Assembly (NCBI GenBank): GCA_016218825.1
Contig: JACRCV010000116.1
Coordinates: forward strand, 1-64,000
DNA from: Deltaproteobacteria bacterium
GTDB lineage: Bacteria > Myxococcota > XYA12-FULL-58-9
Direction: 5' to 3'
Length of the DNA: 64,000 bases
The number at the start of each line of letters is the position of its first letter. Within the stretch, counting starts at the first letter, position 1. Shown here one piece after another: positions 1 through 64,000 of this stretch. The translations under genes were made by a program, and so were the position numbers. A model generated the notes under the pieces. It saw nothing but the letters and a program-made list of their open reading frames with translations, ran no database searches and had not been told where the DNA came from.

Positions 1-300
1 CACCTGGGCCATGACCCCAATTGGCGCAGTCGACCCTCGGTGCTCGACCAGATGCGCGGCTGGCGCACTTCTCCTGGTCGCGCTCGACGCGCGCAGATCG
101 CGCCGTCGACGAGAAATCGGTGCTAATTGATCACACATGCGCTCGAGCCGCCCCATCGCCCCAGTGGTCATGTCGTTCATGACCCGTCTACAGATCACCC
201 AAAGATCTCGACCGCAACAGCAAAATGTGCGGGATCACTCAAGTGATCGGACTCACTGGCATTTCTCACAATCACAAAGCTGACGCAGTAGTGCTAGCCG
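1..300. other. Non-coding left edge, no gene seen
   Basis: I see no convincing coding region here. The stretch is lower in GC than its surroundings and carries three GATCAC-type words (near 130, 193 and 233), one of them in a near-perfect palindrome listed separately. It lies downstream of the minus-strand Crp/Fnr gene that ends at 301, so it may be the control region of a gene beyond the left edge. Confidence 0.5.
233..248. promoter_or_regulatory. Palindrome, possible regulator-binding site
   Basis: The sequence reads GATCACTCAAGTGATC: 7-nt inverted arms around a 2-nt centre. The size and symmetry suit a dimeric HTH regulator such as the adjacent Crp/Fnr-family protein, but the arms do not match the classic Crp or Fnr half-sites, so any link to that protein is inference. 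Confidence 0.25.
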
Positions 301-1401
301 CTACCCCGCCGCCACCTTCTGCAGCTCCGCCGGCCGGGTGACGACGTAGTGGTTGCCGTCTTTGACCAGCACGCCGTCGCGGATCCAATCGATCATCGCG
401 CGGTGCACCGAGCGCAGGTTGACGCCGAGGGCGTTGGCGCAGGACTCCTGGCTCAGCGGGATCCGGATCTTGATGCCTCCCGGCGCCGGCAGCCCGTAGC
501 GGTCGAGGTAGACGCAGAGCAGCTTCGCGACTCGCACCCGCACCGGGTCGAAGGCGATCGACGCCAGCTGCCGGGTCGCGACCACCAGGCTCTGGGTTTG
601 CTCCACGAGCAGGTTCGCGACCAGCGCCGTCGATTGCCGCAAGGCCTCGCGGAAGGCGACGCGCGGCACCCGGACCAGGTCACAGCGCTCGAGGGTCTGC
701 ACCGCGCCGATGGCCGAGCTCTCGGCGATCATCTCGGTGTGGCCGACGAGCGTCGGCGCCTTGCGCAGGCTGGTGACGAGCTCGCGGCCGTCGTCGGTGG
801 CGTGCGAGACCCGCACCGAGCCGTGCACCAGGAAGAAGACGTCGAGGTCGGGGGTGTGGTCGTCGTAGAGCGACCGCCCCGCCGCCACCGAGACGTGGGC
901 GCCCTGCGCGTAGAGGTCGCGGACGATGCTCTCCGGTACGCCCGCGAACACCCGCAGCGCGGCGAAGCGGCGATAGATTTCGCGGGGGTGCTCGCTCTCC
1001 GCGGTGCCGTGATCCGCGCTCGCATCGGCCGCCGCGACCACGTCCGACGGCGGCAGCGTGGTCGACGGCGCCTCGGCGTTGGCGAACGGCTCCGGCCCTT
1101 CTTCTCCGTGCGCGTCAACCGCGAGCCGCCCGGTGCGCACGTGGCAAGCGCGGTGCACACGGTGTGAGCCCGCGGCCCCGCGACGCGCCACCGGCACCTG
1201 CGGCGGCGTCCAGGGATTCTTGGTCTGTTGGCGGTGGGTGCGCTGAGTGCGATCGCGACCGGGCTCGGGGCGCTCGCGCTTGCCTTTGCGGGCCGTTCCC
1301 TTCGGTGGCGGCGGCTGCACGTCCGGGGTCGCCGCTTCTCTCGTCGTCACCGTGTCGGCGGTCGACGGTATAGCAGTGGCGATCAGGTCAATCCCGGACA
1401 T
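301..1401 (-). CDS. Crp/Fnr-family transcriptional regulator with long N-terminal extension
   Basis: Predicted cytoplasmic transcription factor. The C-terminal two thirds carry a cyclic-nucleotide-binding beta-roll (about residues 140-255, containing VFFLVHGSVRVSH) followed by a Crp-type winged helix-turn-helix (about 300-360, with LSQESCANALGVNLRSVHRA as the recognition region). The first ~140 residues are Pro/Arg/Ala-rich low-complexity sequence not typical of the family, so the true start may lie further inside; no start with a clear Shine-Dalgarno was found. The effector is not predictable from sequence. It is divergent from the lipoprotein operon that starts at 1626, with 224 bp between them that would hold both promoters, so regulation of that operon is plausible but unproven. 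Confidence 0.8.
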   Translation of the reverse strand: MSGIDLIATAIPSTADTVTTREAATPDVQPPPPKGTARKGKRERPEPGRDRTQRTHRQQTKNPWTPPQVPVARRGAAGSHRVHRACHVRTGRLAVDAHGEEGPEPFANAEAPSTTLPPSDVVAAADASADHGTAESEHPREIYRRFAALRVFAGVPESIVRDLYAQGAHVSVAAGRSLYDDHTPDLDVFFLVHGSVRVSHATDDGRELVTSLRKAPTLVGHTEMIAESSAIGAVQTLERCDLVRVPRVAFREALRQSTALVANLLVEQTQSLVVATRQLASIAFDPVRVRVAKLLCVYLDRYGLPAPGGIKIRIPLSQESCANALGVNLRSVHRAMIDWIRDGVLVKDGNHYVVTRPAELQKVAAG

Positions 1402-1625
1402 CGTTGGCGGCTCCTCTTCAGTCGAGACCGTGTAGGGGGCACGGCCTCTATCTTGTTATCGGCCGTCTGAGGACGAGGTTGCGTGCGCTGACGCGACCGG
1501 CCACGTGGCCGGTCTGCGCCGCAATCCGTCGAACGCACGCCAATTGTCGTAACGCGGTGGGGCCTCAGATCCGTATAGATGCGCCCCGCTAGCGAAGATC
1601 AGCCGCCAACAAACGTGGAGTCGTC

Positions 1626-2285
1626 ATGCGACCTTCGACACTGCTCTTCCTCACCCTCGCCGCAGGCACCAGCGGCTGCAGCGCCCTCGGTGATTCCGGC
1701 GCCGCCGCCGCCGCCGGTGACAACGGCAACAACGACAACGTCGGCGGGGACGCGGCCGGCGATCACGACTCGGCGCCTGGAGACCGGGAGCCGCCCAACC
1801 CCGACTTCACGACCCCCGCGGGCGCCTACGTGCTGTTGTCGCCGGTCGCCGCCTCGCCGGCGGTCGAAGACGACCACCTGACGACGAGCGGCCCGTTCGT
1901 CGCCGAGGCGCGGGTCGGCCACGTGAGCTCGCTGCGCAGCTTTGGGATCGACTTCGCCTGGGATCCGCAAGTGCTCAGCCACCAGAGCCACGAGCGCGTC
2001 GACACCTGGCTCACCTCCGCGGGCGGCTCGGTGCTGCCGGCACCCGAGGTCCTGGACGCCACCCACGGCACCCTGTGGGTCGGCGCCGCCGTCACCGGCG
2101 CCGGCCGCGCCGTCTCCACCACCAGCTCCGAAGCCGTCTACCGGGTCAGCTTCGCCTGGGTCGGTGCGCCGGCCGCCACCGCCATCACCATCGACCTGTC
2201 GGGCCCAGACAGCGGCCTGGTCCAAGACGGCGCCGCTTCGGCCCTCGCGGGCGTCGCCGTCATCGATTTGAGCGTGAATCCATAG
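1626..2285 (+). CDS. Small lipoprotein with cohesin-like domain
   Basis: A 219-residue predicted lipoprotein. A short hydrophobic leader ends in a lipobox-like TSGC (Cys near residue 18), followed by a Gly/Asp/Asn-rich linker to about residue 60. The rest resembles a cohesin-type beta-sandwich: an early strand with FGIDFAWDPQVL, matching the family pattern in which a hydrophobic strand leads into a 'DP.vL' turn, and a later strand with VYRVSFAWVG. GGAG lies 5 nt before the ATG. It is the first gene of a three-gene operon (gaps 30 and 25 nt) whose third product carries a dockerin. Family resemblance is visible; binding to dockerins is inference. It is a paralogue of the next gene, sharing the VGHV and 'VD.WLTS.GG' segments. 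Confidence 0.7.
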   Translation: MRPSTLLFLTLAAGTSGCSALGDSGAAAAAGDNGNNDNVGGDAAGDHDSAPGDREPPNPDFTTPAGAYVLLSPVAASPAVEDDHLTTSGPFVAEARVGHVSSLRSFGIDFAWDPQVLSHQSHERVDTWLTSAGGSVLPAPEVLDATHGTLWVGAAVTGAGRAVSTTSSEAVYRVSFAWVGAPAATAITIDLSGPDSGLVQDGAASALAGVAVIDLSVNP

Positions 2286-2315
2286 CGTACAGACAACAAC
2301 CAATAGGAGCGTAAA

Positions 2316-2837
2316 ATGCGAATAATTCTCAAAGGTTCAGTGTTGATGCTCGGCGCGCTGCTCGGCAGCTGCGCGACCGATTCTCCAAGCGACGGCCCGG
2401 CGGCGACCTCGCCGAGTGGCGCGTATCTGGAGCTCAGGGGGGCGGACGGCAGCGGCGGGCTCGCGGTCGGCGCCGACGGGCTGGTCCGCGCCGGCCTCTA
2501 TGTCGGCCACGTGGTCGACATGCGGACGATCGGGGTGCGGGTGCAGATCGAAGGCGCCCGCCTCGTCGAGTGGCAGCGGGTCGACGGTTGGCTGACCTCG
2601 AACGGCGGCCAAGTGCTGCAGCTCGCCGGGGGCCCGAGCGACAGCGGCCTCGAGCTCACCCTCGCCACCACCCGGGCGGTCTCCGCCCCGGACAAAGCGG
2701 CGCTGCTGGCGACGCTGACGTTGCGGCCGACGGCGGCGGCGGCGCTGCTGTCTCTCGACGTCTCCGGTCCGAACCGCGGCGTCATCGCGGCCTCCGGCCG
2801 GCGTTTCGACGTCACCACTCTCGGCGCCACGTTCTAG
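2316..2837 (+). CDS. Small lipoprotein, cohesin-like, paralogue of upstream gene
   Basis: A 173-residue predicted lipoprotein with leader MRIILKGSVLMLGALLGSC and the lipobox LGSC (Cys19). After a short Ser/Pro linker, one cohesin-like sandwich follows, including LYVGHVVDMRTIGVRVQIEG and the shared motif VDGWLTSNGG. The 'KAALLATLTLRP' segment corresponds to the strand in which cohesins carry 'lat..f.v'. AGGAGC is 6 nt upstream of the ATG. Tandem duplication of the previous gene is likely from the order and the shared motifs, although sequence similarity outside these motifs is weak. The probable location is the outer-membrane or periplasmic face. Ligand unknown. Confidence 0.68.
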   Translation: MRIILKGSVLMLGALLGSCATDSPSDGPAATSPSGAYLELRGADGSGGLAVGADGLVRAGLYVGHVVDMRTIGVRVQIEGARLVEWQRVDGWLTSNGGQVLQLAGGPSDSGLELTLATTRAVSAPDKAALLATLTLRPTAAAALLSLDVSGPNRGVIAASGRRFDVTTLGATF

Positions 2838-2862
2838 CCGCGCTCAATCAAGAGGACTCACA

Positions 2863-5800
2863 ATGAAGACGATGACCACTATTATAATGAGTGTCGCGGT
2901 CGCGACCCTGTTTTCGAGCCCTGCCTTGGCGCAGAGCCAGATCAGCAACAACTACCTGGAGATCGTCGTGCAGCCGAACGCCGACTGGGCGATCTACACC
3001 ACCGGCGGCGTCGACGGCGACGCCGGCCTCGGGACCGACAACGGCAAGCGCCTGGTTTACGGCAGCGGCGACACCGCGGCCACCATCGTGTGGATCGATG
3101 GGCAGCGGACGACCCTGCAAGCCGCCGCGCTCGAATCGTCGGTGGTCGCGGCCGACAGCATCTCCCTCACCTGGCGATTGGGCGACCTCGCGGTCACCCA
3201 GGTGTTCGCGCTCGCGCAGTCCACGAGCGGCAACCCCGACACCGTGCGCATCACCACGACGCTGCAGAACGCCGGCACCGCCAGCCATCAGGTCGGCTTG
3301 ATGGTCGGCATCGACACCATGATCGGCGCCAACGACGGCGCGCCGCTCTACACCAACAGCGGCATCATCCGGGACGAGATCCTGTTCGCCGGCGGCGACG
3401 TGCCGACGAGCTGGCAGGCCTTCGAGAACGACGACGTCGCGAGCCCCGGCCTCGTCGCCCAAGGGACCCTCGCCGGCGGCGACGCCACCGCCCCCGACCG
3501 CTTCCTGATGGGCTACTGGCCGAACTCGGTGGCGCAGTCGTACGACTACACCGGCAACGGCTCGGTCATCGGTCCCGACACCGCGGTGTCGATGTGGTGG
3601 GACCCCAAAGCCCTGAACGCCGGCGGCGCCATGGACATCGTCACCTATTACGGCCTCGGCTCGGGCACCAGCGAGCCCGGCAACCTGGCGTTGAACGTCA
3701 CCTCGCCCGCGGTGCTCGCGGTCGTCAACGGCGTCCTGTCCCCGAACCCCTTCGACATCAACCTGGTGATCGAGAACAACCACCCCTTCACCGCTCAGGA
3801 CGTCGAAGCCAACCTGACCCTGCCCCCGGGCCTGACCCTGGTCGCCGGCCCCGGCGCGCAGGTGGTCGGGCCGATGAACCGCGGCACCACCGCCCTCGTG
3901 ACCTGGCGGGTGGAAGCGACGCCGCCGCAGGCGGGAGCCGGCAGCGCTGCCGATCCCAACGACCTGAGCGAAGGCTCGGCCGCGGCGCTGGCGACGCTGG
4001 CGTTCGTGAACGACCCGTTGACGACGGTCGCCCGCCTCGACATCGACGCGGCGATCGACTCGCGCGCCGCCGCCAACATCGTCCTGCACCGTGATGGCGC
4101 CGACGCGGTCGCCGGCACCAGCGACGACGACCTCTTCGACACCATCGCCGAGCTGGACGTGGTCTCGTACGTGGGCGCCACGGCGCTGCGCAGCATGGCG
4201 GACTTCGCGATCGCGCACGGCTATGCGCTCGGGACCGGGGGCAATGCGATCTACGCCTACGACATCACGGTCACGGCGTCGAACGACACCGAGGTCTACG
4301 TGATCGCCCGCGACGTCGAGGTGCCTCCCCTCGCCCCGGCCGGCCGCACCGGGCTCAACGTCACGGTCGACACCACCGACCCCGCCGACTTCCCGACCAT
4401 CGAGATGCTGGTGTCGGTGGCCGACAGCACCTCTGGCGCCTTCGTCTCGGGGCTCGGCGCTTCGAGCTTCCACGTGGTCGAAGACGGCGCCGACATGCTT
4501 TCGTGCACGGTCAACGAGGTCGCGGAGGGCGGCCATCAGGTCGCGGCGGACATCATCTTCGTGATGGACGTCACCGGCTCGATGAGCGACGAGATCGAGG
4601 CGCTGAAGCAGAACGCGCTGCAGTTCGCCGCCGACCTCGCCGGCTCCAACATCGACTATCGCCTGGGCCTGATCTCCTTCTCGGAGTCGGTGCTCGCGAA
4701 GTACGGCATGACCGCGGACGCGAGCGAGTTCCGCTCCTGGGTGCAGGCGCAAGTGATCGACAGCGCCGGCTCGGTGGAGAATCCGCTGGACGCGATCGCC
4801 GAGGCGGTGTCGTTGCCGCTCCGGGAGTCGGCCGAAAAGATCGTGATCCTGGCCACCGACGAGACCTACAACGTCTACAACACCACGTTGGCTCAGGCCG
4901 AGCAGCTGCTGGTCGCGAACCGGATGCGGCTCGTGGCGGTGACCCTCGCGGAGCTGAACGCCGACTATGGCACGCTGGTCGCGGCGAGCGGCGGGCGCTT
5001 CTTCGACATCACCGCGCCGTTCGGCGACGTGTTGCAGGACCTCGGCCAGGTGCTGATCAACCGCTACCTGGTCCGCTGCGACACCCCCCGCCCGGTGCGC
5101 GACAACACCTGGCGTACGGTGAACGTCGAGGTGACCTCGGGGACCAAGGGCGGCGAGGACTCGGGGCGCTACTTCATCGACGGCGGGGCGCTGCGCATCG
5201 ACCCCACCTTCGCTACCGCCGACTTGAATGCGATCTTCTCGGTGGACGTGGTCGCCGACTCCGTGAGCCGGCTGCACGACGCCCACATCGTCCTGGCCTT
5301 CGACCCGAGCTACCTGAGCTTCATCGACGTCACCGCCGGGGAGCTGCTCGGCCTGGACGCGAGCGGCGTCGCGGTGTTGCCGCCGACGTTGGTGCAAGGC
5401 GTCGGCCACGACCCGGCGCACGGGATCGCGGTGTTCGACATGGCGCGCAACCACTCGAGCGGCACCGACGGCACCGGGGTGTTGGCGACGGTGCGCTTCA
5501 AGCTCACGCACCGGGCGGCGGCCGACCTCGACGCCGGCGGCCAGCTCGACCCGACGCAGGCGGACGACATCCGCTTCGACGTGACGCAGGTGTTGCTGCA
5601 GGACGAGAACCTGACCCCGATTCGGATCACGGCGTTCTCGCACGGCGACGTCGACGACCGCGCCCCGTCCTTGCTCGGCGACTTCGATCAGGACGGCGAC
5701 ATCGATCTCATCGACTTCAACACCCTCGCCGGCAACTGGGGCAGCACCGCCGCCACCGTGTTCGGCAGCACCGGCGGCGACATCGCGCCGGTCACCGGGA

Positions 5801-5904
5801 CCGCGCCGAACTTGAGCCCGGCCTCGGATGGGCTGGTGAACTTCCAGGATTTGTTCGTGTTTACCCGCATGTGGAACTGGTACCGCTTCGAGCGCCAGTC
5901 GTAA
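2863..5904 (+). CDS. Secreted vWA protein with C-terminal cohesin-like and dockerin-like modules
   Basis: A 1013-residue secreted protein with a Sec signal peptide ending near ALAQS (residues 1-25). The N-terminal ~550 residues form unrecognised beta-rich domains. A von Willebrand A domain starts near residue 560 and has an intact MIDAS start (D569-V-T-G-S573). A cohesin-like module spans about 787-925 (AHIVLAFDPSYLSFIDVTAG, then GVLATVRFKL). The C-terminus (about 938-1010) looks like type I dockerin: a calcium loop with DFDQDGDIDLIDFNTLAGNW and a second, degenerate half with SDGLVNFQDLFVF. It ends the operon with two cohesin-like lipoproteins, so tethering to the cell surface through dockerin-cohesin contact is a natural hypothesis. 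Having both cohesin and dockerin on one chain also allows self-assembly. Binding is not shown by sequence alone. Confidence 0.82.
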   Translation: MKTMTTIIMSVAVATLFSSPALAQSQISNNYLEIVVQPNADWAIYTTGGVDGDAGLGTDNGKRLVYGSGDTAATIVWIDGQRTTLQAAALESSVVAADSISLTWRLGDLAVTQVFALAQSTSGNPDTVRITTTLQNAGTASHQVGLMVGIDTMIGANDGAPLYTNSGIIRDEILFAGGDVPTSWQAFENDDVASPGLVAQGTLAGGDATAPDRFLMGYWPNSVAQSYDYTGNGSVIGPDTAVSMWWDPKALNAGGAMDIVTYYGLGSGTSEPGNLALNVTSPAVLAVVNGVLSPNPFDINLVIENNHPFTAQDVEANLTLPPGLTLVAGPGAQVVGPMNRGTTALVTWRVEATPPQAGAGSAADPNDLSEGSAAALATLAFVNDPLTTVARLDIDAAIDSRAAANIVLHRDGADAVAGTSDDDLFDTIAELDVVSYVGATALRSMADFAIAHGYALGTGGNAIYAYDITVTASNDTEVYVIARDVEVPPLAPAGRTGLNVTVDTTDPADFPTIEMLVSVADSTSGAFVSGLGASSFHVVEDGADMLSCTVNEVAEGGHQVAADIIFVMDVTGSMSDEIEALKQNALQFAADLAGSNIDYRLGLISFSESVLAKYGMTADASEFRSWVQAQVIDSAGSVENPLDAIAEAVSLPLRESAEKIVILATDETYNVYNTTLAQAEQLLVANRMRLVAVTLAELNADYGTLVAASGGRFFDITAPFGDVLQDLGQVLINRYLVRCDTPRPVRDNTWRTVNVEVTSGTKGGEDSGRYFIDGGALRIDPTFATADLNAIFSVDVVADSVSRLHDAHIVLAFDPSYLSFIDVTAGELLGLDASGVAVLPPTLVQGVGHDPAHGIAVFDMARNHSSGTDGTGVLATVRFKLTHRAAADLDAGGQLDPTQADDIRFDVTQVLLQDENLTPIRITAFSHGDVDDRAPSLLGDFDQDGDIDLIDFNTLAGNWGSTAATVFGSTGGDIAPVTGTAPNLSPASDGLVNFQDLFVFTRMWNWYRFERQS

Positions 5905-5912
5905 GCCAGATG

Positions 5913-5971
5913 GACGTGCACGTGCGTGGCGGCCGGTTCGCCGCCGTTACCGGCGCGCGCGCGTGCACGTC
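5913..5971. terminator. Inverted repeat between convergent genes
   Basis: GACGTGCACG at 5913-5922 pairs with CGTGCACGTC at 5962-5971; the arms extend to 14 nt with one mismatch. It lies where the plus-strand vWA gene (stop 5904) and the minus-strand metallopeptidase (stop 5947) converge, and overlaps the 3' end of the latter. There is no T-tract, so intrinsic termination is uncertain. Confidence 0.4.
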
Positions 5972-6654
5972 TCTTTCAGCCAAGCATCGAACCCTACGCC
6001 GCCCGCGTGCGCCACGAGCTCCGGTACCGAGGCGCAGCGCGTGAAGTAGCGCACCGCCGCCAGGAAGCGGCGGTAGGCGAGCGGCGCCTTGGTCTGGGCG
6101 CCGGCGAGCGCTTCGGCGGCGTTGTGGTACACGAGCCCGGTATCCAGGTGCTGGCCGGCGGCGAGCACCGCGAGCCCTTCGTAGAACCACGGCGGCCCCA
6201 TCGCGTCTTCGTTGCCGTCCAAGAGGTTGACGTGGACGCGGTGGAAGATCTCGTGCGCGAGCAACCGCCGCCAGCTGAATTCGCCCGCCGCGTACTCGGG
6301 GTTGAGTCGGAGGTACTCCGCGGGGCAGACCGCGACCAGCACCCGCTTCTCGAGCGCTGCCACCAGGCCTGCCGTCGGCAGCGGCGTGTTGGACGGTAGC
6401 TGATTGAGCTCGAGGATGCGCTCCCAGAGGTCTTCTTGGTCTCCGAAGACCTCGACGGAGTCGAAGGTGCGCGCCGCGAAGCTCTCGTCCCAGCCGCTCT
6501 CCACCACGAAGCGGCGAACATCGGTCTGCGCGGCCGCGACCTCAGCCGCGACGTTCGGTAGCTCGCACCCCTGCACCTTGAACGACACCCCGCCGGCGCG
6601 TCTCGCCGGCACAGTCTCGGTGTGCGCGCACGTGAGCGACGCCCCGAGCACCAA
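5947..6654 (-). CDS. Predicted zinc metallopeptidase lipoprotein
   Basis: Predicted exported metallopeptidase of the gluzincin/peptidase-MA type. The evidence is an HExxH motif (HEIFH, followed by RVH) and, about 25 residues on, WFYEGLAVLAAG, whose 'EGLA' glutamate is the usual third zinc ligand. The N-terminus has a hydrophobic stretch ending in SLTC, suggesting lipidation. The frame is open back to the preceding gene's stop at 6721 but has no ATG; TTG at 6654 or GTG at 6651 are the nearest start codons, and the signal would look better if translation began further upstream, so the 5' end is uncertain. It follows a 113-residue gene on the same strand. Substrate unknown. Confidence 0.65.
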   Translation of the reverse strand: MVLGASLTCAHTETVPARRAGGVSFKVQGCELPNVAAEVAAAQTDVRRFVVESGWDESFAARTFDSVEVFGDQEDLWERILELNQLPSNTPLPTAGLVAALEKRVLVAVCPAEYLRLNPEYAAGEFSWRRLLAHEIFHRVHVNLLDGNEDAMGPPWFYEGLAVLAAGQHLDTGLVYHNAAEALAGAQTKAPLAYRRFLAAVRYFTRCASVPELVAHAGGVGFDAWLKETCTRARR

Positions 6655-6720
6655 GGCCCACGCCGGGCGCCCGCGCGCCGTTCGAAGAAGGTTCGTGAGC
6701 GGACGGCCGGTGGTCGTGGC

Positions 6721-7062
6721 TCAGCCTGTTCGTTTCGAGAGGTAGGAGATCAAGAGGTGCGCGCCAATCCGACCCAACACCAACGCCTCGCGCAGGTCGC
6801 CGGGATACCGATTCGGGTTCACCGAGTCCTGATAATCCTTCAGGCTCTCGATCGTGAGCGGCTTGCGGTCCGAGATGAAGTCGGAGAGCACCCCCAACAT
6901 CGCGCTCTTGCTCTCGTACTCGGTGATGCCGGTCTTGCCGGTCAACACCTCGGTGCGGACCTGGGCGGCGTCGAATTGCTTTCTCGAATCAACCGCTTGC
7001 GTCTTGTTCACGGTGCCGCGTCCGAAGAGGCCCTGGGCCAGCGTCTTCACTGAGAAATCCAT
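6721..7062 (-). CDS. Small hypothetical protein, 113 aa
   Basis: Not recognised. The ATG at 7062 is preceded by AAAGGGG at a usable distance, and the gene ends at 6721, 66 nt before the metallopeptidase start, so the two are probably co-transcribed. The product is soluble, mixed alpha/charged, with no signal peptide or membrane segment. The sequence MDFSVKTLAQGLFGRG at the start and a helix-rich C-terminus (REALVLGRIGAHLLISYLSK) are the only notable features. Base composition is less extreme than the neighbours, partly because of Lys/Asn/Tyr codons. Confidence 0.6.
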   Translation of the reverse strand: MDFSVKTLAQGLFGRGTVNKTQAVDSRKQFDAAQVRTEVLTGKTGITEYESKSAMLGVLSDFISDRKPLTIESLKDYQDSVNPNRYPGDLREALVLGRIGAHLLISYLSKRTG

Positions 7063-7185
7063 CGGCGAGCCCCTTTCAGCGCGAAAGTCGTGGAGTTCCT
7101 TTCCTGTTATTATCGGTCGGGAGGAGCGAACGTTGTCGATTCGGAAGCTCGGCGAATTGCCGGAATGGAAGGGACCGGTTTCGCG

Positions 7186-7286
7186 GTGGGCCAGGCGTTC
7201 CGCGCCCTTTCTTGCGTTCCTCGCGCTCGCGGCTTCGCCTCCGCGCTGCGGTACCGGCGGGCGCGTCGGTGTCTTCGAGTCGCCGT
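7186..7286 (+). repeat. 101-nt palindromic dispersed element, copy 1
   Basis: First of five copies of a GC-rich element. Starting from a GTGRGC end, it contains a 70-nt core identical to three other copies, with terminal arms CGCGCCC and GGGCGCG enclosing an inner hairpin (CGCGG/CCGCG). The right end (after GCGCG) is more diverged than in the others. It is in near-tandem with copy 2, offset by exactly 102 nt. Non-coding context. Confidence 0.85.
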
Positions 7287-7287
7287 C

Positions 7288-7388
7288 GTGAGCAAAACGT
7301 TCCGCGCCCTTTCTTGCGTTCCTCGCGCTCGCGGCTTCGCCTCCGCGCTGCGGTACCGGCGGGCGCGACCGTGTGATCGGGTCTCGGC
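7288..7388 (+). repeat. 101-nt palindromic dispersed element, copy 2
   Basis: The core is identical to copies 1, 3 and 4, with GTGAGC at the left end and a GTGT..TCGGGTCT right end. It lies just downstream of the VIT-vWA gene (stop 7415). Together with copy 3 it brackets that gene as direct repeats. Positions 7081-7414 hold only copies 1 and 2 and no gene. Confidence 0.87.
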
Positions 7389-7414
7389 GGAGGTGCTTTG
7401 TGCGGCTGGTGGTG

Positions 7415-10087
7415 TCAGTGTGGGGCGCGGAACACGAACGGGTAGTTGACCTCGACGATGCCGCCGCCGGCCGGCGGCGCGAACTTCCAGGCTCGGATCT
7501 TGGCCAGGATACACTTCTCGACGTTCTTGTTGGGCAACGTCGACTCGACCACCAGGATCTTGGCTACCGAGCCGTTCGCGGCAATGACCCACTTCACCAC
7601 CACCTTGCCTTCGAGGGTGGGCTGGCGCTGCAGCTCGAGCTCGTAGCAGTATCGGACCTGCTGGCGGTTCTCGAGGATCACCTTCTGAATCACCTCCCGC
7701 GACAACGCCCCCATCACCACCGGCGCCGAGAACGCAACGGAGCCAACCTCCTTGTTCCTGTCACCGCTGATGCCATAGCCCTGGCCATACCCGCGGCCGC
7801 TGCCGGTGACGCCAACGCCCGCAATGCCGTAGCCACTCCCCACCCCCGCGGTCGCCGAGCCGGCGCCCGAGGTGCCGACGACGTTCGAGATGCTGCCCGA
7901 GAGAGTGCCGCCGCCGCCACCTCCCAAGATCGAGCCGGCAATCCCAGTCGAGCCGCTGCCGGCGAAGAGTCTGGTGAGCTTCTGTTTGACCGCGGCTTGG
8001 GTGGCACCGGCGCGCACCGCGTCTACGCCTTCAGGCGTCTCGACGGGTTGCACGACGGTCATCGCGTTGCCCGCGACTTTGCTCTGCCTGTCGACGGCCA
8101 CGAGGCTCGTGAAGGCGGTGACCAGGTGAAACTCGAGGCCGAGGTCGAGGATGGCGCGCTTGGCCTTTTCGGCGTCGCCGGACACGAGATCTGGCTCGAT
8201 GCTCGCGATCTTGGCGCGCGCCCAAATCGGCACCAGCGCCTGCCTCCCCGACCCCGGTTCGGCGAGCTGGACCGCGATCGGCAGCTGCACCGTCTTCTTG
8301 CCCGCGACGCCGCTGACCGTGACCGTGCCGCTCTTGGCCTCGCGGTAGCGAGCCAAGACGACGAGGGGTCGACTCGCGAAGAGGTCAGGGATCTGAGCCG
8401 GCAAGACGTCGGTGACGCCGAGCTGACCCCAGTCGACGTGGACGTCGCGGAGAATCGAGCGGTCGATGATCTGAAACGTCCGGTTCACCGCCGCCGCCGG
8501 GTCCTCCCGTAACGACGCATACAACGCGAGACCACGCCCGGCCTGCCCCAGCCCGTCGATGAGATATCGGTTCGGGCTCGAGCCGATGCCGAGCCCGAAC
8601 ACCCGGGTCTCCTGGCCGTTCGCCTTCATGGTCCCCACGTAGCGGCGAGTGGCTTCGATGATCTGCGCTTCATTGCCCACGAAGCCGTCGGTCATGAACA
8701 GCACGTAGCGTCTGCGGCCGTGCTCGACCGATGGACGGAGCGCCGCGCTGATGGCGTCCAACATGTAAGTCCCACCCCCGGCCGCGAGCCCGTTCACGAA
8801 GGCCTTTGCCGCCTGGGTGTTCGCGTCGTTGGCGGGTCGGGGACGCTCGAACAGCTGACCGGGGGCGCCGGAGAACGTGATGACGTTGAAGGTGTCGACC
8901 GGGCGCAGCATGCCGAGGGCGGTGGTCATCGCTTGCTGGCACAAGAACAGCGGCCAGCCGGACATCGAGCCGGAGACGTCGATCACGAAGACGAGCTCGC
9001 GGTCGCCGACGATCTCCTCCAGGTCGAGCTGCGGCGGCTGCACGATCAAGGTCACGAACCCGCCCTCCTTTCCTTTGTGGGTGAGCACCGTCGCCTGCGG
9101 CTCGTTGCCGTCGACCCTCCAGCGCAGCACGAAGTCGCGGTTCGGGATGTTGTCTTGCGCTTGGAGGCGCACGGTCAGCGAGTCGTTGTCCTGCAGCGCG
9201 TCGGTCTCGTGGGTCGGGGCGTCGAAGCTCGCGATCGGCAGGCCGGCGTCGATCGAGACCTCGAGCTCGATGTCGTGTCCAGATCGCAAGCCTTGCCCCA
9301 ACACCGGCGGACTGATGCGGCTCGCGTCCGGGACCAGGTCGGTGTCGCGCTTGCCGCCGGCGCCGGCGTTCGGTCTATCGAGGGGCGTGCCCGGCATGAA
9401 CCGCGGCCCGACGACCATCGGGAACACGAGCTCGTACTCGCCGGCGTCGTAGGTGAGGGTCTGGAGGTAGTGGAGGACCACCTCGATGTTGGTGCGCGGC
9501 GCGATGTTGGCGACCGACTGGGTGAAGACGTTCGGGCGCTCTTGTTCGAGCAGCGCCGCGGTGTGGCCGGCGGCTTTGGCGGCGTCGTAGGTGCGACGGG
9601 CGTCCTCGCGCTCACGGACTTCGGCCTCGATGACCCGCTGGCCGATGACCATCCGCATCGCGTGCACCGCGCTGTTCTCCGGCAGCGGGAATACGTAAAC
9701 CGCTTCGATCGGCCGCTCGTACGGATTGCCAAACCGCTGTGTCACCGTCACGTCGGCGACAAACCCCGCCACCTCGGCGCGCACGCTCGTATGCTCGAGC
9801 GGCAACGCCACGGACTTGCCGTCCTCTTTGAGCGTCAACTGCGGCAGCTCGCCTGGCTCAGTGAAGACCTGACGCTCGGCAGTCTCACGCAGCGGTGAGG
9901 CGTGACCGGGAGCCGTGCCGAGAAACACCCCGGCGAGCACGAGCCATGCTCCGACGATGGCTCTGCTGTGGGCTGAGCGTTCCGCGCCCTTTCTTGCGTT
10001 CCTCGCGCTCGCGGCTTCGCCTCCGCGCTGCGGTACCGGCGGGCGCGACAGTGTTCTTGAGTCTCCGCAGGATGCGTTCGGTTGCAT
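7415..10087 (-). CDS. VIT and vWA domain protein with AgmX/PglI-type C-terminal domain
   Basis: A large exported protein, 890 residues. The domain order is: hydrophobic signal (residues ~42-62, ending GTAPGHA), VIT domain (~80-190; 'YERPIEAVYVFPLPENSAV'), vWA with MIDAS D370-V-S-G-S, a Gly-rich linker (~700-790), and a C-terminal TonB-like domain of the AgmX/PglI type (~790-890; QVRYCYELELQRQP, GKVVVKWVIAANGSV, CILAKIRAWKF). Such proteins are common in myxobacteria, where AgmX-type domains occur in gliding and adhesion proteins; a surface role is inferred. The ATG at 10087 follows GGAGGTGA at 4-5 nt, a near-ideal ribosome site. Residues ~7-40 are encoded by a dispersed repeat (copy 3), so the signal peptide has an abnormally long basic n-region. 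Confidence 0.85.
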   Translation of the reverse strand: MQPNASCGDSRTLSRPPVPQRGGEAASARNARKGAERSAHSRAIVGAWLVLAGVFLGTAPGHASPLRETAERQVFTEPGELPQLTLKEDGKSVALPLEHTSVRAEVAGFVADVTVTQRFGNPYERPIEAVYVFPLPENSAVHAMRMVIGQRVIEAEVREREDARRTYDAAKAAGHTAALLEQERPNVFTQSVANIAPRTNIEVVLHYLQTLTYDAGEYELVFPMVVGPRFMPGTPLDRPNAGAGGKRDTDLVPDASRISPPVLGQGLRSGHDIELEVSIDAGLPIASFDAPTHETDALQDNDSLTVRLQAQDNIPNRDFVLRWRVDGNEPQATVLTHKGKEGGFVTLIVQPPQLDLEEIVGDRELVFVIDVSGSMSGWPLFLCQQAMTTALGMLRPVDTFNVITFSGAPGQLFERPRPANDANTQAAKAFVNGLAAGGGTYMLDAISAALRPSVEHGRRRYVLFMTDGFVGNEAQIIEATRRYVGTMKANGQETRVFGLGIGSSPNRYLIDGLGQAGRGLALYASLREDPAAAVNRTFQIIDRSILRDVHVDWGQLGVTDVLPAQIPDLFASRPLVVLARYREAKSGTVTVSGVAGKKTVQLPIAVQLAEPGSGRQALVPIWARAKIASIEPDLVSGDAEKAKRAILDLGLEFHLVTAFTSLVAVDRQSKVAGNAMTVVQPVETPEGVDAVRAGATQAAVKQKLTRLFAGSGSTGIAGSILGGGGGGTLSGSISNVVGTSGAGSATAGVGSGYGIAGVGVTGSGRGYGQGYGISGDRNKEVGSVAFSAPVVMGALSREVIQKVILENRQQVRYCYELELQRQPTLEGKVVVKWVIAANGSVAKILVVESTLPNKNVEKCILAKIRAWKFAPPAGGGIVEVNYPFVFRAPH
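9968..10068 (+). repeat. 101-nt palindromic element, copy 3, inside the VIT-vWA gene
   Basis: Arms CGCGCCC (9983-9989) and GGGCGCG (10041-10047); the core is identical to copies 1, 2 and 4. On the minus strand it is read as codons ~7-40 of the VIT-vWA gene, giving a basic Arg/Ala-rich peptide that begins RPPVPQRGG and ends KGAERSAH, the same peptide as inside MnmE. Only 19 nt separate its edge from the start codon. Confidence 0.88.
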
Positions 10088-10173
10088 TGCTCACCTCCGG
10101 GCGAAGTGCCACCGTGCGGAGGTATCGGGGAACGGGGCGCTGAGCGGACGCGCTCTGGACGAATGGTATCGGG

Positions 10174-13100
10174 TTACGACGGCATTGGTGTCGAGCCGAG
10201 GGTCGCTGGGGGGCGGCGTTTGCGGCGCGACAGCTTCAGGTAGGGGATGACGACGTCGTTCTTGGGGGCCGCGGTGCCGTCGTAGGTGACCGACACCATC
10301 GGCACGCCGGTGGCGCTTTCGAGCTGGGCGGAGAGCGCTTCGGTGATGAGGCCGGGGCAGCAGAACGCGGGGCTGGTGTGGACGAACAACGCCAGGTCGG
10401 GGTGTGCTTCGAGGATGTGGAATATTTTCAGGATGTTATCGAGGGTTTCGCCGGTGTGGCGGTCGCTGACGTTGAATGGCGCCAGCACCTCGGCGGGGGT
10501 GCGCTCGCTGCGGTCGACGGCAGTCGGGCCGAGCACGCGGGAGGCCTCCTCGGTGTATTTCTTTTCCATGAAGCTCATGGTGGTGAGCACCGACTGCGAC
10601 ATCAGGACGTTCAGGTACTTCCCTTCTCGGATCCATTTGCGGAAGTACAGGCTCGCAATGATCTTGATGTACTCGTTGTATGGCGTCGTGATCACTTCGC
10701 CGCCGTTCGCCTCGATGGTGCGCACCAGGTCCTGGTTCATGACCTCGTTGTCGCGCACGTAGAGGTCGCCGAAGATCGCGACCTTGGGCCGCGCCGTCAC
10801 TCGTGTCGGGATGCGCGCGAACCGGTCGACGACGAGCTTCGTGACCTCGAGCTTCGGCTGGTCTTTGAGGAAGGCCTCGGCGAACTGCTGCAGGCTCTCC
10901 TCCAGCGCTTGGTCGGTCGCGCCCGGCGTCACCTCGTAGGGCCGGACGCGGCACGCCATGCGCCGCAGCATGCCGCCGAGCATGTAACACAGGTAGCCGT
11001 TGAGGGCGGCGCGCACCGAGACGTCGAGCAGCGAGATCTCGCCGAGATACACCCGCGCCTCTTCGAATTTGCCGCCGTAGCTCTGGATGACGCTCTGGAT
11101 CCCTTGCGGGTACATGCCGATGTGACAGGCGATGGTGGAGCTCGGGATCCACAAGACGGTCTTCGCGGGATCGAGATCGAAGCGGTTCACGTAGTCGACG
11201 TAGGTCTGCGCGATGATGTTCAGCGGGATGCACTGTCCGGTGTTGCGAGTCAGCGAGCGCGCCGTCGTGCCTTCGTCGGCGCGCATCAGGCGGGCGTCGA
11301 GCCCTTCGCTCACCAGGTTCGCGACCGTCAGCGTGCAGCTCAACCGATCCCAACACGGATAGAGCAGGGTCTTGCCGGCGAGCGAGCTGGCGAGCGGCGT
11401 CGAGACCGGCGCCGACGCGGTGCGCGCGCCGGGCTCGGGCGACGCCAGGCGCTGGTGGTTGCGAAACGCCCGCACCGCGGCCTCGATGCGGGTCTCGTAG
11501 CCCACCGCCGACTCGTGGTCGTCGAGCTGTAGCACCAGGTACGGCTTGTTGTGCCCCTCGCAGATGCGCTTGAAGTAATCGAGGATGCAGGCGTCGGGCG
11601 CGCACTTGAACGAGGTCACGAGCACCGGATAGAGGCCCGGGGTCGCGGCCGCGACCGCTGCGGCCTCGAGCACCTTGGCGGCGTAGTGCCAGTGGACCAC
11701 CCGCAAGAGGTCGGCGATCGGCTCGATGTCGCGTTTGTCGTAGGGCAGCATGTCCTGGAAGAAGGTCTTGATGCCGAGGGCCGCGAAGATCTCGGGGATG
11801 CCCTTGTTCATCGCCGGCGCCAGCACGGTGTAGGGCCGGCCGATGAGCACCACCGCGACGTCTTTGACGTTGGCGATCTCGCGCGCGAACAGCTTCTGCA
11901 TGTCGCTCTTCCAGGCGGCGTGTGCCTGGAGCGCGCGGTTGTAGGCCGAAGAGACCTCCGAGAAGCCGAGGTCGTCGCCCAACACCGGCTTCAACGCCGC
12001 GAGCAGGCTGAGCTTGGTCTGCAGCGTCGTCAGGCCGAAGGTCACGTGCGGCATGATGCACTTGGATTTCAGCGCGCCGTTCTTCATGCCGGCGATCAGG
12101 GTCGCGGCGTACTGGGTGTAGTAGCAGTACTGCCGGCGGACGTCCTTGTCGCGCTCCGCCGACTCGAAGGTCAGCGGCACGAAGAGGTAGTCGGCGGTCG
12201 GTGCGAGGGCGTCGGCCTGGGCGTGCAGGGCCGCCATCGGCGCGCAGAGCTCGGCCTTGGCGAGCCGCTTGCCGGCGGCGATCAGCGCTTTCTTGCCCGG
12301 CACCGTCGCGGTGCGCACCCCGAGCTCGGCGAAGAAGGTCTGCCAGAGCTCGAGGTCCTCGAAGAACTGCACCCCCGACAACAGGCCGATCGTCAGGTGG
12401 CCGCGCTTGGCGGCGAGGTCGGCCCGGTGCGGCACCTTGCGGCGGGCCTTCAAGAGGTCGAAGCCGGAGGCGTTCTTGGAGACGTAGTGGTCGACGCCGT
12501 AGTCGCGGCCGCAGAGGAAGCCGTAGGCCGCTTTGTCGCCGGCGACGTCGGCGACCAAGATTTTACAGGCGTTGGCGCACAGCTCGCAGATCTCCTGCGC
12601 CAGCGGGATCTCGGTACGGTACAGCTCGAGGCCGCGAAACACGGTCCGCGCCGGCGGCTTCTCGGCGACCAGATAGGCCGCCCCGAGCGCCCCGGTGAGG
12701 TGGCAGAGCTTCGACACTCGGATCGGCTTGCCGAGCTTCTGCGCGAAGGCGGCGACCAGGGCCCGGTTCTTCGCGGTCGCGCCTTGGAAGCAGATGTGCT
12801 GGCCGATGTTGCCCTCGACCGCCACCTTGCGCAGGTAGTTCTCGCGCACCGAGTGCAACACCGCCGCCAGCGTCTCCGGGACGCTGTAGCCGCAGGCGAT
12901 CAGGTGATTGAGATCGCGCTGCATGAACACCGTGCAGCGGTCGCTGGCGATCGGCGAGCGCACCTGACGCACGCAATCGGCGATCGCGGCGAGCGGCGTC
13001 TGCAGCCGACGCGCCTGCTCTTCGATGAAGGTGCCGGTGCCGGCGGCGCAGACGGTGTTCATCACCGCCGAGGTGACCATGCCGTCTTTGAGGGTGGTGA

Positions 13101-14445
13101 ACTTGGCGTCCTGACCCCCGATCTCGATGATGGTGTCGGTCGCGGGGTCGAGAGCGCAGGCGGCGCGGGCGTGCGCCGTGATCTCATCCACCACCAGGTC
13201 GGCGCCGAGGATCGCAGCGATGAACTTTCGCCCCGCCCCCGTGGTGCCGACGCCGCGGAAGGTGAGCTCGAGGCTCGCCGCCGCCGCCCAGTCGTGGATC
13301 GCCTCGAGGAGCGCCTGCGCCGCGCCCAGCGGCCGACCGGTGGTGCGGGTATAGAACCCGGCGAGCACCCGCTCTTCGGCGTCGAGGAGCACCGCCTTGG
13401 TGCTGGTCGAGCCGATGTCGACCCCCAAGAACACCGACCGCGAGGCGCCGGGTGGCACCGACTCGTAGACGTCCACCTCCACCGCGACCGCGTCCGGCAC
13501 GATCCGCGGCGTGAAGGTGGTGCGTCGCACGCTGTCGCCGTCGTCGTCGGTCGCGGGCGTGTCGAGCGTGAGCGGCGCGTAGGCGTAGGTGCGCTCGCGG
13601 TGGACCGCGGTGAGCAGCGCGTCGGGCGCCGCGAGCGCCAGCGCGGCGAGGGGGCCGGCCGGGTCGGCCTGGGCGGCGAGCTCGGCGTGCAGGAGGAGGG
13701 CGGCGCCGAACGCGCCGTGGACGTGGGCCCAGGGGTCGACGACGAGGTCGGTGCCGATGAGGGCTTTGAGGTGGCGCACGACCGCGAGGTTCAAGGTGAC
13801 GCCGCCGCTCATGATGATGGGCGAGCGCACGGTGTCGCCGGAGAACAGCGCGTCGACCACGGTGTTCGCGAGCCCGAGGCAGAGGCCGTCGCAGATCGCA
13901 TCGCGCGAGTACCCCTGCTGCTGCGCGTGGGTGACGTCGGTCTTGGCGAACACCGCGCAGCGCGACGCGATCTTGGGCGGCGTGCCTGGCGACCGCTCGG
14001 CCGCCGCACAGAGCTCGGCGCTGCCGGCGAGCCCGAGGTTCTTGGCCTGCTCGTCCAGAAAGCTCCCGGTGCCGGCGGCGCACGAGGTGTTGCCCTTGGC
14101 GTCGGCGTACTCGCCGTCGGCGGCGAAGGAGATGAGCGCGAAGCGCTCGCCGCCGATGTGCAAGATGGCGCCGAGGTCGGCGTGCAGGTGCTTGGCGGCG
14201 GCGATCACTGCGAGGCGGGCGTCGAAGGTGGCGGTGGCCTTGACGGGCGCCGGCGACGCCGAGGTGGTGGCGACGTAGCCCACCTGCGTCAGGTCGACGT
14301 CGGCGAGGAGGCGGGTGATGCTCGTCCCGATCTGACCATGATGAAAGACGTAACCCCGGTGCAGCACCCGGCGCTCAGGGTCGATGACGACGAGCGAGGT
14401 GGCCACCGAGCCGATGTCGAGCGCCAGGATGTTTCTGAGGATCAT
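10174..14445 (-). CDS. Giant 2-hydroxyacyl-CoA dehydratase activase/reductase-like Fe-S protein (BadF/HgdC family)
   Basis: About 1423 residues. Two tandem ASKHA ATPase domains of the BadF/BcrA/HgdC family (about 5-260 and 335-600) each keep both [4Fe-4S] cysteines: CAAGTGSFLDEQ with SRCAVF in the first, CAAGTGTFIEEQ with DRCTVF in the second. A Cys-rich patch (EICELCANACK) follows, then HgdA/HgdB-like domains related to double-cubane-cluster reductases, including FGDLYVRDNEVMNQ near the C-terminus. Members of this family use ATP hydrolysis to push low-potential electrons onto a substrate; the substrate here is unknown. Two in-frame ATGs lie 9 nt apart (14454, 14445). AGGTGA directly abuts the first and is spaced 9 nt from the second, so 14445 is preferred. 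It stands alone, with no dehydratase neighbours. Confidence 0.88.
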   Translation of the reverse strand: MILRNILALDIGSVATSLVVIDPERRVLHRGYVFHHGQIGTSITRLLADVDLTQVGYVATTSASPAPVKATATFDARLAVIAAAKHLHADLGAILHIGGERFALISFAADGEYADAKGNTSCAAGTGSFLDEQAKNLGLAGSAELCAAAERSPGTPPKIASRCAVFAKTDVTHAQQQGYSRDAICDGLCLGLANTVVDALFSGDTVRSPIIMSGGVTLNLAVVRHLKALIGTDLVVDPWAHVHGAFGAALLLHAELAAQADPAGPLAALALAAPDALLTAVHRERTYAYAPLTLDTPATDDDGDSVRRTTFTPRIVPDAVAVEVDVYESVPPGASRSVFLGVDIGSTSTKAVLLDAEERVLAGFYTRTTGRPLGAAQALLEAIHDWAAAASLELTFRGVGTTGAGRKFIAAILGADLVVDEITAHARAACALDPATDTIIEIGGQDAKFTTLKDGMVTSAVMNTVCAAGTGTFIEEQARRLQTPLAAIADCVRQVRSPIASDRCTVFMQRDLNHLIACGYSVPETLAAVLHSVRENYLRKVAVEGNIGQHICFQGATAKNRALVAAFAQKLGKPIRVSKLCHLTGALGAAYLVAEKPPARTVFRGLELYRTEIPLAQEICELCANACKILVADVAGDKAAYGFLCGRDYGVDHYVSKNASGFDLLKARRKVPHRADLAAKRGHLTIGLLSGVQFFEDLELWQTFFAELGVRTATVPGKKALIAAGKRLAKAELCAPMAALHAQADALAPTADYLFVPLTFESAERDKDVRRQYCYYTQYAATLIAGMKNGALKSKCIMPHVTFGLTTLQTKLSLLAALKPVLGDDLGFSEVSSAYNRALQAHAAWKSDMQKLFAREIANVKDVAVVLIGRPYTVLAPAMNKGIPEIFAALGIKTFFQDMLPYDKRDIEPIADLLRVVHWHYAAKVLEAAAVAAATPGLYPVLVTSFKCAPDACILDYFKRICEGHNKPYLVLQLDDHESAVGYETRIEAAVRAFRNHQRLASPEPGARTASAPVSTPLASSLAGKTLLYPCWDRLSCTLTVANLVSEGLDARLMRADEGTTARSLTRNTGQCIPLNIIAQTYVDYVNRFDLDPAKTVLWIPSSTIACHIGMYPQGIQSVIQSYGGKFEEARVYLGEISLLDVSVRAALNGYLCYMLGGMLRRMACRVRPYEVTPGATDQALEESLQQFAEAFLKDQPKLEVTKLVVDRFARIPTRVTARPKVAIFGDLYVRDNEVMNQDLVRTIEANGGEVITTPYNEYIKIIASLYFRKWIREGKYLNVLMSQSVLTTMSFMEKKYTEEASRVLGPTAVDRSERTPAEVLAPFNVSDRHTGETLDNILKIFHILEAHPDLALFVHTSPAFCCPGLITEALSAQLESATGVPMVSVTYDGTAAPKNDVVIPYLKLSRRKRRPPATLGSTPMPS

Positions 14446-14575
14446 CAATGGCATTCACCTACCGTCGGACCGAACGTCCAGCGAACGCGGCGAGAACCCG
14501 TCGTGACCCGCTGCCGGCTCTATACTCCGGGGAGCGCAAATCACCAACCGGCGGCCGGTTCACCGCGACCCCCGC

Positions 14576-16162
14576 CTACAGCGGCTCGACGGTGTGCAGC
14601 TCCAGGCCCTTGTTCTTGTCGAGCGCGAACTTGAAGGTCCACTCGGTGGCGGCGAGCACCACCGGGTTGCCGTGGCTGTCGGTGACGAACACGCAGTCGG
14701 AGCGGTTCTTCAGCCAGTCGATGGCGCTCTGCGGCCCGTTGATCCAGCGCGCGTGGTTGTACGGCAGGGTCTCGAAGCGGGCGCGGACGTTGTACTCGTT
14801 CGCCAACCGCTCCGCGAGGACGTCGAACTGCAGCAAGCCCACGGCGCCGAGGATGGCGTTCGCCAGCGTGTCGCCGGGGCGCAGCAGCACCTGGATGACG
14901 CCTTCTTGCGCCAGCTGCTCCAGCCCGGAGTCGAGAGACTTGCGCCGCATTGGATCGGCGAGCGTCATCTTGCCGAAGTACTCGGGGGCGAAGTGCGGGA
15001 TGCCGGCGAACTTGGTCGGCGTGCCGGCCGCCAGGCTCTCGCCGACCCTGAGCTTGCCGGAGTCGTAGACCCCGACGATGTCGCCGGGCCAGGCCTCCTC
15101 GACCAGCGAGCGCTCCTGCGCCAGGAAGCTGTGCGGCTTCGCCATCCGCAGGGTCTCGCCGGTGCGGCCGATGACCACGTCCATGCCGCGCTCGAAGTGG
15201 CCGCTGACCACGCGCATGAAGGCGATGCGGTCGCGGTGGCGCGGGTTCATGTTCGCTTGGATCTTGAAGATGAAGCCGCTGAAGCGGTCGTCGGTGGGCG
15301 CGATCACCTGCCCCTCTTGGGTGCTGCGCGGCGCCGGCGGCGCGGCGTGGTCGACGATGTAGTCGAGCAGCGCCTCGACCCCGAAGTTGTCCATCGCCGA
15401 GCCCCAGAACACCGGGCTCAATTCACCGGCCAGGAACGCGTCGTGGCTGTACTTCTCGCCCGCGCCTTCGAGCAGCTCCAGGTCCTCCCAGACGCTGTCG
15501 AACAACGACGAGCCGAGCGCGGCCTCGGCGGCGGTGAGCGGCATGCGGTGCGCCACCACGATCTGATCGCCGTGCCCGTGAGCGTCGAACAGGCTGACCT
15601 CGCGGCTGGCGACGTCGACGACGCCGCGGAACTCGTCGCCCTTGCCGATCGGCCAGTTCACCGGCGCCATCTTCAGGTCGAGGGTGCGGCTGACCTGGTC
15701 CAAGAGCTCCAAGGGGTCGAGCCCGTGGCGGTCGAGCTTGTTCATGAAGGTCACGACCGGGAGCTTGCGCAACCGGCAGACCTCGAAGAGCTTCTGGGTC
15801 CGCGGCTCGACGCCCTTGGCGTGGTCCATCAGCATCACCGCGGTGTCGACCGCCGCCAGGGTCCGAAAGGTGTCCTCGGAGAAGTCGGCGTGCCCCGGGG
15901 TGTCGAGGAGGTTCAGGGCCTTGCCGCGGTGCTCGAACTGCAGCACCGAGGTGGTCACCGAGATGCCGCGCTCCTTCTCCATCTGCATCCAGTCGGAGAC
16001 CGCGTGCCGTGAGGCCTTGCGCGACTTGACCGAGCCCGCGAGGTGGATGGCGCGGGCGTAGAGCAGGAGCTTCTCGGTGAGCGTGGTCTTGCCGGCGTCG
16101 GGGTGCGAGATGATGGCGAAGGTGCGGCGGCGCTCCGCCTGGTGTCGGATGTCCATTCCCAC
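14576..16162 (-). CDS. prfC: Peptide chain release factor 3
   Basis: Translational GTPase that recycles RF1/RF2 from the ribosome after termination. The length, 528 residues, is normal for RF3. The G1 motif SHPDAGKTT is at residues 19-27, the effector region has ERGISVTTS, and G3 is DTPGHADFSEDT, the last being the RF3-type sequence that separates it from EF-G. NKLD provides G4. It ends 45 nt from the alpha-2-macroglobulin gene upstream on the same strand, with no evidence for co-regulation. The start may be the ATG at 16162 or the one two codons on. Confidence 0.95.
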   Translation of the reverse strand: MGMDIRHQAERRRTFAIISHPDAGKTTLTEKLLLYARAIHLAGSVKSRKASRHAVSDWMQMEKERGISVTTSVLQFEHRGKALNLLDTPGHADFSEDTFRTLAAVDTAVMLMDHAKGVEPRTQKLFEVCRLRKLPVVTFMNKLDRHGLDPLELLDQVSRTLDLKMAPVNWPIGKGDEFRGVVDVASREVSLFDAHGHGDQIVVAHRMPLTAAEAALGSSLFDSVWEDLELLEGAGEKYSHDAFLAGELSPVFWGSAMDNFGVEALLDYIVDHAAPPAPRSTQEGQVIAPTDDRFSGFIFKIQANMNPRHRDRIAFMRVVSGHFERGMDVVIGRTGETLRMAKPHSFLAQERSLVEEAWPGDIVGVYDSGKLRVGESLAAGTPTKFAGIPHFAPEYFGKMTLADPMRRKSLDSGLEQLAQEGVIQVLLRPGDTLANAILGAVGLLQFDVLAERLANEYNVRARFETLPYNHARWINGPQSAIDWLKNRSDCVFVTDSHGNPVVLAATEWTFKFALDKNKGLELHTVEPL

Positions 16163-16206
16163 TACTCGGCCTGCGCCTCGCGGCCGGGGCCGCGAGGTGC
16201 CGGTTG

Positions 16207-19200
16207 CTACGGCGCGGCGAGCGGCGTCACCGTCGCGGTGACCCCTGCTGTCCAGCGCTTGAACTCGTCGGTGTAGTACTCATACACCCGACTCGCGGGT
16301 GCGGTGTACTTGCCGGGGACCGCGGCGACCACCGAGATCGGCAGCGACACCTTCTCTTTGGCCTTCAGCTGCCGCCAATAGAGCACCACCTCGCGCCCCA
16401 ACACCTCGTAGGCCGCGATCTTCCCCGACTTCACCAGCTCCTTGAGCTGGTCATGCCGCACCTCGAGGCCGCCCGGGACGCCGACGATGGCGACCGGCAT
16501 CGGCACCGCGGCGTCGGTGATGTTGGCGACGTCGACGCGGATCTCGGTGGTCTTGCCCTCGGTCACCACCGCGTCACTGAGCTTGGTGTCGAGCGCCAGC
16601 TTGGTCTTGTCGCTCGAGGCCGGCGTCACCGCATGGTACTTGAAGCTCGCGGCGTACGGCATCGCGGCGCCGGCGCTCATCCTCACCTCCACCACGTGCT
16701 TGCCGGCGGTCAAGACCGCGGCGAGGCTCGGCAGCGTCAACACCCCCTCGGTCTCCGAGGTGAACGCCACCGCGTCGGCGACCGGCTTGCCGTCGAGCAG
16801 CAGCTGCAACGAGCCGCCGCCCTTCGGGCGGGCGCGGGCGCCGTCGTAGGCGACGATGGCCTTGAGCGCCAGCACCGTCGCCTGCGTCGAGCTGAAGCGA
16901 CCGCCCTCGCATTGAGCGGTGAGGAAGCGGATCGCCTTCTCGACCTCGCCGGCGTGCGCCGGGTCCTTGAGCCAGGCGAGGGTCGCGAGCGCGGTGGTCT
17001 CGATGAGCAAGGCGCTGCCGCCGGACTGGGTGATGCTGGTGTGGGCGCCGTCGACCGCGCCGTCCGTGTTCTGCTTGGCGGCGAGCTTCTGCATCAGGGC
17101 GCGCGCGGTCTCCTTGTCGCCGGCGGCGGCGGAGACGTTGGCGGCGAGGGCGACGACGTACGAGTCGTTGCTGCGGCTCGCGATCTTCTTCAACGCCGCG
17201 GCCTCCTTCTCCAGACCCTGCTCGCCGGCCTCCGCGAGGGCCCAGGTGATGTAGGCGTTGGTGGTCTCGGCCGGGGCGCCGCCGAACGAGTCGAGGGCGC
17301 GTTGGTTGCGCTGAAAGCCGCCGTTGCCGTCCTTGCGCTTGAAGAGCCAGTCGCGGGTGCGCTCGACCATCTTGGTGTCGACCATCGCGAGCTTGGCGCG
17401 CTTCATGTCGGCGAACTCCATGATGCCGTAGGCGGTCAGGGCCTCGTGCCCCGGCGAGCTGCCGCCGAACCACTCGTAGCCCTTGTCCTGGCACTCGAAG
17501 CTCGCCAGGCGCTGGTAGCCGCGCTGCAACAGCTCGCCGGAGCGCTTGATGATCTCCGGATCCACCCCCTGATGGGTGGTGAAGTACTGCTGCGCCATCG
17601 TCAGCGGGTAGTTGGACGAGCTGGTCTGCTCGAAGCAACCGTTCGGCTCCTGCATCAGCCGGGTCAGGGCCTGGGTGAGGTTGCCGAGCGGCGTCGGGAA
17701 CAAGGTCACCTCGGTGACCAGGCTGCCTTGGACCATGCTCGTCGGGACCTCGATCTCCATCTTCGCCGCCGCCCTGGCGTCGACCATGCCGCTCTTGGCG
17801 ATGGTGACCGGGAAGCCGAGCGGTCGCACGTCCAGCGTCCGCGTGACCTTGTCGCTGTACCCCCCGGCGTCGGCCGCGGCGACGATGTCCGAGGTGCCGA
17901 CGAAGCTGCCGACCGCGATCTCGAGGAGACGGCGGCCACGGCTGTTGGCTTTGACCAAGATCTTGCTCACCGCGTCGCCGACGGGAATGCCCTTGGCGGC
18001 GGTGACGTCGAGGTGCACGTCGTTGATGTCGGTCGCGGTGCCGTTGACGAGGGCGATGGGGAGTTGGATCACGTCCTTCGAGGTCACCTGCAGCGGCACC
18101 TTGGGCTCGATGTAGAACGGCTGCACCGACTTGACGCTCGCGGTCTCCATGCCGATAGCACCCGCGGGCGTGAACCCGTCCGCCGCCACCCGAAACGCGG
18201 TGACCGCGTCGGACATGTCGAAGGTGAAGCTGCCCTTGCCGGTCTTGGCGTCGGTGCGCAGCCCGGCGTTCCAGTACAAGGTCTCGGCGAAGTCGATGCG
18301 GTCGTTGGGCTTGCGGTCCGGGCGCGCCAGATGGGCGTACTCGCGCACGTAGGCGAAGTTGCCGGCCTGCGGGGCCTCGTCGTCCGCCGCGAACAGTCGC
18401 TCGTCCATCTCGCGCTTCTTGGCGCCGCGCGCCGCGCGGGCGACGTCTTCCTTGGCGAGCTGCGGCTTCGCCATCATCTTGTTCTCGGCCATCGGCGCCG
18501 CGGCCACTTTCGCCGGCGGTTGCTGGGCGTCTTTGGCCTTCGGCGCCGGTGCGGGGCGGTCGGCGGCGGCGCGGGCGGGGGCGCGGCCCGGGGCGCGGGG
18601 GGCCATCGCCGGGGGCGCCGCGGGCATCGGCCGAGCCATCGCCGGCATCGCCGCGCCTTCGGCGGCAGCCATCGGCGCCTCGGGTGCGAACATCTCCCCC
18701 GCCTCTTCAAAACGGGCCACCGGCCGCGGCGGCGGCACGACGATGGCGAGGGCACGGCGGGCGGCGTCGCCGTGGGTCTCGATGAAGGTGACCAGGTTCA
18801 CGAGCGCGAAACGGCGCCAGCCTTGGGTGGCGAGCAGCAGGTCGACCGCGAGCGGGGCTTTGGGGTTCTTGGGGTCGAGGTAGACGTGGGCGTCGGCGAG
18901 CTCTTTGACCTCGGGCTCGAGGAAGACCATGGCCGGCAGGCGCGGCGCCTGTTCGCGCTTCTCGATCATCTCGAGGACGCTGTCGTCGGTGACGGTGATG
19001 CCGACGGTGGCCGAGAGCGGCGTGCCCTTGGCGTCGGTGGTCGCCACGTCGATCTTCACCTTGCCGCCCGGCACGTAGCTGTCACGGTCGGCCTTCAAGG
19101 TCACGACGACCGACTTCGCGGGTTGCCGAAACACCAAGCGCTCGGCGAGCGGCTTGTGGTCCGCGTCCCACAAGGTCGCGATCAGGACGCCGTCGACGTT

Positions 19201-20454
19201 CGAGGGCAGCGACAGGCTGACGTCGAAGAGCTCGCCGACCGCCGCGCCACGGTTGAAGAAGCCGCCGCTGCCGATGGTCACCGCCTTCGACGACAGCTGG
19301 GTCTCGCGTTGGCTGAGGGTCAGGGTGTAGGTGCCGGTCCTGTTGGCGCCGACCTTGAAGAGCGCCGCGCCGTTCTTCGGGATGACCTCGAGGGCGGCGG
19401 CGAGCACCGCGCCTTCGGTCTTGGCGGCGGGGAGAGCGTAGGTGGTCTTGATGCCGGTGGGCGCCAAGATCTTGAGCTTGTAGCTGTGCCCCTTCGCCGG
19501 CGTGAAGGTCACCTTGCCGCGGCCTTCGTGCTCGGTCTTGAAGGTCGCGAGCGCGGCGCCGCTCTCGTCGACCACCGCGGCCTCGATGTCGGCAGGCTTC
19601 TTCGCCGGGGTCCTGGCCTCGACGTAGACGCGGCAGGGAACGCCGACGACGAGGTCGCCGCCCTCGGGGTAGAGGGCGACGTCGACCGTCTGCAACAGGA
19701 TCGGAATCGTCTTGGTCGCGGTCTCGACGACCCCGCCGTCCTCGATGGTCATCGCCAGCGTGCCCTCGCCGCGCTCGATGTCCTTGGGGAGCTGGAAGCT
19801 GGTCGTGGCGTTGCCGCCGAGGTCGACCTTGCTCGTGCCGGAGTAGACCTCGCGGTCGTCGACGCGGGCCGAGACCGTGACCTTGGCGCCCTTGGGGATG
19901 CCGCCTTCGGCGCGCTCGGTGTGGAGCGTGGCGAACACCGAGTCGCCCGGGCCGTAGCCGTCGCGGGCGAATTGGATCTGGCTCTTCAAGCGCGGCGCCC
20001 GATACACCCGGACGTCGAACTTGCGCTCCGCCGGCGACATCCCGGTCGGGGTCACGGTGACGCTGTACTCGCCGCCCGCGAGGCCTTCCGGCACCGGCCA
20101 AGCGAACGCGGTCACGCCCTCCTGGGAGTTGGCGCCGCCGCTGGCGATCACGTCGCCTTTGGGGCCTTTGATCTGCACCGGGATCCAGGCGCCGGCCGGC
20201 CAGGGCTCGCGACTCCCGGCCTTCAGGGTCACGGCGCGGACGTAGACGGTCTCGCCGATCTTATAGATGGGCTTGTCGGTGCTGACGTGCGTCAGGTAGC
20301 GCTCGCTGCCGCCGAGCGCATCGCTCGACACCGGGTAGGTCGGACCGTTCGCGACCGGCGCGTCGTTCTTGGCCTGCGCTTCGAGACACGCGTAGAGACC
20401 GAGGCTGAGCAAGGCGCTCGCAAAGCTCGCGGCGAGGAAAGACTTCTTCGACAT
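16207..20454 (-). CDS. Alpha-2-macroglobulin family lipoprotein with thioester
   Basis: A 1415-residue periplasmic protease-trap-like protein. The leader ends in LYAC (Cys23), a plausible lipobox. MG2-type sequence (TDKPIYKIGETVYV) opens the mature protein. The reactive thioester motif CFEQ is at 940-943, followed by the alpha-helical TED domain (NQRALDSFGGAPAETTNAYI). The family entraps proteases by forming a covalent bond through the Cys-Gln thioester. An unusual Ala/Pro/Met-rich, charged low-complexity insertion occurs at about residues 570-660. Bacterial homologues often sit next to pbpC; here there is none. GGGAGGTC precedes the ATG. It is divergent from mnmE across 192 bp. Confidence 0.9.
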   Translation of the reverse strand: MSKKSFLAASFASALLSLGLYACLEAQAKNDAPVANGPTYPVSSDALGGSERYLTHVSTDKPIYKIGETVYVRAVTLKAGSREPWPAGAWIPVQIKGPKGDVIASGGANSQEGVTAFAWPVPEGLAGGEYSVTVTPTGMSPAERKFDVRVYRAPRLKSQIQFARDGYGPGDSVFATLHTERAEGGIPKGAKVTVSARVDDREVYSGTSKVDLGGNATTSFQLPKDIERGEGTLAMTIEDGGVVETATKTIPILLQTVDVALYPEGGDLVVGVPCRVYVEARTPAKKPADIEAAVVDESGAALATFKTEHEGRGKVTFTPAKGHSYKLKILAPTGIKTTYALPAAKTEGAVLAAALEVIPKNGAALFKVGANRTGTYTLTLSQRETQLSSKAVTIGSGGFFNRGAAVGELFDVSLSLPSNVDGVLIATLWDADHKPLAERLVFRQPAKSVVVTLKADRDSYVPGGKVKIDVATTDAKGTPLSATVGITVTDDSVLEMIEKREQAPRLPAMVFLEPEVKELADAHVYLDPKNPKAPLAVDLLLATQGWRRFALVNLVTFIETHGDAARRALAIVVPPPRPVARFEEAGEMFAPEAPMAAAEGAAMPAMARPMPAAPPAMAPRAPGRAPARAAADRPAPAPKAKDAQQPPAKVAAAPMAENKMMAKPQLAKEDVARAARGAKKREMDERLFAADDEAPQAGNFAYVREYAHLARPDRKPNDRIDFAETLYWNAGLRTDAKTGKGSFTFDMSDAVTAFRVAADGFTPAGAIGMETASVKSVQPFYIEPKVPLQVTSKDVIQLPIALVNGTATDINDVHLDVTAAKGIPVGDAVSKILVKANSRGRRLLEIAVGSFVGTSDIVAAADAGGYSDKVTRTLDVRPLGFPVTIAKSGMVDARAAAKMEIEVPTSMVQGSLVTEVTLFPTPLGNLTQALTRLMQEPNGCFEQTSSSNYPLTMAQQYFTTHQGVDPEIIKRSGELLQRGYQRLASFECQDKGYEWFGGSSPGHEALTAYGIMEFADMKRAKLAMVDTKMVERTRDWLFKRKDGNGGFQRNQRALDSFGGAPAETTNAYITWALAEAGEQGLEKEAAALKKIASRSNDSYVVALAANVSAAAGDKETARALMQKLAAKQNTDGAVDGAHTSITQSGGSALLIETTALATLAWLKDPAHAGEVEKAIRFLTAQCEGGRFSSTQATVLALKAIVAYDGARARPKGGGSLQLLLDGKPVADAVAFTSETEGVLTLPSLAAVLTAGKHVVEVRMSAGAAMPYAASFKYHAVTPASSDKTKLALDTKLSDAVVTEGKTTEIRVDVANITDAAVPMPVAIVGVPGGLEVRHDQLKELVKSGKIAAYEVLGREVVLYWRQLKAKEKVSLPISVVAAVPGKYTAPASRVYEYYTDEFKRWTAGVTATVTPLAAP

Positions 20455-20646
20455 GAGGACCTCCCGTTACCGTGGTCATGAGTATCGCGGCGTGACACCG
20501 TACGTCAGGGCGCCTTGCGGAACAACTCCGGCTTTCACGTTTGCCATCGGTCACCCTGCTCGATTGCGGCGTTGGTCGGGGCAGGTGCGATTTGTGGGCA
20601 GCCGAGAGGTGACGAGCCGGTGCGGCGCGTGCTAGACAGCGCCGTC

Positions 20647-22137
20647 ATGCTCGCAAAAACGCGCTCGCTTCACGACACCATCGTCGCCTGCGCCACCCCG
20701 CCCGGCAGCGGCGCCATCGGCATCGTGCGCCTCTCCGGCCCCGCGGCGCGGGAGATCGGACGGACGCTGTCGCCCCGCCCCGAGCCGGTCACCAGCCACC
20801 TGATGGTTCACACGACCATCCACGCCCAAGACGGCCGGGTCCTCGATGATGGCCTCGTCGTCGAGATGCACGCCCCCCACTCCTACACCGGCGAGGACTC
20901 GGTCGAGCTCCACCTGCACGGCTCCATCGCCGTCACCCAAGCCGTCATCGATGCCTGCATCGCCGGCGGTGCGCGGATGGCCGAGCCGGGCGAGTACACC
21001 CTGCGCGCCTTCCTGAACGGACGCCTGGACCTGGTCCAAGCCGAAGCCGTCGCCGACCTCATCGCCGCCCGCTCCGACCTCCAACGCGACGTCGCCGCCC
21101 GCCACCTCGAAGGCGAGCTCAGCCGCCAGCTCCACGCCCTCCTCACACCCCTCGAAACCATCCTCGCAAACTGGCGCGCCCACCTCGACTTCCCCGAACA
21201 AACCGGCGACGGCGGGGTCACGGCAGACCAAGCAGCCAAGATAGACGATGTTGGTTGTAAGATACAATCAATAGCGTCGAACTCACGTGGCAAGCTGCGC
21301 AGCGGGCTGCGGGTGGTGTTGTGTGGGGCGCCGAACGCGGGCAAGTCGACGTTGTTGAATGCGTGGGCGGGGGAGGAGCGGGTGATTGTCGACTCTGATC
21401 CTGGGACGACGCGGGATCCGGTCGAGGTCGAGCTCTTCGACGGCCCGATCCGATGGTCGGTGTGTGACACGGCTGGGATCCGAGGCGACGCCAAAGGAGT
21501 CGAAGCACGAGGCGTGACGATGGCGATGGATCGGATCCGAAGCGCCGACGTAGCGGTGTGGCTAGTGGCGGCTCCGGAGCCAGTCTGGCCCGGTCGGGAC
21601 CTGGATCCTCTTTGCGGTTACGCGACCACACGGTCGCGCCCGCCGGTACCGCAGCGCGGAGGCGAAGCCGCGAGCGCGAGGAACGCAAGAAAGGGCGCGG
21701 AACGATCAGCTCACTACGAAACCGGGCTAGCAGCTGTCCCTATGATCGTCGTCGGCACCAAGGCTGACCTCGCACCGCCCCTCGTCCGGAGAATGATCGA
21801 GACCGAGAGCCGCGAGCGGCGCTTGAAGTTCCTGGGTTGGGTCTCGTCGCGCTCCGGGGACGGGCTCGCAGCGATCCGCGAGGCGATCGTCGGCGGCCTC
21901 ATGGCCCCGGTCGACGCCGGCGTCCCGGTGCTCGTCCGGCAGCGACACATCGAAGCGTTCGCGAATGCCGGTCGCGCTATCAGCAATCTTCAGGCCGCTA
22001 TTCGGGAGGGGTTGTCGCTCGATCTCCTGTGTGTCGAGCTCGAGGAGGCCTGTGGGTGTCTGGGCGCGGTGTTGGGGCGGGACGTGGACCAGGCGGTCTT
22101 GGACCGGATCTTCTCCGAGTTCTGTCTGGGCAAATAG
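20647..22137 (+). CDS. mnmE: tRNA modification GTPase MnmE with in-frame repeat insertion
   Basis: MnmE, with MnmG, installs cmnm5/nm5 groups on wobble U34 of tRNAs. The N-terminal THF-binding domain begins HDTIVACATPPGSGAIGIVR. The G domain has G1 GAPNAGKS (227-234), the TTRD motif, G3 DTAG (274-277) and G4 TKAD (371-374; Asn of NKxD replaced by Thr). The C-terminus ends FCLGK with the catalytic Cys of the FC(I/L)GK signature. Length is 496 residues against a family norm near 450-460. The excess is a repeat element (copy 4) read as residues ~323-356, between G3 and G4. The frame is intact, so the gene is probably functional, with the extra peptide in a surface loop. The ATG at 20647 is chosen because it places HDTI at the family position. 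mnmG starts 5 nt after the stop. Confidence 0.93.
   Translation: MLAKTRSLHDTIVACATPPGSGAIGIVRLSGPAAREIGRTLSPRPEPVTSHLMVHTTIHAQDGRVLDDGLVVEMHAPHSYTGEDSVELHLHGSIAVTQAVIDACIAGGARMAEPGEYTLRAFLNGRLDLVQAEAVADLIAARSDLQRDVAARHLEGELSRQLHALLTPLETILANWRAHLDFPEQTGDGGVTADQAAKIDDVGCKIQSIASNSRGKLRSGLRVVLCGAPNAGKSTLLNAWAGEERVIVDSDPGTTRDPVEVELFDGPIRWSVCDTAGIRGDAKGVEARGVTMAMDRIRSADVAVWLVAAPEPVWPGRDLDPLCGYATTRSRPPVPQRGGEAASARNARKGAERSAHYETGLAAVPMIVVGTKADLAPPLVRRMIETESRERRLKFLGWVSSRSGDGLAAIREAIVGGLMAPVDAGVPVLVRQRHIEAFANAGRAISNLQAAIREGLSLDLLCVELEEACGCLGAVLGRDVDQAVLDRIFSEFCLGK
21614..21714 (-). repeat. 101-nt palindromic element, copy 4, inside mnmE
   Basis: Reverse orientation; the 70-nt core is identical to copies 1-3, and both outer flanks (GTGAGCTGAT at 21714 and the GTGTGGTCG right end) are conserved, fixing the element's edges. 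It contributes about 34 codons to the GTPase domain and is read in the same frame as copy 3. Confidence 0.9.
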
Positions 22138-22142
22138 CGCCG

Positions 22143-24014
22143 ATGATCTTCGACGTCGTCGTGGTGGGTGCGGGACACGCGGGCTGTGAGGCGGCGCTTG
22201 CGGCGTCGAGACTCGGCGCCCGGGTTGCGCTCGTGACGCTGCGGCGGGACCGGATCGCACAGATGAGCTGCAATCCAGCCATCGGGGGCGTCGGCAAGGG
22301 CCATCTGGTTCGCGAAATCGATGCGCTGGGGGGCGCGATGGGGCGAGTGGCAGACGCCACCGGCATTCAGTTCCGGCGCTTGAACGCCAGCCGCGGACCC
22401 GCCGTTCAGTCCACGCGCTGCCAATCCGACTCCGACCTCTACCGCGAAGCGATGACCGCCATGATCGCGGACGCCCCCGGGGTGACGCTCGTCGAAGATG
22501 AAGTCTCCGAGGTCCTGGTCGAGGCCGGGACCGTCCGTGGCGTGGTCGGGATGCGATCCAGAACCCTCCAGGCGCGGGCGGTGGTCGTAACCACTGGAAC
22601 TTTCTTGAATGGTCTGTGTCATGTCGGGGCGGAGCAGTTTCGGGCCGGGCGGATGGGCGACGCCGTTGCGACGCACTTGTCTGATTCATTGAGGAAACTC
22701 GGCGTGGAGCTCCTCCGCTTCAAGACCGGGACCACGCCGCGGCTCGACGTCGCGAGCATCAATTGGAATATCCTAGAGAAACAGACCGGAGACGACCCAC
22801 GTCCTCGCTTCTCTTTTGACGAGGTCGAGAACGCGCTGCCGCAGGTTTGTTGCCACGTCACCTACACCAACCCGGGCACCCACGAGATCATACGCGCGAA
22901 CCTCTCCCGCTCGCCGTTGTATCAAGGTGTAATCAAGGGGCTAGGTCCGCGGTATTGCCCGTCTATCGAAGACAAGGTCGTGCGGTTTGCGGACCGGGAC
23001 CGGCATCAGATCTTTCTGGAGCCGGAGGGCTTGACCTCGAACCGCATCTACCCGAACGGCCTGTCCACCAGCCTCCCCCGCGACGTTCAGGACGCCTTCC
23101 TCCGCACCCTCCCCGGCCTCGAGAAGGCCGTCGTACTTCAGCACGGGTACGCGGTCGAGTACGACTTCGCGCCGCCCACCCAGCTCACCGCCGCGCTGAT
23201 GGTCAAGAAGGTCCCAGGGCTCTTCCTGGCCGGGCAAATCAACGGCACCTCCGGCTACGAAGAAGCGGGCGCCCAGGGGCTCGTCGCCGGGCTCAACGCG
23301 GTGCGCTTCGACGGCCGGCAGGAGCCGGCGATACTCACCAGAAAAGACGCGTACATCGGTGTCATGATCGACGACCTCGTGACCCGCGGCGTGGACGAGC
23401 CCTACCGCGTCTTCACCTCCCGCGCCGAGCACCGGCTCACCCTGCGCGAGAGCAACGCCGAAGAGCGGCTCTGGCGCCTGGCAAGCGACTGGGGCCTGCT
23501 GCCGCCCGAACGACTCCAGCGCGCCACCGTGCGTCACGACGCCATCCAGGCATTGCGACTCTTGCTCGAACGCTCGACAATCAGCGCGTCGTTCTGCGAG
23601 GAGCTCGGGGTGGACGCGACCACGCGCAGCGGCACCGGCGCCACGACCATTCTTCGAAGTCCGGGCGTGCATCTCGACGACGTCCTCGCGGCGATCGACC
23701 CCGACGGCACCCTCGGCACCGACTCCTGGGCCGCCCCGGTGCGGACCCTCGTGGAGGAGGAGATCAAGTATCACGGCTACATCGAGCGCGAGCGCCGCGC
23801 AATCGATAGGCTTCAGGAGCTGGAGGCGGTGAAGCTCCCCGCCTCGCTGAACTACGCGGAGACGCCCGGGTTGTCGCGGGAGGTCCGGGAGAAGCTCACG
23901 GCCGTCAGGCCCGGAACTCTGGGTCAGGCGAGCCGGGTCCCGGGGATCACGCCCGCCGCGCTCGCGCTGTTGCGGGTCCACGTGCAGCGGATCGCGCGCA
24001 AGCCGGCGCTGTGA
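22143..24014 (+). CDS. mnmG: tRNA uridine-5-carboxymethylaminomethyl modification enzyme MnmG (GidA)
   Basis: FAD-dependent partner of MnmE in wobble-uridine modification. At 623 residues it matches the family length. The N-terminus MIFDVVVVGAGHAGCEAALA holds the dinucleotide-binding GxGxxG; SCNPAIGGVGKGHLVREIDA is the MnmG signature; and the C-terminal part has the conserved RAEHRLTLRESNA and the helical tRNA-binding region (IERERRAIDRLQELE). The ATG at 22143 lies 5 nt after the mnmE stop, indicating one transcript. Downstream come two parS sites, then rsmG. Nothing odd in the sequence. Confidence 0.96.
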   Translation: MIFDVVVVGAGHAGCEAALAASRLGARVALVTLRRDRIAQMSCNPAIGGVGKGHLVREIDALGGAMGRVADATGIQFRRLNASRGPAVQSTRCQSDSDLYREAMTAMIADAPGVTLVEDEVSEVLVEAGTVRGVVGMRSRTLQARAVVVTTGTFLNGLCHVGAEQFRAGRMGDAVATHLSDSLRKLGVELLRFKTGTTPRLDVASINWNILEKQTGDDPRPRFSFDEVENALPQVCCHVTYTNPGTHEIIRANLSRSPLYQGVIKGLGPRYCPSIEDKVVRFADRDRHQIFLEPEGLTSNRIYPNGLSTSLPRDVQDAFLRTLPGLEKAVVLQHGYAVEYDFAPPTQLTAALMVKKVPGLFLAGQINGTSGYEEAGAQGLVAGLNAVRFDGRQEPAILTRKDAYIGVMIDDLVTRGVDEPYRVFTSRAEHRLTLRESNAEERLWRLASDWGLLPPERLQRATVRHDAIQALRLLLERSTISASFCEELGVDATTRSGTGATTILRSPGVHLDDVLAAIDPDGTLGTDSWAAPVRTLVEEEIKYHGYIERERRAIDRLQELEAVKLPASLNYAETPGLSREVREKLTAVRPGTLGQASRVPGITPAALALLRVHVQRIARKPAL

Positions 24015-24030
24015 GGTTTCACGTGAAAAC
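24015..24030. promoter_or_regulatory. Degenerate parS-like site
   Basis: GGTTTCACGTGAAAAC matches the parS consensus at 13 of 16 positions, including the central GTTTCACGTGAAA. It overlaps the end of mnmG by no more than the stop codon region and lies 1 nt from the perfect site. It probably binds ParB more weakly. Confidence 0.65.
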
Positions 24031-24031
24031 A

Positions 24032-24047
24032 TGTTTCACGTGAAACA
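24032..24047. promoter_or_regulatory. parS: parS centromere site (perfect consensus)
   Basis: TGTTTCACGTGAAACA is identical to the bacterial chromosomal parS consensus. ParB binds it, loads and slides as a CTP-dependent clamp, and ParA moves the complex. Placement between mnmG and rsmG, just before parA-parB, is the classical origin-proximal arrangement. Confidence 0.95.
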
Positions 24048-24059
24048 ACCGAGGAGTCC

Positions 24060-24656
24060 ATGAGTGAGGCGTTGCGCTCGGCGATCGCCGACCTCGAGCT
24101 CGAAGACCCGGACCGGGTGGTCGGTCTGCTCGCGGCCCATTGGGCGCTCGTCAAGACGTGGAACGAGAGGGTCAACCTCACTTCGATCCTCGACGACGGT
24201 GAAGCGGCGTGGCTCCATTATCGCGACAGTCTGGAGGCGCTCCGGGTTTTGGTTCCCGGCGAGGTGGTCGATCTCGGGTCGGGGGCGGGGTATCCGGGGA
24301 TTCCCCTCGCGATCGCAGAGCCGGGTCGTCGGGTGACGCTGGTTGAGCCGCGGCGCAAGCGGGCGTCGTTTCTGGAGACCGTTGCGGCGCGGCTTGGGCT
24401 TTCGAACGTGGTCGTGGTGGTGGGGCGCTCGGACGACGAGCCGGCGGTGCGGGCGGCGAACGTGGTGACGCGGGCGACGTTCTCGGGGGTGGCCGAGCTC
24501 ACGGCCTGCAAGAAGTGGCTGGCACCTCACGGGGCACCTCACGGGCAGCTCATCGCGTATCGCTCGGCGGCGAGTGGGGATCCGGCGTCGCGGGTGCATC
24601 GTTACGGCCTTCGTGGCGAGCAGCGCATACTCGAGATCTGGACCTCCGTGAGCTGA
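24060..24656 (+). CDS. rsmG: 16S rRNA (guanine-527 N7) methyltransferase RsmG
   Basis: SAM-dependent methyltransferase for 16S rRNA G527 (E. coli numbering). 198 residues. Features: WNERVNLTS near residue 37, the SAM-binding motif [18 protein letters not shown], then [13 protein letters not shown], and the C-terminal [10 protein letters not shown] region where most homologues have 'l....lkpgG'. GAGGAG precedes the ATG. The last two residues and the TGA stop come from repeat copy 5, which starts at 24648. The predicted C-terminus ([11 protein letters not shown]) still aligns with the family's 'ger.l.vi' end, so function should be kept. Confidence 0.94.
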
Positions 24657-24746
24657 TCGTTCCGCGCCCTTTCTTGCGTTCCTCGCGCTCGCGGCTTCGC
24701 CTCCGCTGCAGCACCGGCGGGCGCGACCTTGTTTCCAGGTTCTCGC
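24648..24746 (+). repeat. Palindromic element, copy 5 (99 nt)
   Basis: Same ends as the other copies (GTGAGCTGATCG on the left). The core differs by a 2-nt deletion and a few substitutions around 24700-24715, removing the KpnI-like GGTACC present in the other four. The left end overlaps the rsmG stop codon. Confidence 0.82.
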
Positions 24747-24748
24747 AG

Positions 24749-24813
24749 AGAAGTGCCGCAAAGAAGTGGCCGCAAAGAAGTGGCTGGCACCTCATCGGGG
24801 CACCTCATCGGGG
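24749..24813. repeat. Short tandem repeats and partial duplication of rsmG 3' sequence
   Basis: Immediately after copy 5 there are about three units of AAGAAGTGGCCGCA-like sequence, followed at 24775-24813 by a near-copy of rsmG positions 24511-24546 (AAGAAGTGGCTGGCACCTCA, then a direct repeat of GGGGCACCTCA with an extra T). The copies lie on both sides of the repeat element. This suggests slippage or recombination associated with its insertion. Confidence 0.7.
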
Positions 24814-24918
24814 GGAGGAGCCCGTCTCGAAGGGCGCTCTTTGCTCGCTCTTTGGCCTTGGCAACCTGTCAGGGTTCTGATCTATTGTCGCTCGGTTCCG
24901 GCCGATTGGAGGATGCAG

Positions 24919-25692
24919 ATGGCGAGAATCGTCGCGGTGGCGAATCAAAAGGGCGGCGTCGGCAAGACGACGACGGCGGTCAACCTGGCGGCAGCGGTCG
25001 CCGCGGCCGAGAAGAAAGTCCTCCTCGTCGACCTCGACCCGCAAGCGAACGCGACGAGCGGCCTCGGCGTCGAAGCTCAACCCCTCGACCAAAGCATCTA
25101 CGCCGCCCTCCTCGGGGAAAAGCCCATCGGCGAGCTCCGCCGCAACACCGAGCTCGCGACCCTCCAGGTCGTGCCGAGCGGCCCCGACCTCTACGGCGCC
25201 GAGGTCGAGCTGGTGATGCGTGAAGATCGCTTCGCCCTGCTGAAGAACGCCCTCGCCCCCATCCAAGATGACTACGACACCATCATCATCGACTGCCCGC
25301 CGTCCCTCGGCATCCTGACGCTGAACTCGCTGTGCGCCGCCGGCTCCGTCCTCATCCCGATGCAGTGCGAGTACTACGCCCTCGAAGGCCTGAGCCAGCT
25401 GATGCGCACCGTCGAGATGGTCCGCGCCGGGATGAACCCGAGCCTCGACATCGAAGGCGTGCTGTTGACGATGTTCGACAGCCGCAACAACCTCGCCCGC
25501 CAGGTGGCCGACGACGTCCGCCAGAACTTCGGCGGCAAGGTGTTCACCGCCGTCATCCCGCGCAACGTCAAGCTCTCCGAGGCCCCGAGCTTCGGCAAGC
25601 CCGTCATCCTCTACGACATCGCCTCGCGCGGCTGTCAGAGCTACATCGAGCTGGCGCGCGAGTTCTTGGACGGCACCGCCCGCGCCGCCTGA
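24919..25692 (+). CDS. parA: Chromosome-partitioning ATPase ParA (Soj)
   Basis: Deviant-Walker ATPase that forms nucleoid-bound dimers and moves ParB-parS complexes. 257 residues. Deviant Walker A KGGVGKTT lies near residues 11-18; Walker A' VLLVDLDPQ and Walker [10 protein letters not shown] follow. Two ATGs compete: GGAGG at 24908-24912 abuts 24913 but is spaced 6 nt from 24919, which also gives the canonical [13 protein letters not shown] start. parB follows after 45 nt, and parS lies upstream of rsmG. Confidence 0.96.
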
Positions 25693-25737
25693 TCTCCGAC
25701 AATCTATTCAATGTAATCGTTCGTACCGGAGCTGGTG

Positions 25738-26604
<867 letters not shown>

Positions 26605-26614
26605 GGTCTTGGTC

Positions 26615-26630
26615 AACGGCTCTTGCCGTT
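26615..26630 (+). terminator. Hairpin after parB
   Basis: AACGGC-TCTT-GCCGTT forms a perfect 6-bp stem with a 4-nt loop, 10 nt after the parB stop and before a convergent gene (stop 26716). No strong T-run follows. Confidence 0.45.
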
Positions 26631-26715
26631 CAGCAGCGAGCCGTCGGCGGCGCGCAGGCGCGGATCTCGGCAAGAAGGGAGCGCGCCGGAATCGGGTGGG
26701 GGAGGTACGGGGCGC

Positions 26716-27996
26716 TTACGGGTTCGCGGGCTTGGCGGCGCCGGGGTAGTCGCCGAGCTGCAGCTTCAGCGGGTCGATCTTACCCTTGCCGTCCTTGCAG
26801 CCCGCGGCGTACTCGAACGCGTAGGGCGCGCCCCAGTTCCCGGCGGCGTCGTGGTACGTGAGGATCAAGGGGTCGCCGTCCTCGAGGTAACTGAGCTTCA
26901 GCGCGACGTCGCGCGTGCCGGCGCCGAGCGAGCCGCTGAAGGTCTCGCCGGTGCGACTGTTCTGCAGCATGAACGTCACCCCCGGCTCGAAGGCGCGCAG
27001 CAAGTTCAAGAACAGGCTCTTGTCGTTGGTCTTCACCTCCGTGTAGTCCGGGAGGCCGACGATGCCGTCGCGCCGGTCGCCGTACGCGGCGTAGTCGAAG
27101 CGCTTGAACAGCGCGCCGTCACTCGCGGCGAGCTTGGCGAACGCGTTGCGCAGCGGCTCCGGGATCGTTTGGTCTTCGGCGAGCTTCTTCGCCTCCTCGA
27201 GGTTGAAGCTGTCCCTGCCGAGCTTGCTCTTGAAGATGGCGACGTTGGCGCAGAGCGCGTCGGCCACCGCGCGGTCTTCGGCCGACCACTTCATCGTCAA
27301 CACCTTGACGTTGCTCTTGGCGACCTGGGGCGCGTCCTTGTCCTGCACCGCGATGCCCAAAAGCTGCTGGGTCGCCGCGCTGCTCGGGGCGCCGTTCGGA
27401 CCGGTGACGCCGACGAGGATGTCGAGCGGGGCGCCGCTCAAGACGACCTGCTGCCCCTGGTCGTTCGACTGCATCACCCGCTGGTTCGCCCAGCCGGAGG
27501 GGTCGAGGTAGACGTAGATGCCGTCCGAGGCGTTGCCCTTGCGGTCCACCTGGCGCAGCACGAGTCGCTCGCCGGGCTGGAAGCCCTTGTCGGCCATCTG
27601 CTTGGGGTCGAGCACGATGGTGGCGCGACGGTTGCCGACGTCGTAGCCCACCATGTCGAGGCGGCGCACGTCGCCTTTGGTGCCGAAGTCGGCGTCGGGC
27701 TTGTCGGTCAAGCTGATGAACTCGAAGTGCGCGCCGACCTCGATGTTGTCGAGCACGATCAACACCGGGTCGCGCGGCCGCGGCGAGACGACCGGGGCCG
27801 GCGGCGGGTTCGGGATCAACTTGGCGTCGGCCTTCGCGGGGTCGAAGCAGATGGCGCGCACCAGCCGCGGCGTCGGCGCCGGGGTCTTGTCGGAGGACTG
27901 ACAACCGTCCACGCACTGGCCCTGCTGCATCTGGCAACGGTCGTCGTCGTTCGTGCAGGTCCCGGCTCCCAGGGGCTGGATGATCAGGTCTGGCAT
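26716..27996 (-). CDS. Unrecognised 426-aa protein, Cys-rich N-terminus
   Basis: I do not recognise a family. The N-terminus carries four Cys in 19 residues (14, 21, 28, 32), then a Pro-rich stretch (~60-75) and several probable beta-sandwich segments with Ig-like or C2-like character (PVLIVLDNIEVGAHFEF; GERLVLRQVDRKGN; LKLSYLEDGDPLILTYHDAA). There is no signal peptide or membrane segment. The start is the ATG at 27996, preceded by GGGAGA. It is in the same direction as the caspase/anti-sigma/sigma genes, 164 nt downstream of the caspase-like gene, so read-through is possible. A structural or substrate-binding protein fits better than an enzyme, but this is a guess. Confidence 0.7.
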   Translation of the reverse strand: MPDLIIQPLGAGTCTNDDDRCQMQQGQCVDGCQSSDKTPAPTPRLVRAICFDPAKADAKLIPNPPPAPVVSPRPRDPVLIVLDNIEVGAHFEFISLTDKPDADFGTKGDVRRLDMVGYDVGNRRATIVLDPKQMADKGFQPGERLVLRQVDRKGNASDGIYVYLDPSGWANQRVMQSNDQGQQVVLSGAPLDILVGVTGPNGAPSSAATQQLLGIAVQDKDAPQVAKSNVKVLTMKWSAEDRAVADALCANVAIFKSKLGRDSFNLEEAKKLAEDQTIPEPLRNAFAKLAASDGALFKRFDYAAYGDRRDGIVGLPDYTEVKTNDKSLFLNLLRAFEPGVTFMLQNSRTGETFSGSLGAGTRDVALKLSYLEDGDPLILTYHDAAGNWGAPYAFEYAAGCKDGKGKIDPLKLQLGDYPGAAKPANP

Positions 27997-28160
27997 GGCT
28001 GTCTCCCGGCGGCTCGCGCCTGTTGTGTTGTTGTTCCGCTGACACCACGGTTGTCGGCGGCCCGCGGGGGCGGTCTTCGATCGGCGGGGACAGAATGGGA
28101 CATGGTTCCCATTCTGCGATCGGGCAGGGCCCGCGCTGCCCCGAAGGTGCCGGTTCGGCT

Positions 28161-30083
28161 TTAGAATCCGATCGAGACGCCCGCCAGGGCGCCGCCGTGC
28201 AGCGGCGTCAGACTCGGCGCGACGCTGAGCGCGGGCGTGGCGGGCTCTTCGCCGTTGTGGCCGGATTGGTAGAGCTCCCAGGTGCGCTCGACCGGGTAGC
28301 GGAAGGCCGTGAGCGTGTAGATCCCCAACCCCAGATACGCCAGCCCCGCAACACCAGCCATCGCCGGCAACCCTTCGAAGCGGCGCTCGCGATACGCCAT
28401 GATCCCGGCCAAGCCGCCAAAGGCCGCCGCTTCGACGAGCAGGGCGGCGCCCGCGAGAGCCCGGGTCTTGCGCCACTCCGTCGCGATCTCTGCGAACTTC
28501 GTGCGCGACTGCACGAACTGACGGGTGCGGACCTCCTCGGACGAGTCCACGGCGCCTGCGAAGTCGGCGGCCAGGGCCTCGCTCTCACTCGGCACCAACA
28601 TCGCGACCGTACCCGCCACCACCACCGCCGCGCCGGCGCCGGCGAGCACCCAGGACGTCCGGCGGTCCGTGTCCCAAAGGTTTCGAGCCGCCGTCTCCTT
28701 CTGGGTCGGCCGGATCGCCCACGCCATCCCACCGACAACGCCGCCGAGCAGCACCAACAGCCCGCCACTCACCACCCGCGAGTCCCTCGAGAATGACGCC
28801 GCGGTGTTCAGGTGTAGCTGCAACGTCTCCACGTCGCGCACGCTAACACCATAATATTCCTCATTCTTCTTTTCGCGTTCCGCCACGTACCGGGTCACCG
28901 CCGCGGGGCCGAAGGCGTCGGCGAACAGGCTCTCGAAGACCGGCGCCTCGCCGCGGCTCGCGAACGCCGGTGGCTGTTCTGGAAGGTCCGTCAGGGTCAG
29001 GACGTCTGGCCCGAGCTCGAGCTCGCGCACCGTGGTGACCGGCCTCTCGCCCGGCACGGTCTCGTAGAGGGCGAGCCCGGCCGCGTGGCGCGGCAAGTAG
29101 AGGTCGACCGGACTGCCCGCGGCGTTGTGGACGTCGGCGAGGCGGACCCCGAGGCGGTCGCGCACGGTCAGGCGTCGCGAGCTCGTCCCGGGCACCGCGA
29201 GGTGGCGCGCGCCCTCGCCGCCGAGCGTCAGCAACGCGACCTGGTCGTCTTTGCCGGGGGCCTGCGCGAACACCTTGGGGCGGTAGAGGTCGTTCGGCAC
29301 CGGCCGGCTGGCGGTGGCGATGAACGCCGCCATCTCCGCGTAGCTGACGCTGCCGTCGTGGTCGGCGTCGGCGGCGCCGCGCAGCCCGGAGCGCAAGATG
29401 TAGCTGAAGATGCCCGACTGCAGCTCGCTCCATTCGTAGGTCACCGCCTCGGCGCTGGTGGAGATCACGGCCCCCAACCCCGGGTACTTGGCGAGCAGCG
29501 ACTGCGACGGGTCGACGCGGACCTCGAAGCGCTTGGCCGACGACTGGCGCGGGTTCAGCACGAAGTACGAGTTGCAGCTGTCGAGGATCAAATGCACCCG
29601 CGCCGCGGGCAAGCGCGCCAACACCCGCAGGTCCAGCGCCCGCGCCCCGAGCGGCCCGTCCGCGAGCTCGAGGTAGCCCTGGCCGTTCTCGACGTCGCCG
29701 TGCGCCGCGAACGCCAGGTAGAGGCTGACGCCGTGACCCTGCTTCATCTCGGCGTCGAGGCGCGCTGCGAGCGCGGCGACCGCCTGGTCGAGGTTCGCGA
29801 GCGTCGGCGCGGCGATGCGCGGCTGCCACTCGGGGTAGAGCGGCGCGCTCTCGGCGTCGAGCTCGGTGAGCAGCGTCACGTGGTCGGCGCCGAAGGCGTC
29901 GGCGAACAGCTCGGCGTACTTGACGCCGTCGTCGTCGGCGTAGTGCAAATCCGGGCGATGCAGCTTGGCGCTGCGGTTGTTGGTGACCACGAGCGCGTAG
30001 CCGCGCACCGGCTCGGTCGGGAGGGGCTCGGCGCCGGTGGCGGCGATGACGGCGAGAGTGGCGAGAGTGGCGAGCGGCAGCAT
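28161..30083 (-). CDS. Caspase-like (peptidase C14) membrane protein
   Basis: A 640-residue protein. A signal-like hydrophobic start (to ~18) is followed by a caspase fold carrying the catalytic dyad: His128 in LAFAAHGD and Cys170 in LILDSCNS. An EF-hand-like loop D239-A-D-H-D-G-S is at 239-245. After a charged middle region, four hydrophobic segments between ~445 and 600 should anchor the C-terminus in the membrane. Caspase homologues cleave after basic or acidic residues; the target is unknown. GAGGAGA precedes the ATG. It is third in an operon ECF sigma, anti-sigma, caspase (12 nt after the anti-sigma stop), linking it to envelope or stress signalling. The EF-hand suggests calcium control, as in metacaspases; this is inferred. 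Confidence 0.85.
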   Translation of the reverse strand: MLPLATLATLAVIAATGAEPLPTEPVRGYALVVTNNRSAKLHRPDLHYADDDGVKYAELFADAFGADHVTLLTELDAESAPLYPEWQPRIAAPTLANLDQAVAALAARLDAEMKQGHGVSLYLAFAAHGDVENGQGYLELADGPLGARALDLRVLARLPAARVHLILDSCNSYFVLNPRQSSAKRFEVRVDPSQSLLAKYPGLGAVISTSAEAVTYEWSELQSGIFSYILRSGLRGAADADHDGSVSYAEMAAFIATASRPVPNDLYRPKVFAQAPGKDDQVALLTLGGEGARHLAVPGTSSRRLTVRDRLGVRLADVHNAAGSPVDLYLPRHAAGLALYETVPGERPVTTVRELELGPDVLTLTDLPEQPPAFASRGEAPVFESLFADAFGPAAVTRYVAEREKKNEEYYGVSVRDVETLQLHLNTAASFSRDSRVVSGGLLVLLGGVVGGMAWAIRPTQKETAARNLWDTDRRTSWVLAGAGAAVVVAGTVAMLVPSESEALAADFAGAVDSSEEVRTRQFVQSRTKFAEIATEWRKTRALAGAALLVEAAAFGGLAGIMAYRERRFEGLPAMAGVAGLAYLGLGIYTLTAFRYPVERTWELYQSGHNGEEPATPALSVAPSLTPLHGGALAGVSIGF

Positions 30084-30095
30084 TCTATCTCCTCG

Positions 30096-30875
30096 TCAGC
30101 GGCTGTGGGTCTCTACGACGACGGCGAGGCGCTGGATCTTGATGGCCGCCGCGGCCCCGTCGAGGGCGGTCACGCCGCGGCGCGTGATCTCGGCGACCAG
30201 CTCCGGCCGGGCGCGATCGAGAAACACCGCGACGACCTCGAACGCCCCCGGCGCCGCTCCTTCGAGGCTGACGCCCTCGGGCACGTCGACGACGCCCGGC
30301 CCCGCATCGAGCCCGAGCGGCGCCCGGTCGACGCTCTCGGGAAAGAACCAATGCACCGCGCCGGCGGCGTCGACGCCGAAGAGCAACACCACGCCGCCGA
30401 TGCCGGCGCGATTGATCACCGCGAAGCTCAGGCCGTCTCCGACCGCGACCCGGTCGCCGAGGTGCAGCAAAGAGCGGGTCGTCGGGTCGCTCGCTACGTG
30501 GCGATAGACCTCGACGCCCAAGAGCTGCGCCACGCTCGCGCTCGCGCCGCGGGCGGTGAGCTCGCCGGGCACCGAGGTCTCGCGGCCCTGGAGGACCAGC
30601 ACCAGCGCGGCGGTAGCCACGGCGCCGAAAAGGGCCCATACCCCGGGCCGGAGCGCCGGGCGTTCCGGTTGCAGGCGCCTCAGGACGTCGGCGGTGAAGG
30701 AGGGATCGGGCGCGGCCGCGAGCAGTCGCAGGCGCAAGGCGGTGTTCACGAGGTCGGCGTGGGCCTGATGGCACGCGCCGCAGACCCCCAGGTGGCGCTC
30801 GAGCGCGCGCGCCTGGTTCGCGGTGGTCTCGCCGTCGACGTGGGCCGCGAGGGCGGTGGGGTCAGGGCAGGTCAT
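30096..30875 (-). CDS. Zinc-finger anti-sigma factor with DUF4384-like C-terminus
   Basis: A 259-residue membrane-bound regulator. The N-terminal zf-HC2 motif is H28-x3-C32-x2-C35 with Cys3, the form that holds ECF sigma factors inactive. One transmembrane helix lies at about 79-97. The outer part ends in a beta-rich domain resembling DUF4384 (AVHWFFPES followed by 'G.VDVPEGVSLEGA'), often found with caspase-like proteins. The start ATG at 30875 has GAGGAGGT upstream, and its first 14 nt overlap the sigma gene, implying translational coupling. It probably responds to a periplasmic signal and releases the sigma factor. Confidence 0.85.
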   Translation of the reverse strand: MTCPDPTALAAHVDGETTANQARALERHLGVCGACHQAHADLVNTALRLRLLAAAPDPSFTADVLRRLQPERPALRPGVWALFGAVATAALVLVLQGRETSVPGELTARGASASVAQLLGVEVYRHVASDPTTRSLLHLGDRVAVGDGLSFAVINRAGIGGVVLLFGVDAAGAVHWFFPESVDRAPLGLDAGPGVVDVPEGVSLEGAAPGAFEVVAVFLDRARPELVAEITRRGVTALDGAAAAIKIQRLAVVVETHSR

Positions 30876-31458
30876 GGCGGACCTCCTCGGGCAACAGCGC
30901 GGCGAGCGCTCGGAGCCCATAGTGCACGCGCGACCGCGCCGCCGACGGCGTGCGGCCGATCACCGCGGCGATGGCGTCGTAGTCGAGGCCTTCGAAGAAG
31001 CGCAAGAACAGCGGCACCCGGAACTTGTCGTCGAGCTTGGCGAGCGCCACGGTCACCAGTCGCCGGACCTCGAGGTCGGCGGCGTCGACCTCGGCCGGGG
31101 CCGGGAGCAAGTCGGTCGCGCTCTCCTCGTTGGTGACGAGCGAGCGCCAGAAGCGGCGTCTGCGGATCGAGCGGCAGCGGTTGCGAGCGATGGTGAGCAC
31201 GAGCTGCTTGAGCTTGCCCTGCGGCCGATACGACCGGCGCGCCCGCCACAGCCGCAAGAACACGTCCTGGGCGGCCTCGCGCGCCAACCCCGCGTCACCG
31301 AGCAACAGGGCGCAGAACGCCCGCACCTGCGCCTCGTGACGGGTGACGAGCGTTGCGAAGGCCCGGCTGTCTTCGGCCGCGGCGAGCATCAGATAGTCGT
31401 CGGAGGTCGTGGTGAGCGACGCGCTCGCTGCGACGACCTCGAGATGGGGACGAGTCAT
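30862..31458 (-). CDS. ECF-type RNA polymerase sigma factor
   Basis: A 198-residue group IV sigma factor. Region 2 (AFATLVTRHEAQVRAFCALL to AREAAQDVFLRLWR) recognises -10 elements, and region 4 (RVPLFLRFFEGLDYDAIAAV followed by IGRTPSAARSRVHYGLRAL) recognises -35 elements. AGGTAGGA precedes the ATG. It heads the anti-sigma/caspase operon. ECF systems are usually autoregulated, so the 240 nt between 31459 and 31700 should carry an ECF-type promoter, though I could not identify a second matching site to define it. Confidence 0.9.
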   Translation of the reverse strand: MTRPHLEVVAASASLTTTSDDYLMLAAAEDSRAFATLVTRHEAQVRAFCALLLGDAGLAREAAQDVFLRLWRARRSYRPQGKLKQLVLTIARNRCRSIRRRRFWRSLVTNEESATDLLPAPAEVDAADLEVRRLVTVALAKLDDKFRVPLFLRFFEGLDYDAIAAVIGRTPSAARSRVHYGLRALAALLPEEVRHDLP

Positions 31459-31700
31459 TGTCCTACCTAACGCCGCCGGTCGGATTCTGTTGAAGGCCGG
31501 TGGCTGTTTTTTGCGACCGTCGCGGCGCGCCCGGGCCGGTACGGTATCAGCGTGGCTCGGCGTCGGATAGACCGCGCCCCGCGGCCGTCGATGTCGGTTC
31601 TTCCTTGTTCAGAGGCGGTGCGCTGCGATAGGCGTGGCCTGCGTCGCGAGATCTCCCGCGGCCTCGACTGCAGCGCATTGCAGGCGTCGCAGAGGTTCTG

Positions 31701-34076
31701 ATGACAACTCACGTGTTTGTGAAGTATGCGATTCCTGTCTCTTTGATCTGCGCGCTGGCGGCGGTTGGCTGCGGCAAGAGCGCCGACACCGACGGCGGCG
31801 GAACCCCAACGCCGCCCAAGTGCACGGAGGCCGACTGCGCCGACGCCAATCCATGCACGCTCGACATCTGTGAGCCCGCCGTCGGCTGCCGTCACGACGG
31901 GACCGGCGTAACCCTCGGCTGCGACGACGGCAATGCCTGCACGACCGGCGACGCCTGCCGGGGAGACGTGATCGGCACCTGCGCGGGGACCGACACCTCG
32001 GCGGTGGACTGTGACGACCAGAATGGGTGCACGACCGACAGCTGTGCGCCGGCGACCGGCTGCGCTCACGACGGCACCGGGGTGACCACGGGTTGCGACG
32101 ACGGCAACGCCTGCACCACGGCCGACGCGTGTCAGGGGGACGTGGCGGGCTCTTGTGCGGGCGTCGACACCTCGGCGGTGGATTGCGACGACGGCAGCGA
32201 CTGCACGGCCGACAGCTGTGACGTCGACGCCGGCTGTGGTCACGCTCTCGTGGTGTCGCTCAGGTGTCGGCCGCAGATCGTGGTCGACTACCCGCCGCGC
32301 GCCGCGACGATTCAGGGGACGACACCGGTGGCCGTGACCGGAAGGGTGACGAGCGGCAACGGCGCGATCTCGGTGTTGACGATCAACGGCCAGGAGGTCG
32401 GCGTCGACCCGGAAACCGGCGCGTTTTCGTTCGACTTCGCGGCCACGGTCGGCGCCAACGTCCTCGAGCTCGCCGCCACCGACGCGGCTGCGGTGAGCGC
32501 GTCGCGGCTGCAGGCGTTTCATCTGTCGGCGGACTATCGGCTGCCGGACGTGGCGGCACCGGGGTCGGGGGCGATCGATCTCGGCGCCGCCGTCTGGTTG
32601 GCGCAAGCGTCGATCGACGACGGCCAGGCGCCGCCGCCGGTGGACCTCGCGGCGATCGTCGAGTACGTGCTCGCCAATCTCGATCTCAACTCCCTGGTCG
32701 ACAGCAGCGCGCCGCTCGCGTCAACGGCCGGCTTCGACATCTACTACGTCTCCGACCTGGCCATCGGCGGCACCGCCAGCTCGCTCGCGGCGATCGACGG
32801 CGGTCTGCACCTGGTCGCCAGCTTGACCTCCTTGACCGGTGGCCTGGTCTTCGATTGTCCGTGCAGCGGCGCCACCTGTGGGTGTTGGTTTGCCGGCGGC
32901 GACTCGACCGGCGGTTGGCGCATCGACGCTATCGTCGTCGAGGCCGATCTCCTGATCGGTGTCGCCAGCGACCACTCGTTGACGATCACCGCGCTGAACA
33001 CGACGAGCGCGGTCAGCGGCTTCGACGCCTGGTCCAACAACAGCTGGACGAACTTCCTCATCTCGATCATCAAGCCCTTCATCATGGGCGGGCTCGTGGC
33101 CGACCTCGAGAGTACCCTGGAAAGTCAGCTGACGGTCAGCCTGCCCGGGGTGATCGTCGGGGTCTTGAGCGAGCTGGCCGCGCCTCGGGCCCTTGCGGTC
33201 ACGCGTTTGGACGGCGCCCTCGATCCCGGCACCAGCCAGCCGATCACGGTCGGCGTGACCCTGGCCGGCGACTTCTCGCTCACCGAGTTCGGCGACGCGG
33301 CGCCGGGGCCCCAGGGCGGGGTGTTCGGGATGCGCGCCTGGGCGACCACGGCTGCGGCGGGCGTGCCGGTCGGGGCGCCGTGGGACGCCAACCTCGGGGT
33401 GCCGCTGCGGACGGGGTGCGGCGCGGGCCCGCAGGCGCTGGTGGTGCCCGAGTTGGCGTCGGCCGAAGAGGTGTACGCCGACGATGTGTTGAATGAGGTG
33501 TTGCGGGCGGCGTGGTGGGGCGGATGGTTGGAGCAGCCGGTGCAGCTCGCCGACCTGCCGGCGACCGAGCTCGCCGCGGCGGGGATTACGAGCTTCGTCG
33601 GGACTCTGAGCGGTTGGCTGCCGCCGCTGTTGAGTGACTGCGCCGCCGGAGAGCTGCGGTTCTACGTCGGTGACCTGCGGCTCGACGCGACGGTGGAGAT
33701 CGAGGGTCAGACCGTCAACGTGGTCTCGTGGGCGTCGTTCGACGCGCCGGCCACGCTGCGCGCGACGGTCACCGGGCTCGAGGTGGTGCTGGGGGTGCCC
33801 GAGCACGTGCAGGTGGGCCTCGACGTGGCGCAGGACGACCAGCTCGGTCACGAAGGGGCGCTCGCGGAGTCGTGGCGGACCGTCATCGTGCCGGCGCTGG
33901 TGACGCGAGCCGGGTCGGGTCAACCTGTCGTCGTGGTGCCGCACTTCGAGATCGACGTGAGCGCGGCTTTGGGTCAAGCGCCCGGCACCACCTTGATGCG
34001 TCCGGTGCCGCTGGCGACGCCGCCGGCGTCGGAGCGTCAGGCCGGCAACACCGTGAGCTACAGCGAGCTACAATAG
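31701..34076 (+). CDS. Large lipoprotein with Cys-rich repeats and a lipid-binding-like domain
   Basis: A 791-residue lipoprotein with lipobox AVGC near residue 24. Residues ~35-190 are Cys-rich repeats of the myxobacterial 'CDDGNACTT.DAC' kind; a ~58-residue unit occurs twice almost exactly (CDDGNACTTGDACRGDVIG and CDDGNACTTADACQGDVAG). Next comes an Ig-like segment (~200-275), then a long region with amphipathic alpha/beta sequence (for example FLISIIKPFIMGGLVADLES) that resembles tubular lipid-binding folds; that last assignment is weak. It has no close neighbours in the same operon except the next Cys-rich lipoprotein, 39 nt away. Confidence 0.72.
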   Translation: MTTHVFVKYAIPVSLICALAAVGCGKSADTDGGGTPTPPKCTEADCADANPCTLDICEPAVGCRHDGTGVTLGCDDGNACTTGDACRGDVIGTCAGTDTSAVDCDDQNGCTTDSCAPATGCAHDGTGVTTGCDDGNACTTADACQGDVAGSCAGVDTSAVDCDDGSDCTADSCDVDAGCGHALVVSLRCRPQIVVDYPPRAATIQGTTPVAVTGRVTSGNGAISVLTINGQEVGVDPETGAFSFDFAATVGANVLELAATDAAAVSASRLQAFHLSADYRLPDVAAPGSGAIDLGAAVWLAQASIDDGQAPPPVDLAAIVEYVLANLDLNSLVDSSAPLASTAGFDIYYVSDLAIGGTASSLAAIDGGLHLVASLTSLTGGLVFDCPCSGATCGCWFAGGDSTGGWRIDAIVVEADLLIGVASDHSLTITALNTTSAVSGFDAWSNNSWTNFLISIIKPFIMGGLVADLESTLESQLTVSLPGVIVGVLSELAAPRALAVTRLDGALDPGTSQPITVGVTLAGDFSLTEFGDAAPGPQGGVFGMRAWATTAAAGVPVGAPWDANLGVPLRTGCGAGPQALVVPELASAEEVYADDVLNEVLRAAWWGGWLEQPVQLADLPATELAAAGITSFVGTLSGWLPPLLSDCAAGELRFYVGDLRLDATVEIEGQTVNVVSWASFDAPATLRATVTGLEVVLGVPEHVQVGLDVAQDDQLGHEGALAESWRTVIVPALVTRAGSGQPVVVVPHFEIDVSAALGQAPGTTLMRPVPLATPPASERQAGNTVSYSELQ

Positions 34077-34115
34077 TTGCCAACGAGGCGCCAGCCGAGC
34101 GATAGTCCGGTCCCC

Positions 34116-35180
34116 ATGAAGCACCACGTCTTGGCCGTTCTATTCGGGTTGGGAGTGCTCGCCGGCGCGGGGTGCAGCTCGCCGAGCGCCGGCGACGGGT
34201 GTGCGACCGACGAGGACTGTGATCTCGGCTTCTCGTGCATCGAGGGCGGCTGTCGGTGTCGGACCAACGATGCTTGCGGGGTGGGGCAGTACTGCAACCC
34301 GTTCGGTGCTTGTCAGCCGCGGCCGCCTTGTCTGGGGAACCAGGACTGCAAGACCGGTGAGATCTGCGACTCGTCCGACGTCCGCACCGGCGGCTCGTGC
34401 ATCCCCGCGAGCCAATGCGGCTCCAGCCTCCACTGCCCGTTCGACAGCTACTGCAGCAAGCCCGACAACATCCAACCGGGCACCTGCCAACCCGGCTGCC
34501 GCTCCACCGGCGACTGCCGGCTCGGCGAGGTCTGCACCGGGGGCACCTGCACCAACGGCGGCACCGCGAGCGACTGCACCCTGTGCCCCGCGACCCCGGT
34601 CCCGGACGCCAGCTTCTGCGACTACGGCGAGCGCTGCACCAACCAGGGCCAGTGTCAGGCGTTCCCCGAGCAGACCACGGTGTGCGCCACCTGCAGTCAG
34701 TTTCAGCAGTGCGCGGGCAGCAACACCGTCTGCCTCCTCGACGAGGACGTCGCCGGCGCCGAGTACTGCGCGCCGAAGTGTCTGCTCGACGCCGACTGCC
34801 CGAACGGCTACGAGGAGTCCGGGTGTGGCAAGCTGATCCTCGTCGACCCGTCGACCGAGTGCAGCCAGAGTCGCCACTGCGCCAACGGCGCGCCGTGCAT
34901 CGTCCGCCCGGAGTCCGCCACCGCGTACTGCGGCTGCGTGTCGGACAGCGAATGCACCAGCGGCCTGTCGCCCACCTGCGACACCTACTTCACGCACACC
35001 TGCATGAACTCGGGGATGCCGTGCACCACCGACGCCGAGTGCGGCGTCGCCTGCGTCCAGGTGCCCTACGGCAGCGGCACCGCCGGCGTTTGTGAAACCG
35101 CGGTCGGCGGCTGCGGCAAGAACCCGGGCTTCACCTGCAACACCCTCAAGGCTTCCACCGCCGAGTGCCGCCGATTCTAG
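34116..35180 (+). CDS. Cys-rich surface lipoprotein
   Basis: A 354-residue lipoprotein, leader MKHHVLAVLFGLGVLAGAGC with Cys20 as the acylation site. More than 30 cysteines are spread through short repeated units of the form 'C..D.DC..G..C....C', as in other myxobacterial Cys-rich extracellular proteins; all are likely in disulfides. There is no enzyme signature. The ATG at 34116 is chosen because it opens the signal peptide; an in-frame upstream Met would add 13 charged residues. It follows the preceding Cys-rich lipoprotein by 39 nt, so the pair is probably co-expressed on the cell surface. Confidence 0.75.
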   Translation: MKHHVLAVLFGLGVLAGAGCSSPSAGDGCATDEDCDLGFSCIEGGCRCRTNDACGVGQYCNPFGACQPRPPCLGNQDCKTGEICDSSDVRTGGSCIPASQCGSSLHCPFDSYCSKPDNIQPGTCQPGCRSTGDCRLGEVCTGGTCTNGGTASDCTLCPATPVPDASFCDYGERCTNQGQCQAFPEQTTVCATCSQFQQCAGSNTVCLLDEDVAGAEYCAPKCLLDADCPNGYEESGCGKLILVDPSTECSQSRHCANGAPCIVRPESATAYCGCVSDSECTSGLSPTCDTYFTHTCMNSGMPCTTDAECGVACVQVPYGSGTAGVCETAVGGCGKNPGFTCNTLKASTAECRRF

Positions 35181-35182
35181 AT

Positions 35183-35206
35183 CCGAAGGCCGCGGGCTTT
35201 TCGGCC
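35183..35206 (+). terminator. Possible terminator hairpin
   Basis: CCGAAGGCC...GGGCTTTTCGG just after the stop at 35180 forms an imperfect GC-rich stem with a short T-run. It lies between the Cys-rich lipoprotein and the kinase promoter. Confidence 0.35.
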
Positions 35207-35210
35207 CCGT

Positions 35211-35239
35211 TTGACACCCTGCGTCAGCGAGACTATTCG
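35211..35239 (+). promoter_or_regulatory. Sigma-70-type promoter for the hybrid kinase
   Basis: Perfect -35 TTGACA (35211-35216), a 17-nt spacer, and TATTCG (35234-35239) as a weak -10. It lies about 80 nt before the kinase start codon. Confidence 0.5.
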
Positions 35240-35319
35240 TACGTCTGGGTGCGGAGGGAACAGATGGGCTTCGGCGGGCCGCGCAGGTCTGTTCGTGGAG
35301 CGTGCCGAGGGGCGCGGCC

Positions 35320-37266
35320 ATGATCGTCGTGTTCTTGATCTACGGCGCGGCGTTCATCGCTCTTGGCATCTCGATCTTCGTCTTCCCCAAGCAGCTCGGG
35401 GCGGCGCCGCTCGCTCTCGACCTGCGGTGGATAGGGGCCTTCGGCTTCATCCACGGCGCCAACGAATGGCTCGACCTGCTGCTCTTGACCCCGGCCTTCA
35501 GCGCCAGCCCCGCGCTCCAGGTGTGCGCCGTGGTCTGCCTGGCGGTGTCCTTCTTCTGCCTCGTGGCCTTCGGCGTCCAGGCGCTGGTCCGCGCCCGCCT
35601 CGTTCCGCTGTGGATCTATCAAGCGTCACCGCTGCTGCTGTTCGGTTGGCTCGCGGCCGGGCTGTGGGGCAGCGATGATCTGCACCTGGCGGCGGCGCTG
35701 GCGCGTTACTGCTTCGGCTTCCCGGGCGCGATCTTGACCGCCGCCGGTCTGTTGTTGGCGGCGCGCGACCCGGTGCTCGCCGCGCTGCCCTCTTCGCGCC
35801 TGCGGCTGCGCCAGGTGGCCTCGATCTTCCTGCTGTACAGCGTCGCCGCGGGGCTCGTGGTGCCGCGCGCGGCCTACTTTCCGGCGTCGGTCTTGAGCTA
35901 CGAGGCCTTCATCGCCTGGTTTGGTTTTCCGGTCCAGGTGGTTCGCGCCGTCTGTGCGTTCGCGATCGCCATCGGGCTGTATCGGGTGTTGCAGCTGTTC
36001 GAGTGGGAGCTCCGACGCGATCGCGAGCAGCGCCACCAGGACCTCGAGCGCCGGGTCAGCGAGCGGACGCTGGAGCTCGCCGCCGCCAACGCCAAGCTCG
36101 CGGACGAGATGCACTCGCGCGAAGCGATGGAGGAGCAGATCTCGCGAGCCCAGAAGCTCGAGTCGCTCTGCGTGCTCGCCGGCGGCATCGCCCACGACTA
36201 CAACAACTCGTTGATGGCGATCTTCGGCAACCTGTCGCTCGCCAAGATGCACGCCCAGCCGAACACCACCCTCTTCGAGCTGCTCGGCCGTTGCGAGGCA
36301 GCCGGCGCCCAGGCCCAGAAGCTGTCGGTGCAGCTGTTGACGTTCGCCAAGGGCGGCCTGCCGGTCAAGGAGGTGTTCTCGCCGGCCGACCTGGTGCGCG
36401 ACACCTGCTCGTTGTGTTTCTCCGCCAACAAGGTCCGCGCCCGGGTCGTGGTCCCGGCGGACCTCTGGCCGGTCGACGCCGATCACGCACAGCTCGGGCA
36501 GGTCGTCGACGGTCTGTGCATGAACGCGCTCGAGGCGGTCGCCGGCGGCCCGGGCGAGATCACGGTGCGCTGCGAGAACGTCGACGGCCCCGAAGGCCTC
36601 GGGAGCGCCAGCGCCGCCAGGCGGCTGGTGAAGATCGAGGTGACCGACACCGGGCCGGGGATCAGTCCGGAGCACCTCGACAAGATCTTCGACCCCTTCT
36701 TCACGACCAAGAGCAAGGGGCGGGGCCTGGGCCTGGCGGTCGCGCACACGATCATCAGCCGCCACGGCGGCCGGCTCGAGGTCCAATCCGCGGTCGGTCA
36801 GGGGTCGACGTTCACCATCTTGTTGCCGGCGGCGAGCGACGCCCGGCTACCGAAGACCGAGCCGGGGGCGGACGAGCCGTTGCGACGCAAGCTTCGGGTG
36901 TTGGTGATGGACGACGACGAGGCCGTGCGGGAGGTCGCGGCGGCGCTGTTTCACGCCGTCGGCTGCGAGACCGAGGCGGTCGCCGATGGCGCGGCCGCGG
37001 TCGCGTTGTTCGAGCGGCAGCGGGCCGCGGCGAAGCCATTCGACCTCGTGGTCCTCGACCTGACGGTGGCCGGCGGCATGGGCGGCGCCGAGACGGTCGT
37101 CGAGCTTCAGAAGCTCACCGCCGGGGTGCGCGCGGTGGTGTCGAGCGGCTATACCAACGATCCGATCATGAGCGCCTACCGCGACCACGGCTTCGTCGGG
37201 GTTTTGACCAAGCCGTACTCGCTCGTCGGCGTCAAGCACCTGTTGCGGGAGCTCGGCGAGCTCTGA
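35320..37266 (+). CDS. Membrane hybrid histidine kinase with C-terminal receiver
   Basis: A 648-residue sensor kinase. About seven hydrophobic segments (~1-225) form a membrane sensor region without an obvious extracytoplasmic domain, then a coiled coil (~230-270). The phosphoacceptor His292 sits in IAHDYNNSLM, where Tyr replaces the common Phe of HDFNN. The ATPase part has NALEAV (N box), DTGPGI (G1) and GRGLGLA (G2). The receiver has the acidic pair DDDE and phospho-Asp580 in VLDLTVAGG, and ends with K in TKPYS. GAGGGG precedes the ATG at 35320; a GTG six codons upstream is less well placed. The receiver may pass the phosphate to a separate Hpt or act as a sink. No partner regulator is adjacent. 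Confidence 0.9.
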   Translation: MIVVFLIYGAAFIALGISIFVFPKQLGAAPLALDLRWIGAFGFIHGANEWLDLLLLTPAFSASPALQVCAVVCLAVSFFCLVAFGVQALVRARLVPLWIYQASPLLLFGWLAAGLWGSDDLHLAAALARYCFGFPGAILTAAGLLLAARDPVLAALPSSRLRLRQVASIFLLYSVAAGLVVPRAAYFPASVLSYEAFIAWFGFPVQVVRAVCAFAIAIGLYRVLQLFEWELRRDREQRHQDLERRVSERTLELAAANAKLADEMHSREAMEEQISRAQKLESLCVLAGGIAHDYNNSLMAIFGNLSLAKMHAQPNTTLFELLGRCEAAGAQAQKLSVQLLTFAKGGLPVKEVFSPADLVRDTCSLCFSANKVRARVVVPADLWPVDADHAQLGQVVDGLCMNALEAVAGGPGEITVRCENVDGPEGLGSASAARRLVKIEVTDTGPGISPEHLDKIFDPFFTTKSKGRGLGLAVAHTIISRHGGRLEVQSAVGQGSTFTILLPAASDARLPKTEPGADEPLRRKLRVLVMDDDEAVREVAAALFHAVGCETEAVADGAAAVALFERQRAAAKPFDLVVLDLTVAGGMGGAETVVELQKLTAGVRAVVSSGYTNDPIMSAYRDHGFVGVLTKPYSLVGVKHLLRELGEL

Positions 37267-37273
37267 ATCGGTC

Positions 37274-39211
37274 TCAGGTCTCGAGCGTCGAGACGTCACC
37301 CTCGGGCTGGCCGAGAGCGCGGGCCTTCAACACCCGGCGCATGATCTTGCCCGAGCGGGTCTTGGGCAACGACGGCACGAAGGTGATCTTCGACGGCACT
37401 GCGATCGCCCCCATCTCTTTGCGGACGTGCGCTTTGACGTCGTCTTCGGTCGGCGTCTGGACCCCGGCGCGCAGGATGCAGAACGCGTGGATGACGCTGC
37501 CTTTGACGTCGTCCGGGACGCCGATCACCGCGGCCTCGGCGATCGCCTGGTGGCTGACGAGCGCGCTCTCGACCTCGGCGGTGCCGAGCCGATACCCCGC
37601 GACCTTGATGACGTCGTCGATGCGCCCGATCACCCAGAGGTAGCCGTCGTCGTCCTTGCGCGCCGAGTCGCCGGTCAAGTACCAGCCCCGGTCCTTGAAC
37701 TTGCTCCAGTACTGCTCGACGAACCGGTCGGGGTCGCGGTACACGGTGCGCAACATTCCCGGCCACGGTCGCTTGACGACCAGCAAGCCGTCCTCGTTCG
37801 GCCCGCACGACTTGCCGTCCTCGGTGACGACGTCGACGACGATGCCTGGCAGCGGCCGGGTCGCCGAGCCCGGCTTCAAGGCCACCGACGGCACCGGCGC
37901 GATCATGAAGCCGCCGGTCTCGGTCTGCCACCAGGTGTCCATGATCGGACACCGCCCCTGGCCGATGACGCGGTGGTACCAGCGCCAGGCCTCCGGGTTG
38001 ATCGGCTCGCCGACGGTGCCGAGCAGCCGCAGGCTCGAGAGGTCGTAGCGCTGCGGCCACGACTCGCCGAAGCGCATCAGGCCGCGGATCGCGGTCGGCG
38101 CGGTGTAGAGGATATTGAGCGAGTAGCGCTCGATGAGCTGCCACCAGCGGTTGGGGTAGGGGAAGTTCGGCGCGCCCTCGTACATGAAGCTCGTCGCGCC
38201 CAAGATCAACGGCCCGTAGACGATGTACGAGTGGCCGGTGATCCAACCCGGGTCCGCGGCGCACCAGTAGCGGTCCTCGTCCTTGATGTCGAACACCCAG
38301 CGCAGGGTGGTCGCGACGTGCACCTGGTAACCGCCGTGGGTGTGGAGGATGCCCTTGGGGCGGCCGGTGGTGCCGGAGGTGTAGAGGATGAAGAGCGGGT
38401 GCTCGGCGTCCAGGATCTCGGTCTCGATGCGCGGGCTCGCGATCGGCAGGTTCATCAGATCGTGCCACCAGTAGTCGCGGCCCGACTCCATCGCCACCGC
38501 GTGGCCGGTGCGCTTCACGACGACGACGTGCTCGACGTAGCCGGAGCGCTGCACCGCCTCGTCGGCGGTCTGCTTCAGGTTGACGATCTTGCCGCGCATG
38601 TAGCCGCCGTCGGCGGTGACCAGCACCCGGCTCTGGGCGTCCTCGATGCGGTCGGCGAGCGCCTCGGTGGAGAAGCCGCCGTAGACCACCGAGTGCACCG
38701 CGCCGAGCTTGGCGGTGGCGAGCATCGCGATGACCAGCTCCGGGACGCGGCCCATGTAGATCGTGACCCGGTCGCCGCGCTTGACGCCCATGCTGCGCAG
38801 CACCGACGCGAACTTGGCGACCTCGCGGGCGAGGGCGTGGTACGAGAACGTTCGGGTGTCGCCGGGCTCGCCTTCCCAGATGAGCGCCAGCTTGTTGCGC
38901 CGATGGGTGTGGAGGTGGCGATCGAGGGCGTTCTGGACGATGTTGGTGTGGGCGCCGACGAACCATTTGTAGAACGGCTTCTCGCTCTCGTCGAGCACCT
39001 TGTCCCACGGCTTGTACCAGTCGAGGGCGAGCGCCTGCTCGGCCCAGAAGCGCTCCGGGTGGTCGAGCGACTGTTTGTACAGGGCCTCGTAGTCGGTGAC
39101 CCAGGCGTTGGTGCGGATCTCGGGCGACGGCCACACCAGCTCGTGCTCGGCCTTCAAGATCTCGGCCTCGCGCGCCTTGTCGATGTTGTCGATCTCCGCC
39201 CGTTCCGTCAT
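37274..39211 (-). CDS. acs: Acetyl-CoA synthetase (AMP-forming) or close acyl-CoA synthetase
   Basis: Converts acetate (or propionate), ATP and CoA to acyl-CoA through an acyl-adenylate. 645 residues, normal length. Adenylation motifs: YTSGTTGRPKGILHTHGGY, then WWQTETGGFMI (A5), GYLWVIGRIDDVIKVAGYRL (A8) and the C-terminal PKTRSGKIMRR, whose Lys is the catalytic and regulatory acetylation site. GGAGGGTGG precedes the ATG. It is convergent with the kinase gene, 7 nt apart. Acyl specificity (acetyl against propionyl) cannot be fixed by eye. Confidence 0.93.
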   Translation of the reverse strand: MTERAEIDNIDKAREAEILKAEHELVWPSPEIRTNAWVTDYEALYKQSLDHPERFWAEQALALDWYKPWDKVLDESEKPFYKWFVGAHTNIVQNALDRHLHTHRRNKLALIWEGEPGDTRTFSYHALAREVAKFASVLRSMGVKRGDRVTIYMGRVPELVIAMLATAKLGAVHSVVYGGFSTEALADRIEDAQSRVLVTADGGYMRGKIVNLKQTADEAVQRSGYVEHVVVVKRTGHAVAMESGRDYWWHDLMNLPIASPRIETEILDAEHPLFILYTSGTTGRPKGILHTHGGYQVHVATTLRWVFDIKDEDRYWCAADPGWITGHSYIVYGPLILGATSFMYEGAPNFPYPNRWWQLIERYSLNILYTAPTAIRGLMRFGESWPQRYDLSSLRLLGTVGEPINPEAWRWYHRVIGQGRCPIMDTWWQTETGGFMIAPVPSVALKPGSATRPLPGIVVDVVTEDGKSCGPNEDGLLVVKRPWPGMLRTVYRDPDRFVEQYWSKFKDRGWYLTGDSARKDDDGYLWVIGRIDDVIKVAGYRLGTAEVESALVSHQAIAEAAVIGVPDDVKGSVIHAFCILRAGVQTPTEDDVKAHVRKEMGAIAVPSKITFVPSLPKTRSGKIMRRVLKARALGQPEGDVSTLET

Positions 39212-39569
39212 CCGCCACCCTCCGGTCAGATATCAAAGCCCTAACATGGATTGGATGGTGGGGCGGGACAAGGGCCAACTGCGTGAGAGTCAAGGGCCAA
39301 GTCGCTGGTTGTACTCCGCATGAGGACACGCGTGGGCGCGTTCGGTAGCTATCTGGGCGGCGTCGAGGGCGACTCCCAAGGAGTCGTTCCGCCGGGCAAT
39401 CACACGCCTACGCCGAGCGCAACACGCTCTGTGCAAGCGGATACGTGCAGGTAAGCCTCGAAGACCGGCATCTGGGCGAGGAGGAAGCGCCTGGGCGGTC
39501 ACCCAAGCCGTTCCTTCGATCAGGCTTGTGCTTGACCGATGGGCCACTCCATATTTCTCCTCCGGTGGC
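39212..39569. other. Intergenic stretch, no gene seen
   Basis: This region separates the acetyl-CoA synthetase start from the stop of the DUF4214 protein. Short open frames occur on both strands but lack family resemblance and Shine-Dalgarno signals. It should hold the acs promoter. No strong hairpin or repeat was noticed. Confidence 0.5.
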
Positions 39570-41558
39570 TCAAGGGGGACAGGCGTAGAGCCCGGCGGCC
39601 TCGGCGGAGCCGGCGATGGTGGTCACGACCTCATACCGGCTCATGGCTGCACTGGCGAGCTGAGTCGTGAAGTAGTCGTGGCCCCCTTGATCCGGCTCCC
39701 GCAAGAGAAGGGCGCGGTACAACAAGTCGACAAAAGCCCCGTCGGCGAGGGGGCCCTGCGCCACGAGCTCCGCGCTGCTGATGAAGGCCCAGGCCAGCGC
39801 GGCGCGATCACCGGCGCCCATCAGATTGACGCCGCCCACCCAATACCCGTACTCCACCGCGTTTGGGGCGCGGCCGAGGAAGATGCGATAGAACCACGAG
39901 ACGGTTTCGTCGCGGCCGCAGAGCTGGACCGCCCAATAATCGCGCCGGATCGGGGGATCGGCCGCCCACGAGACATCGGTGTACCTCGCAGGATCGGGAT
40001 TGTTGAAGAGCGCGCGCGCCGCCGCGGTGAGGCCGCAGGCGTTGGCGGAGAAGTGCCACTGGTTCACGCCTTGGCAGGTGATGCCGGTGTTGTCCCCGAG
40101 GACCTTCGACACCGGGATCGTGAGCCACGCGTCGGGGTTGTAGAGGCGCAGGTGGCGCCAGTGATCTTCGAGCACCCGAGCGCGCGTGACATTGTCGGCG
40201 ACCGACGCCAGGTTGCGGATGTCGTCCGGGTAGGCCGGCGTGCTCGACCAGTTGTCATAATCGAGGAGCACCGGCAGGCCGAAGGCGGTGGCGTTCGTCA
40301 GGTTGGCGTCATGCCAGTCATCGTCGCCGTAGATGGAGCCGGGAAACATGTCGCCCTTCGGGAGAAGCGGCTGTAGCAGGTAGCCGCCGAGCGGCTGCAA
40401 GTGCTGGGCGCCGGTCACGAAGTCGATCTGCTGCACACCGCCGACCATCACCGAGTCGGCAGCCTGGGTCCCGAAGTAGAGGCGCGAGATGCCTTCTGTG
40501 GCGGCGTAGGCCTTCAGGCGGTCGATGACATCCTTCAAGCCGAGGGCCCCGGTCGCGGTGACCTCTGGCGTGCCCGGTGCAAGCCCAGCGGTGAGCTGCG
40601 CCTCGCCGAAGAGGAAAGCGCGAATGCCGCCGTCGATGAAGGCCCTCCCCCAGCTCACGACGTAGTCGCGGGCGGCGGCGGAGTGCTCGAGGTCGGGGAC
40701 GCAGGTGCCCGGGCCCCAGAAATCGGCTGAGCCGGGGCGGCAGAAAGCGACCCACGCGGCGTCGCTGCTGCCAGGGAGGTTGGCGCGCGGCACGTACTCC
40801 GCCAGCATGGCGTTCAGCAGCAGCGACGGGGCGACCTCGTGCAGGTGCCCGCCGATGGCGCGCAGGCCGGCGCTGATGCACGGCAGAGCCACCGCCGGGT
40901 CGCTCCCGCACTGGCTGTCCTGGAAATACCACCACGAGTTGCCGAAGTAGAGGCCGAAGCGGGCGTCGAGGTCGCCGACGGCGTGCCAGGCGTCACAAAG
41001 GAGGCGGCCCGCTGCCAGATCTTCGGCGGCGGTGGTGGCGCAGACCTCGAGCTCCGCGGGGTTGACGACGCCGGCCTGTAGCCATTGCAGATCTACGGCG
41101 CGGGCGAAGTGCCAGCGCAGATCTCCGAGGCACGCGCCGCGGTCGCACACCGTCGCCGGCGGGCAGGTCGCGACCAGGCGCCAAGCAGTACCGTCGGGGC
41201 TACAGGTGCCTGCGTGAGCCGGGTCGACGCAGCCCCGATTGCCGGCTACGCAGATGATGGGAACCGACGGATCTCCGGCCGATGGACCATCCCCAGGCGT
41301 TGGATCATCTCCGGGTGACGGACCATCGCCAGACGCTCGAGCATCCCCCGGCGTTGGACCATCTCCGGGTGATGGGACGTCCCCGGGCGCTGGAGCGTCT
41401 GCCGACGATACGACGTCCGCAGCGGGCGCCTCTCCGGGCACCGCGCCGTCTTGAGTAGCGTCGGGTCCGCGGTGGTCGCCCGCATCCCGGGCTTCTCTGG
41501 CCGGGCCGCTGCCACCCCGACACGTCGCGAGCCCCACGAGAGCACCCATGCACCCCAT
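39570..41558 (-). CDS. Secreted lipoprotein with Pro/Gly/Asp repeat linker and C-terminal DUF4214-like repeats
   Basis: About 662 residues. The leader MGCMGALVGLATC ends at a lipobox LATC. A linker of 'PSPGDGP'-like repeats (encoded at 41253-41430) leads to a small Cys-rich part (CVAGNRGCVDPAHAGTC, with further Cys) and then a ~350-residue domain with aromatic-rich segments (RFGLYFGNSWWYF; FLFGEAQLTAGLAPG) that may be a TIM-barrel hydrolase; I cannot assign it. The C-terminus has two DUF4214-like units (WFYRIFLGRAPNAVEYGYWV and LLYRALLLREPDQGGHDYF), common in secreted enzymes and S-layer-linked proteins. The start is uncertain: ATG 41558 gives the signal, with a weak ribosome site. Confidence 0.65.
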   Translation of the reverse strand: MGCMGALVGLATCRGGSGPAREARDAGDHRGPDATQDGAVPGEAPAADVVSSADAPAPGDVPSPGDGPTPGDARASGDGPSPGDDPTPGDGPSAGDPSVPIICVAGNRGCVDPAHAGTCSPDGTAWRLVATCPPATVCDRGACLGDLRWHFARAVDLQWLQAGVVNPAELEVCATTAAEDLAAGRLLCDAWHAVGDLDARFGLYFGNSWWYFQDSQCGSDPAVALPCISAGLRAIGGHLHEVAPSLLLNAMLAEYVPRANLPGSSDAAWVAFCRPGSADFWGPGTCVPDLEHSAAARDYVVSWGRAFIDGGIRAFLFGEAQLTAGLAPGTPEVTATGALGLKDVIDRLKAYAATEGISRLYFGTQAADSVMVGGVQQIDFVTGAQHLQPLGGYLLQPLLPKGDMFPGSIYGDDDWHDANLTNATAFGLPVLLDYDNWSSTPAYPDDIRNLASVADNVTRARVLEDHWRHLRLYNPDAWLTIPVSKVLGDNTGITCQGVNQWHFSANACGLTAAARALFNNPDPARYTDVSWAADPPIRRDYWAVQLCGRDETVSWFYRIFLGRAPNAVEYGYWVGGVNLMGAGDRAALAWAFISSAELVAQGPLADGAFVDLLYRALLLREPDQGGHDYFTTQLASAAMSRYEVVTTIAGSAEAAGLYACPP
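41253..41430 (-). repeat. Degenerate tandem repeat coding for Pro/Gly/Asp linker
   Basis: Units of about 18 nt around CATCTCCGGGTGATGG-like sequence encode repeated (P/A)SPGDG-type hexapeptides. It is coding DNA within the lipoprotein gene; units vary at third positions. Typical of flexible surface linkers. Confidence 0.6.
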
Positions 41559-42011
41559 GCGCCACAACGCCGTCACCCGCGAAGGGTACCATCGATGGCG
41601 ATCGGTGTCCGCGATCAGGCGCTCAGCTCCTACCAAGACGCCCAAGCCCACCACATGTCCGAGCACGGTCCGGCTTCCCATACTCCGACAAGAAGCAGCT
41701 TCCGCGCCAAGAGCTTTCGACCCATTCGCGCCGGGGGCCTCGACTCACCCCTGCAAGCGCCTGGAAAATTTCGCAATGATGGTCTGGGGGCTGGAGCTGC
41801 AGCGGTCGGCATCGGTCACCGCGGTGACCGCCGCCGGCGCCCACCATGACCACCGCAACGACGATGCTGCGTCGTCTCACGCGCGGCGCGAGAGATAACC
41901 TGCCGCCATTCTCGAGTGGTGCCGGAGACTCGGCAGGGCAGAGCCTGTTGCCGACCCTCGGCACGGCTCGTGCTTTGCTCTGTGTGGAAAGCACAACGCG
42001 GTGAGGTGGTG
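41559..42011. other. Divergent intergenic region, no gene seen
   Basis: This region lies between two divergently transcribed exported-protein genes and should hold both promoters. Several open frames are present on both strands, but none has a ribosome site plus recognisable sequence. GC content drops in parts (41600-41720). Confidence 0.45.
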
Positions 42012-44132
42012 ATGGGACGTCGAGGGCGGTACCGGGTGTGTCACTCGTCGTGGACGTCGCCACCTGGTTCGTTCGCACCGGTGGCTGCGGCCATCGCTTT
42101 GATCGCAACGAGCGTGCCGCCCGCAGTCTGCGGTGCCCAGACGCAAGCCCTGGCGCTAGTTCCGATGCGCGACGGCACCCTCCTGGCGACGGAGATCTGG
42201 CTCCCCCCGGGCCCGGGGCCGTTCCCGACGCTGCTCAGGCGAACCCCGTATGGACGCGATCTGTCGGGCTACAGCGCGTTCTTCGCGACCGACCTCCCTC
42301 TGACCCTGAACGGCCTCGGCTACGCGGTGGCGTCTCAGGACGTGCGCGGCCGAGGCGAGAGCGGCGGAGTCTACGTGCCGTTCTTCGATGACGCGGCCGA
42401 CGGAGCCGACACCATTGACTGGCTCGCAGCGCAGCCGTGGTCGAATCGCAAGGTCGGCAGCTTCGGCGCGTCCGCCGACGGCGTGACGCAGCTCCTGGCG
42501 ACGAGTGAGCATCCGGCCGCGTATGTCTGCAGCCTGCCGATCGTCGCCAGCGACGACCTCTACGCCGACATTGTCTATCCGGGCGGCGCCTGGCGACAGG
42601 AGAGCGCGACCGAGTGGCTCACCCTCATGGGCGCCACCGACACCATGGCGACGTGGCGCCAGCACGAGGTGCTGGACCACTTCTGGGATCCGGTTCGGAT
42701 CGATGCCGACGAGCGCGTCGGAGTCACCACCTCGACCCTCCTGGTGGCCGGCCTCTTCGACGTGTTTGCGCCCGGGAGCATGCGCGCCCATCGGCTGTTG
42801 CGAACCGGGGCGACGCCCGGGGTGCGCGACCGCCAACATCTGCTTCTCGGCCCGTGGACGCACGGCCTCACCAACGTCCAGGTGGGCGAGGTCACTCTAG
42901 CGCCAGAGGCCCAGCTGAGCGCCGCCGCGCTGTTGAACCTGATGCTCGCCTACTTCGATTGGTGCCTGCTGGGGGCGACGCGACCTGAGTGGCCAGGCGT
43001 GCTCTACTGGGTGGCGCGGTTGAGCGACGACGGCAGCCGGATGGGCGGCGAGTGGCTCGGCGCCGAGACCTGGCCGCCGCCGGCCGACCCGCAAACCTAT
43101 TACCTGCACACCGACGGCCGCCTCCTCGGAGAAGCGCCGGGCCTCACGGCTCGGGGCGCTGTGCTCGCCTCAGATCCAGCCAACCCAGTCCCAACACAGG
43201 GCGGGCGCAACCTGAGCATCGCGGCCGGGGTCTACGATCAGACCGCCATCGACCTACGGGCGGACGTTCTCTTCGCCGACAGCCCGGCGATCGGGGAGGA
43301 GGTCGAGCTGCAGGGGATGGTGTTCCTGCAGGTGTGGGCGGCATCGGCAACGACCGACGTCGACCTCGTGGTGCGCCTGAGTCAAGTGACACCGAACGGC
43401 AAGGCGATGCTGCTCGCGGACGGCATCCGCCGCGGCCGCTTCGCCAGCGGCTACGACGCCATCCGGCCGCTCGCGCCGAACGTGCCGACCCTCTTCACCG
43501 TCGAGGTCGGGCCGGTGAGCGCCGTCCTCGGCCCCGGCCACGCGCTGCGGCTCAGCCTGAGCGCCACGAGCTCGACGCGTTACGAGGTCAACCCCGGCAC
43601 GGCCACGCCGCTGTCGGCCGCGGCGTCGCCCCAAGCCACCACCCTGTTCATCCTTGGCGACCGTGAGCACCCGAGCCACGCCGTGTTTCCGGTGGTGCGC
43701 GGTCTGCTCTCACAAGCCTTGCACGGCGAGCCCGGACCGACCCCGGACGGCGGTCCTGCAGGCGGCGATCCCGACAGCGACCACGGCGGGGATGTCGACA
43801 GCGCTCCCAGCGACGATCAGACCGACGTCACGGCGGGCGTTCAGAAGAACGACGGCTCCCAACCACCTGAAGGGGATATCGGGCGTGCCGGCTGTGCCGG
43901 GACGGACGCCGCAGGCAACCGTGATGCTGGCCCTATCATTATCGCGGCCCTCGCCTGGCTGTCAGGATGGGCCGTGCGTCGCAGCCCTCGGAGCCGGTCG
44001 CGGCGACTCGCGGCGGCAGGCGCAAAACCCGAGGGCCTCAGAGCGGTTCGGTCGCCCGGCATGCCAGACTGGCGGCCACATGAGGTCTCGGCTACGGTCC
44101 TCGACGGGGGCGCTCGCCCGAGGTGTGGATGA
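42012..44132 (+). CDS. CocE/NonD-family (X-Pro dipeptidyl-peptidase-like) hydrolase, secreted
   Basis: A 706-residue exported serine hydrolase. After a signal region (hydrophobic ~18-35, AAAIALIATSVPPAVCGAQ), the alpha/beta hydrolase part begins VPMRDGTLLATEIWLPPG, with nucleophile Ser154 in SFGASADG, probable Asp in GLFDVFAPG and His in GPWTHG. The C-terminal jelly-roll typical of CocE/XPP follows (VDLVVRLSQVTPNG). The extreme C-terminus has Cys, a hydrophobic segment (GPIIIAALAWLSGWAV) and an Arg cluster, like a MYXO-CTERM sorting signal but with ~30 extra residues. GAGGTGGTG precedes the ATG at 42012. The substrate (ester or X-Pro peptide) is not predictable. Confidence 0.82.
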   Translation: MGRRGRYRVCHSSWTSPPGSFAPVAAAIALIATSVPPAVCGAQTQALALVPMRDGTLLATEIWLPPGPGPFPTLLRRTPYGRDLSGYSAFFATDLPLTLNGLGYAVASQDVRGRGESGGVYVPFFDDAADGADTIDWLAAQPWSNRKVGSFGASADGVTQLLATSEHPAAYVCSLPIVASDDLYADIVYPGGAWRQESATEWLTLMGATDTMATWRQHEVLDHFWDPVRIDADERVGVTTSTLLVAGLFDVFAPGSMRAHRLLRTGATPGVRDRQHLLLGPWTHGLTNVQVGEVTLAPEAQLSAAALLNLMLAYFDWCLLGATRPEWPGVLYWVARLSDDGSRMGGEWLGAETWPPPADPQTYYLHTDGRLLGEAPGLTARGAVLASDPANPVPTQGGRNLSIAAGVYDQTAIDLRADVLFADSPAIGEEVELQGMVFLQVWAASATTDVDLVVRLSQVTPNGKAMLLADGIRRGRFASGYDAIRPLAPNVPTLFTVEVGPVSAVLGPGHALRLSLSATSSTRYEVNPGTATPLSAAASPQATTLFILGDREHPSHAVFPVVRGLLSQALHGEPGPTPDGGPAGGDPDSDHGGDVDSAPSDDQTDVTAGVQKNDGSQPPEGDIGRAGCAGTDAAGNRDAGPIIIAALAWLSGWAVRRSPRSRSRRLAAAGAKPEGLRAVRSPGMPDWRPHEVSATVLDGGARPRCG

Positions 44133-44312
44133 TGCGGAGCGCGTTGTGCCTCACTCGACCGTGACCGTGAAGAGGATCGTGATGTCGAGACTGTCGAGGC
44201 ACGCCATCATCGTGCAGGCCCGATGCGACCCGCCACAATCGGAATAACCCGCCGCACAAAGAGCCGTCACGGAAAGCATCGCCTTGAATGCCCACGTTCT
44301 CGTCGTCATATC

Positions 44313-44443
44313 GTACTCTGCGTGGACCTCCGGCGAGATCACAAGCTCGAAACGTCCATCCCGCCAGGCCTCGAGCACCTGGGCCGGCGTCCCACGCCAG
44401 AACAAGCCCGACATCAAGATTTGGTGTCGAGCACGACCCTCAC
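44313..44443 (-). pseudogene. Truncated, frameshifted PIN-domain toxin
   Basis: GTG at 44443 overlaps the stop of the antitoxin-like gene (GTGA overlap), a typical toxin-antitoxin junction. Reading gives VRVVLDTK then a stop, but shifting the frame at about 44420 restores ILMSGLFWRGTPAQVLEAW and FELVISPEVHAEY. This is the N-terminal half of a PIN ribonuclease, with LDTN restored by one extra base. After HAEY similarity ends, so the second half of the domain is gone. A single-base deletion plus 3' loss means no active toxin. Positions 44133-44312 hold nothing recognisable. Confidence 0.75.
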
Positions 44444-44955
44444 GCCGCCCTCTGCCGGATGACGTACGGCCCCCGCCGCCGAGGCGAGGTGAGCCTGCGC
44501 GGGGCCGTGAGCACCTGCGCGAGCTCGCTGGCGAGGCCGGCATCGACGCGCACCCTGCCCTTTCCCCGCCGCTGCAGCATGTGCGCGAGCGCAATGCCTC
44601 TCAGCTCGTAGTCGTGCTCTTTCGAGAGCGGGCGCTCGCCGCGCTCCCAGTCGGCCACGGTGATCTTGTTGATCCCCATGCGACCGGCCAGCTCGTCCTG
44701 AGTCAGGCCCAGCCATGCCTTCCGGAGGAACCGAGCCTTGTCGTTGGACAAGATGTGGTCGTGCATCATGACCGCGCGCACGACCTCGACGAGGAGCACT
44801 TGGTAGGCCGGGCCATCGAGGGTCTCGTTGCCGCACCTGATGCAGCGGGAGCCTCGAACCGCACCCTCGAACCTGCCCTGCAGGCCGAAGAGAGGTGCGA
44901 GGTCAACTCGGGCCAACGTCACGGGCCTCAACGTGCCCCCGCAGCGAATCCGCAT
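44440..44955 (-). CDS. YgiT/MqsA-type HTH protein, probable orphan antitoxin
   Basis: A 171-residue predicted DNA-binding protein. The N-terminal zinc-ribbon-like part has RCGGTLRP and CIRCGNETLDG; the first Cys of the first CxxC pair seems to be missing (MRIRCGG). The C-terminal HTH (GLTQDELAGRMGINKITVAD followed by WERGERPLSK) matches the MqsA/YgiT and XRE class. ATG 44955 is preceded by GGGGAG and gives the family-like start; an ATG 18 codons upstream is possible. The partner toxin gene, overlapping by 4 nt, is a PIN pseudogene, so the protein now has no intact toxin beside it. It probably autoregulates its promoter. Confidence 0.75.
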   Translation of the reverse strand: MRIRCGGTLRPVTLARVDLAPLFGLQGRFEGAVRGSRCIRCGNETLDGPAYQVLLVEVVRAVMMHDHILSNDKARFLRKAWLGLTQDELAGRMGINKITVADWERGERPLSKEHDYELRGIALAHMLQRRGKGRVRVDAGLASELAQVLTAPRRLTSPRRRGPYVIRQRAA

Positions 44956-45049
44956 CCCACTCCCCCCACCGATCGGTGGCGCTCCGCGCCCGATGAGTGG
45001 ACCTGACATGTTGAAAACCCGGCTGCGCTGACGCTCCGCCTGGCATCGT

Positions 45050-45205
45050 CACCCTGCCCTCTTCGACCCGTATGATCTCGATGCCCGCGAACTTTACGCG
45101 CCGGCTCGTGGCCGCGTAGCCCAGGTACGCGCCCGAGTGCGTGCCTACCGCCGTCCACCGGATGGCCACCTTCCCCTCTGCGGCGCCGCTTGCGGCCCGG
45201 GCGCG
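45050..45205 (-). pseudogene. Fragment of a SnoaL-like ester cyclase
   Basis: Reads AEGKVAIRWTAVGTHSGAYL, then GRV-type 'RRVKFAGIEIIRVEEGRV', the second half of SnoaL-like/ester-cyclase proteins (family pattern 'iRwt..GtHtG...G...Tgr.v.f.gi.i.rv..G.i'). The frame is closed by a stop at 45206 on the N-terminal side and loses similarity after 45050, so about half the domain is left. No start signal. It is a remnant, not a gene. Confidence 0.65.
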
Positions 45206-45278
45206 TCATGCTATGACGTCGGCGTGGACATGGGGCGCTCACAGCCCCTCGGGTTTGACTCCCATCCGCGAGGGTTCC

Positions 45279-48026
45279 ATGGCGAAGCAGCAGCCCGTGG
45301 CGCAGGCCACGATTGATTCTCTGATCATCAACGTCGACAAACCGGCACGCTACACCGGCGGCGAGGTCAACTCGGTCGTCAAAGCCGGTCCGGTCGCGGC
45401 GCGCTTGGCGTTGGTGTTCCCCGACGTCTACGAGGTCGCCGAGAGCCATCTCGGCTTCAAGATCCTCTACGAGATCGTCAACGACCACGCCGACTACGCC
45501 GCCGAGCGGGTCTACGCCATGTGGCCCGACCTCGAGGCCCGCGCCCGCGCCGCCCACGTCCCGCTCTGGTCGCTCGAGACCCACCTGCCGCTTTGCGCCT
45601 TCGACGTCGTCGGCGTCACGCTGCAATACGAGCTCGCCTACCCGACCATCGTCGCGATGCTCGAGCAGGGCGGCGTGCCGGTGCGCACCGCGGCGCGCCA
45701 CGACGACGACCCGATCGTCGTCGGTGGTGGCATCTGCGCCTTCAACCCCGAGCCCATCGCCCCGTTCTTCGACGCCTTCCTCCTCGGGGACGGCGAACGG
45801 GCGGTGCTCGAGATCCTCGACGTCGTCGCCCGCGGCCGCAAAGCCCAGAAGCCGCGCGCCGAGATCCTGTGCGACCTCGCCGGCCTCGACGGCGTCTACG
45901 TCCCGAGTCACTTCGAGGTCCAATACGACGGCCTGCGGGTCACCGCGATCCACGCCCGCCCCGGCACGCCGCACGCCGACGACGAATCGAAACACCACAC
46001 CCCGCGGGTGAAACGCGCCGTGGTGTCCGACCTCGACCGGGCGCAGTTCTACACCCGGCCGATCGTGCCGAGCGTCCAGCCGGTGCACGAGCGGGTGGCG
46101 ATCGAGATCCAACGCGGCTGCTCGCGCTCCTGCCGCTTCTGCCAGCCCGGCATGGTGACCCGGCCGACGCGACAGCGCCGCGCCCAGACCGTGCAAGAGC
46201 TCGCCGCCCAAGGGCTCGCGGCCTCCGGCTGCGACACCGTCGGCCTGCTGTCGCTCTCCGCCGGCGACTACGGGCCGATCAACGAGGTGGTCAGCGGCGT
46301 CCTCGCCCGGCACGACAAAGACAAGGTCGGCGTGTCGCTGCCGTCTTTGCGCTCCGAGACCATGACCCCGGAGCTCGCCGCGCGCCTGGCGTCGTCGTCC
46401 GGCTCCGGCTTCACGCTGGCGCCCGAGGCCGGCAGTGAGCGCCTGCGCCGCGTGATCAACAAGACCTCGACCGAAGAAGACCTGCTGGCCGCGGTCGCCA
46501 CCACCATCGAGCGCGGCTGGCGCAACCTCAAGCTCTACTTCATGATGGGCCTGCCCACCGAGACCGACGCCGACCTCGAGGCCATCCTCGTGCTCGCCGA
46601 GCGCGCCCAGGACGCGGCGCATCGGGTGCGGCGCGACGCCAACATCACGGTTGCGGTGTCGACCTTCGTGCCCAAGCCGCACACGCCCTTTCAATGGGAG
46701 GCGCAGATCGGGATCGACGAGACCCGCCGCCGCCACCGCTACCTGCGCGAGGCGCTGCGCAAACGCCGCATCACCCTGCGCTACCACTCGCCCGAGCAGT
46801 CGTTCCTCGAGGGGGTGCTGTCGCGCGGCGACCGCCGCCTCGCCGACGGCATCGAAACCGCCGCCAAGCTCGGCGCCCGCCTCGACGCCTGGACCGAGCT
46901 CTTCGACCTCGGCCGCTGGATGCAGGGCTTCCGGGAGGCGCTGGCGCCCTCCGGCCTCACCCCCGAGAGCTATCTGGAACGGCGGGACGTGGACGGGCTG
47001 TTGGCGTGGGACCATCTGGACGCCGGACCGACGAAGCACTTCCTGCGCCGCGACCGGGAGCGGGCGGTGGCCGAGGAGTATTTGGAGGACTGCGCCTTCA
47101 GCGACCAATGTCACGTCTGCGGTGCTTGTGATTTGGGCGACGTCTATCGCGCCAAGGTCGCGAAGCGGGGCGAAGGCGTGCTCGAGCCCCGCACCTACAA
47201 GGCGGGAAATGCGAGCGTCGTCGTGCCGCCATCGGTCGAGGCCAAGGCCGCGGGGCCGACGCCGGCGCGGTCGCGGTTGCGCTTCAGGTTCGCGAAGGAG
47301 GGCCGGGCGGTGCATCTGTCGCAGCTCGACACCTTGAACCAGGTGTTGCGCGCCGTGCGCCAGAGCGGCTTGCCGGTGCTGTACTCCGAGGGGCACGTGC
47401 CGCGGCCGAAGGTAGGCTTCTCGCCGGCGTGTCCGACCGGGATCGCGAGCCGCGCCGAGTACTTCGAGGCCGACTGTCGCGGCTTTCCGGACCCGGAGAA
47501 GTACGCCGGGGTGTTGAATCGCTGGCTGCCGGACGGGGTGCGGGTGCTCGAGGCGGTCGAGATCTCACGCGACACGCCCTCGTTCAACGAGATCATCCGT
47601 ACCACCACGTACTTGGTCGAGGTCCCGAGCGCTGCCGAGGTCGCGACGCGGCTCGCGGCGTTCGCCGAGCGGCCCGAGCTGTTGGTGCGGGTGATTCGCA
47701 AGGGCAAGCCGCGGATCTTGGACGCCAAGGCCTGCATCGATGCCGCGGTCGCGGTGGCGGGTGGGTTGCAGATCAGGCTCGGCTTCAGCCGCTTCGGCAC
47801 CATCAAGATCGGAGAGGCGATCGCGGCGCTGCTAGGCCCCGACGCCGTCCACTCCGCCCGCATTCGCAAAGAGGCGGTCGAGCTCGGAGCCGAGCCGCTG
47901 TCGCACGAGGAGCCGGAGCGGCTGCAGGCGCACGGCGAGGTGCTCGATCTCACCGCGGTCAGCGAACGGCGCGCCCCGGAGGCGCCGCCGGCGCAAAGAG
48001 AAGGGCATGTCCCGTTCGCCGAGTAG
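45279..48026 (+). CDS. B12-type radical SAM protein fused to DUF2344 domain (TIGR03960/TIGR03936-like)
   Basis: A 915-residue fused protein. The N-terminal part resembles a cobalamin-binding-type domain (LALVFPDVYEVAESHLGFKI), the radical SAM core has C281-S-R-S-C285-R-F-C288, and residues ~660-900 form the DUF2344 domain (LRFRFAKEGRAVHLSQLD), which in other genomes is a separate gene. This pair is widespread and of unproven function; roles in tRNA or ribosomal modification have been suggested, and here sequence does not decide. ATG 45279 is preceded by GAGGG. The last 20 nt overlap the glycosyltransferase gene, so they are translationally linked. Confidence 0.88.
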   Translation: MAKQQPVAQATIDSLIINVDKPARYTGGEVNSVVKAGPVAARLALVFPDVYEVAESHLGFKILYEIVNDHADYAAERVYAMWPDLEARARAAHVPLWSLETHLPLCAFDVVGVTLQYELAYPTIVAMLEQGGVPVRTAARHDDDPIVVGGGICAFNPEPIAPFFDAFLLGDGERAVLEILDVVARGRKAQKPRAEILCDLAGLDGVYVPSHFEVQYDGLRVTAIHARPGTPHADDESKHHTPRVKRAVVSDLDRAQFYTRPIVPSVQPVHERVAIEIQRGCSRSCRFCQPGMVTRPTRQRRAQTVQELAAQGLAASGCDTVGLLSLSAGDYGPINEVVSGVLARHDKDKVGVSLPSLRSETMTPELAARLASSSGSGFTLAPEAGSERLRRVINKTSTEEDLLAAVATTIERGWRNLKLYFMMGLPTETDADLEAILVLAERAQDAAHRVRRDANITVAVSTFVPKPHTPFQWEAQIGIDETRRRHRYLREALRKRRITLRYHSPEQSFLEGVLSRGDRRLADGIETAAKLGARLDAWTELFDLGRWMQGFREALAPSGLTPESYLERRDVDGLLAWDHLDAGPTKHFLRRDRERAVAEEYLEDCAFSDQCHVCGACDLGDVYRAKVAKRGEGVLEPRTYKAGNASVVVPPSVEAKAAGPTPARSRLRFRFAKEGRAVHLSQLDTLNQVLRAVRQSGLPVLYSEGHVPRPKVGFSPACPTGIASRAEYFEADCRGFPDPEKYAGVLNRWLPDGVRVLEAVEISRDTPSFNEIIRTTTYLVEVPSAAEVATRLAAFAERPELLVRVIRKGKPRILDAKACIDAAVAVAGGLQIRLGFSRFGTIKIGEAIAALLGPDAVHSARIRKEAVELGAEPLSHEEPERLQAHGEVLDLTAVSERRAPEAPPAQREGHVPFAE

Positions 48027-49233
48027 CGCCGCGGCCGCCGGCCGGACCCGCCCCTACACCATCGGCATGCTGGCGCCCTGCCCGTTCCCCAGCCACCAGG
48101 GCACCCAGGTCTTCATCCGCCACCTCGCGTCGGCGCTGAGCGGCGCCGGGCACGGCGTCCACCTCGTCACCTACGGCCACGGCGAGTACGAGGAGCTCGG
48201 GCTCCCGGTCCAGATGCACCGCGCCGCGGCGGTCGACGTCGGCCTGCGCTCGGGACCGAGCCTGCGCCGGCCGCTCGCCGATGCCGCGCTCTTCGTCACC
48301 GCGCTCGAGGTCGCGAGGCGTCATCACCCCGACGTTTGGCACGCCCACAACATCGAAGGGCTGGCGCTCGGCATCTTGCTGCAGCGGCTCACCCGCGTGC
48401 CGCTCGTCTACCACGCCCACAACACGATGGCGCTGGAGCTGCCGACCTACTACCGCCATGGTTCGACGCGGGCCCTGGTCCGGCGCGCCGGCGGGCTCGT
48501 GGACCGGAGCCTGCCGCGCCTGGCCGACGCGACCGTGGTGTTCGACGATGGCCAGCGGCGGCTGCTCGAAGCCAACGATGTCGCTGCCGCGCGCTTGCAC
48601 GTCATCTTGCCGGGACAGCCGGAGCGCGAAGCCGGCGCGGCGGCGCCCGGGATGGTGGCGCGGTTGCGGGCGCGGCTCGGGGTGGGGGCGTGGCTGATCT
48701 ACGCCGGCAACCCCGACCGCTATCAGAATCTCCCTCTCCTCTGGCAGGCGCTGCCGCGGGTGCGCGCGGTGCGCGCCGACGTCCGGGTGCTCGTGGCCAC
48801 GAGCCACAGGGTGACGTGCTTCGCCGACGAGTACCGCGAGGCCGGCTCGCCCGCGGGCGTGGTGTTCGAGCGCTACCGGGACGTGGGTGAGCTCGATGCG
48901 CTCTTGGCGCTGGCCCGAGTCGGCTTGTGTCCGCGGGCGCTCGAGGGGGGCGCGCCGATCAAAGTGCTCAGCTACGTCGCCGCCGGGGTGCCGGTGGTCG
49001 CCTGTCGGCCGGGGGCCGGGCACCTGGTGACGCCGGAGTGCGGGCTGGTCGTCGAGCCCACGGTGGAGGCGTTTGCGGCCGGGGTGTTGCGGCTGCTCGA
49101 GGCGGCGCCGGACGCCGATGCGGTGCAGCAGGCGGGGCGAAAGCGCTTCTCCATCGAGCGGCAGGTGGCGCAGTATGAGGCGGTGTACGCCGCGGTGACG
49201 AGGAGGGCGCTTGGGCGAGCCGAGCTATCCTGA
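48007..49233 (+). CDS. GT4-family glycosyltransferase
   Basis: A 408-residue GT-B glycosyltransferase using a nucleotide sugar. N-terminal: IGMLAPCPFPSHQGTQVFIR (donor-side glycine loop). C-terminal: EGGAPIKVLSYVAAGVPVVA, the E-x7-E-like GT4 motif where Glu and Lys contact the donor, and YAGNPDRYQNLPLLWQAL. The frame overlaps the upstream radical SAM gene by 20 nt and the next gene by 23 nt, so the three are one operon. The acceptor could be lipid or protein; not predictable. Confidence 0.88.
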   Translation: MSRSPSSAAAAGRTRPYTIGMLAPCPFPSHQGTQVFIRHLASALSGAGHGVHLVTYGHGEYEELGLPVQMHRAAAVDVGLRSGPSLRRPLADAALFVTALEVARRHHPDVWHAHNIEGLALGILLQRLTRVPLVYHAHNTMALELPTYYRHGSTRALVRRAGGLVDRSLPRLADATVVFDDGQRRLLEANDVAAARLHVILPGQPEREAGAAAPGMVARLRARLGVGAWLIYAGNPDRYQNLPLLWQALPRVRAVRADVRVLVATSHRVTCFADEYREAGSPAGVVFERYRDVGELDALLALARVGLCPRALEGGAPIKVLSYVAAGVPVVACRPGAGHLVTPECGLVVEPTVEAFAAGVLRLLEAAPDADAVQQAGRKRFSIERQVAQYEAVYAAVTRRALGRAELS

Positions 49234-50317
49234 TCTGACGCGCCTCTATCGCTGGCCCTTCGGGGTCGCCGACAACCCCAACGTCGTCATCGAGCCGACG
49301 ACCGCCTGCAACCTCGCCTGCGCCCACTGCTATCGGGACAGCGCCAACCCCGACAAGCGGCGCAAGATGATGACCCCCGACGAGGCCCGCCGCTACATCG
49401 ACGAGGCGCTCACGCTGCGACAGTTCCACACCCTCTCGATCTTGGGCGGCGAGCCGCTGTTGTACCCCCACCTCGACGAGGTGGTGCTGTACGCGCGCGC
49501 CCAAGGCCTCGCGGTCGGCCTGTACACCAACGGCGAGCTGCTCCACAAATACCGCGCCCGCGAGCTCAAGACCGCGGGCGTCAGCTACGTCTACGTCCAC
49601 GTCGACCGCCACCAGGGTCGCACCGACGGCGAGGCGGAGACCGCGACGCTGCGCGCTCACTTCTGCGAGATGTTCCGCAAGCTCTCGGGGATGAGCTTCG
49701 GGTTCGGCATCATCGTGCACGAAGAAGACCTCCCCGAGCTGCCGGCGTTGGCGCGCTTCTTGGCCGCGAACGCCGACGTGGTCCGCTTCGTGAACCTCAG
49801 CCTGCTCGGACCCTGCCCGCCGCAAGACGCCACGACCGAACAGCTCGTCGAAGAGGGCCGCCGGGTCGACGCGTTTCAGCGCCGCGCCTGCGAGGCGATC
49901 CGCGCCGCCTTCGGCTTCGAGTTCTGCTCCTATCTCGGAAGCAAGTTTCGCCCCGAGGTCCCCGGCAAGCTCTTGGCGGTCACCGGTTACGAGCGCGGCA
50001 AACGCGCCGCGGCGATGACCGCGCTGCAGTTCGGGAGCTTGAGCCGGAGCTATCGCGACGAGCACGGCCGCTATCCCTATCTGTTGAGCAAAGAGTGCAC
50101 CGACTACTTCGGCGCGCGGCTCAGTGAGGGGCGGGCGATCGACTGGCAGTACGTTGCGATCTCGCTCAGCCCGTTGTTGCTCGACAACCAGCGCTGGAAC
50201 GTCTGCCATCACTGCACCGACTGCGTGCTCTTCGACCACCACTTCGTGCCGATGTGCCTGCTGGATCCGCTCGCGGCCGGCGATCCGTTGATCGCCCAAA
50301 GCGTCCGCTACTGGTGA
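49211..50317 (+). CDS. Radical SAM protein with auxiliary Cys cluster
   Basis: A 368-residue radical SAM enzyme. C33-x3-C37-x2-C40 (ACNLACAHCY) binds the SAM-cleaving [4Fe-4S] cluster; LSILGGEPLLYP is the SAM-binding GGE motif. The C-terminal Cys set (CHHCTDCVLFDHHFVPMC) would bind an auxiliary cluster, as in SPASM-like enzymes. The start is TTG at 49211, strongly supported by AGGAGGG at 49201-49207, and lies inside the glycosyltransferase gene. Typical substrates of this class are peptides or lipids; with the glycosyltransferase a glycolipid or RiPP-like product can be imagined, but no precursor gene was found. Confidence 0.85.
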   Translation: MGEPSYPDLTRLYRWPFGVADNPNVVIEPTTACNLACAHCYRDSANPDKRRKMMTPDEARRYIDEALTLRQFHTLSILGGEPLLYPHLDEVVLYARAQGLAVGLYTNGELLHKYRARELKTAGVSYVYVHVDRHQGRTDGEAETATLRAHFCEMFRKLSGMSFGFGIIVHEEDLPELPALARFLAANADVVRFVNLSLLGPCPPQDATTEQLVEEGRRVDAFQRRACEAIRAAFGFEFCSYLGSKFRPEVPGKLLAVTGYERGKRAAAMTALQFGSLSRSYRDEHGRYPYLLSKECTDYFGARLSEGRAIDWQYVAISLSPLLLDNQRWNVCHHCTDCVLFDHHFVPMCLLDPLAAGDPLIAQSVRYW

Positions 50318-50333
50318 CCGGTCCAGGGCAGCT

Positions 50334-50360
50334 CCCCTCGCCCCACGCGGGGGCGAGGGG
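50334..50360. terminator. Bidirectional terminator-like hairpin
   Basis: An 11-bp perfect stem CCCCTCGCCCC (50334-50344) / GGGGCGAGGGG (50350-50360) with a 5-nt loop lies between convergent genes (stops 50317 and 50428). It is followed by a G-rich stretch. No T-tract, but strong structure in both directions. Confidence 0.6.
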
Positions 50361-50427
50361 CAGGGGAGTGGGGGTGGGGAGCGCCGCCGCACCGGCGGCG
50401 CGGGAATCAAAGCAGGCGTAGAGCACT

Positions 50428-51348
50428 CTAGCCGATTGGCGGCAGCTTCGGGACCGGGAACAGCGGGCCGAGGCGGGCGCCGGTCTGCTTGACGTTGGCG
50501 GAGAAGGCGATGTGGTTGCCGTCGCGAAACGAGCAGTCGACGCACAACGGCAGGCGCTCGGTGGCGTGGCGGCGGTGGCGGTCGCGGATGTCTTCGAGGC
50601 TGGGCCCGTTGTAGACCTGGTGCAGCGTGGCGTTCTGGACGTTGCCGACCACGTGCAGCCGGTAGCAGTCGATGCAGCACAGCGCGACGCGGCCGTCCCA
50701 GCAGACGACGGTGGAGTCCCACAGGCGCTCGCAGGCGGGCAGGTCGAGGGTGACGGGGGCGTCGAGGGCGCGGCGGCCCCAGTTGACGTCGTGCCAGATC
50801 TCGACCACGACATCGAACCGCGACCAAAACGCGACGAACGCCTCGGCCTCGGCGTCCGCGGGCGGGACGCGAACCAGCTGCACTCCGATGACGGTGGGCG
50901 AGCCGCGCCGGTCGCGCTCGTCGATGAAGTGGATGACGTTCTTCACCACCTCGTCGAAGTGCGTGGAGCTGCGGACCTTCTCGTAGGTCTCGCGGGTGGC
51001 GGCGCCGAGGCTCACGGTGACTTGCGGCACCGCGTGGCTCAAGAGGAAGCGCGCCATCGACCGGTCGAGGAGGTGGCCGTTCGTGACCAGGTGGACCGCG
51101 TGCTCGCCGGGGGCCGTGGTGATTCGGTTGACGGCGTGCTCGAAGGTGGGCGCGAGCAGCGGCTCGCCGGAGCCGTGCAGTCTGAAGATCCGACTCGGGA
51201 ACCGGAAGGCCTCATCGAGCAGGCGGTCGAGCAGCTCCACGCGCATCGCGCCGCTGTGGGCGTTTTGCGGCAGCCGCGGGCACATCACACAGGCGAGGTT
51301 GCAGCGGTTCGACAGCTCGAGATCGATGACCGTCGGGAAGCACGACAT
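50428..51348 (-). CDS. Radical SAM/SPASM protein
   Basis: A 306-residue enzyme. Radical SAM cysteines C16-x3-C20-x2-C23 (RCNLACVMC), the GSGEPLL motif, and a C-terminal SPASM-like set (VCWDGRVALCCIDCYRL and LPLCVDCSF). SPASM members modify peptides or carry extra Fe-S clusters for electron transfer. It is in the same direction as ribF and lpdA (ribF stop 51358, 9 nt upstream), so it probably belongs to their transcript. Substrate unknown. Confidence 0.85.
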   Translation of the reverse strand: MSCFPTVIDLELSNRCNLACVMCPRLPQNAHSGAMRVELLDRLLDEAFRFPSRIFRLHGSGEPLLAPTFEHAVNRITTAPGEHAVHLVTNGHLLDRSMARFLLSHAVPQVTVSLGAATRETYEKVRSSTHFDEVVKNVIHFIDERDRRGSPTVIGVQLVRVPPADAEAEAFVAFWSRFDVVVEIWHDVNWGRRALDAPVTLDLPACERLWDSTVVCWDGRVALCCIDCYRLHVVGNVQNATLHQVYNGPSLEDIRDRHRRHATERLPLCVDCSFRDGNHIAFSANVKQTGARLGPLFPVPKLPPIG

Positions 51349-51357
51349 CGCCTGATC

Positions 51358-52296
51358 TTACTCAGGCGGGCGCAGGGCGTCGAGGATCGTCCGGGCGTGG
51401 CTGATGTCGTCGCGGATCTGGGCCGCGAGCTGTGCGGTGCCGTCGAACTTCTTCTCGTCGCGCAGCAGCTCGATGAACTCGACCGCGAACGTGGTGCCGT
51501 AGAGGTCGCGGTCTTTGAAGTCGAGGAGGTGGACCTCGATCTTGACCGGCTGGGTGCCGAAGGTCGGGGCGTAGCCGACGTTGACCACGGCCTGGTGGGC
51601 GCCGAGCGGACCGGTGGCCACCGCGGCGTAGACGCCGCGCTTGGGCAGCAGATCGGTGTCGAGCGCGATGTTGGCGGTGGGGAAACCCAGGCCCCGGCCG
51701 CGGCGATGGCCGCGCATCGCCAGACCGATCACCGCGAACGGCCGTCCCAGCAGGTCGGCGGCGCGCCGCATGTCGCCGTGACCGACGAGCTCGCGGATGC
51801 GGGTCGACGAGATCCGCTCGCCCTGGTGCTCCACCGGCGAGACGACATGTACGGCGCAGCCACGCACCAGCGCCCGCTCGCGCAGGAGGTCGGTGTTGCC
51901 CTTGCCACCGGCGCCGAAGGTGAAGCCGGCGCCGACGACGACGTGTTTGGCCTTCAGGCGGCCGATCAAGATGTCGTCGACGAAACACTCCGCCGAGATC
52001 GCGGCGAACTCGGCGCCGAAGCGCTCGAGGATCACGGCGTCCATGCCCATGCCGGCGAAGCGCTCGAGGCGGATCTCGATGCCCTCGATGAGCTTCGGCG
52101 CCTTCGCGGGCACCAACACCTGCGCCGGATGGGGATGGAAGGTGTAGACCATGGCCTCGAGGCCGCCATCCCGGGCGAGCGTCAGGGCCTTGGACAACAG
52201 CGCCCGGTGGCCACGGTGCACGCCGTCGAACACGCCGACCGCGATCGCGCTCGGCTTCGCGTCTTCACAGGTTCTGGCGCTCGAGAGGATCCGCAT
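51358..52296 (-). CDS. ribF: Bifunctional riboflavin kinase / FAD synthetase
   Basis: Phosphorylates riboflavin to FMN and adenylates it to FAD. 312 residues, normal. N-terminal FAD synthetase part: GVFDGVHRGHRAL (HxGH nucleotidyltransferase motif) and ISSTRIRELV. C-terminal flavokinase: RGLGFPTANIAL and the 'YGTTFAVEFIELLRDEKKF' strand. It lies 27 nt after lpdA, an FAD enzyme, and 9 nt before the SPASM protein. Confidence 0.95.
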   Translation of the reverse strand: MRILSSARTCEDAKPSAIAVGVFDGVHRGHRALLSKALTLARDGGLEAMVYTFHPHPAQVLVPAKAPKLIEGIEIRLERFAGMGMDAVILERFGAEFAAISAECFVDDILIGRLKAKHVVVGAGFTFGAGGKGNTDLLRERALVRGCAVHVVSPVEHQGERISSTRIRELVGHGDMRRAADLLGRPFAVIGLAMRGHRRGRGLGFPTANIALDTDLLPKRGVYAAVATGPLGAHQAVVNVGYAPTFGTQPVKIEVHLLDFKDRDLYGTTFAVEFIELLRDEKKFDGTAQLAAQIRDDISHARTILDALRPPE

Positions 52297-52323
52297 GGGA
52301 AGTCGTAGGGTCGCCGTTCCATA

Positions 52324-53730
52324 TCACAGGTGCAAGGGACGACCCACGGTCGCGTGCGCCGCCTCGAGGATCGCCTCCGGCAGCGTCGGGTGGGCATGCA
52401 TCGTGTGCGCCAACGATGACGCGGTCGCCTCGTGCTGCAGCGCGACCACCGCCTCGGCGATCAGGTCGGTGGCCCGCGGGCCGATGATGTGGACCCCGAG
52501 GAGCTCGTCGTACTTGGCGTCGGCCACGATCTTCACGAACCCCTCGTTCTTGCCCATCACCCGGGCCTTGCCGAGCGCCGAGAACGGGAACCGGCCGACC
52601 TTCACGGTGTAGCCGTTGTCCTTGGCCTTGTTTTCGGAGAGGCCGACGCTCGCGACCTCGGGGTCGGAGTAGGTGCACCCCGGGGTGCGGAGGTAGTTGA
52701 TCGGCGTCACGTGCTTGCCGGCGATGTGGTCCGCGGCGAGGAGGGCCTCGTGGCTGGCGACGTGGGCGAGCTGCGGCGTCGGAATGAGATCGCCGATGGC
52801 GTAGATGTTCGGCACCGCGGTCTGCAGCGTGGCGTTGACCTCGACGAAGCCGCCCTTGTTGGTGCTCAGGCCGACCTTGTCGAGCCCGACCCCGTCGGAA
52901 AACGGCGCGCGGCCGACGGCGACCAGGAGGGTCTCGGCGTTCAGGATCTGAGTGCCGTTCGCCCCGGTGACCATCGCCGTGACCTGGCCGTCCTTGACCT
53001 CGACCTTGTCGACCTTGCTCTTGAGGTGGAGCTGCATGCCGCGTTTCTGCAGCAGCTTCTCCATCTCGACGCTGACCTCTTCGTCTTCCAGGGGCAGCAC
53101 GTGGTCGAGCATCTCGACGATGGTGGTCTCGGCCCCGAAGCGGCGGAAGATCGAGGCAAACTCGACGCCGACCGCGCCGGCGCCGAGCACCAACAGCGAC
53201 TTCGGCGGCGTCGCCACCGTGAGGAGCTCGTCGGAGGTGACGATGTTCTTGCCGTCGATCTTCGCGAACGGCAGCTTCTTCGGCACCGAGCCGGTGGCCA
53301 AGATCACGAACTTGGTCGACAGCGTCGTCGTGCCGGCAGCGCCGTCCACCGCCACGGTGTTCTTGTCGACGAGGCGGCCGGTGCCCTGGTGCACGTCGAT
53401 CTTGTTTTGTTTCATCAGAAAGCCGACGCCGGCCGAGTTCTTGACCACGACCTTCTCACGCGCCTTCTGGACCGCGGCGAAGTCGAAGCCGATGTCGCCG
53501 GCGTTGATGCCGAAGCTCTTGGCCTCTTTCATCTCGAGGAGCAGATCGGCGGCGTGCAGCAGGCTCTTGGTGGGGATGCAGCCGCGCAGCAGGCAGGTGC
53601 CGCCGAGCCTGGGGTCCTTCTCGACGAGCGCGGTCTTCAGACCGTTGTGCGAGGCGCGGATCGCGGCGACGTAGCCTCCGGGACCCGAGCCGATGACGAC
53701 GACATCATAGCTGTTCACGGCAGTGCTCAT
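52324..53730 (-). CDS. lpdA: Dihydrolipoyl dehydrogenase (E3)
   Basis: FAD flavoprotein that reoxidises dihydrolipoamide with NAD+ in 2-oxoacid dehydrogenase and glycine-cleavage complexes. 468 residues. VVIGSGPGGYVAAIRA for FAD, redox disulfide in GTCLLRGCIPTKSLL (Cys pair spaced C-x4-C), NAD site LVLGAGAVGVEFASIF, and the C-terminal HAHPTLPEAI with the His-Glu pair of the active site. The start is ATG 53730, giving the normal N-terminus. No E1/E2 genes are nearby. Confidence 0.95.
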   Translation of the reverse strand: MSTAVNSYDVVVIGSGPGGYVAAIRASHNGLKTALVEKDPRLGGTCLLRGCIPTKSLLHAADLLLEMKEAKSFGINAGDIGFDFAAVQKAREKVVVKNSAGVGFLMKQNKIDVHQGTGRLVDKNTVAVDGAAGTTTLSTKFVILATGSVPKKLPFAKIDGKNIVTSDELLTVATPPKSLLVLGAGAVGVEFASIFRRFGAETTIVEMLDHVLPLEDEEVSVEMEKLLQKRGMQLHLKSKVDKVEVKDGQVTAMVTGANGTQILNAETLLVAVGRAPFSDGVGLDKVGLSTNKGGFVEVNATLQTAVPNIYAIGDLIPTPQLAHVASHEALLAADHIAGKHVTPINYLRTPGCTYSDPEVASVGLSENKAKDNGYTVKVGRFPFSALGKARVMGKNEGFVKIVADAKYDELLGVHIIGPRATDLIAEAVVALQHEATASSLAHTMHAHPTLPEAILEAAHATVGRPLHL

Positions 53731-53839
53731 GGGCCGGTTTGTACTCCGCGGCGATTGCCCAGGCAACGCGAGCGCCGGCGGCGAACCGCAGGTGTGCCCC
53801 CTGGCAGTCGAAGCGCGACAGCGTGTAGACTCCGCCCTC

Positions 53840-56734
53840 ATGATCGCCTTCGTGGTTGCCTTTGCCCTCGCGGCTCCGCCCCCGGACTTCATCCGGCCGC
53901 TCTCCGACAGGGAGAAGAAGCGCGCCACCGCGCTCATCGAAGGCTGGAAGGTGAGCCCGCGCGGGCCCTACTCCGGCGTGCTGTGGTTCTGCAACGACGG
54001 CCAACAGCTCGAGCCCAAGCTCAACGCCTGCGTGCCGTTCGGCGGCGGTCGGATGTACGGGGTGTTGACGCCGCAGGCGGCGGAGCTCGGCGCCAACTAC
54101 GGGCTCTATATGGGGACGATCTTCGCGGCGCTGACGCCGGAGATGTTCTTCCCCAACGACTACTATCGGGTCCGCGCCTACATCGTGGAGGCCTATCTGG
54201 AGCGCGCCCTCGACGGCTGGGCGCTGCGCGGCGCCAAGAACTATCGCGGTTTTCGCCAGGTCGAGGACGAGAGCGAGTTCGCGCGGCGCTGCATCATGGA
54301 GGTCACGAAGAGGCACGACATCGTCACCCGCTACCGGGGGATGATCGTCCGCATGATCCGCGCCATGCCTTACGGCAAGCGCTCGATGGTCGCCGACGAC
54401 ATCCGCGCCCTCGCCGCGATCCTCGGCGACGCCGACACCAAGGGCTTCGGCGAGCTGCGCTTCAAGATCCACGCGATGCCCGAGCCCTCCGACATCGACA
54501 AGGTCGCGGCCTACGTGACGACCGCGACCGCAGACCTCGCGGTCAAGGCCAACGAGCTCGTCGACAAGATGCGGGTGTACTACACGCCGGCGCATCGCTT
54601 GGAGCGGTTGAAGGAGATCAAGCAGTGGATCCATGACCCCGCCACCAAGAAAACGATCGACAAGCTCCTCGCCACCGACACCAGCTCCGGCCCGGACCTG
54701 GTGCGGGTCGGCGCCGAGCTCATCGCCACCGCCGACAAGGTCATCGTCGCCGGCAGCTCCTCCAGGCAGGGCGAGCGCAACCTCCTGTTGCTGCACGCGA
54801 TGGCGATGGTGGAGGAGATGTGGGTCGCGGTCACCGCCGACCTGACGAAGCGGCCGCTGAGCCGAGCGCAGGCCATCGAGCTCACCGCGGAGCTGGTGCG
54901 CGCCGGGCAGTCGCTCGGCTGGTTCTCGCCGCGCGAGAAGGACGCCCTGGCGGCGGCGCTCGCGGGGATGAGCAGCGGCGAGCCGGCGGCGTACGTCGGC
55001 GCCGTGAAGGTCCTGAGTCGGGCTCTGGAGTGGGCCCGGGCGCGATTGCTCGGCGATCTCGGGATCCCGCTGGAGCGCTATGCGGCGGTCGAGCCCCGGG
55101 CGCGCGGCGTCATCGACGATCAGCTGCGCGGCAGCATGATGTTGCCGTTCGCGGCGCTCGTGGACCGGCTGACGACCGACGTCGAACAGATCAAAGGTGG
55201 CGGCCATCGGCTGGTGGGGCTGGAAGGGGTGGGCACCGGCTCGCTGCGCGGCGAGAACTCCGGGCTCGCGGTCGGGACGCTGCACGTGCAGCTGGCGGGC
55301 GAGTCGCCGCACGACCTGCAGCGCACCGACATCGCGCTGTTGTTCGATCTGCCGCCCGAGCTGCCGCCGGTGGCGGGGATCATCACCGTGGGCGCCGCCG
55401 GGGCGCTGTCGCACGTGTCGCTGCTCGCCCGCAACCTCGGCATCCCGCACGCCACCATCGGCGGCGAGGTCGCGACCGTGCTGCAAGGCCTCGCCGGCGA
55501 GCCCTTGTTCCTCGGGGTCTCGGCGGGCGGGCGGGTGGCGTTGGGCAAGCCCGAGGCGCTGCCCCCCGAGGAGCGCGCCCAGGTGGAGGACGAGCCGCGA
55601 CGCGACACCAAGACGACGCTGCGGATCGACGAGACCCGCCTCGACTTGGCGACCACCCGCATCGCGCCGCTCACCGAGATCTCGGAGGCCGACATCGGCA
55701 TCCGCGTCGGGCCCAAGGCCGGCGAGCTCGGTCGTCTGAAGCGCTTGTTTCCGACCCGGGTGTCCGACGCCGCGGTGATCCCCTTCGGCGCCTTCGTGCA
55801 GCACGTCGACCGGCCGGGCAAGGACGGCAGCCCGTCGCCGCTGTCGCGCTTGAAGACCGCGTACCAGACCGCGCGCCTGCTCACCGCCGACGAGGCCGAG
55901 CGCGCGATGCTCCAGGAGCTCGAGGTGTTCAGCCACAGCATCGCGACGCTGCCGTTCGCGCCCGGGTTCGAAGCCGAGGTCGGCAAGGCGCTCGACCGCC
56001 TCGGCCGCCCGAGCACCTTCGGGGTCTTCGTGCGCTCCGACACCAACGTCGAGGACCTGAAGGACTTCACCGGCGCCGGCCTCAACCTGACGGTGTTCAA
56101 TCGGGTCGGCGGGCGCTCGGTGCAGGCCGCGATCCGCGAGGTCTGGGCGTCGCCGTTCTCGGAGCGCTCCTACCGCTGGCGGCAGCGGCTGCTCGAGAAC
56201 CCGGAGCACGTCTACCCTTCGGTGATCTTGCACCGCACCGTGCCCTCGGAGGCCTCTGGAGTCATGGTCACGACCGATCTCGAGAGCGGCCAATCCGGGG
56301 CGCTGACGATCAGCGCCAGCCAAGGGGTCTCGGCGGTGGTCGACGGCGGTGCGCCCGAGACCATCGTCGTCGACGCCGGCGGCAATGTCAGGCTGCTCGC
56401 CTCGGCCCGCTCCGCGACCATGAAGGTCATCCCCAGGCCGCCGCAGGAGGGCATCCAGGTGGTCGCGACCACCGGCAAGGACCCGCTGCTCGGCGACCGG
56501 GAGATCGGGGAGCTCAAGGCGCTGGCCGCCGAGGTGCAGGAGAAGATCCCGGCGCGCGGCGACGACATGCCGTGGGACATCGAGTTCGGCTTCGTCGATC
56601 ACCACGCGTTCCTGATGCAGATCCGGCCGCTGCGCATCTCGCGCGCCGCCGCGACCCAGCCGTTCTTGCGGGCGCTCGACGCCCAAGCGGCGTTGCCGAC
56701 CGCGCCGGTGGGCTTGAGCCAGGAGGTGCCTTGA
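53840..56734 (+). CDS. PEP-utilising/PPDK-N protein, glucan-water-dikinase-like, with signal peptide
   Basis: A 964-residue protein. An N-terminal hydrophobic run (MIAFVVAFALAAPPP) looks like a signal peptide but lacks a basic n-region. The central swivelling phosphohistidine domain has His525 in LSHVSLLARNLGIPHA, closer to the 'LSHVSVRARN' of plant glucan water dikinases than to PEP synthase. The C-terminal PPDK-N ATP-binding part (~620-960) has GPKAGELGRLKRLF, VIPFGAFVQHV and VRSDTNVEDLKDFTGAGLN, and ends LMQIRPL. The domain order (His domain before ATP domain) is that of GWD/PWD. Substrate unknown; export would be odd for an ATP enzyme. The stop overlaps the next gene's ATG. Confidence 0.8.
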   Translation: MIAFVVAFALAAPPPDFIRPLSDREKKRATALIEGWKVSPRGPYSGVLWFCNDGQQLEPKLNACVPFGGGRMYGVLTPQAAELGANYGLYMGTIFAALTPEMFFPNDYYRVRAYIVEAYLERALDGWALRGAKNYRGFRQVEDESEFARRCIMEVTKRHDIVTRYRGMIVRMIRAMPYGKRSMVADDIRALAAILGDADTKGFGELRFKIHAMPEPSDIDKVAAYVTTATADLAVKANELVDKMRVYYTPAHRLERLKEIKQWIHDPATKKTIDKLLATDTSSGPDLVRVGAELIATADKVIVAGSSSRQGERNLLLLHAMAMVEEMWVAVTADLTKRPLSRAQAIELTAELVRAGQSLGWFSPREKDALAAALAGMSSGEPAAYVGAVKVLSRALEWARARLLGDLGIPLERYAAVEPRARGVIDDQLRGSMMLPFAALVDRLTTDVEQIKGGGHRLVGLEGVGTGSLRGENSGLAVGTLHVQLAGESPHDLQRTDIALLFDLPPELPPVAGIITVGAAGALSHVSLLARNLGIPHATIGGEVATVLQGLAGEPLFLGVSAGGRVALGKPEALPPEERAQVEDEPRRDTKTTLRIDETRLDLATTRIAPLTEISEADIGIRVGPKAGELGRLKRLFPTRVSDAAVIPFGAFVQHVDRPGKDGSPSPLSRLKTAYQTARLLTADEAERAMLQELEVFSHSIATLPFAPGFEAEVGKALDRLGRPSTFGVFVRSDTNVEDLKDFTGAGLNLTVFNRVGGRSVQAAIREVWASPFSERSYRWRQRLLENPEHVYPSVILHRTVPSEASGVMVTTDLESGQSGALTISASQGVSAVVDGGAPETIVVDAGGNVRLLASARSATMKVIPRPPQEGIQVVATTGKDPLLGDREIGELKALAAEVQEKIPARGDDMPWDIEFGFVDHHAFLMQIRPLRISRAAATQPFLRALDAQAALPTAPVGLSQEVP

Positions 56735-58038
56735 TGAACCTCGCGTGGCCTTCGCGACTCGCCGGCGTCGTGCTCGTGGCGTTGTTGGCGCCGCGCCCGG
56801 TCGCCGCCTACCCGACGGACGAATACGCGCGCACCGGCATTCGGCGCTTGCAGTGGCAATTCGAGATCGACACCGGGGTGCGCAAGTCCAGCCGCAAGCT
56901 CGCCCCCGGGGCGCGGCTCACCCACGATCAGATCCAGCTGCGAATGACCGCGGCGGGCCGCGACTTCGAGCTCACCGAAGAGACCCCCAAAGATCCGGCG
57001 CTGCAGAAGGGCCTGGAAGAGATCCTCAAACGCAACCTGTTCAAGCGCTACAACGTCGCGGTCCTCGACATCACCGACCCGGCGACGCCGCGCTTCGCCG
57101 CGGTGCACGAGAACGACAAACAGACCCCGGGCAGCGTCGCCAAGGTGCTGGTCGGCGCCGGGATGTTGCGCCTGCTGCAGGAGCGCTTCCCGGACGACGT
57201 CGGCCCGCGCGAGGCGATGCTGAAGGACGTGAGGGTCGCGGCCGACGACTGGGCGATGTTCGACTCGCACGAGGTCCCGGTGGTGACCGGGCCGAAGCTC
57301 GAGAACGTCGCGCTGCGCAAGGTGAAGACCGGCGACACCTTCACGCTCTGGGAGTGGATGGACCACGCGCTGTCGGCCTCGAACAACTCCGCGGCGGCGA
57401 TGCTGTGGCGCGAGGCGATGCTGATGCGGCTGATGGGCGCCGAGTACCCGCCGCCGACGTGGGACGACGCGCTCTTCAAGCGCTGGGACCGGCAGGCGAT
57501 GACCGAGGCCTCGTTCGACGTCGTCGAGCGGCCGGCGCGGGAGGCGGGGCTGAACCTCGAGGCCTTCAACGTCTACATGTACTTCACCACCCACGCCAAT
57601 CGCTACATCCACGCCAAGTCCTCGGTGGCGACGCCGCTCGCCATCATCCAGTGGCTGGTGCGGATGGAGCAAGGCCGCATGGTCGACCCATGGTCGAGCC
57701 TCGAGCTCAAGAAGATGATCTACCTGACGCGCCGCCGGGTGCGATACGCCGCGGCCCCGGAGCTCGCCGACGCCGCGGTGTTCTTCAAGAGCGGCAGCCT
57801 GTTTCAATGCAAGCCCGAAGAGGGCTTCACCTGTGTGCAGTACGAAGGCAACGAGGTGAACGTGTTGAACGCCCTCGTCGAGGTGGAAACCCCAGAGATT
57901 CCGGGGGCTACCGCGGAGGCGCCGGCGAAGAAGCACGTGTATCTGGTGGCGGTGATGTCGAACGAGCTGAAGCGCAACGCGGCCGCCGATCACGGAAAGT
58001 TGGCAAGCGAGATTCATAAGCTCATACTGGCTAGATAA
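56734..58038 (+). CDS. Serine beta-lactamase-fold hydrolase, exported (1)
   Basis: A 434-residue predicted periplasmic protein with signal peptide ending LLAPRPVAA. It has the three class A beta-lactamase/PBP motifs: S134-V-A-K137 (nucleophile and base), S216-N-N218 and K352-S-G354. So it could be a D,D-peptidase, an esterase or a beta-lactamase. Unusual for the fold are a ~60-residue insert around 240-300 and a Cys pair (359, 367) after the KSG strand. The start ATG overlaps the preceding stop (TGATG), and AGGAGGT lies upstream. It is co-translated with the GWD-like gene. Confidence 0.85.
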   Translation: MNLAWPSRLAGVVLVALLAPRPVAAYPTDEYARTGIRRLQWQFEIDTGVRKSSRKLAPGARLTHDQIQLRMTAAGRDFELTEETPKDPALQKGLEEILKRNLFKRYNVAVLDITDPATPRFAAVHENDKQTPGSVAKVLVGAGMLRLLQERFPDDVGPREAMLKDVRVAADDWAMFDSHEVPVVTGPKLENVALRKVKTGDTFTLWEWMDHALSASNNSAAAMLWREAMLMRLMGAEYPPPTWDDALFKRWDRQAMTEASFDVVERPAREAGLNLEAFNVYMYFTTHANRYIHAKSSVATPLAIIQWLVRMEQGRMVDPWSSLELKKMIYLTRRRVRYAAAPELADAAVFFKSGSLFQCKPEEGFTCVQYEGNEVNVLNALVEVETPEIPGATAEAPAKKHVYLVAVMSNELKRNAAADHGKLASEIHKLILAR

Positions 58039-58976
58039 TGTTCGGCTTGGCGGTGATCCTGGCGACGACCCTGCCACTCGCGGCGGACGTGTCGGACGCG
58101 GCGCCGGAGAAGGGCGGCGCGGACGCGACGCCGCACTGCACCGCACCTTTCAAGCTGGAGAAGAAGAACAAGACCTTGCAGGCCAACCTCGAGCGCCGGG
58201 TCGAGGCGGCGGGGTGGACCAAGCACATCAACAAGAAGCTGCTCGCGATGTCGGTGGTGGACCTCACGCGTCACGGCAAGCGCTACTACGCCGGCATCAA
58301 CGACAACGAGATGATGTACTCGGCGAGCATGCCGAAGATCGCGATCCTATTGACAGTGGTCGACGCGGTGGAGAGCGGCACGCTCGAGTGGACCCACGAC
58401 TTCGACACCCGGCTGCAAGAGATGATCGTCTCGTCGTCGAACGAGGACGCGTCGTGGGGCGCCGACCTCGTCGGGCTGATGGCCATCGAGAAGACGATGC
58501 GCGATCCAAGGTACTGTCTCTACGACGACCAATACGGCGGCCTCTGGGTGGGCCGGGCCTATCGCTCCGGCGGCGCCACCAACCGCGATCCAAAGCGTGA
58601 CCTGTCGCACGGCGCCACCGCCCGCCAGGCGGCGCGCTTCTACACCATGCTCGACTCCGGCCTGTTGGTCTCCAAGCACTGGAGCTTCCGGATGCTCGGC
58701 CTGATGTCGCCGCCCAAGCACTTTCACAAGTTCGTCGGCGCGCTCTCCGACCGCCAGGGGGTGGTCTTCATGGCGCGCAAGAGCGGCACCTGGCGCACCT
58801 ACCACGCCGACAGCGCCCTGATTCAGCACTTCGGGTCGCGTTACGTGTTGGTCGGCATCGCCGAGCTCAAGGACGGCGAGCAGGTGATGCGCGAGCTCGC
58901 GAAGATGGTCGATGACTTGATCATGCAGGGCGCGCACCGCAAAGCCCCGAAGAGCAGCCGCCACGTGCGGCGCTGA
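58038..58976 (+). CDS. Serine beta-lactamase-fold hydrolase, exported (2)
   Basis: A 312-residue beta-lactamase/PBP-like protein with motifs S97-M-P-K100, S133-S-N135 and K248-S-G250, at class A spacing. The N-terminus MFGLAVILATTLPLAAD is a short signal-like segment. The ATG overlaps the previous stop (TAATG), so the three genes form one tightly coupled operon. The low resemblance to clinical beta-lactamases and the pairing with a dikinase-like protein make a cell-wall or storage-polymer role as likely as antibiotic resistance. A Lys/Arg-rich C-terminus (KAPKSSRHVRR) is notable. Confidence 0.85.
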   Translation: MFGLAVILATTLPLAADVSDAAPEKGGADATPHCTAPFKLEKKNKTLQANLERRVEAAGWTKHINKKLLAMSVVDLTRHGKRYYAGINDNEMMYSASMPKIAILLTVVDAVESGTLEWTHDFDTRLQEMIVSSSNEDASWGADLVGLMAIEKTMRDPRYCLYDDQYGGLWVGRAYRSGGATNRDPKRDLSHGATARQAARFYTMLDSGLLVSKHWSFRMLGLMSPPKHFHKFVGALSDRQGVVFMARKSGTWRTYHADSALIQHFGSRYVLVGIAELKDGEQVMRELAKMVDDLIMQGAHRKAPKSSRHVRR

Positions 58977-58984
58977 GCCGGTAC

Positions 58985-61900
58985 TCACCAGCTCCACTCT
59001 TCCGACTTCTTGCCGAGCGACACCCGATCGAGCTGGTTGCGGATCGAGGAGGTCAGCGCCCTAAAGACGCTGTGCATCAAGAGCGGCCGGTCGGCCAAGA
59101 TCTGCATCAGGTCGTCGGATCGTATCACCAGCAGCGCCGCGTCGGTCGACACCGTCGCAGTGAGCTCGCGCGGCAGCTGGTCCAACACCGAGACGATGCC
59201 GCACGCCTCGCCGGCGCCGACGTGATCGACGATCTTGCCGGCGCGCGACAACGTCACCTCGCCGCTCTTCACCAGGAACATCGAGTCGCCGGGCTCGCCC
59301 TCGCGAAACAACACCGTGCCGCGCGGCGCCCGCCTCGAGGTGACCAGGGTCGCGACCTCGGCCAGATCTTCGGCGGTGGTCTGCGCGAACAGCGACAACG
59401 CCTGCAGCTCGAGGATCTGACCGACGAGGCTCTGATTCATGGCTTCTCCTGTGCGCGGCCGACGCGGCCGGCCGGCGAGGGTCGCGAGATCGTCGAGGGC
59501 AGCGCGACTCAGGCTCGCGAGGAACGAGTCGTCGCCGTCGACGAACTGATGCAAGGTCCGCGACACCTCGCTCTTGGTGCGCTCTTTGGTGCGCACCCCC
59601 CCCAGCGCCTCGGCGAGCGCTTCCTTGAGGCGCTTGTCGAGCACGGCGTCGAGGAGCTCGAACGCGATCTGGCGCTTGCGCTGATCACTGGAGCTGAACG
59701 CCTGGAAGGCGCCCTGCATCGCGTCTTCCGGGTAGTACAGCGACAACATCCGGAACAGGGTCTCGAGGCTGGACTGCGCCCGCTGCTTGAACGAGCGCAA
59801 CAGCAGGGTGCACGACGGGGTGCCGGGCAGAGGGGCGCGCGCCGCCAGGCGCATCAGGCCGTAGAACGCGATCTCGCGCATCGCGCAGGCCTCGATCTCG
59901 GGGTGCGGCAACGGGTGGCTCGGCTGCCGGCGGTGCAGGCTCGAGAGCGCCACCGCGGCGCCCAGGCGCACCTGGACGATCGGCGCGGCCAGCGCCCGCG
60001 CCAGCGCCGGGATGCCGGCGGCGGCGCCGATCCGACCGAGTGACCACGTCAACGCGTTCGCGACCGCCGGGTCCTTCGCGTGCCGGTCGAGCTCGGCGGC
60101 GAGCTGCGCTACCACCGGGGGACCCATCTCCGCCAGCGCCCGCATGCTGGCGCCGCGGACGTCGCGGCGCTTCAACGCTCCGAGCGCGACCTCGGACGAG
60201 CCTTGGGTGGGGTGGCGGCCGATGGCGGCGAGGGCGAGCCGTGCGATCTCGCTGTCGTCGTCGCGCACCAGGTCGACGAGGAGCTCGCCGACTTCGGACG
60301 GTGCCCCGGCGTCGGCGCGGCCGAGCGCCCGACAGACCGCGAGCCGCGTCGCGCGCTCCGCCGACAGCACCAGCCGCTGGCAGAGCTTGACCGCGGTCTT
60401 GTCGACCGCGACCAACAGCCCGGCGGCGGTCGCGGCGACCGGCTCCGGGACCCGCTCGGCGGCGAGCACCTGGCGGCAGCGGGTGGTGCAGATCTGGGGC
60501 GCGAGGTCGGCGAGCGCCAACAGCGCCGCCGCGGCCAGCTGCGGGTGCGGGCTCTTCGCCAGCTCGAGGAGCGCCTTGGTGTCGCCGAGGCTGGCGACGT
60601 GCTCCACGACCCGAAACGCGCCCTTGCCCTCGGGGTCGGCGTCGACCAGGCGTTTGAGCAGGTGCTCCGGGGCGTGGTGCTCGGCCTTCTCCAGCAGGTC
60701 GAGGATGACCGCGGCGCGCTCCGGGGTGGACTTGCCGAGCTCGGTCTCCAAGAGGCGCAGGGTCGCGCCGTCGAGCGCCTCGATCTCCGGCTGCGCCACC
60801 GGCGGCGCGCCGAGCATGTCGGTGAGCAGCACCACGTAGCGCGAGCGGGTGACCGCGGTCGCCACGATCCACAGCCCGCACAAGATCAAGGTCAGCGGCA
60901 GCACGCGCGCCGGGCTCCAGGGGAAAAAGGTCAGGAAGAAGCCCATCAACACCTGGCCGCCGCGCTTCGCCAAGCCGTCGATGCGGCCCTGCCACACCGA
61001 GCGCGCCCGCGGCGACAGCGGCGCGAGCAGCAGACTGCCGGTCGCCTGCTGCAGCGACATGTTGGCGCCGGAGTCGACGGTCTTGAGGATCGCCAAGGTC
61101 GCCACCGCCGGCAGCAGCGCGAAGCCGCCCAGGCACAAGATCAAGAGCGCCGGCATGATCATCGCGGTGCCGAACAGCCCGAGGCGGTCCAGGAAGCGGT
61201 CGAGCAGCGTCAGCTGAAAGATCACGGTCGCGATCCCGGCGAGGATGGTCACGAAGCCGAAGAACGCCGTCATCTTGTCGGCGTCGAAGTGCTGCGCGGC
61301 CGCGAAGCGGTAGATGTAGTCGATCAGCGTCGTCGCCGCGACCATCAGCATCGTAGTGATCGCCACCGCGCTGCCGTACGGCGCCAGCGAAGGCACGTCG
61401 GCGCGCTCGCGCTGCAGCATCAACCGGGCGCTCGTCATCCGCCGGCTCGGTCCGCTCGCCGGCTGCGGCATGAAGAACACCGGCGCCAGCGCGAAGCCGG
61501 CCGCCACCAGATACAGGGTGCGGCTGCCGACGATGAGGGCGCCGGCGCTCAAGACCGCGCCGGCGACCAGGCCGCCGACGACGCCGCCGGCCCCGATCCG
61601 CGCCGCGATCTTGCGGGCCTCGCGCGGCCCCAACGACGCGCCCATCGTCAGGCCGAAGGCGAGCAGGGTGGCGGCGAAGCACATCTCCATCACCACGTAG
61701 CGGACGATCGCGACCTCGGGCCGGAACGGCGGCGCGATGAACGCCAACGCCATCAACGCCGCGACCGTGCCGTGCACCAGGCGGGTGACGCGGCGAGTGT
61801 CGAGGTTCTGCCCCATCCAGCCGACCACCGCGACCGTGACTCCGGCGATCACCGCCACCGTCACGTAGAGCTTGCCGAGGACCTTCGGCCCCGAGGCCTC

Positions 61901-62071
61901 CAAGATCTGCTGATTGGCGACGTTGCGACTGATGACCGAGGCGGCGATGACGCAGAACAGGTGCAGGCCGTGCTTCAGCTGCACCGGCCACTCGAGCACC
62001 ATCGTCTGCCGCATCGTCGCGGTGTACTTGCGCCGCATCACCAGCGGCCGACTGTCAAAGCGCGGGCGCAC
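58985..62071 (-). CDS. ATP/ADP-translocase-like transporter fused to HEAT repeats and cNMP-binding domain
   Basis: A 1028-residue three-part protein. About 12 membrane segments (to ~430) resemble the NTT/Tlc nucleotide transporter branch of the major facilitator superfamily. HEAT-like helical repeats follow (~440-860), then a cyclic-nucleotide-binding domain (~890-1015; GTVLFREGEPGDSMFLVKSG). The last suggests ligand gating or control by c-di-GMP/cAMP. Start: GTG at 62071 with AGGA at a usable distance; an ATG 33 nt downstream is an alternative. It lies 64 nt after a Crp/Fnr gene on the same strand. Transport substrate unproven. Confidence 0.85.
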   Translation of the reverse strand: MRPRFDSRPLVMRRKYTATMRQTMVLEWPVQLKHGLHLFCVIAASVISRNVANQQILEASGPKVLGKLYVTVAVIAGVTVAVVGWMGQNLDTRRVTRLVHGTVAALMALAFIAPPFRPEVAIVRYVVMEMCFAATLLAFGLTMGASLGPREARKIAARIGAGGVVGGLVAGAVLSAGALIVGSRTLYLVAAGFALAPVFFMPQPASGPSRRMTSARLMLQRERADVPSLAPYGSAVAITTMLMVAATTLIDYIYRFAAAQHFDADKMTAFFGFVTILAGIATVIFQLTLLDRFLDRLGLFGTAMIMPALLILCLGGFALLPAVATLAILKTVDSGANMSLQQATGSLLLAPLSPRARSVWQGRIDGLAKRGGQVLMGFFLTFFPWSPARVLPLTLILCGLWIVATAVTRSRYVVLLTDMLGAPPVAQPEIEALDGATLRLLETELGKSTPERAAVILDLLEKAEHHAPEHLLKRLVDADPEGKGAFRVVEHVASLGDTKALLELAKSPHPQLAAAALLALADLAPQICTTRCRQVLAAERVPEPVAATAAGLLVAVDKTAVKLCQRLVLSAERATRLAVCRALGRADAGAPSEVGELLVDLVRDDDSEIARLALAAIGRHPTQGSSEVALGALKRRDVRGASMRALAEMGPPVVAQLAAELDRHAKDPAVANALTWSLGRIGAAAGIPALARALAAPIVQVRLGAAVALSSLHRRQPSHPLPHPEIEACAMREIAFYGLMRLAARAPLPGTPSCTLLLRSFKQRAQSSLETLFRMLSLYYPEDAMQGAFQAFSSSDQRKRQIAFELLDAVLDKRLKEALAEALGGVRTKERTKSEVSRTLHQFVDGDDSFLASLSRAALDDLATLAGRPRRPRTGEAMNQSLVGQILELQALSLFAQTTAEDLAEVATLVTSRRAPRGTVLFREGEPGDSMFLVKSGEVTLSRAGKIVDHVGAGEACGIVSVLDQLPRELTATVSTDAALLVIRSDDLMQILADRPLLMHSVFRALTSSIRNQLDRVSLGKKSEEWSW

Positions 62072-62135
62072 TGCGGGTCATCCTATCAGCGGACCGACAT
62101 CGTCGCCGAAGGTTTTTGCGCCCGGCGGTCGCGTC

Positions 62136-62921
62136 TCAGCCCGGCGTCGCTTTCGGATCTTCGGGAGCTGTCGGCGGCGCCGGGCTCCACGCCGCGCCCG
62201 GCGTCAGGTTGTAGGTCAGGCCGAGGGTGCCGCTGCCGCGCCGCCGCAGCGCCTCGAGGTCGGCGACCACGTAGCGGCCGTCGCTCTTGGTCGCGAGCCC
62301 GAGCTCGTCGAGCTTGGCGAGGCTGCGCACCAACGACTTGCGGCTCACCGCCAGGTCCTTCGCCATCGATTCGCCGGTGAGCGGCACGCTGATGCGGATC
62401 CCGCCTTCGGCGCGGGGCTCGCCGGCGAGCTCGGCGTAGTCGACGAGCAGGTTCGCGAGTCGGGTGTCGACGTCACAGAAGGCCAGGGCGCGCTCGTTGT
62501 GGGTGGCGATGCACAGGCGCAGCGACAGATCGACCGCCATCGCCTCGGCGAACGACCGCTGCGTCTTCACCAGCTTCAACAGCACCGCCGCCGGCACCAG
62601 CAGGATGTCGGCGGGCTCGAGGGTCGTGACGTACTCCATGAACGGCCGCCCCGCGAGCACCTCCATCTCGCCGAACAGCGCCGGCGCCCGAAACAGCTTC
62701 ACCGTGACCTCGTTGCCTTCGGCGCTGCGGTGAAAGACGCGCACCGCGCCCGAGAGCAGGCAGAACGCCTGTTGCGGTGGGTCGCCCTCCTTCAAGATCG
62801 TGCGGCGGGCGCGAAAGCTGATGAGCTTGCTGGCGCGCACCACGGCGCCGAGGATGTCGGCCTCGAGCACCGCGAGCAACGGGTGCAATGCGGCCTTGGC
62901 GGTGATCTCCTTCGCTTCCAT
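62136..62921 (-). CDS. Crp/Fnr-family regulator
   Basis: A 261-residue regulator. cNMP-binding domain (~20-135: RRTILKEGDPPQQAFCLLSG, then LFGEMEVLAGRPF), dimer helix, and a C-terminal winged helix-turn-helix (VPLTGESMAKDLAVSRKSLV, then RSLAKLDELGL). The 'GE' of the cAMP-binding cassette is present, but the following Arg-Ser pair is not obvious, so cAMP binding is uncertain. It sits between the NTT fusion and the TPR gene (8 nt gap), likely one operon, and may control it. Confidence 0.87.
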   Translation of the reverse strand: MEAKEITAKAALHPLLAVLEADILGAVVRASKLISFRARRTILKEGDPPQQAFCLLSGAVRVFHRSAEGNEVTVKLFRAPALFGEMEVLAGRPFMEYVTTLEPADILLVPAAVLLKLVKTQRSFAEAMAVDLSLRLCIATHNERALAFCDVDTRLANLLVDYAELAGEPRAEGGIRISVPLTGESMAKDLAVSRKSLVRSLAKLDELGLATKSDGRYVVADLEALRRRGSGTLGLTYNLTPGAAWSPAPPTAPEDPKATPG

Positions 62922-62929
62922 CGGCGCGC

Positions 62930-64000
62930 CTACTCCAGCATCAACGTCTGGCTCTGGCCGGCAGTCAAGGTGAACGAGCGCACCGCGACGCTGCCGTCTT
63001 GACGCCGATATTCGACCGAGTGCGGTCCGGCGTCGAGCGGTTGTCGCCACCACGGCGTCGCGAGAGGCAGACCGGCGTCGATGCGCACGGAATCCCAGCG
63101 CGGCGCGACGATCGACACCGTGGCGTTGCCGGAGGCCTTCGGCGGCAGCTCGTAGGTGCGCGTCGGGCGGGGCTTGGTGCACAGGGTGAAGAAGGCCTTC
63201 TCGCGCTCGGCGGTCGCGGTGTCACCGGCGGCTTCGTAGAGCTTGGCGAGCACCGCGTGGATCTCGGGGTTGAAGGGGTTCATGAACCGCACCGCCTCGT
63301 AGTGCCGTCGCGCCACCGCGGCGTCGTGCTTGTCGTAGGCGATGCGGCCGGCGAGCAGGTGGGCGTCGGCGTCATCGGGCTGCGCGCCGAGCAAGGCGTC
63401 GAGGACCTTCAGGCCGGCGTCGGCGCGGCCCACCGTCACGTAGGCGCGCGCCAGCTTGTTGACCAGCGTGCCGTAGCGCACCCCGGCGCGGGCATAGGCC
63501 TTCTCGTACTCGACGATCGCCGCCTGGTGCTGGTTGCGCAGCTGCAAGAGCTCGCCCAGGCGCGCGAAGTCGTGGGCCGGCTTGTCCTCCATCTCCTCGA
63601 TCGGGGCCTCGGCCTGGGCCTCGGTCTCGTTCGCCGCCAGGCGGATCTTGTGCGGCGCCGCCCCCGGCACGTCCTTGAACTTGCGAGCGCCGAGGTACTT
63701 GTGCCACGCGGCTTCGATGCCCTTGAGCGGCATGCCGTAGACCTGATGCAGCGCCGCCTCGACCTCGACGCCCTGCGCCGCGAGCTCCAGCACCTTGGGG
63801 ATGCTCTTCGCGCCGAGCTTGCCGGTGAGAAACTCGATGACCGTGAACACCTCGGCGAACGCCAGCGCCGCGTCCTCCTGCGAGCTGAGCTTGGCCATCG
63901 ACGGGTGCATCTCGTCGAAGGTGATGAACTTCTTGGTGCGCACCGCGTTCGCCAGCAGCTTCTCGCCATAGGGGCTGAGCGCCTCGCCGAGCTTCCCCTT
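62930..64000 (-). CDS. Peptidase-MA-like/TPR protein (partial, cut by window edge)
   Basis: The open frame continues past the right edge, so the N-terminus is missing. The visible ~355 residues start with a helical region (FDEMHPSMAKLSSQEDAAL, then FAEVFTVIEFLTGKLG) like the C-terminal part of peptidase-MA proteins. TPR repeats follow (~150-270), then a beta-rich tail (RWDSVRIDAGLPLATPWWRQ) ending in GQSQTLMLE. TPRs mediate protein contacts. It precedes the Crp/Fnr gene by 8 nt. The catalytic HExxH, if present, would lie outside the window. Confidence 0.75.
   Translation of the reverse strand, partial: KGKLGEALSPYGEKLLANAVRTKKFITFDEMHPSMAKLSSQEDAALAFAEVFTVIEFLTGKLGAKSIPKVLELAAQGVEVEAALHQVYGMPLKGIEAAWHKYLGARKFKDVPGAAPHKIRLAANETEAQAEAPIEEMEDKPAHDFARLGELLQLRNQHQAAIVEYEKAYARAGVRYGTLVNKLARAYVTVGRADAGLKVLDALLGAQPDDADAHLLAGRIAYDKHDAAVARRHYEAVRFMNPFNPEIHAVLAKLYEAAGDTATAEREKAFFTLCTKPRPTRTYELPPKASGNATVSIVAPRWDSVRIDAGLPLATPWWRQPLDAGPHSVEYRRQDGSVAVRSFTLTAGQSQTLMLE

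Follow-up and report, generated by a model that had tools for sequence, protein, structure and literature searches.

A MITE-like repeat with CTAG ends lies in frame within the mnmE gene of a GC-rich bacterium

The window analysed here, a stretch of 64,000 nucleotides from a Deltaproteobacteria bacterium assembly (GCA_016218825.1, contig JACRCV010000116.1), carries an mnmE gene whose reading frame contains a block of repeated DNA. The features of this locus are as follows.

20647-22137, plus strand: mnmE (trmE), an open reading frame of 496 amino acids from ATG that carries the element in frame
21601-21730, plus strand: a full element copy of the long type (130 bp), from the alignment of copies and the 130-bp consensus
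21601-21632, plus strand: left arm, which starts with CTGG (CTAG in the consensus), is diverged and holds no stop in the mnmE frame
21633-21704, plus strand: core of 72 bp, near-invariant among copies by per-position identity
21705-21730, plus strand: right arm, which ends in CTAG at 21727-21730
22143-24014, plus strand: an mnmG (gidA)-like gene, the partner of MnmE, downstream of mnmE (from sequence and open reading frame)

The mnmE product has Pfam matches to TrmE_N, MnmE_helical and the MMR_HSR1 G domain, its best structure matches in the PDB are MnmE entries (e.g., 9hip, 3geh and 1xzp), and the gene at 20647-22137 is the only one in the genome with a whole-length MnmE match. Motifs G1 (GAPNAGKST), G2, G3 (DTAG, residues 274-277) and G4 (TKAD, residues 371-374) are all kept, and the block that matches the repeat is positioned between G3 and G4. 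A sequence-only reading of the window had proposed that a repeat-derived block sits in frame in the G domain of MnmE, and that the frame is preserved with the C-terminal FCLGK motif intact. The copies elsewhere in the genome and the retained motifs confirm these proposals. The boundaries given at that time, 21614-21714 (101 bp), are too narrow; the outer arms also repeat, and the unit spans 130 bp. Its net contribution to mnmE is 126 bp, or 42 codons at about residues 319-361, which is the 130-bp unit with CTAG (or its TA) counted once.

Within the window, the block matches other copies as inverted-repeat pairs I1 through I5 at 87-100% identity, except for a diverged arm of I5 at 75%. Its best match to the 130-bp consensus spans positions 1-130 at 92% identity. 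A search of the genome with the block yields 38 matches, among which the best other copy has an E value of 2.9e-40, and chance likeness is therefore excluded. The comparison with relatives points the same way. MnmE from the same genus, which is only about 56% identical to the protein here, has 454 rather than 496 residues and is without exactly the 42-residue block, and the block is likewise missing from the orthologues (449-453 residues) of another five genomes in the order. At the insert site the same-genus protein reads PVWP-DAEVVGPN-LWVLGS, versus PVWPGRD[42 aa]L-AAVP-MIVVGT in the present one. The 42-residue gap therefore explains the whole length excess over the nearest relative; the earlier attribution of the excess to the insert was correct, and its estimate of about 34 residues was low. 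An insert of equal length and unrelated sequence is present in MnmE neither from the same genus nor from the order; some distant members of the phylum do carry other insertions, but these are located after G4 (e.g., L081 and L082).

Could the block nevertheless be an ordinary, lineage-specific loop of MnmE, with the repeats having arisen from it or resembling it by chance? The G3-G4 region is length-variable across bacteria, as this explanation would have it. However, the consensus to which the block is so closely related recurs at dozens of sites, most of them intergenic, the order-level relatives are short at this point, and another copy resides in an unrelated gene. We accord an ordinary loop next to no probability, and for practical purposes this reading is refuted. 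An assembly artefact, in which a repeat was wrongly joined into mnmE during short-read assembly, might be suspected because the genome is a draft of 121 contigs and repeats this long can cause misjoins. Yet the two halves of one mnmE gene lie on either side of the copy and share a frame, and the mnmG-like partner gene follows, which supports a contiguous locus. Moreover, the arms of the mnmE copy have a sequence of their own in which the frame stays open, whereas a misjoin would link different loci. An artefact is thus very improbable. Judged by these sequence comparisons, the block is a true, well-bounded, in-frame insertion of a mobile repeat.

An AlphaFold model of MnmE (31 homologues, mean pLDDT 82) gives values below 50 to residues 312-319 and 324-360, which lie between strands 302-308 and 366-371. 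Distant MnmE homologues from named genomes served for the alignment behind the structure. On this model, a disordered surface loop is the best reading of the insert, located where the connection in order-level relatives is very short. We infer that the insert-bearing MnmE remains a working enzyme. The mnmE codons just 5′ of the insert (window positions 21220-21600) receive low scores from the codon model of the host and include an unusually AT-rich stretch near window positions 21235-21285, although the protein aligns well with those of relatives.

The mnmE block belongs to a family of about 35-38 dispersed copies, each 128-130 bp in length and with no capacity to encode a transposase, in a genome of 6.5 Mb. 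Additional features in the window include the following.

7173-7389, minus strand: a tandem pair of copies, immediately downstream of the VIT-domain gene
9965-10063, minus strand: a copy at the N-terminus of the VIT-domain open reading frame (7415-10087), in the same peptide frame, with the start codon not proven
24646-24732, minus strand: a short-type copy at the 3′ end of the open reading frame 24060-24656
50335-50422: a diverged copy of a second family, described below

No copies were found in 7 other genomes of the order. Of the 195 phylum genomes searched, the 194 besides the host (among them the one from the same genus) yield only short GC-rich chance matches whose aligned letters are unlike the core. 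In a search of Rfam, no match in the window reaches the gathering score, and none in the element has E <= 1.

In the consensus, CTAG stands at both ends, which take the form CTAGA[CG]C[GC]NTTTCGCC. These ends constitute an imperfect terminal inverted repeat of 16 bp (13/16 including CTAG); beyond CTAG, 9 of 12 positions pair, a level reached by 18 of 20,000 shuffles. In two genes the net length, as established by comparison at the protein level, is that of the element minus 4. The label "palindromic" used in the sequence-only reading is a weak one, given fold z-scores of +0.5 and 0.0 (mnmE copy) and -0.8 (consensus), and the hairpin reading is rejected for this family. A MITE-like element with CTAG termini and imperfect inverted repeats of 16 bp is the better description. 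An IS630-type DDE_3 transposase is absent from the genome, a 121-contig draft in which insertion sequences may be lost, and the ends of the single DDE_Tnp_1 gene do not match those of the element; within these two families, no cognate transposase was found. From the sequences we infer past transposition by a transposase, and duplication of the target.

The copies have not diverged evenly. Across 34 of them, the mismatch relative to the consensus is 24% in the arms and 1.6% in the 72-bp core, a core value calculated without the four positions that distinguish the long type from the short. Variation in the arms is about 15 times that in the core, and the contrast is alike in genic and intergenic copies. 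Simple decay after insertion does not explain this pattern, since decay should not follow such a boundary. The contrast may come from constraint on the core, from conversion among copies, or from exchange of arms between families.

Most copies are intergenic and, according to a codon-usage model, often lie between convergent genes. At 20 of 42 facing ends, the stop codon of the incoming gene is exactly the TAG of the element's CTAG end; among 1,234 positions drawn at random from these loci, the coincidence was seen 0 times. CTAG is itself scarce in the window (14 observed versus 63 expected). A scan with the end sequences brought to light a second family, about 128 bp in length, that has like ends (CTAGACCGTTTTCGCC...ACGGTCTAG) and a different core, and whose consensus is strongly palindromic (fold z -5.5). 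Stop coincidence occurs at 13 of 16 loci of this second family, three of them on both sides; a few loci are end fragments. Besides the diverged copy in the window, its copies are at L154-L161, L164, L165 and L169, and none was seen inside a gene among its loci. Sequence like that of the second family adjoins copies of the first directly upstream at L112, L122, L131 and L132, which suggests composite or nested insertions. L142 is a chimera whose left part resembles the second family and whose right end is of the first.

These distributions bring forward another explanation, namely that the element is a conserved 3′-end signal of the REP/BIME kind, for instance one that binds a protein or acts as a terminator between convergent genes, and that the mnmE copy is a stray. 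The strong bias toward gene 3′ ends, together with a near-invariant core flanked by variable arms, would suit such a signal. However, insertions that are exact relative to relatives, CTAG at both ends, inverted ends common to a second family, and genic copies all argue for mobility. We therefore hold a signal without mobility to be unlikely, whereas past mobility of the element would not conflict with a functional core.

A second in-frame copy is carried by the RluA-family pseudouridine synthase gene at L137 (Pfam PseudoU_synth_2), which has 41 extra codons; the same-genus homologue does not have the 41 residues at the element position. This copy measures 127 bp (123 bp net) and derives from the 128-bp form by an extra 1-nt deletion. 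The 128-bp form would shift the frame, and the net length is a multiple of three only because of that deletion; selection on the frame is well supported by this compensating change. The mnmE and L137 copies are the only two in-gene cases proven against relatives. A CarD-like gene (L119) has a copy at or near its N-terminus with an uncertain start, and like the VIT-domain gene it was left out of the proven cases. L138 remains open across the element, also in this frame, and has no relative among 10 genomes. The glycosyltransferase gene L141 was rejected as a genic case, as it retains only a 50-bp remnant and has about 6-8 extra residues versus the same-genus protein. The genic copies share one peptide frame, and their peptides are close to each other except for that of the RluA-family copy, in which the reading changes midway. 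Copies enclose the VIT-domain gene (7415-10087, minus strand), with the tandem pair after its stop and a single copy at its N-terminus; the latter would extend the region before the signal peptide of the protein.

How might such a repeat come to lie both at gene ends and within conserved genes? Very probably, CTAG was the insertion target of a non-autonomous, MITE-like repeat 128-130 bp long, whose genic survivors are those in the CTA|G phase with a length of 3n. Such an insertion would leave each end of the element with CTAG, or with the TA at its centre. In the C|TAG phase the site would already be a stop codon, and the duplicated end would supply the neighboring gene with its stop again. 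Most surviving copies would be at gene ends because CTAG is rare here and often serves as a stop in this phase. In the CT|AG phase, the consensus yields a stop within seven codons. In the CTA|G phase, no stop interrupts the 130-bp consensus in either orientation, and the net gain is 126 bp. A frameshift results from the 128-bp form, whereas the second family meets a stop in this phase and is not 3n in length; the long type is alone in combining a 3n length with an absence of stops. From these properties, genic survivors are predicted to be in the CTA|G phase and 3n, which matches both proven cases. In mnmE, the insertion would have hit the loop between the post-G3 strand and the G4 strand, which is short and variable in relatives; this would be why the GTPase fold, the motifs and FCLGK remain.

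More tentatively, and with somewhat more doubt than belief, we propose that gene stops, including CTAGs common to convergent genes, have served this CTAG-targeting repeat as a safe haven, and that its 72-bp core may be kept by a function of its own. The 130-bp form, being translatable in the CTA|G phase, might then also enter conserved genes, where it would be read as a peptide of 42 residues, which would make this a second, independent system resembling that of RPEs.

In-frame insertion of repeats into conserved enzymes is tied mainly to Rickettsia and Wolbachia. The mnmE case documents such an insertion against relatives in a bacterium with a large, GC-rich genome, and the genic insertions that survive are predicted by a simple rule of CTAG target, CTA|G phase and 3n length. 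The stop-codon coincidence indicates that the choice of target can render an element nearly harmless, a proposition open to testing in any genome with CTAG-targeting elements. A 2024 review regarded in-frame repeat insertion outside Rickettsia and Wolbachia as conceivable (PMC10969869).

The RPE and WPE sequences of Rickettsia and Wolbachia share with the present family the insertion of a repeat of ~100-150 bp in frame in genes for conserved proteins, the use of one peptide frame, and a solvent-exposed placement. The similar size (RPE 105-146 bp) and the tRNA-related targets (PMC3767692; PMC2229807) likewise recall a true Rickettsia-type palindromic element, either acquired or shared by descent, which is the type that the sequence-only reading had named. 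Unlike RPE and WPE, which reside in reduced Rickettsiales genomes, the present family is found in only one genome of the 195 searched in the phylum, and that genome is GC-rich and 6.5 Mb in size. The present family also has no strong hairpin, carries short inverted ends, is CTAG-ended and CTAG-targeted, and has most of its copies at gene ends. Thus, the element would appear to work like RPE insertions (PMC3767692; PMC10969869), whereas its fold, ends and location set it apart from RPE. Membership is not supported, and we consider it extremely improbable.

Other mobile repeats offer partial parallels. MITEPsy1 of Pseudomonas syringae is a 100-bp MITE that targets CTAG or YTAA with a 4-nt duplication, and an IS5-type origin has been proposed for it (PMC3189936). 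In a gene, however, MITEPsy1 shifts the frame (104 nt), whereas the present long type adds 126 nt in frame. The end sequences of the two are unlike (GGAAGGTCTGAAAAAGCC versus AGCCTTTTCGCC), and, in contrast to the IS5 type proposed for MITEPsy1, searches for DDE_3 and DDE_Tnp_1 disclosed no parent insertion sequence for the present family. The Correia/NEMIS repeats of Neisseria comprise two related MITE species, one ORF-compatible and genic and the other stop-rich and intergenic (PMC2229807). This split resembles that between the long type and the second family here, a likeness of pattern, although the present family, unlike Correia/NEMIS, has few genic copies. Finally, REP/BIME sequences are extragenic palindromes of 20-40 bp, whereas the present element measures 128-130 bp and folds weakly. 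The location of REP/BIME at gene 3′ ends is one that the present element shares.

Follow-up and report, generated by a model that had tools for sequence, protein, structure and literature searches.

Why should a caspase-like protease be encoded directly behind a sigma factor and its anti-sigma factor? The question is raised by a locus in the window, the whole stretch of 64,000 nucleotides from a Myxococcota bacterium that was analysed. The open reading frames of sigma factor, anti-sigma factor and caspase all lie on the minus strand. A sequence-only reading had noted overlapping sigma and anti-sigma genes ahead of the caspase gene, and this arrangement was confirmed at the positions in Table 1. 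The overlap amounts to 14 bases, provided that the anti-sigma gene starts at 30875, and 12 bases separate the anti-sigma and caspase genes. We cautiously favour the answer that the caspase would be a dedicated envelope site-1 protease, which cuts the anti-sigma factor after Arg109 and so frees sigma to re-induce its own operon.

Table 1. Features of the sigma/anti-sigma/caspase locus (window coordinates).
Feature	Position	Strand	Basis
Promoter-like site TTCAAC-N15-GCGTTA, 9 bases ahead of sigma start codon	31468..31494	(-)	
ECF sigma factor, 198 aa	30862..31458	(-)	Pfam and TIGR02937 matches
Anti-sigma factor (259 aa) with zinc-finger domain, a single TM helix, a linker and an Ig-like ectodomain weakly resembling DUF4384	30096..30875	(-)	
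Anti-sigma TM helix, residues 77-95	30591..30647	(-)	Hydropathy; helix 77-96 in model
Candidate cleavage motif L106-T-A-R109-G110, juxtamembrane linker	30546..30560	(-)	Conserved column; disordered in model
Anti-sigma ectodomain, residues 115-255, beta sandwich	30111..30533	(-)	AlphaFold2 model
Membrane-anchored, exported caspase-like protease (predicted), 640 aa	28161..30083	(-)	
Catalytic His128 codon	29700..29702	(-)	H in 86/86
Catalytic Cys170 codon	29574..29576	(-)	C in 86/86
EF-hand-like loop, residues 239-250, flanked by helices 225-237 and 248-259	29334..29369	(-)	Alignment, AlphaFold2 model
C-terminal helical membrane region, residues 415-592	28308..28841	(-)	Hydropathy and model

The sigma factor is of the ECF type: it is short (198 aa) and has regions 2 and 4 only. 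Sigma70_r2 (44.6 bits) and Sigma70_r4_2 (33.1 bits) scored above the Pfam cut-offs, as did TIGR02937 (sigma70-ECF) above its own. The second gene has the layout of a zinc-binding anti-sigma factor, with an N-terminal zf-HC2 domain (27.0 bits, cut-off 22.2) including the HxxxCxxC motif, a TM helix and an adjoining sigma gene; its product is predicted to inhibit sigma. The AlphaFold2 model has a mean pLDDT of 86. The best structural match of the ectodomain was 7ptp (Z 9.6, 115 aligned residues, 2.6 Å); several further sandwich folds came within about 1 of this Z, and none stood out. The anti-sigma profile weakly matched PDB chain 8rot, a 'CHAT domain-containing protein' (E 0.0014); a literature search on this match found nothing. 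HxxxCxxC is missing from the first 90 residues in 31 of 75 caspase-adjacent proteins, some of them truncated or over-long frames, which makes the anti-sigma role of those proteins less sure.

According to its model (mean pLDDT 88, pTM 0.82), the protease has a caspase fold of clan CD (C14) with a His/Cys dyad. The model matched legumain (Z 18.8, 235 aligned, 3.1 Å) and metacaspase-4 (Z 18.3, 227 aligned, 3.5 Å). At E<=0.01, Pfam Peptidase_C14 matched 32 of the 50 aligned sequences of the family; the window protein itself had no match at E<=1. The family profile aligned with solved metacaspases and a Geobacter relative only around H and C (E 0.005-0.06). The sequence-only reading had proposed His128/Cys170, an EF-hand-like loop and probable membrane anchors, and had named a dyad that varies among orthologues as evidence against it. 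Its numbering was exact and the dyad is invariant in the 86 caspases. The loop, D239-x-D241-x-D243-G-x-V-x-x-x-E250, is also well preserved (D239 and E250 86/86, D/N241 86/86, D/N243 84/86), and the profile matched EF-hand proteins (best E=8.5e-5). Anchoring is supported by hydrophobic stretches at 437-455, 479-497 and 543-561 and by a fourth helix in the model (572-592). That reading was silent on a signal-peptide-like stretch at the N terminus, found in 80 of 85 family members, by which the caspase domain would lie outside the cytoplasm.

The acidic residues D50-D52, D168 and E217 are conserved across the family. D50-D52 may correspond to Asp95 of TbMC2, an assignment that is not based on a residue alignment. 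Asp168 (D in 86/86), two residues ahead of the catalytic Cys170, occupies the position of TbMC2 Asp211. These acidic P1-pocket residues of TbMC2, Asp95 and Asp211, are reported to be conserved in pseudo-orthocaspases (PMC6426788). Metacaspases and orthocaspases reportedly prefer Arg or Lys at P1 (PMC7475262).

The three-gene set recurs widely within Myxococcota. Sigma, anti-sigma and caspase genes are contiguous at 57 of 86 caspase loci, and 16 are variants, of which 10 contain an additional gene and 6 are divergent. The others comprise five anti-sigma/caspase pairs at a contig edge, two anti-like genes without sigma, one distant arrangement and five of other kinds. Among 40 new hold-out loci, the dyad motifs were found in 40, the anti-sigma gene in 40 and the sigma gene in 39. 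The co-occurrence, whose absence would have counted against the sequence-only reading, is therefore strong. Four-base start/stop overlaps join anti-sigma to caspase genes in 45 of 75 cases and sigma to anti-sigma genes in 37 of 75. In the window genome, which contains seven sigma/anti-sigma/caspase-type systems, a reciprocal search placed all 7 near-full-length anti-sigma relatives near a caspase of the family. Sigma and caspase distances, from 54 of the 57 contiguous loci (without L068, L080 and L084), correlate with r 0.73, a value reached in 0 of 2000 permutations; when the shuffling of labels was confined to paralogues within a genome, r averaged 0.33 and again 0 of 2000 reached 0.73. Because linked genes are inherited together, this correlation is no proof of interaction.

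The 80 fetched regions were L031-L110. L107 and L110 had no phmmer caspase and are excluded from the 86 (the L107 caspase was later detected by profile), L112 duplicates L032, L117 duplicates L066, and weaker caspase matches were mostly left out. Because many sigma and anti-sigma genes escaped detection by single-sequence phmmer, profiles built from the first matches were used instead. For three caspase homologues (L037, L081, L115), no sigma or anti-sigma gene was found within about 6 kb upstream. Two queries gave no plasmid relatives at E<=0.001.

Where could such a protease cut? Just outside the anti-sigma TM helix, the linker is poorly conserved except for one near-invariant basic residue, Arg109 in the window. 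This column is the most conserved of the aligned region (R 67, K 12, M 1; R/K 79/80), followed by G 64, S 12, A 3 and D 1 (n=80; the truncated L070 was dropped and L065, with a fused frame, omitted). The exceptions are Met at the basic position in L105 and Asp at P1' in one protein. On the caspase tree the Arg109 column changed 6 times, compared with 28-57 changes in other linker columns and 10 in the following G/S column. Of the hold-out loci, 38/40 have the strict motif, one of them (L250) at another position; L258 fits a looser pattern only and L269, with a wrong frame or wrong TM helix, was counted as a miss. These data bear on the idea that the caspase is unrelated to the genes with which it is co-transcribed, and that Arg-Gly is either a recognition site for a housekeeping protease or the boundary of the ectodomain fold. 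We regard this as very improbable: the strict motif occurs in 73/80 caspase-linked proteins and only 1/16 zinc-finger TM controls from loci without such a caspase, and the basic residue falls outside the fold, in a stretch with pLDDT <50 (residues 100-111). The controls came from 30 loci, of which 16 were usable, 13 lacking a TM helix by the rule applied and one locus being short; an earlier pass that read a single strand found the motif in 1/11.

Conserved P1-P1' and P4 positions would suit binding as well as cleavage. The ectodomain and Arg-Gly linker may bind and inhibit the caspase, as pseudo-substrate or docking element, with sigma freed in another way and the caspase as output. The motif is indeed retained in proteins without zinc-binding residues and where no sigma gene was found nearby, and in L065 ectodomain and caspase form a single open frame. 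DUF4384 domains, moreover, are reported as accessory domains of orthocaspases (PMC7475262, PMC6426788); the window anti-sigma factor matched DUF4384 at E=0.12 only, and 3 of 45 family members did so at E<=0.01. A mere binding element, however, need not sit in a predicted disordered linker, 7-29 residues past the TM window in 79/80 proteins, and the alternation of R and K fits the rule of an S1 pocket. On balance we consider inhibition or docking unlikely.

Cleavage by a dedicated site-1 protease would proceed as follows. The zinc-finger domain of the anti-sigma factor would hold the ECF sigma at the cytoplasmic membrane, with the ectodomain on the far side. The site-1 protease would be the exported caspase, which is predicted to be anchored via its C-terminal helices and may be activated by an envelope signal or, through the EF-hand loop, by Ca2+. 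Once active, it would sever the linker behind the conserved basic residue (Arg109-Gly110 in the window), at a small distance from the outer face of the cytoplasmic membrane. Destruction of the anti-sigma factor would be completed by a general site-2 protease, and the sigma so released could transcribe sigma, anti-sigma and caspase genes in a positive loop. Genes, synteny, conservation and the promoter-like site are computed here; we infer how the proteins are placed in the cell, that cleavage occurs and in which order the steps follow, as well as autoregulation and control by calcium. The suggestion of the sequence-only reading that the caspase cleaves the anti-sigma factor gained from the shared predicted compartment, the near-invariant Arg/Lys-Gly/Ser in a disordered linker and the hold-out, and the cleavage itself is a prediction. 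Its other suggestion, sigma control of a cell-death or proteolytic protein, may also hold, because sigma probably transcribes the caspase gene as well.

The promoter-like site occurs as one exact copy each in genomes G000 and G001, both ahead of this sigma gene (reversed-pattern control 0), and likewise precedes sigma in L113. With one mismatch allowed, G000 had 8 sites versus 2 in the reversed control, a small excess, and G001 had 27 versus 25, no clear excess; one search pattern was devised after the sequences had been inspected. A generic AAC-N15-17-CGT scan (10/54 versus 4.3 in shuffles) was too weak to be used. A wider regulon was dropped: pattern searches gave a single exact site per genome, and near-matches were listed without gene placement. 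An autoregulatory promoter-like site would also suit a stress-induced death or lysis effector, in which sigma induces an envelope caspase that acts destructively on many substrates, and a separate site-1 protease frees sigma from the anti-sigma factor. The 2012 survey considered that myxobacterial metacaspases could share in autolysis (PMC3501461). The seven systems of the window genome look more like parallel signal systems, the anti-sigma factor diverges together with the caspase, and the presence of the linker motif follows that of the caspase; we find a death effector distinctly unlikely.

Neighbouring genes were not retained as parts of the system. Around the other loci examined, just one protein, at L074, resembles the upstream cysteine-rich lipoproteins (31701-35180), which are therefore not conserved. 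For the downstream gene (ORF 26716-28476, protein taken from 27999), a search of the loci gave no match apart from the gene itself. Cysteine-rich lipoproteins lie inside the operon in L079, L099, L100 and L101.

Extended to the phylum, and more tentatively, exported caspases could be dedicated site-1 proteases that act on cognate anti-sigma factors at a conserved hydrophobic-x-x-Arg/Lys-Gly site outside the membrane, in several parallel copies per genome, with each sigma inducing mainly its own operon. They would be signal transducers, not killers. For a large family of bacterial caspases, both a natural substrate and the bond to be cut are predicted here, and transcription offers a read-out. 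If true, caspases would serve signalling rather than death, possibly under calcium control in the envelope, and caspase-type proteolysis would join HtrA-type site-1 proteases in releasing membrane-held ECF sigma factors.

Operons of metacaspases and sigma-70 factors are already known from Myxococcus, Anaeromyxobacter, Haliangium and Sorangium, and also from Ralstonia and Fibrobacter (Asplund-Samuelsson et al. 2012, PMC3501461); for Myxococcus xanthus, that survey lists four. The locus resembles the Myxococcus xanthus type in that a metacaspase gene shares an operon with a sigma-70 factor. The main text of that survey does not use 'anti-sigma', and its operon section offers no topology, linker site or mechanism. 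A literature search found no published model of anti-sigma cleavage for such operons; the linker site as a predicted caspase substrate bond is new here. Protease genes also adjoin ECF54 sigma factors, which have CHAT and subtilase neighbours (PMC8999054). In Craspase (Cas7-11-Csx29, Csx30, CASP-sigma; PMC10028731), a caspase-like (CHAT) protease cuts an inhibitor that holds an ECF-like sigma factor. That protease is an RNA-activated TPR-CHAT protein with Csx30 as inhibitor, whereas the window would combine an exported membrane protease with a one-TM zinc-finger anti-sigma factor. Pfam gave no TPR or CHAT match to the window caspase at E<=1, which is an absence of match only. The sigmaE/RseA/DegS/RseP system of Escherichia coli (PMC8103513) shares a membrane anti-sigma factor with ectodomain and a first cut outside the membrane, predicted in the window. 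Its site-1 protease is an HtrA-family PDZ serine protease; unlike DegS, which acts on RseA, the protease of the window operon is, by its model, a cysteine protease with a caspase fold.

The sigma factor, anti-sigma factor and caspase-like protease genes form a tight three-gene operon on the minus strand.

Genes of the operon in the window
Feature	Position	Strand	Evidence
ECF sigma factor	30862-31458	-	Pfam sigma regions 2 and 4 above cut-off
Anti-sigma factor	30096-30875	-	Pfam zf-HC2 finger above cut-off
Caspase-like protease	28161-30083	-	Caspase fold in model; C14 in 32 of 50 family members

The caspase was present in 39 of 58 relatives searched; a profile search under a strict limit detected it in 92 of 146 genomes of Myxococcota, the host's phylum. 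The sigma and anti-sigma genes were located by a second search, with profiles made from the first matches. The gene order on which the sequence-only reading had drawn recurs widely: sigma, anti-sigma and caspase are contiguous in 57 of 86 caspase loci. In ten further loci an extra gene or a gap separates sigma from the anti-sigma-like gene; six loci are divergent, five are cut by contig edges, two are without sigma, one is distant and five are other arrangements. Anti-sigma and caspase genes overlap by four bases in 45 of 75 loci, sigma and anti-sigma genes in 37 of 75. Sigma and caspase also correlate in their pairwise distances (r 0.73). None of 2000 label shuffles restricted to paralogues within one genome reaches this value (mean 0.33, maximum 0.59), so the operon behaves as a unit. 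In region L118 (4241-5911), a single open frame spans sigma and an apparent anti-sigma start and ends where the caspase begins.

The anti-sigma profile had 15 matches in the window's genome. Seven span most of the profile and all seven lie near a caspase of the window family, one as a divergent pair about 2.3 kb apart; the other eight cover the zinc-finger half only. The genome holds seven paralogous anti-sigma/caspase systems (regions L204, L205, L035, L106, L107 and L108). No sigma was seen beside the L108 copy in the stretch read, which begins at a contig edge.

Two divergent cysteine-rich lipoprotein-like genes are located beside the window operon (31701-35180, plus strand), one with Dictyostelium (Dicty_CTDC) repeats. 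In four other loci (L079, L099, L100 and L101), genes for cysteine-rich lipoproteins separate sigma from the anti-sigma-like gene inside the operon. On the other side, ORFs that by eye we take to be rsmG, parA and parB (24060-26604, plus strand) follow an mnmG-like ORF, which suggests a nearby replication origin.

The window caspase is too diverged for a Pfam C14 match of its own; 32 of 50 family members match C14. Its structural model (pLDDT 88, pTM 0.82) indicates that it is a caspase-fold protein, with structural matches to legumain (Z 18.8) and metacaspase-4 (Z 18.3). The top Foldseek match, at E 4.8e-6, was MALT1, a paracaspase, together with its Ig domain. The His128/Cys170 dyad, proposed from sequence alone, showed no variation across 86 sequences; Asp168, Glu217, Asp239 and Glu250 are also invariant. 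In the model, the EF-hand loop sits between helices 225-237 and 248-259, and the caspase profile matched EF-hand proteins. A simple hydrophobicity rule detected a signal-peptide-like N-terminal stretch in 80 of 85 caspases; the caspase domain is therefore probably outside the cytoplasm. The anti-sigma ectodomain should be in the same compartment. The C-terminal sequence of distant caspases of the window's genome (L106, L107, L108 and L204) resembles, by eye, an outer-membrane barrel and not TM helices.

The anti-sigma model comprises a zinc-finger domain, a TM helix (77-96) and a beta sandwich (115-255); residues 100-111 have a pLDDT under 50. When 80 caspase-linked proteins were aligned, starting at the TM helix, one linker column stood out, Arg109 in the window (R 67, K 12, M 1). 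The next column reads G 64, S 12, A 3 and D 1, and the residue three positions before Arg109 is F, W, L, V or I in 76 of the 80. Across a caspase tree, 6 changes fall in the Arg109 column and 10 in the one after it, against 28-57 in each of the other linker columns. In 79 of the 80 proteins the Arg109 column lies 7-29 residues from the TM window. The strict form of this motif was present in 73 of 80 caspase-linked proteins versus 1 of 16 controls, zinc-finger TM proteins of related genomes without such a caspase in the locus. A hold-out of 40 loci from genomes whose loci were previously unused, not fully independent as 36 belong to family f13 of the first set, had dyad motifs and anti-sigma in 40 of 40. 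Sigma was found in 39, the remaining locus being cut by a contig edge, and the strict motif in 38, in L250 at another place. Of the two exceptions, L258 has the looser pattern only and L269 was misread.

The Arg109 site is turned towards the compartment predicted for the caspase. Asp168 is two residues ahead of Cys170, and D50-D52, the presumed counterpart of TbMC2 Asp95, are conserved. Metacaspases cleave C-terminal to Arg or Lys, a basic preference also seen in orthocaspases (PMC7475262, PMC6426788); the second of these papers attributes it to acidic residues corresponding to Asp95 and Asp211 of TbMC2. Arg109-Gly110 is a candidate cut site on sequence and model grounds; it could instead be bound only. 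On a short draft contig (L065, 1608-3833), the anti-sigma ectodomain, the linker DDFQARGQ and the caspase share one open frame, which may be an assembly error.

A promoter-like site, TTCAAC-N15-GCGTTA, is located upstream of sigma in the window, L031 and L113. In the two genomes of the window's genus that were searched (G000 and G001) it occurs once per genome, at this operon. It stops 9 bases short of the sigma start codon, which would leave a very short leader. A looser pattern, devised after the fact, matched 11 of the 54 regions upstream of sigma versus a mean of 0.32 and a maximum of 3 in shuffles. Judged by near-match counts, a broad regulon is not indicated in G001, and the excess in G000 is small at most.

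Sigma-70/metacaspase operons of myxobacteria have been in print since 2012 (PMC3501461). No description of a caspase homologue cleaving a zinc-finger anti-sigma factor was found in the full-text papers searched; the main ECF classification paper, outside that scope, may list the neighbourhood. Published work on type III-E CRISPR (PMC10028731) describes a caspase-like protease lifting the inhibition of an ECF-like sigma factor.
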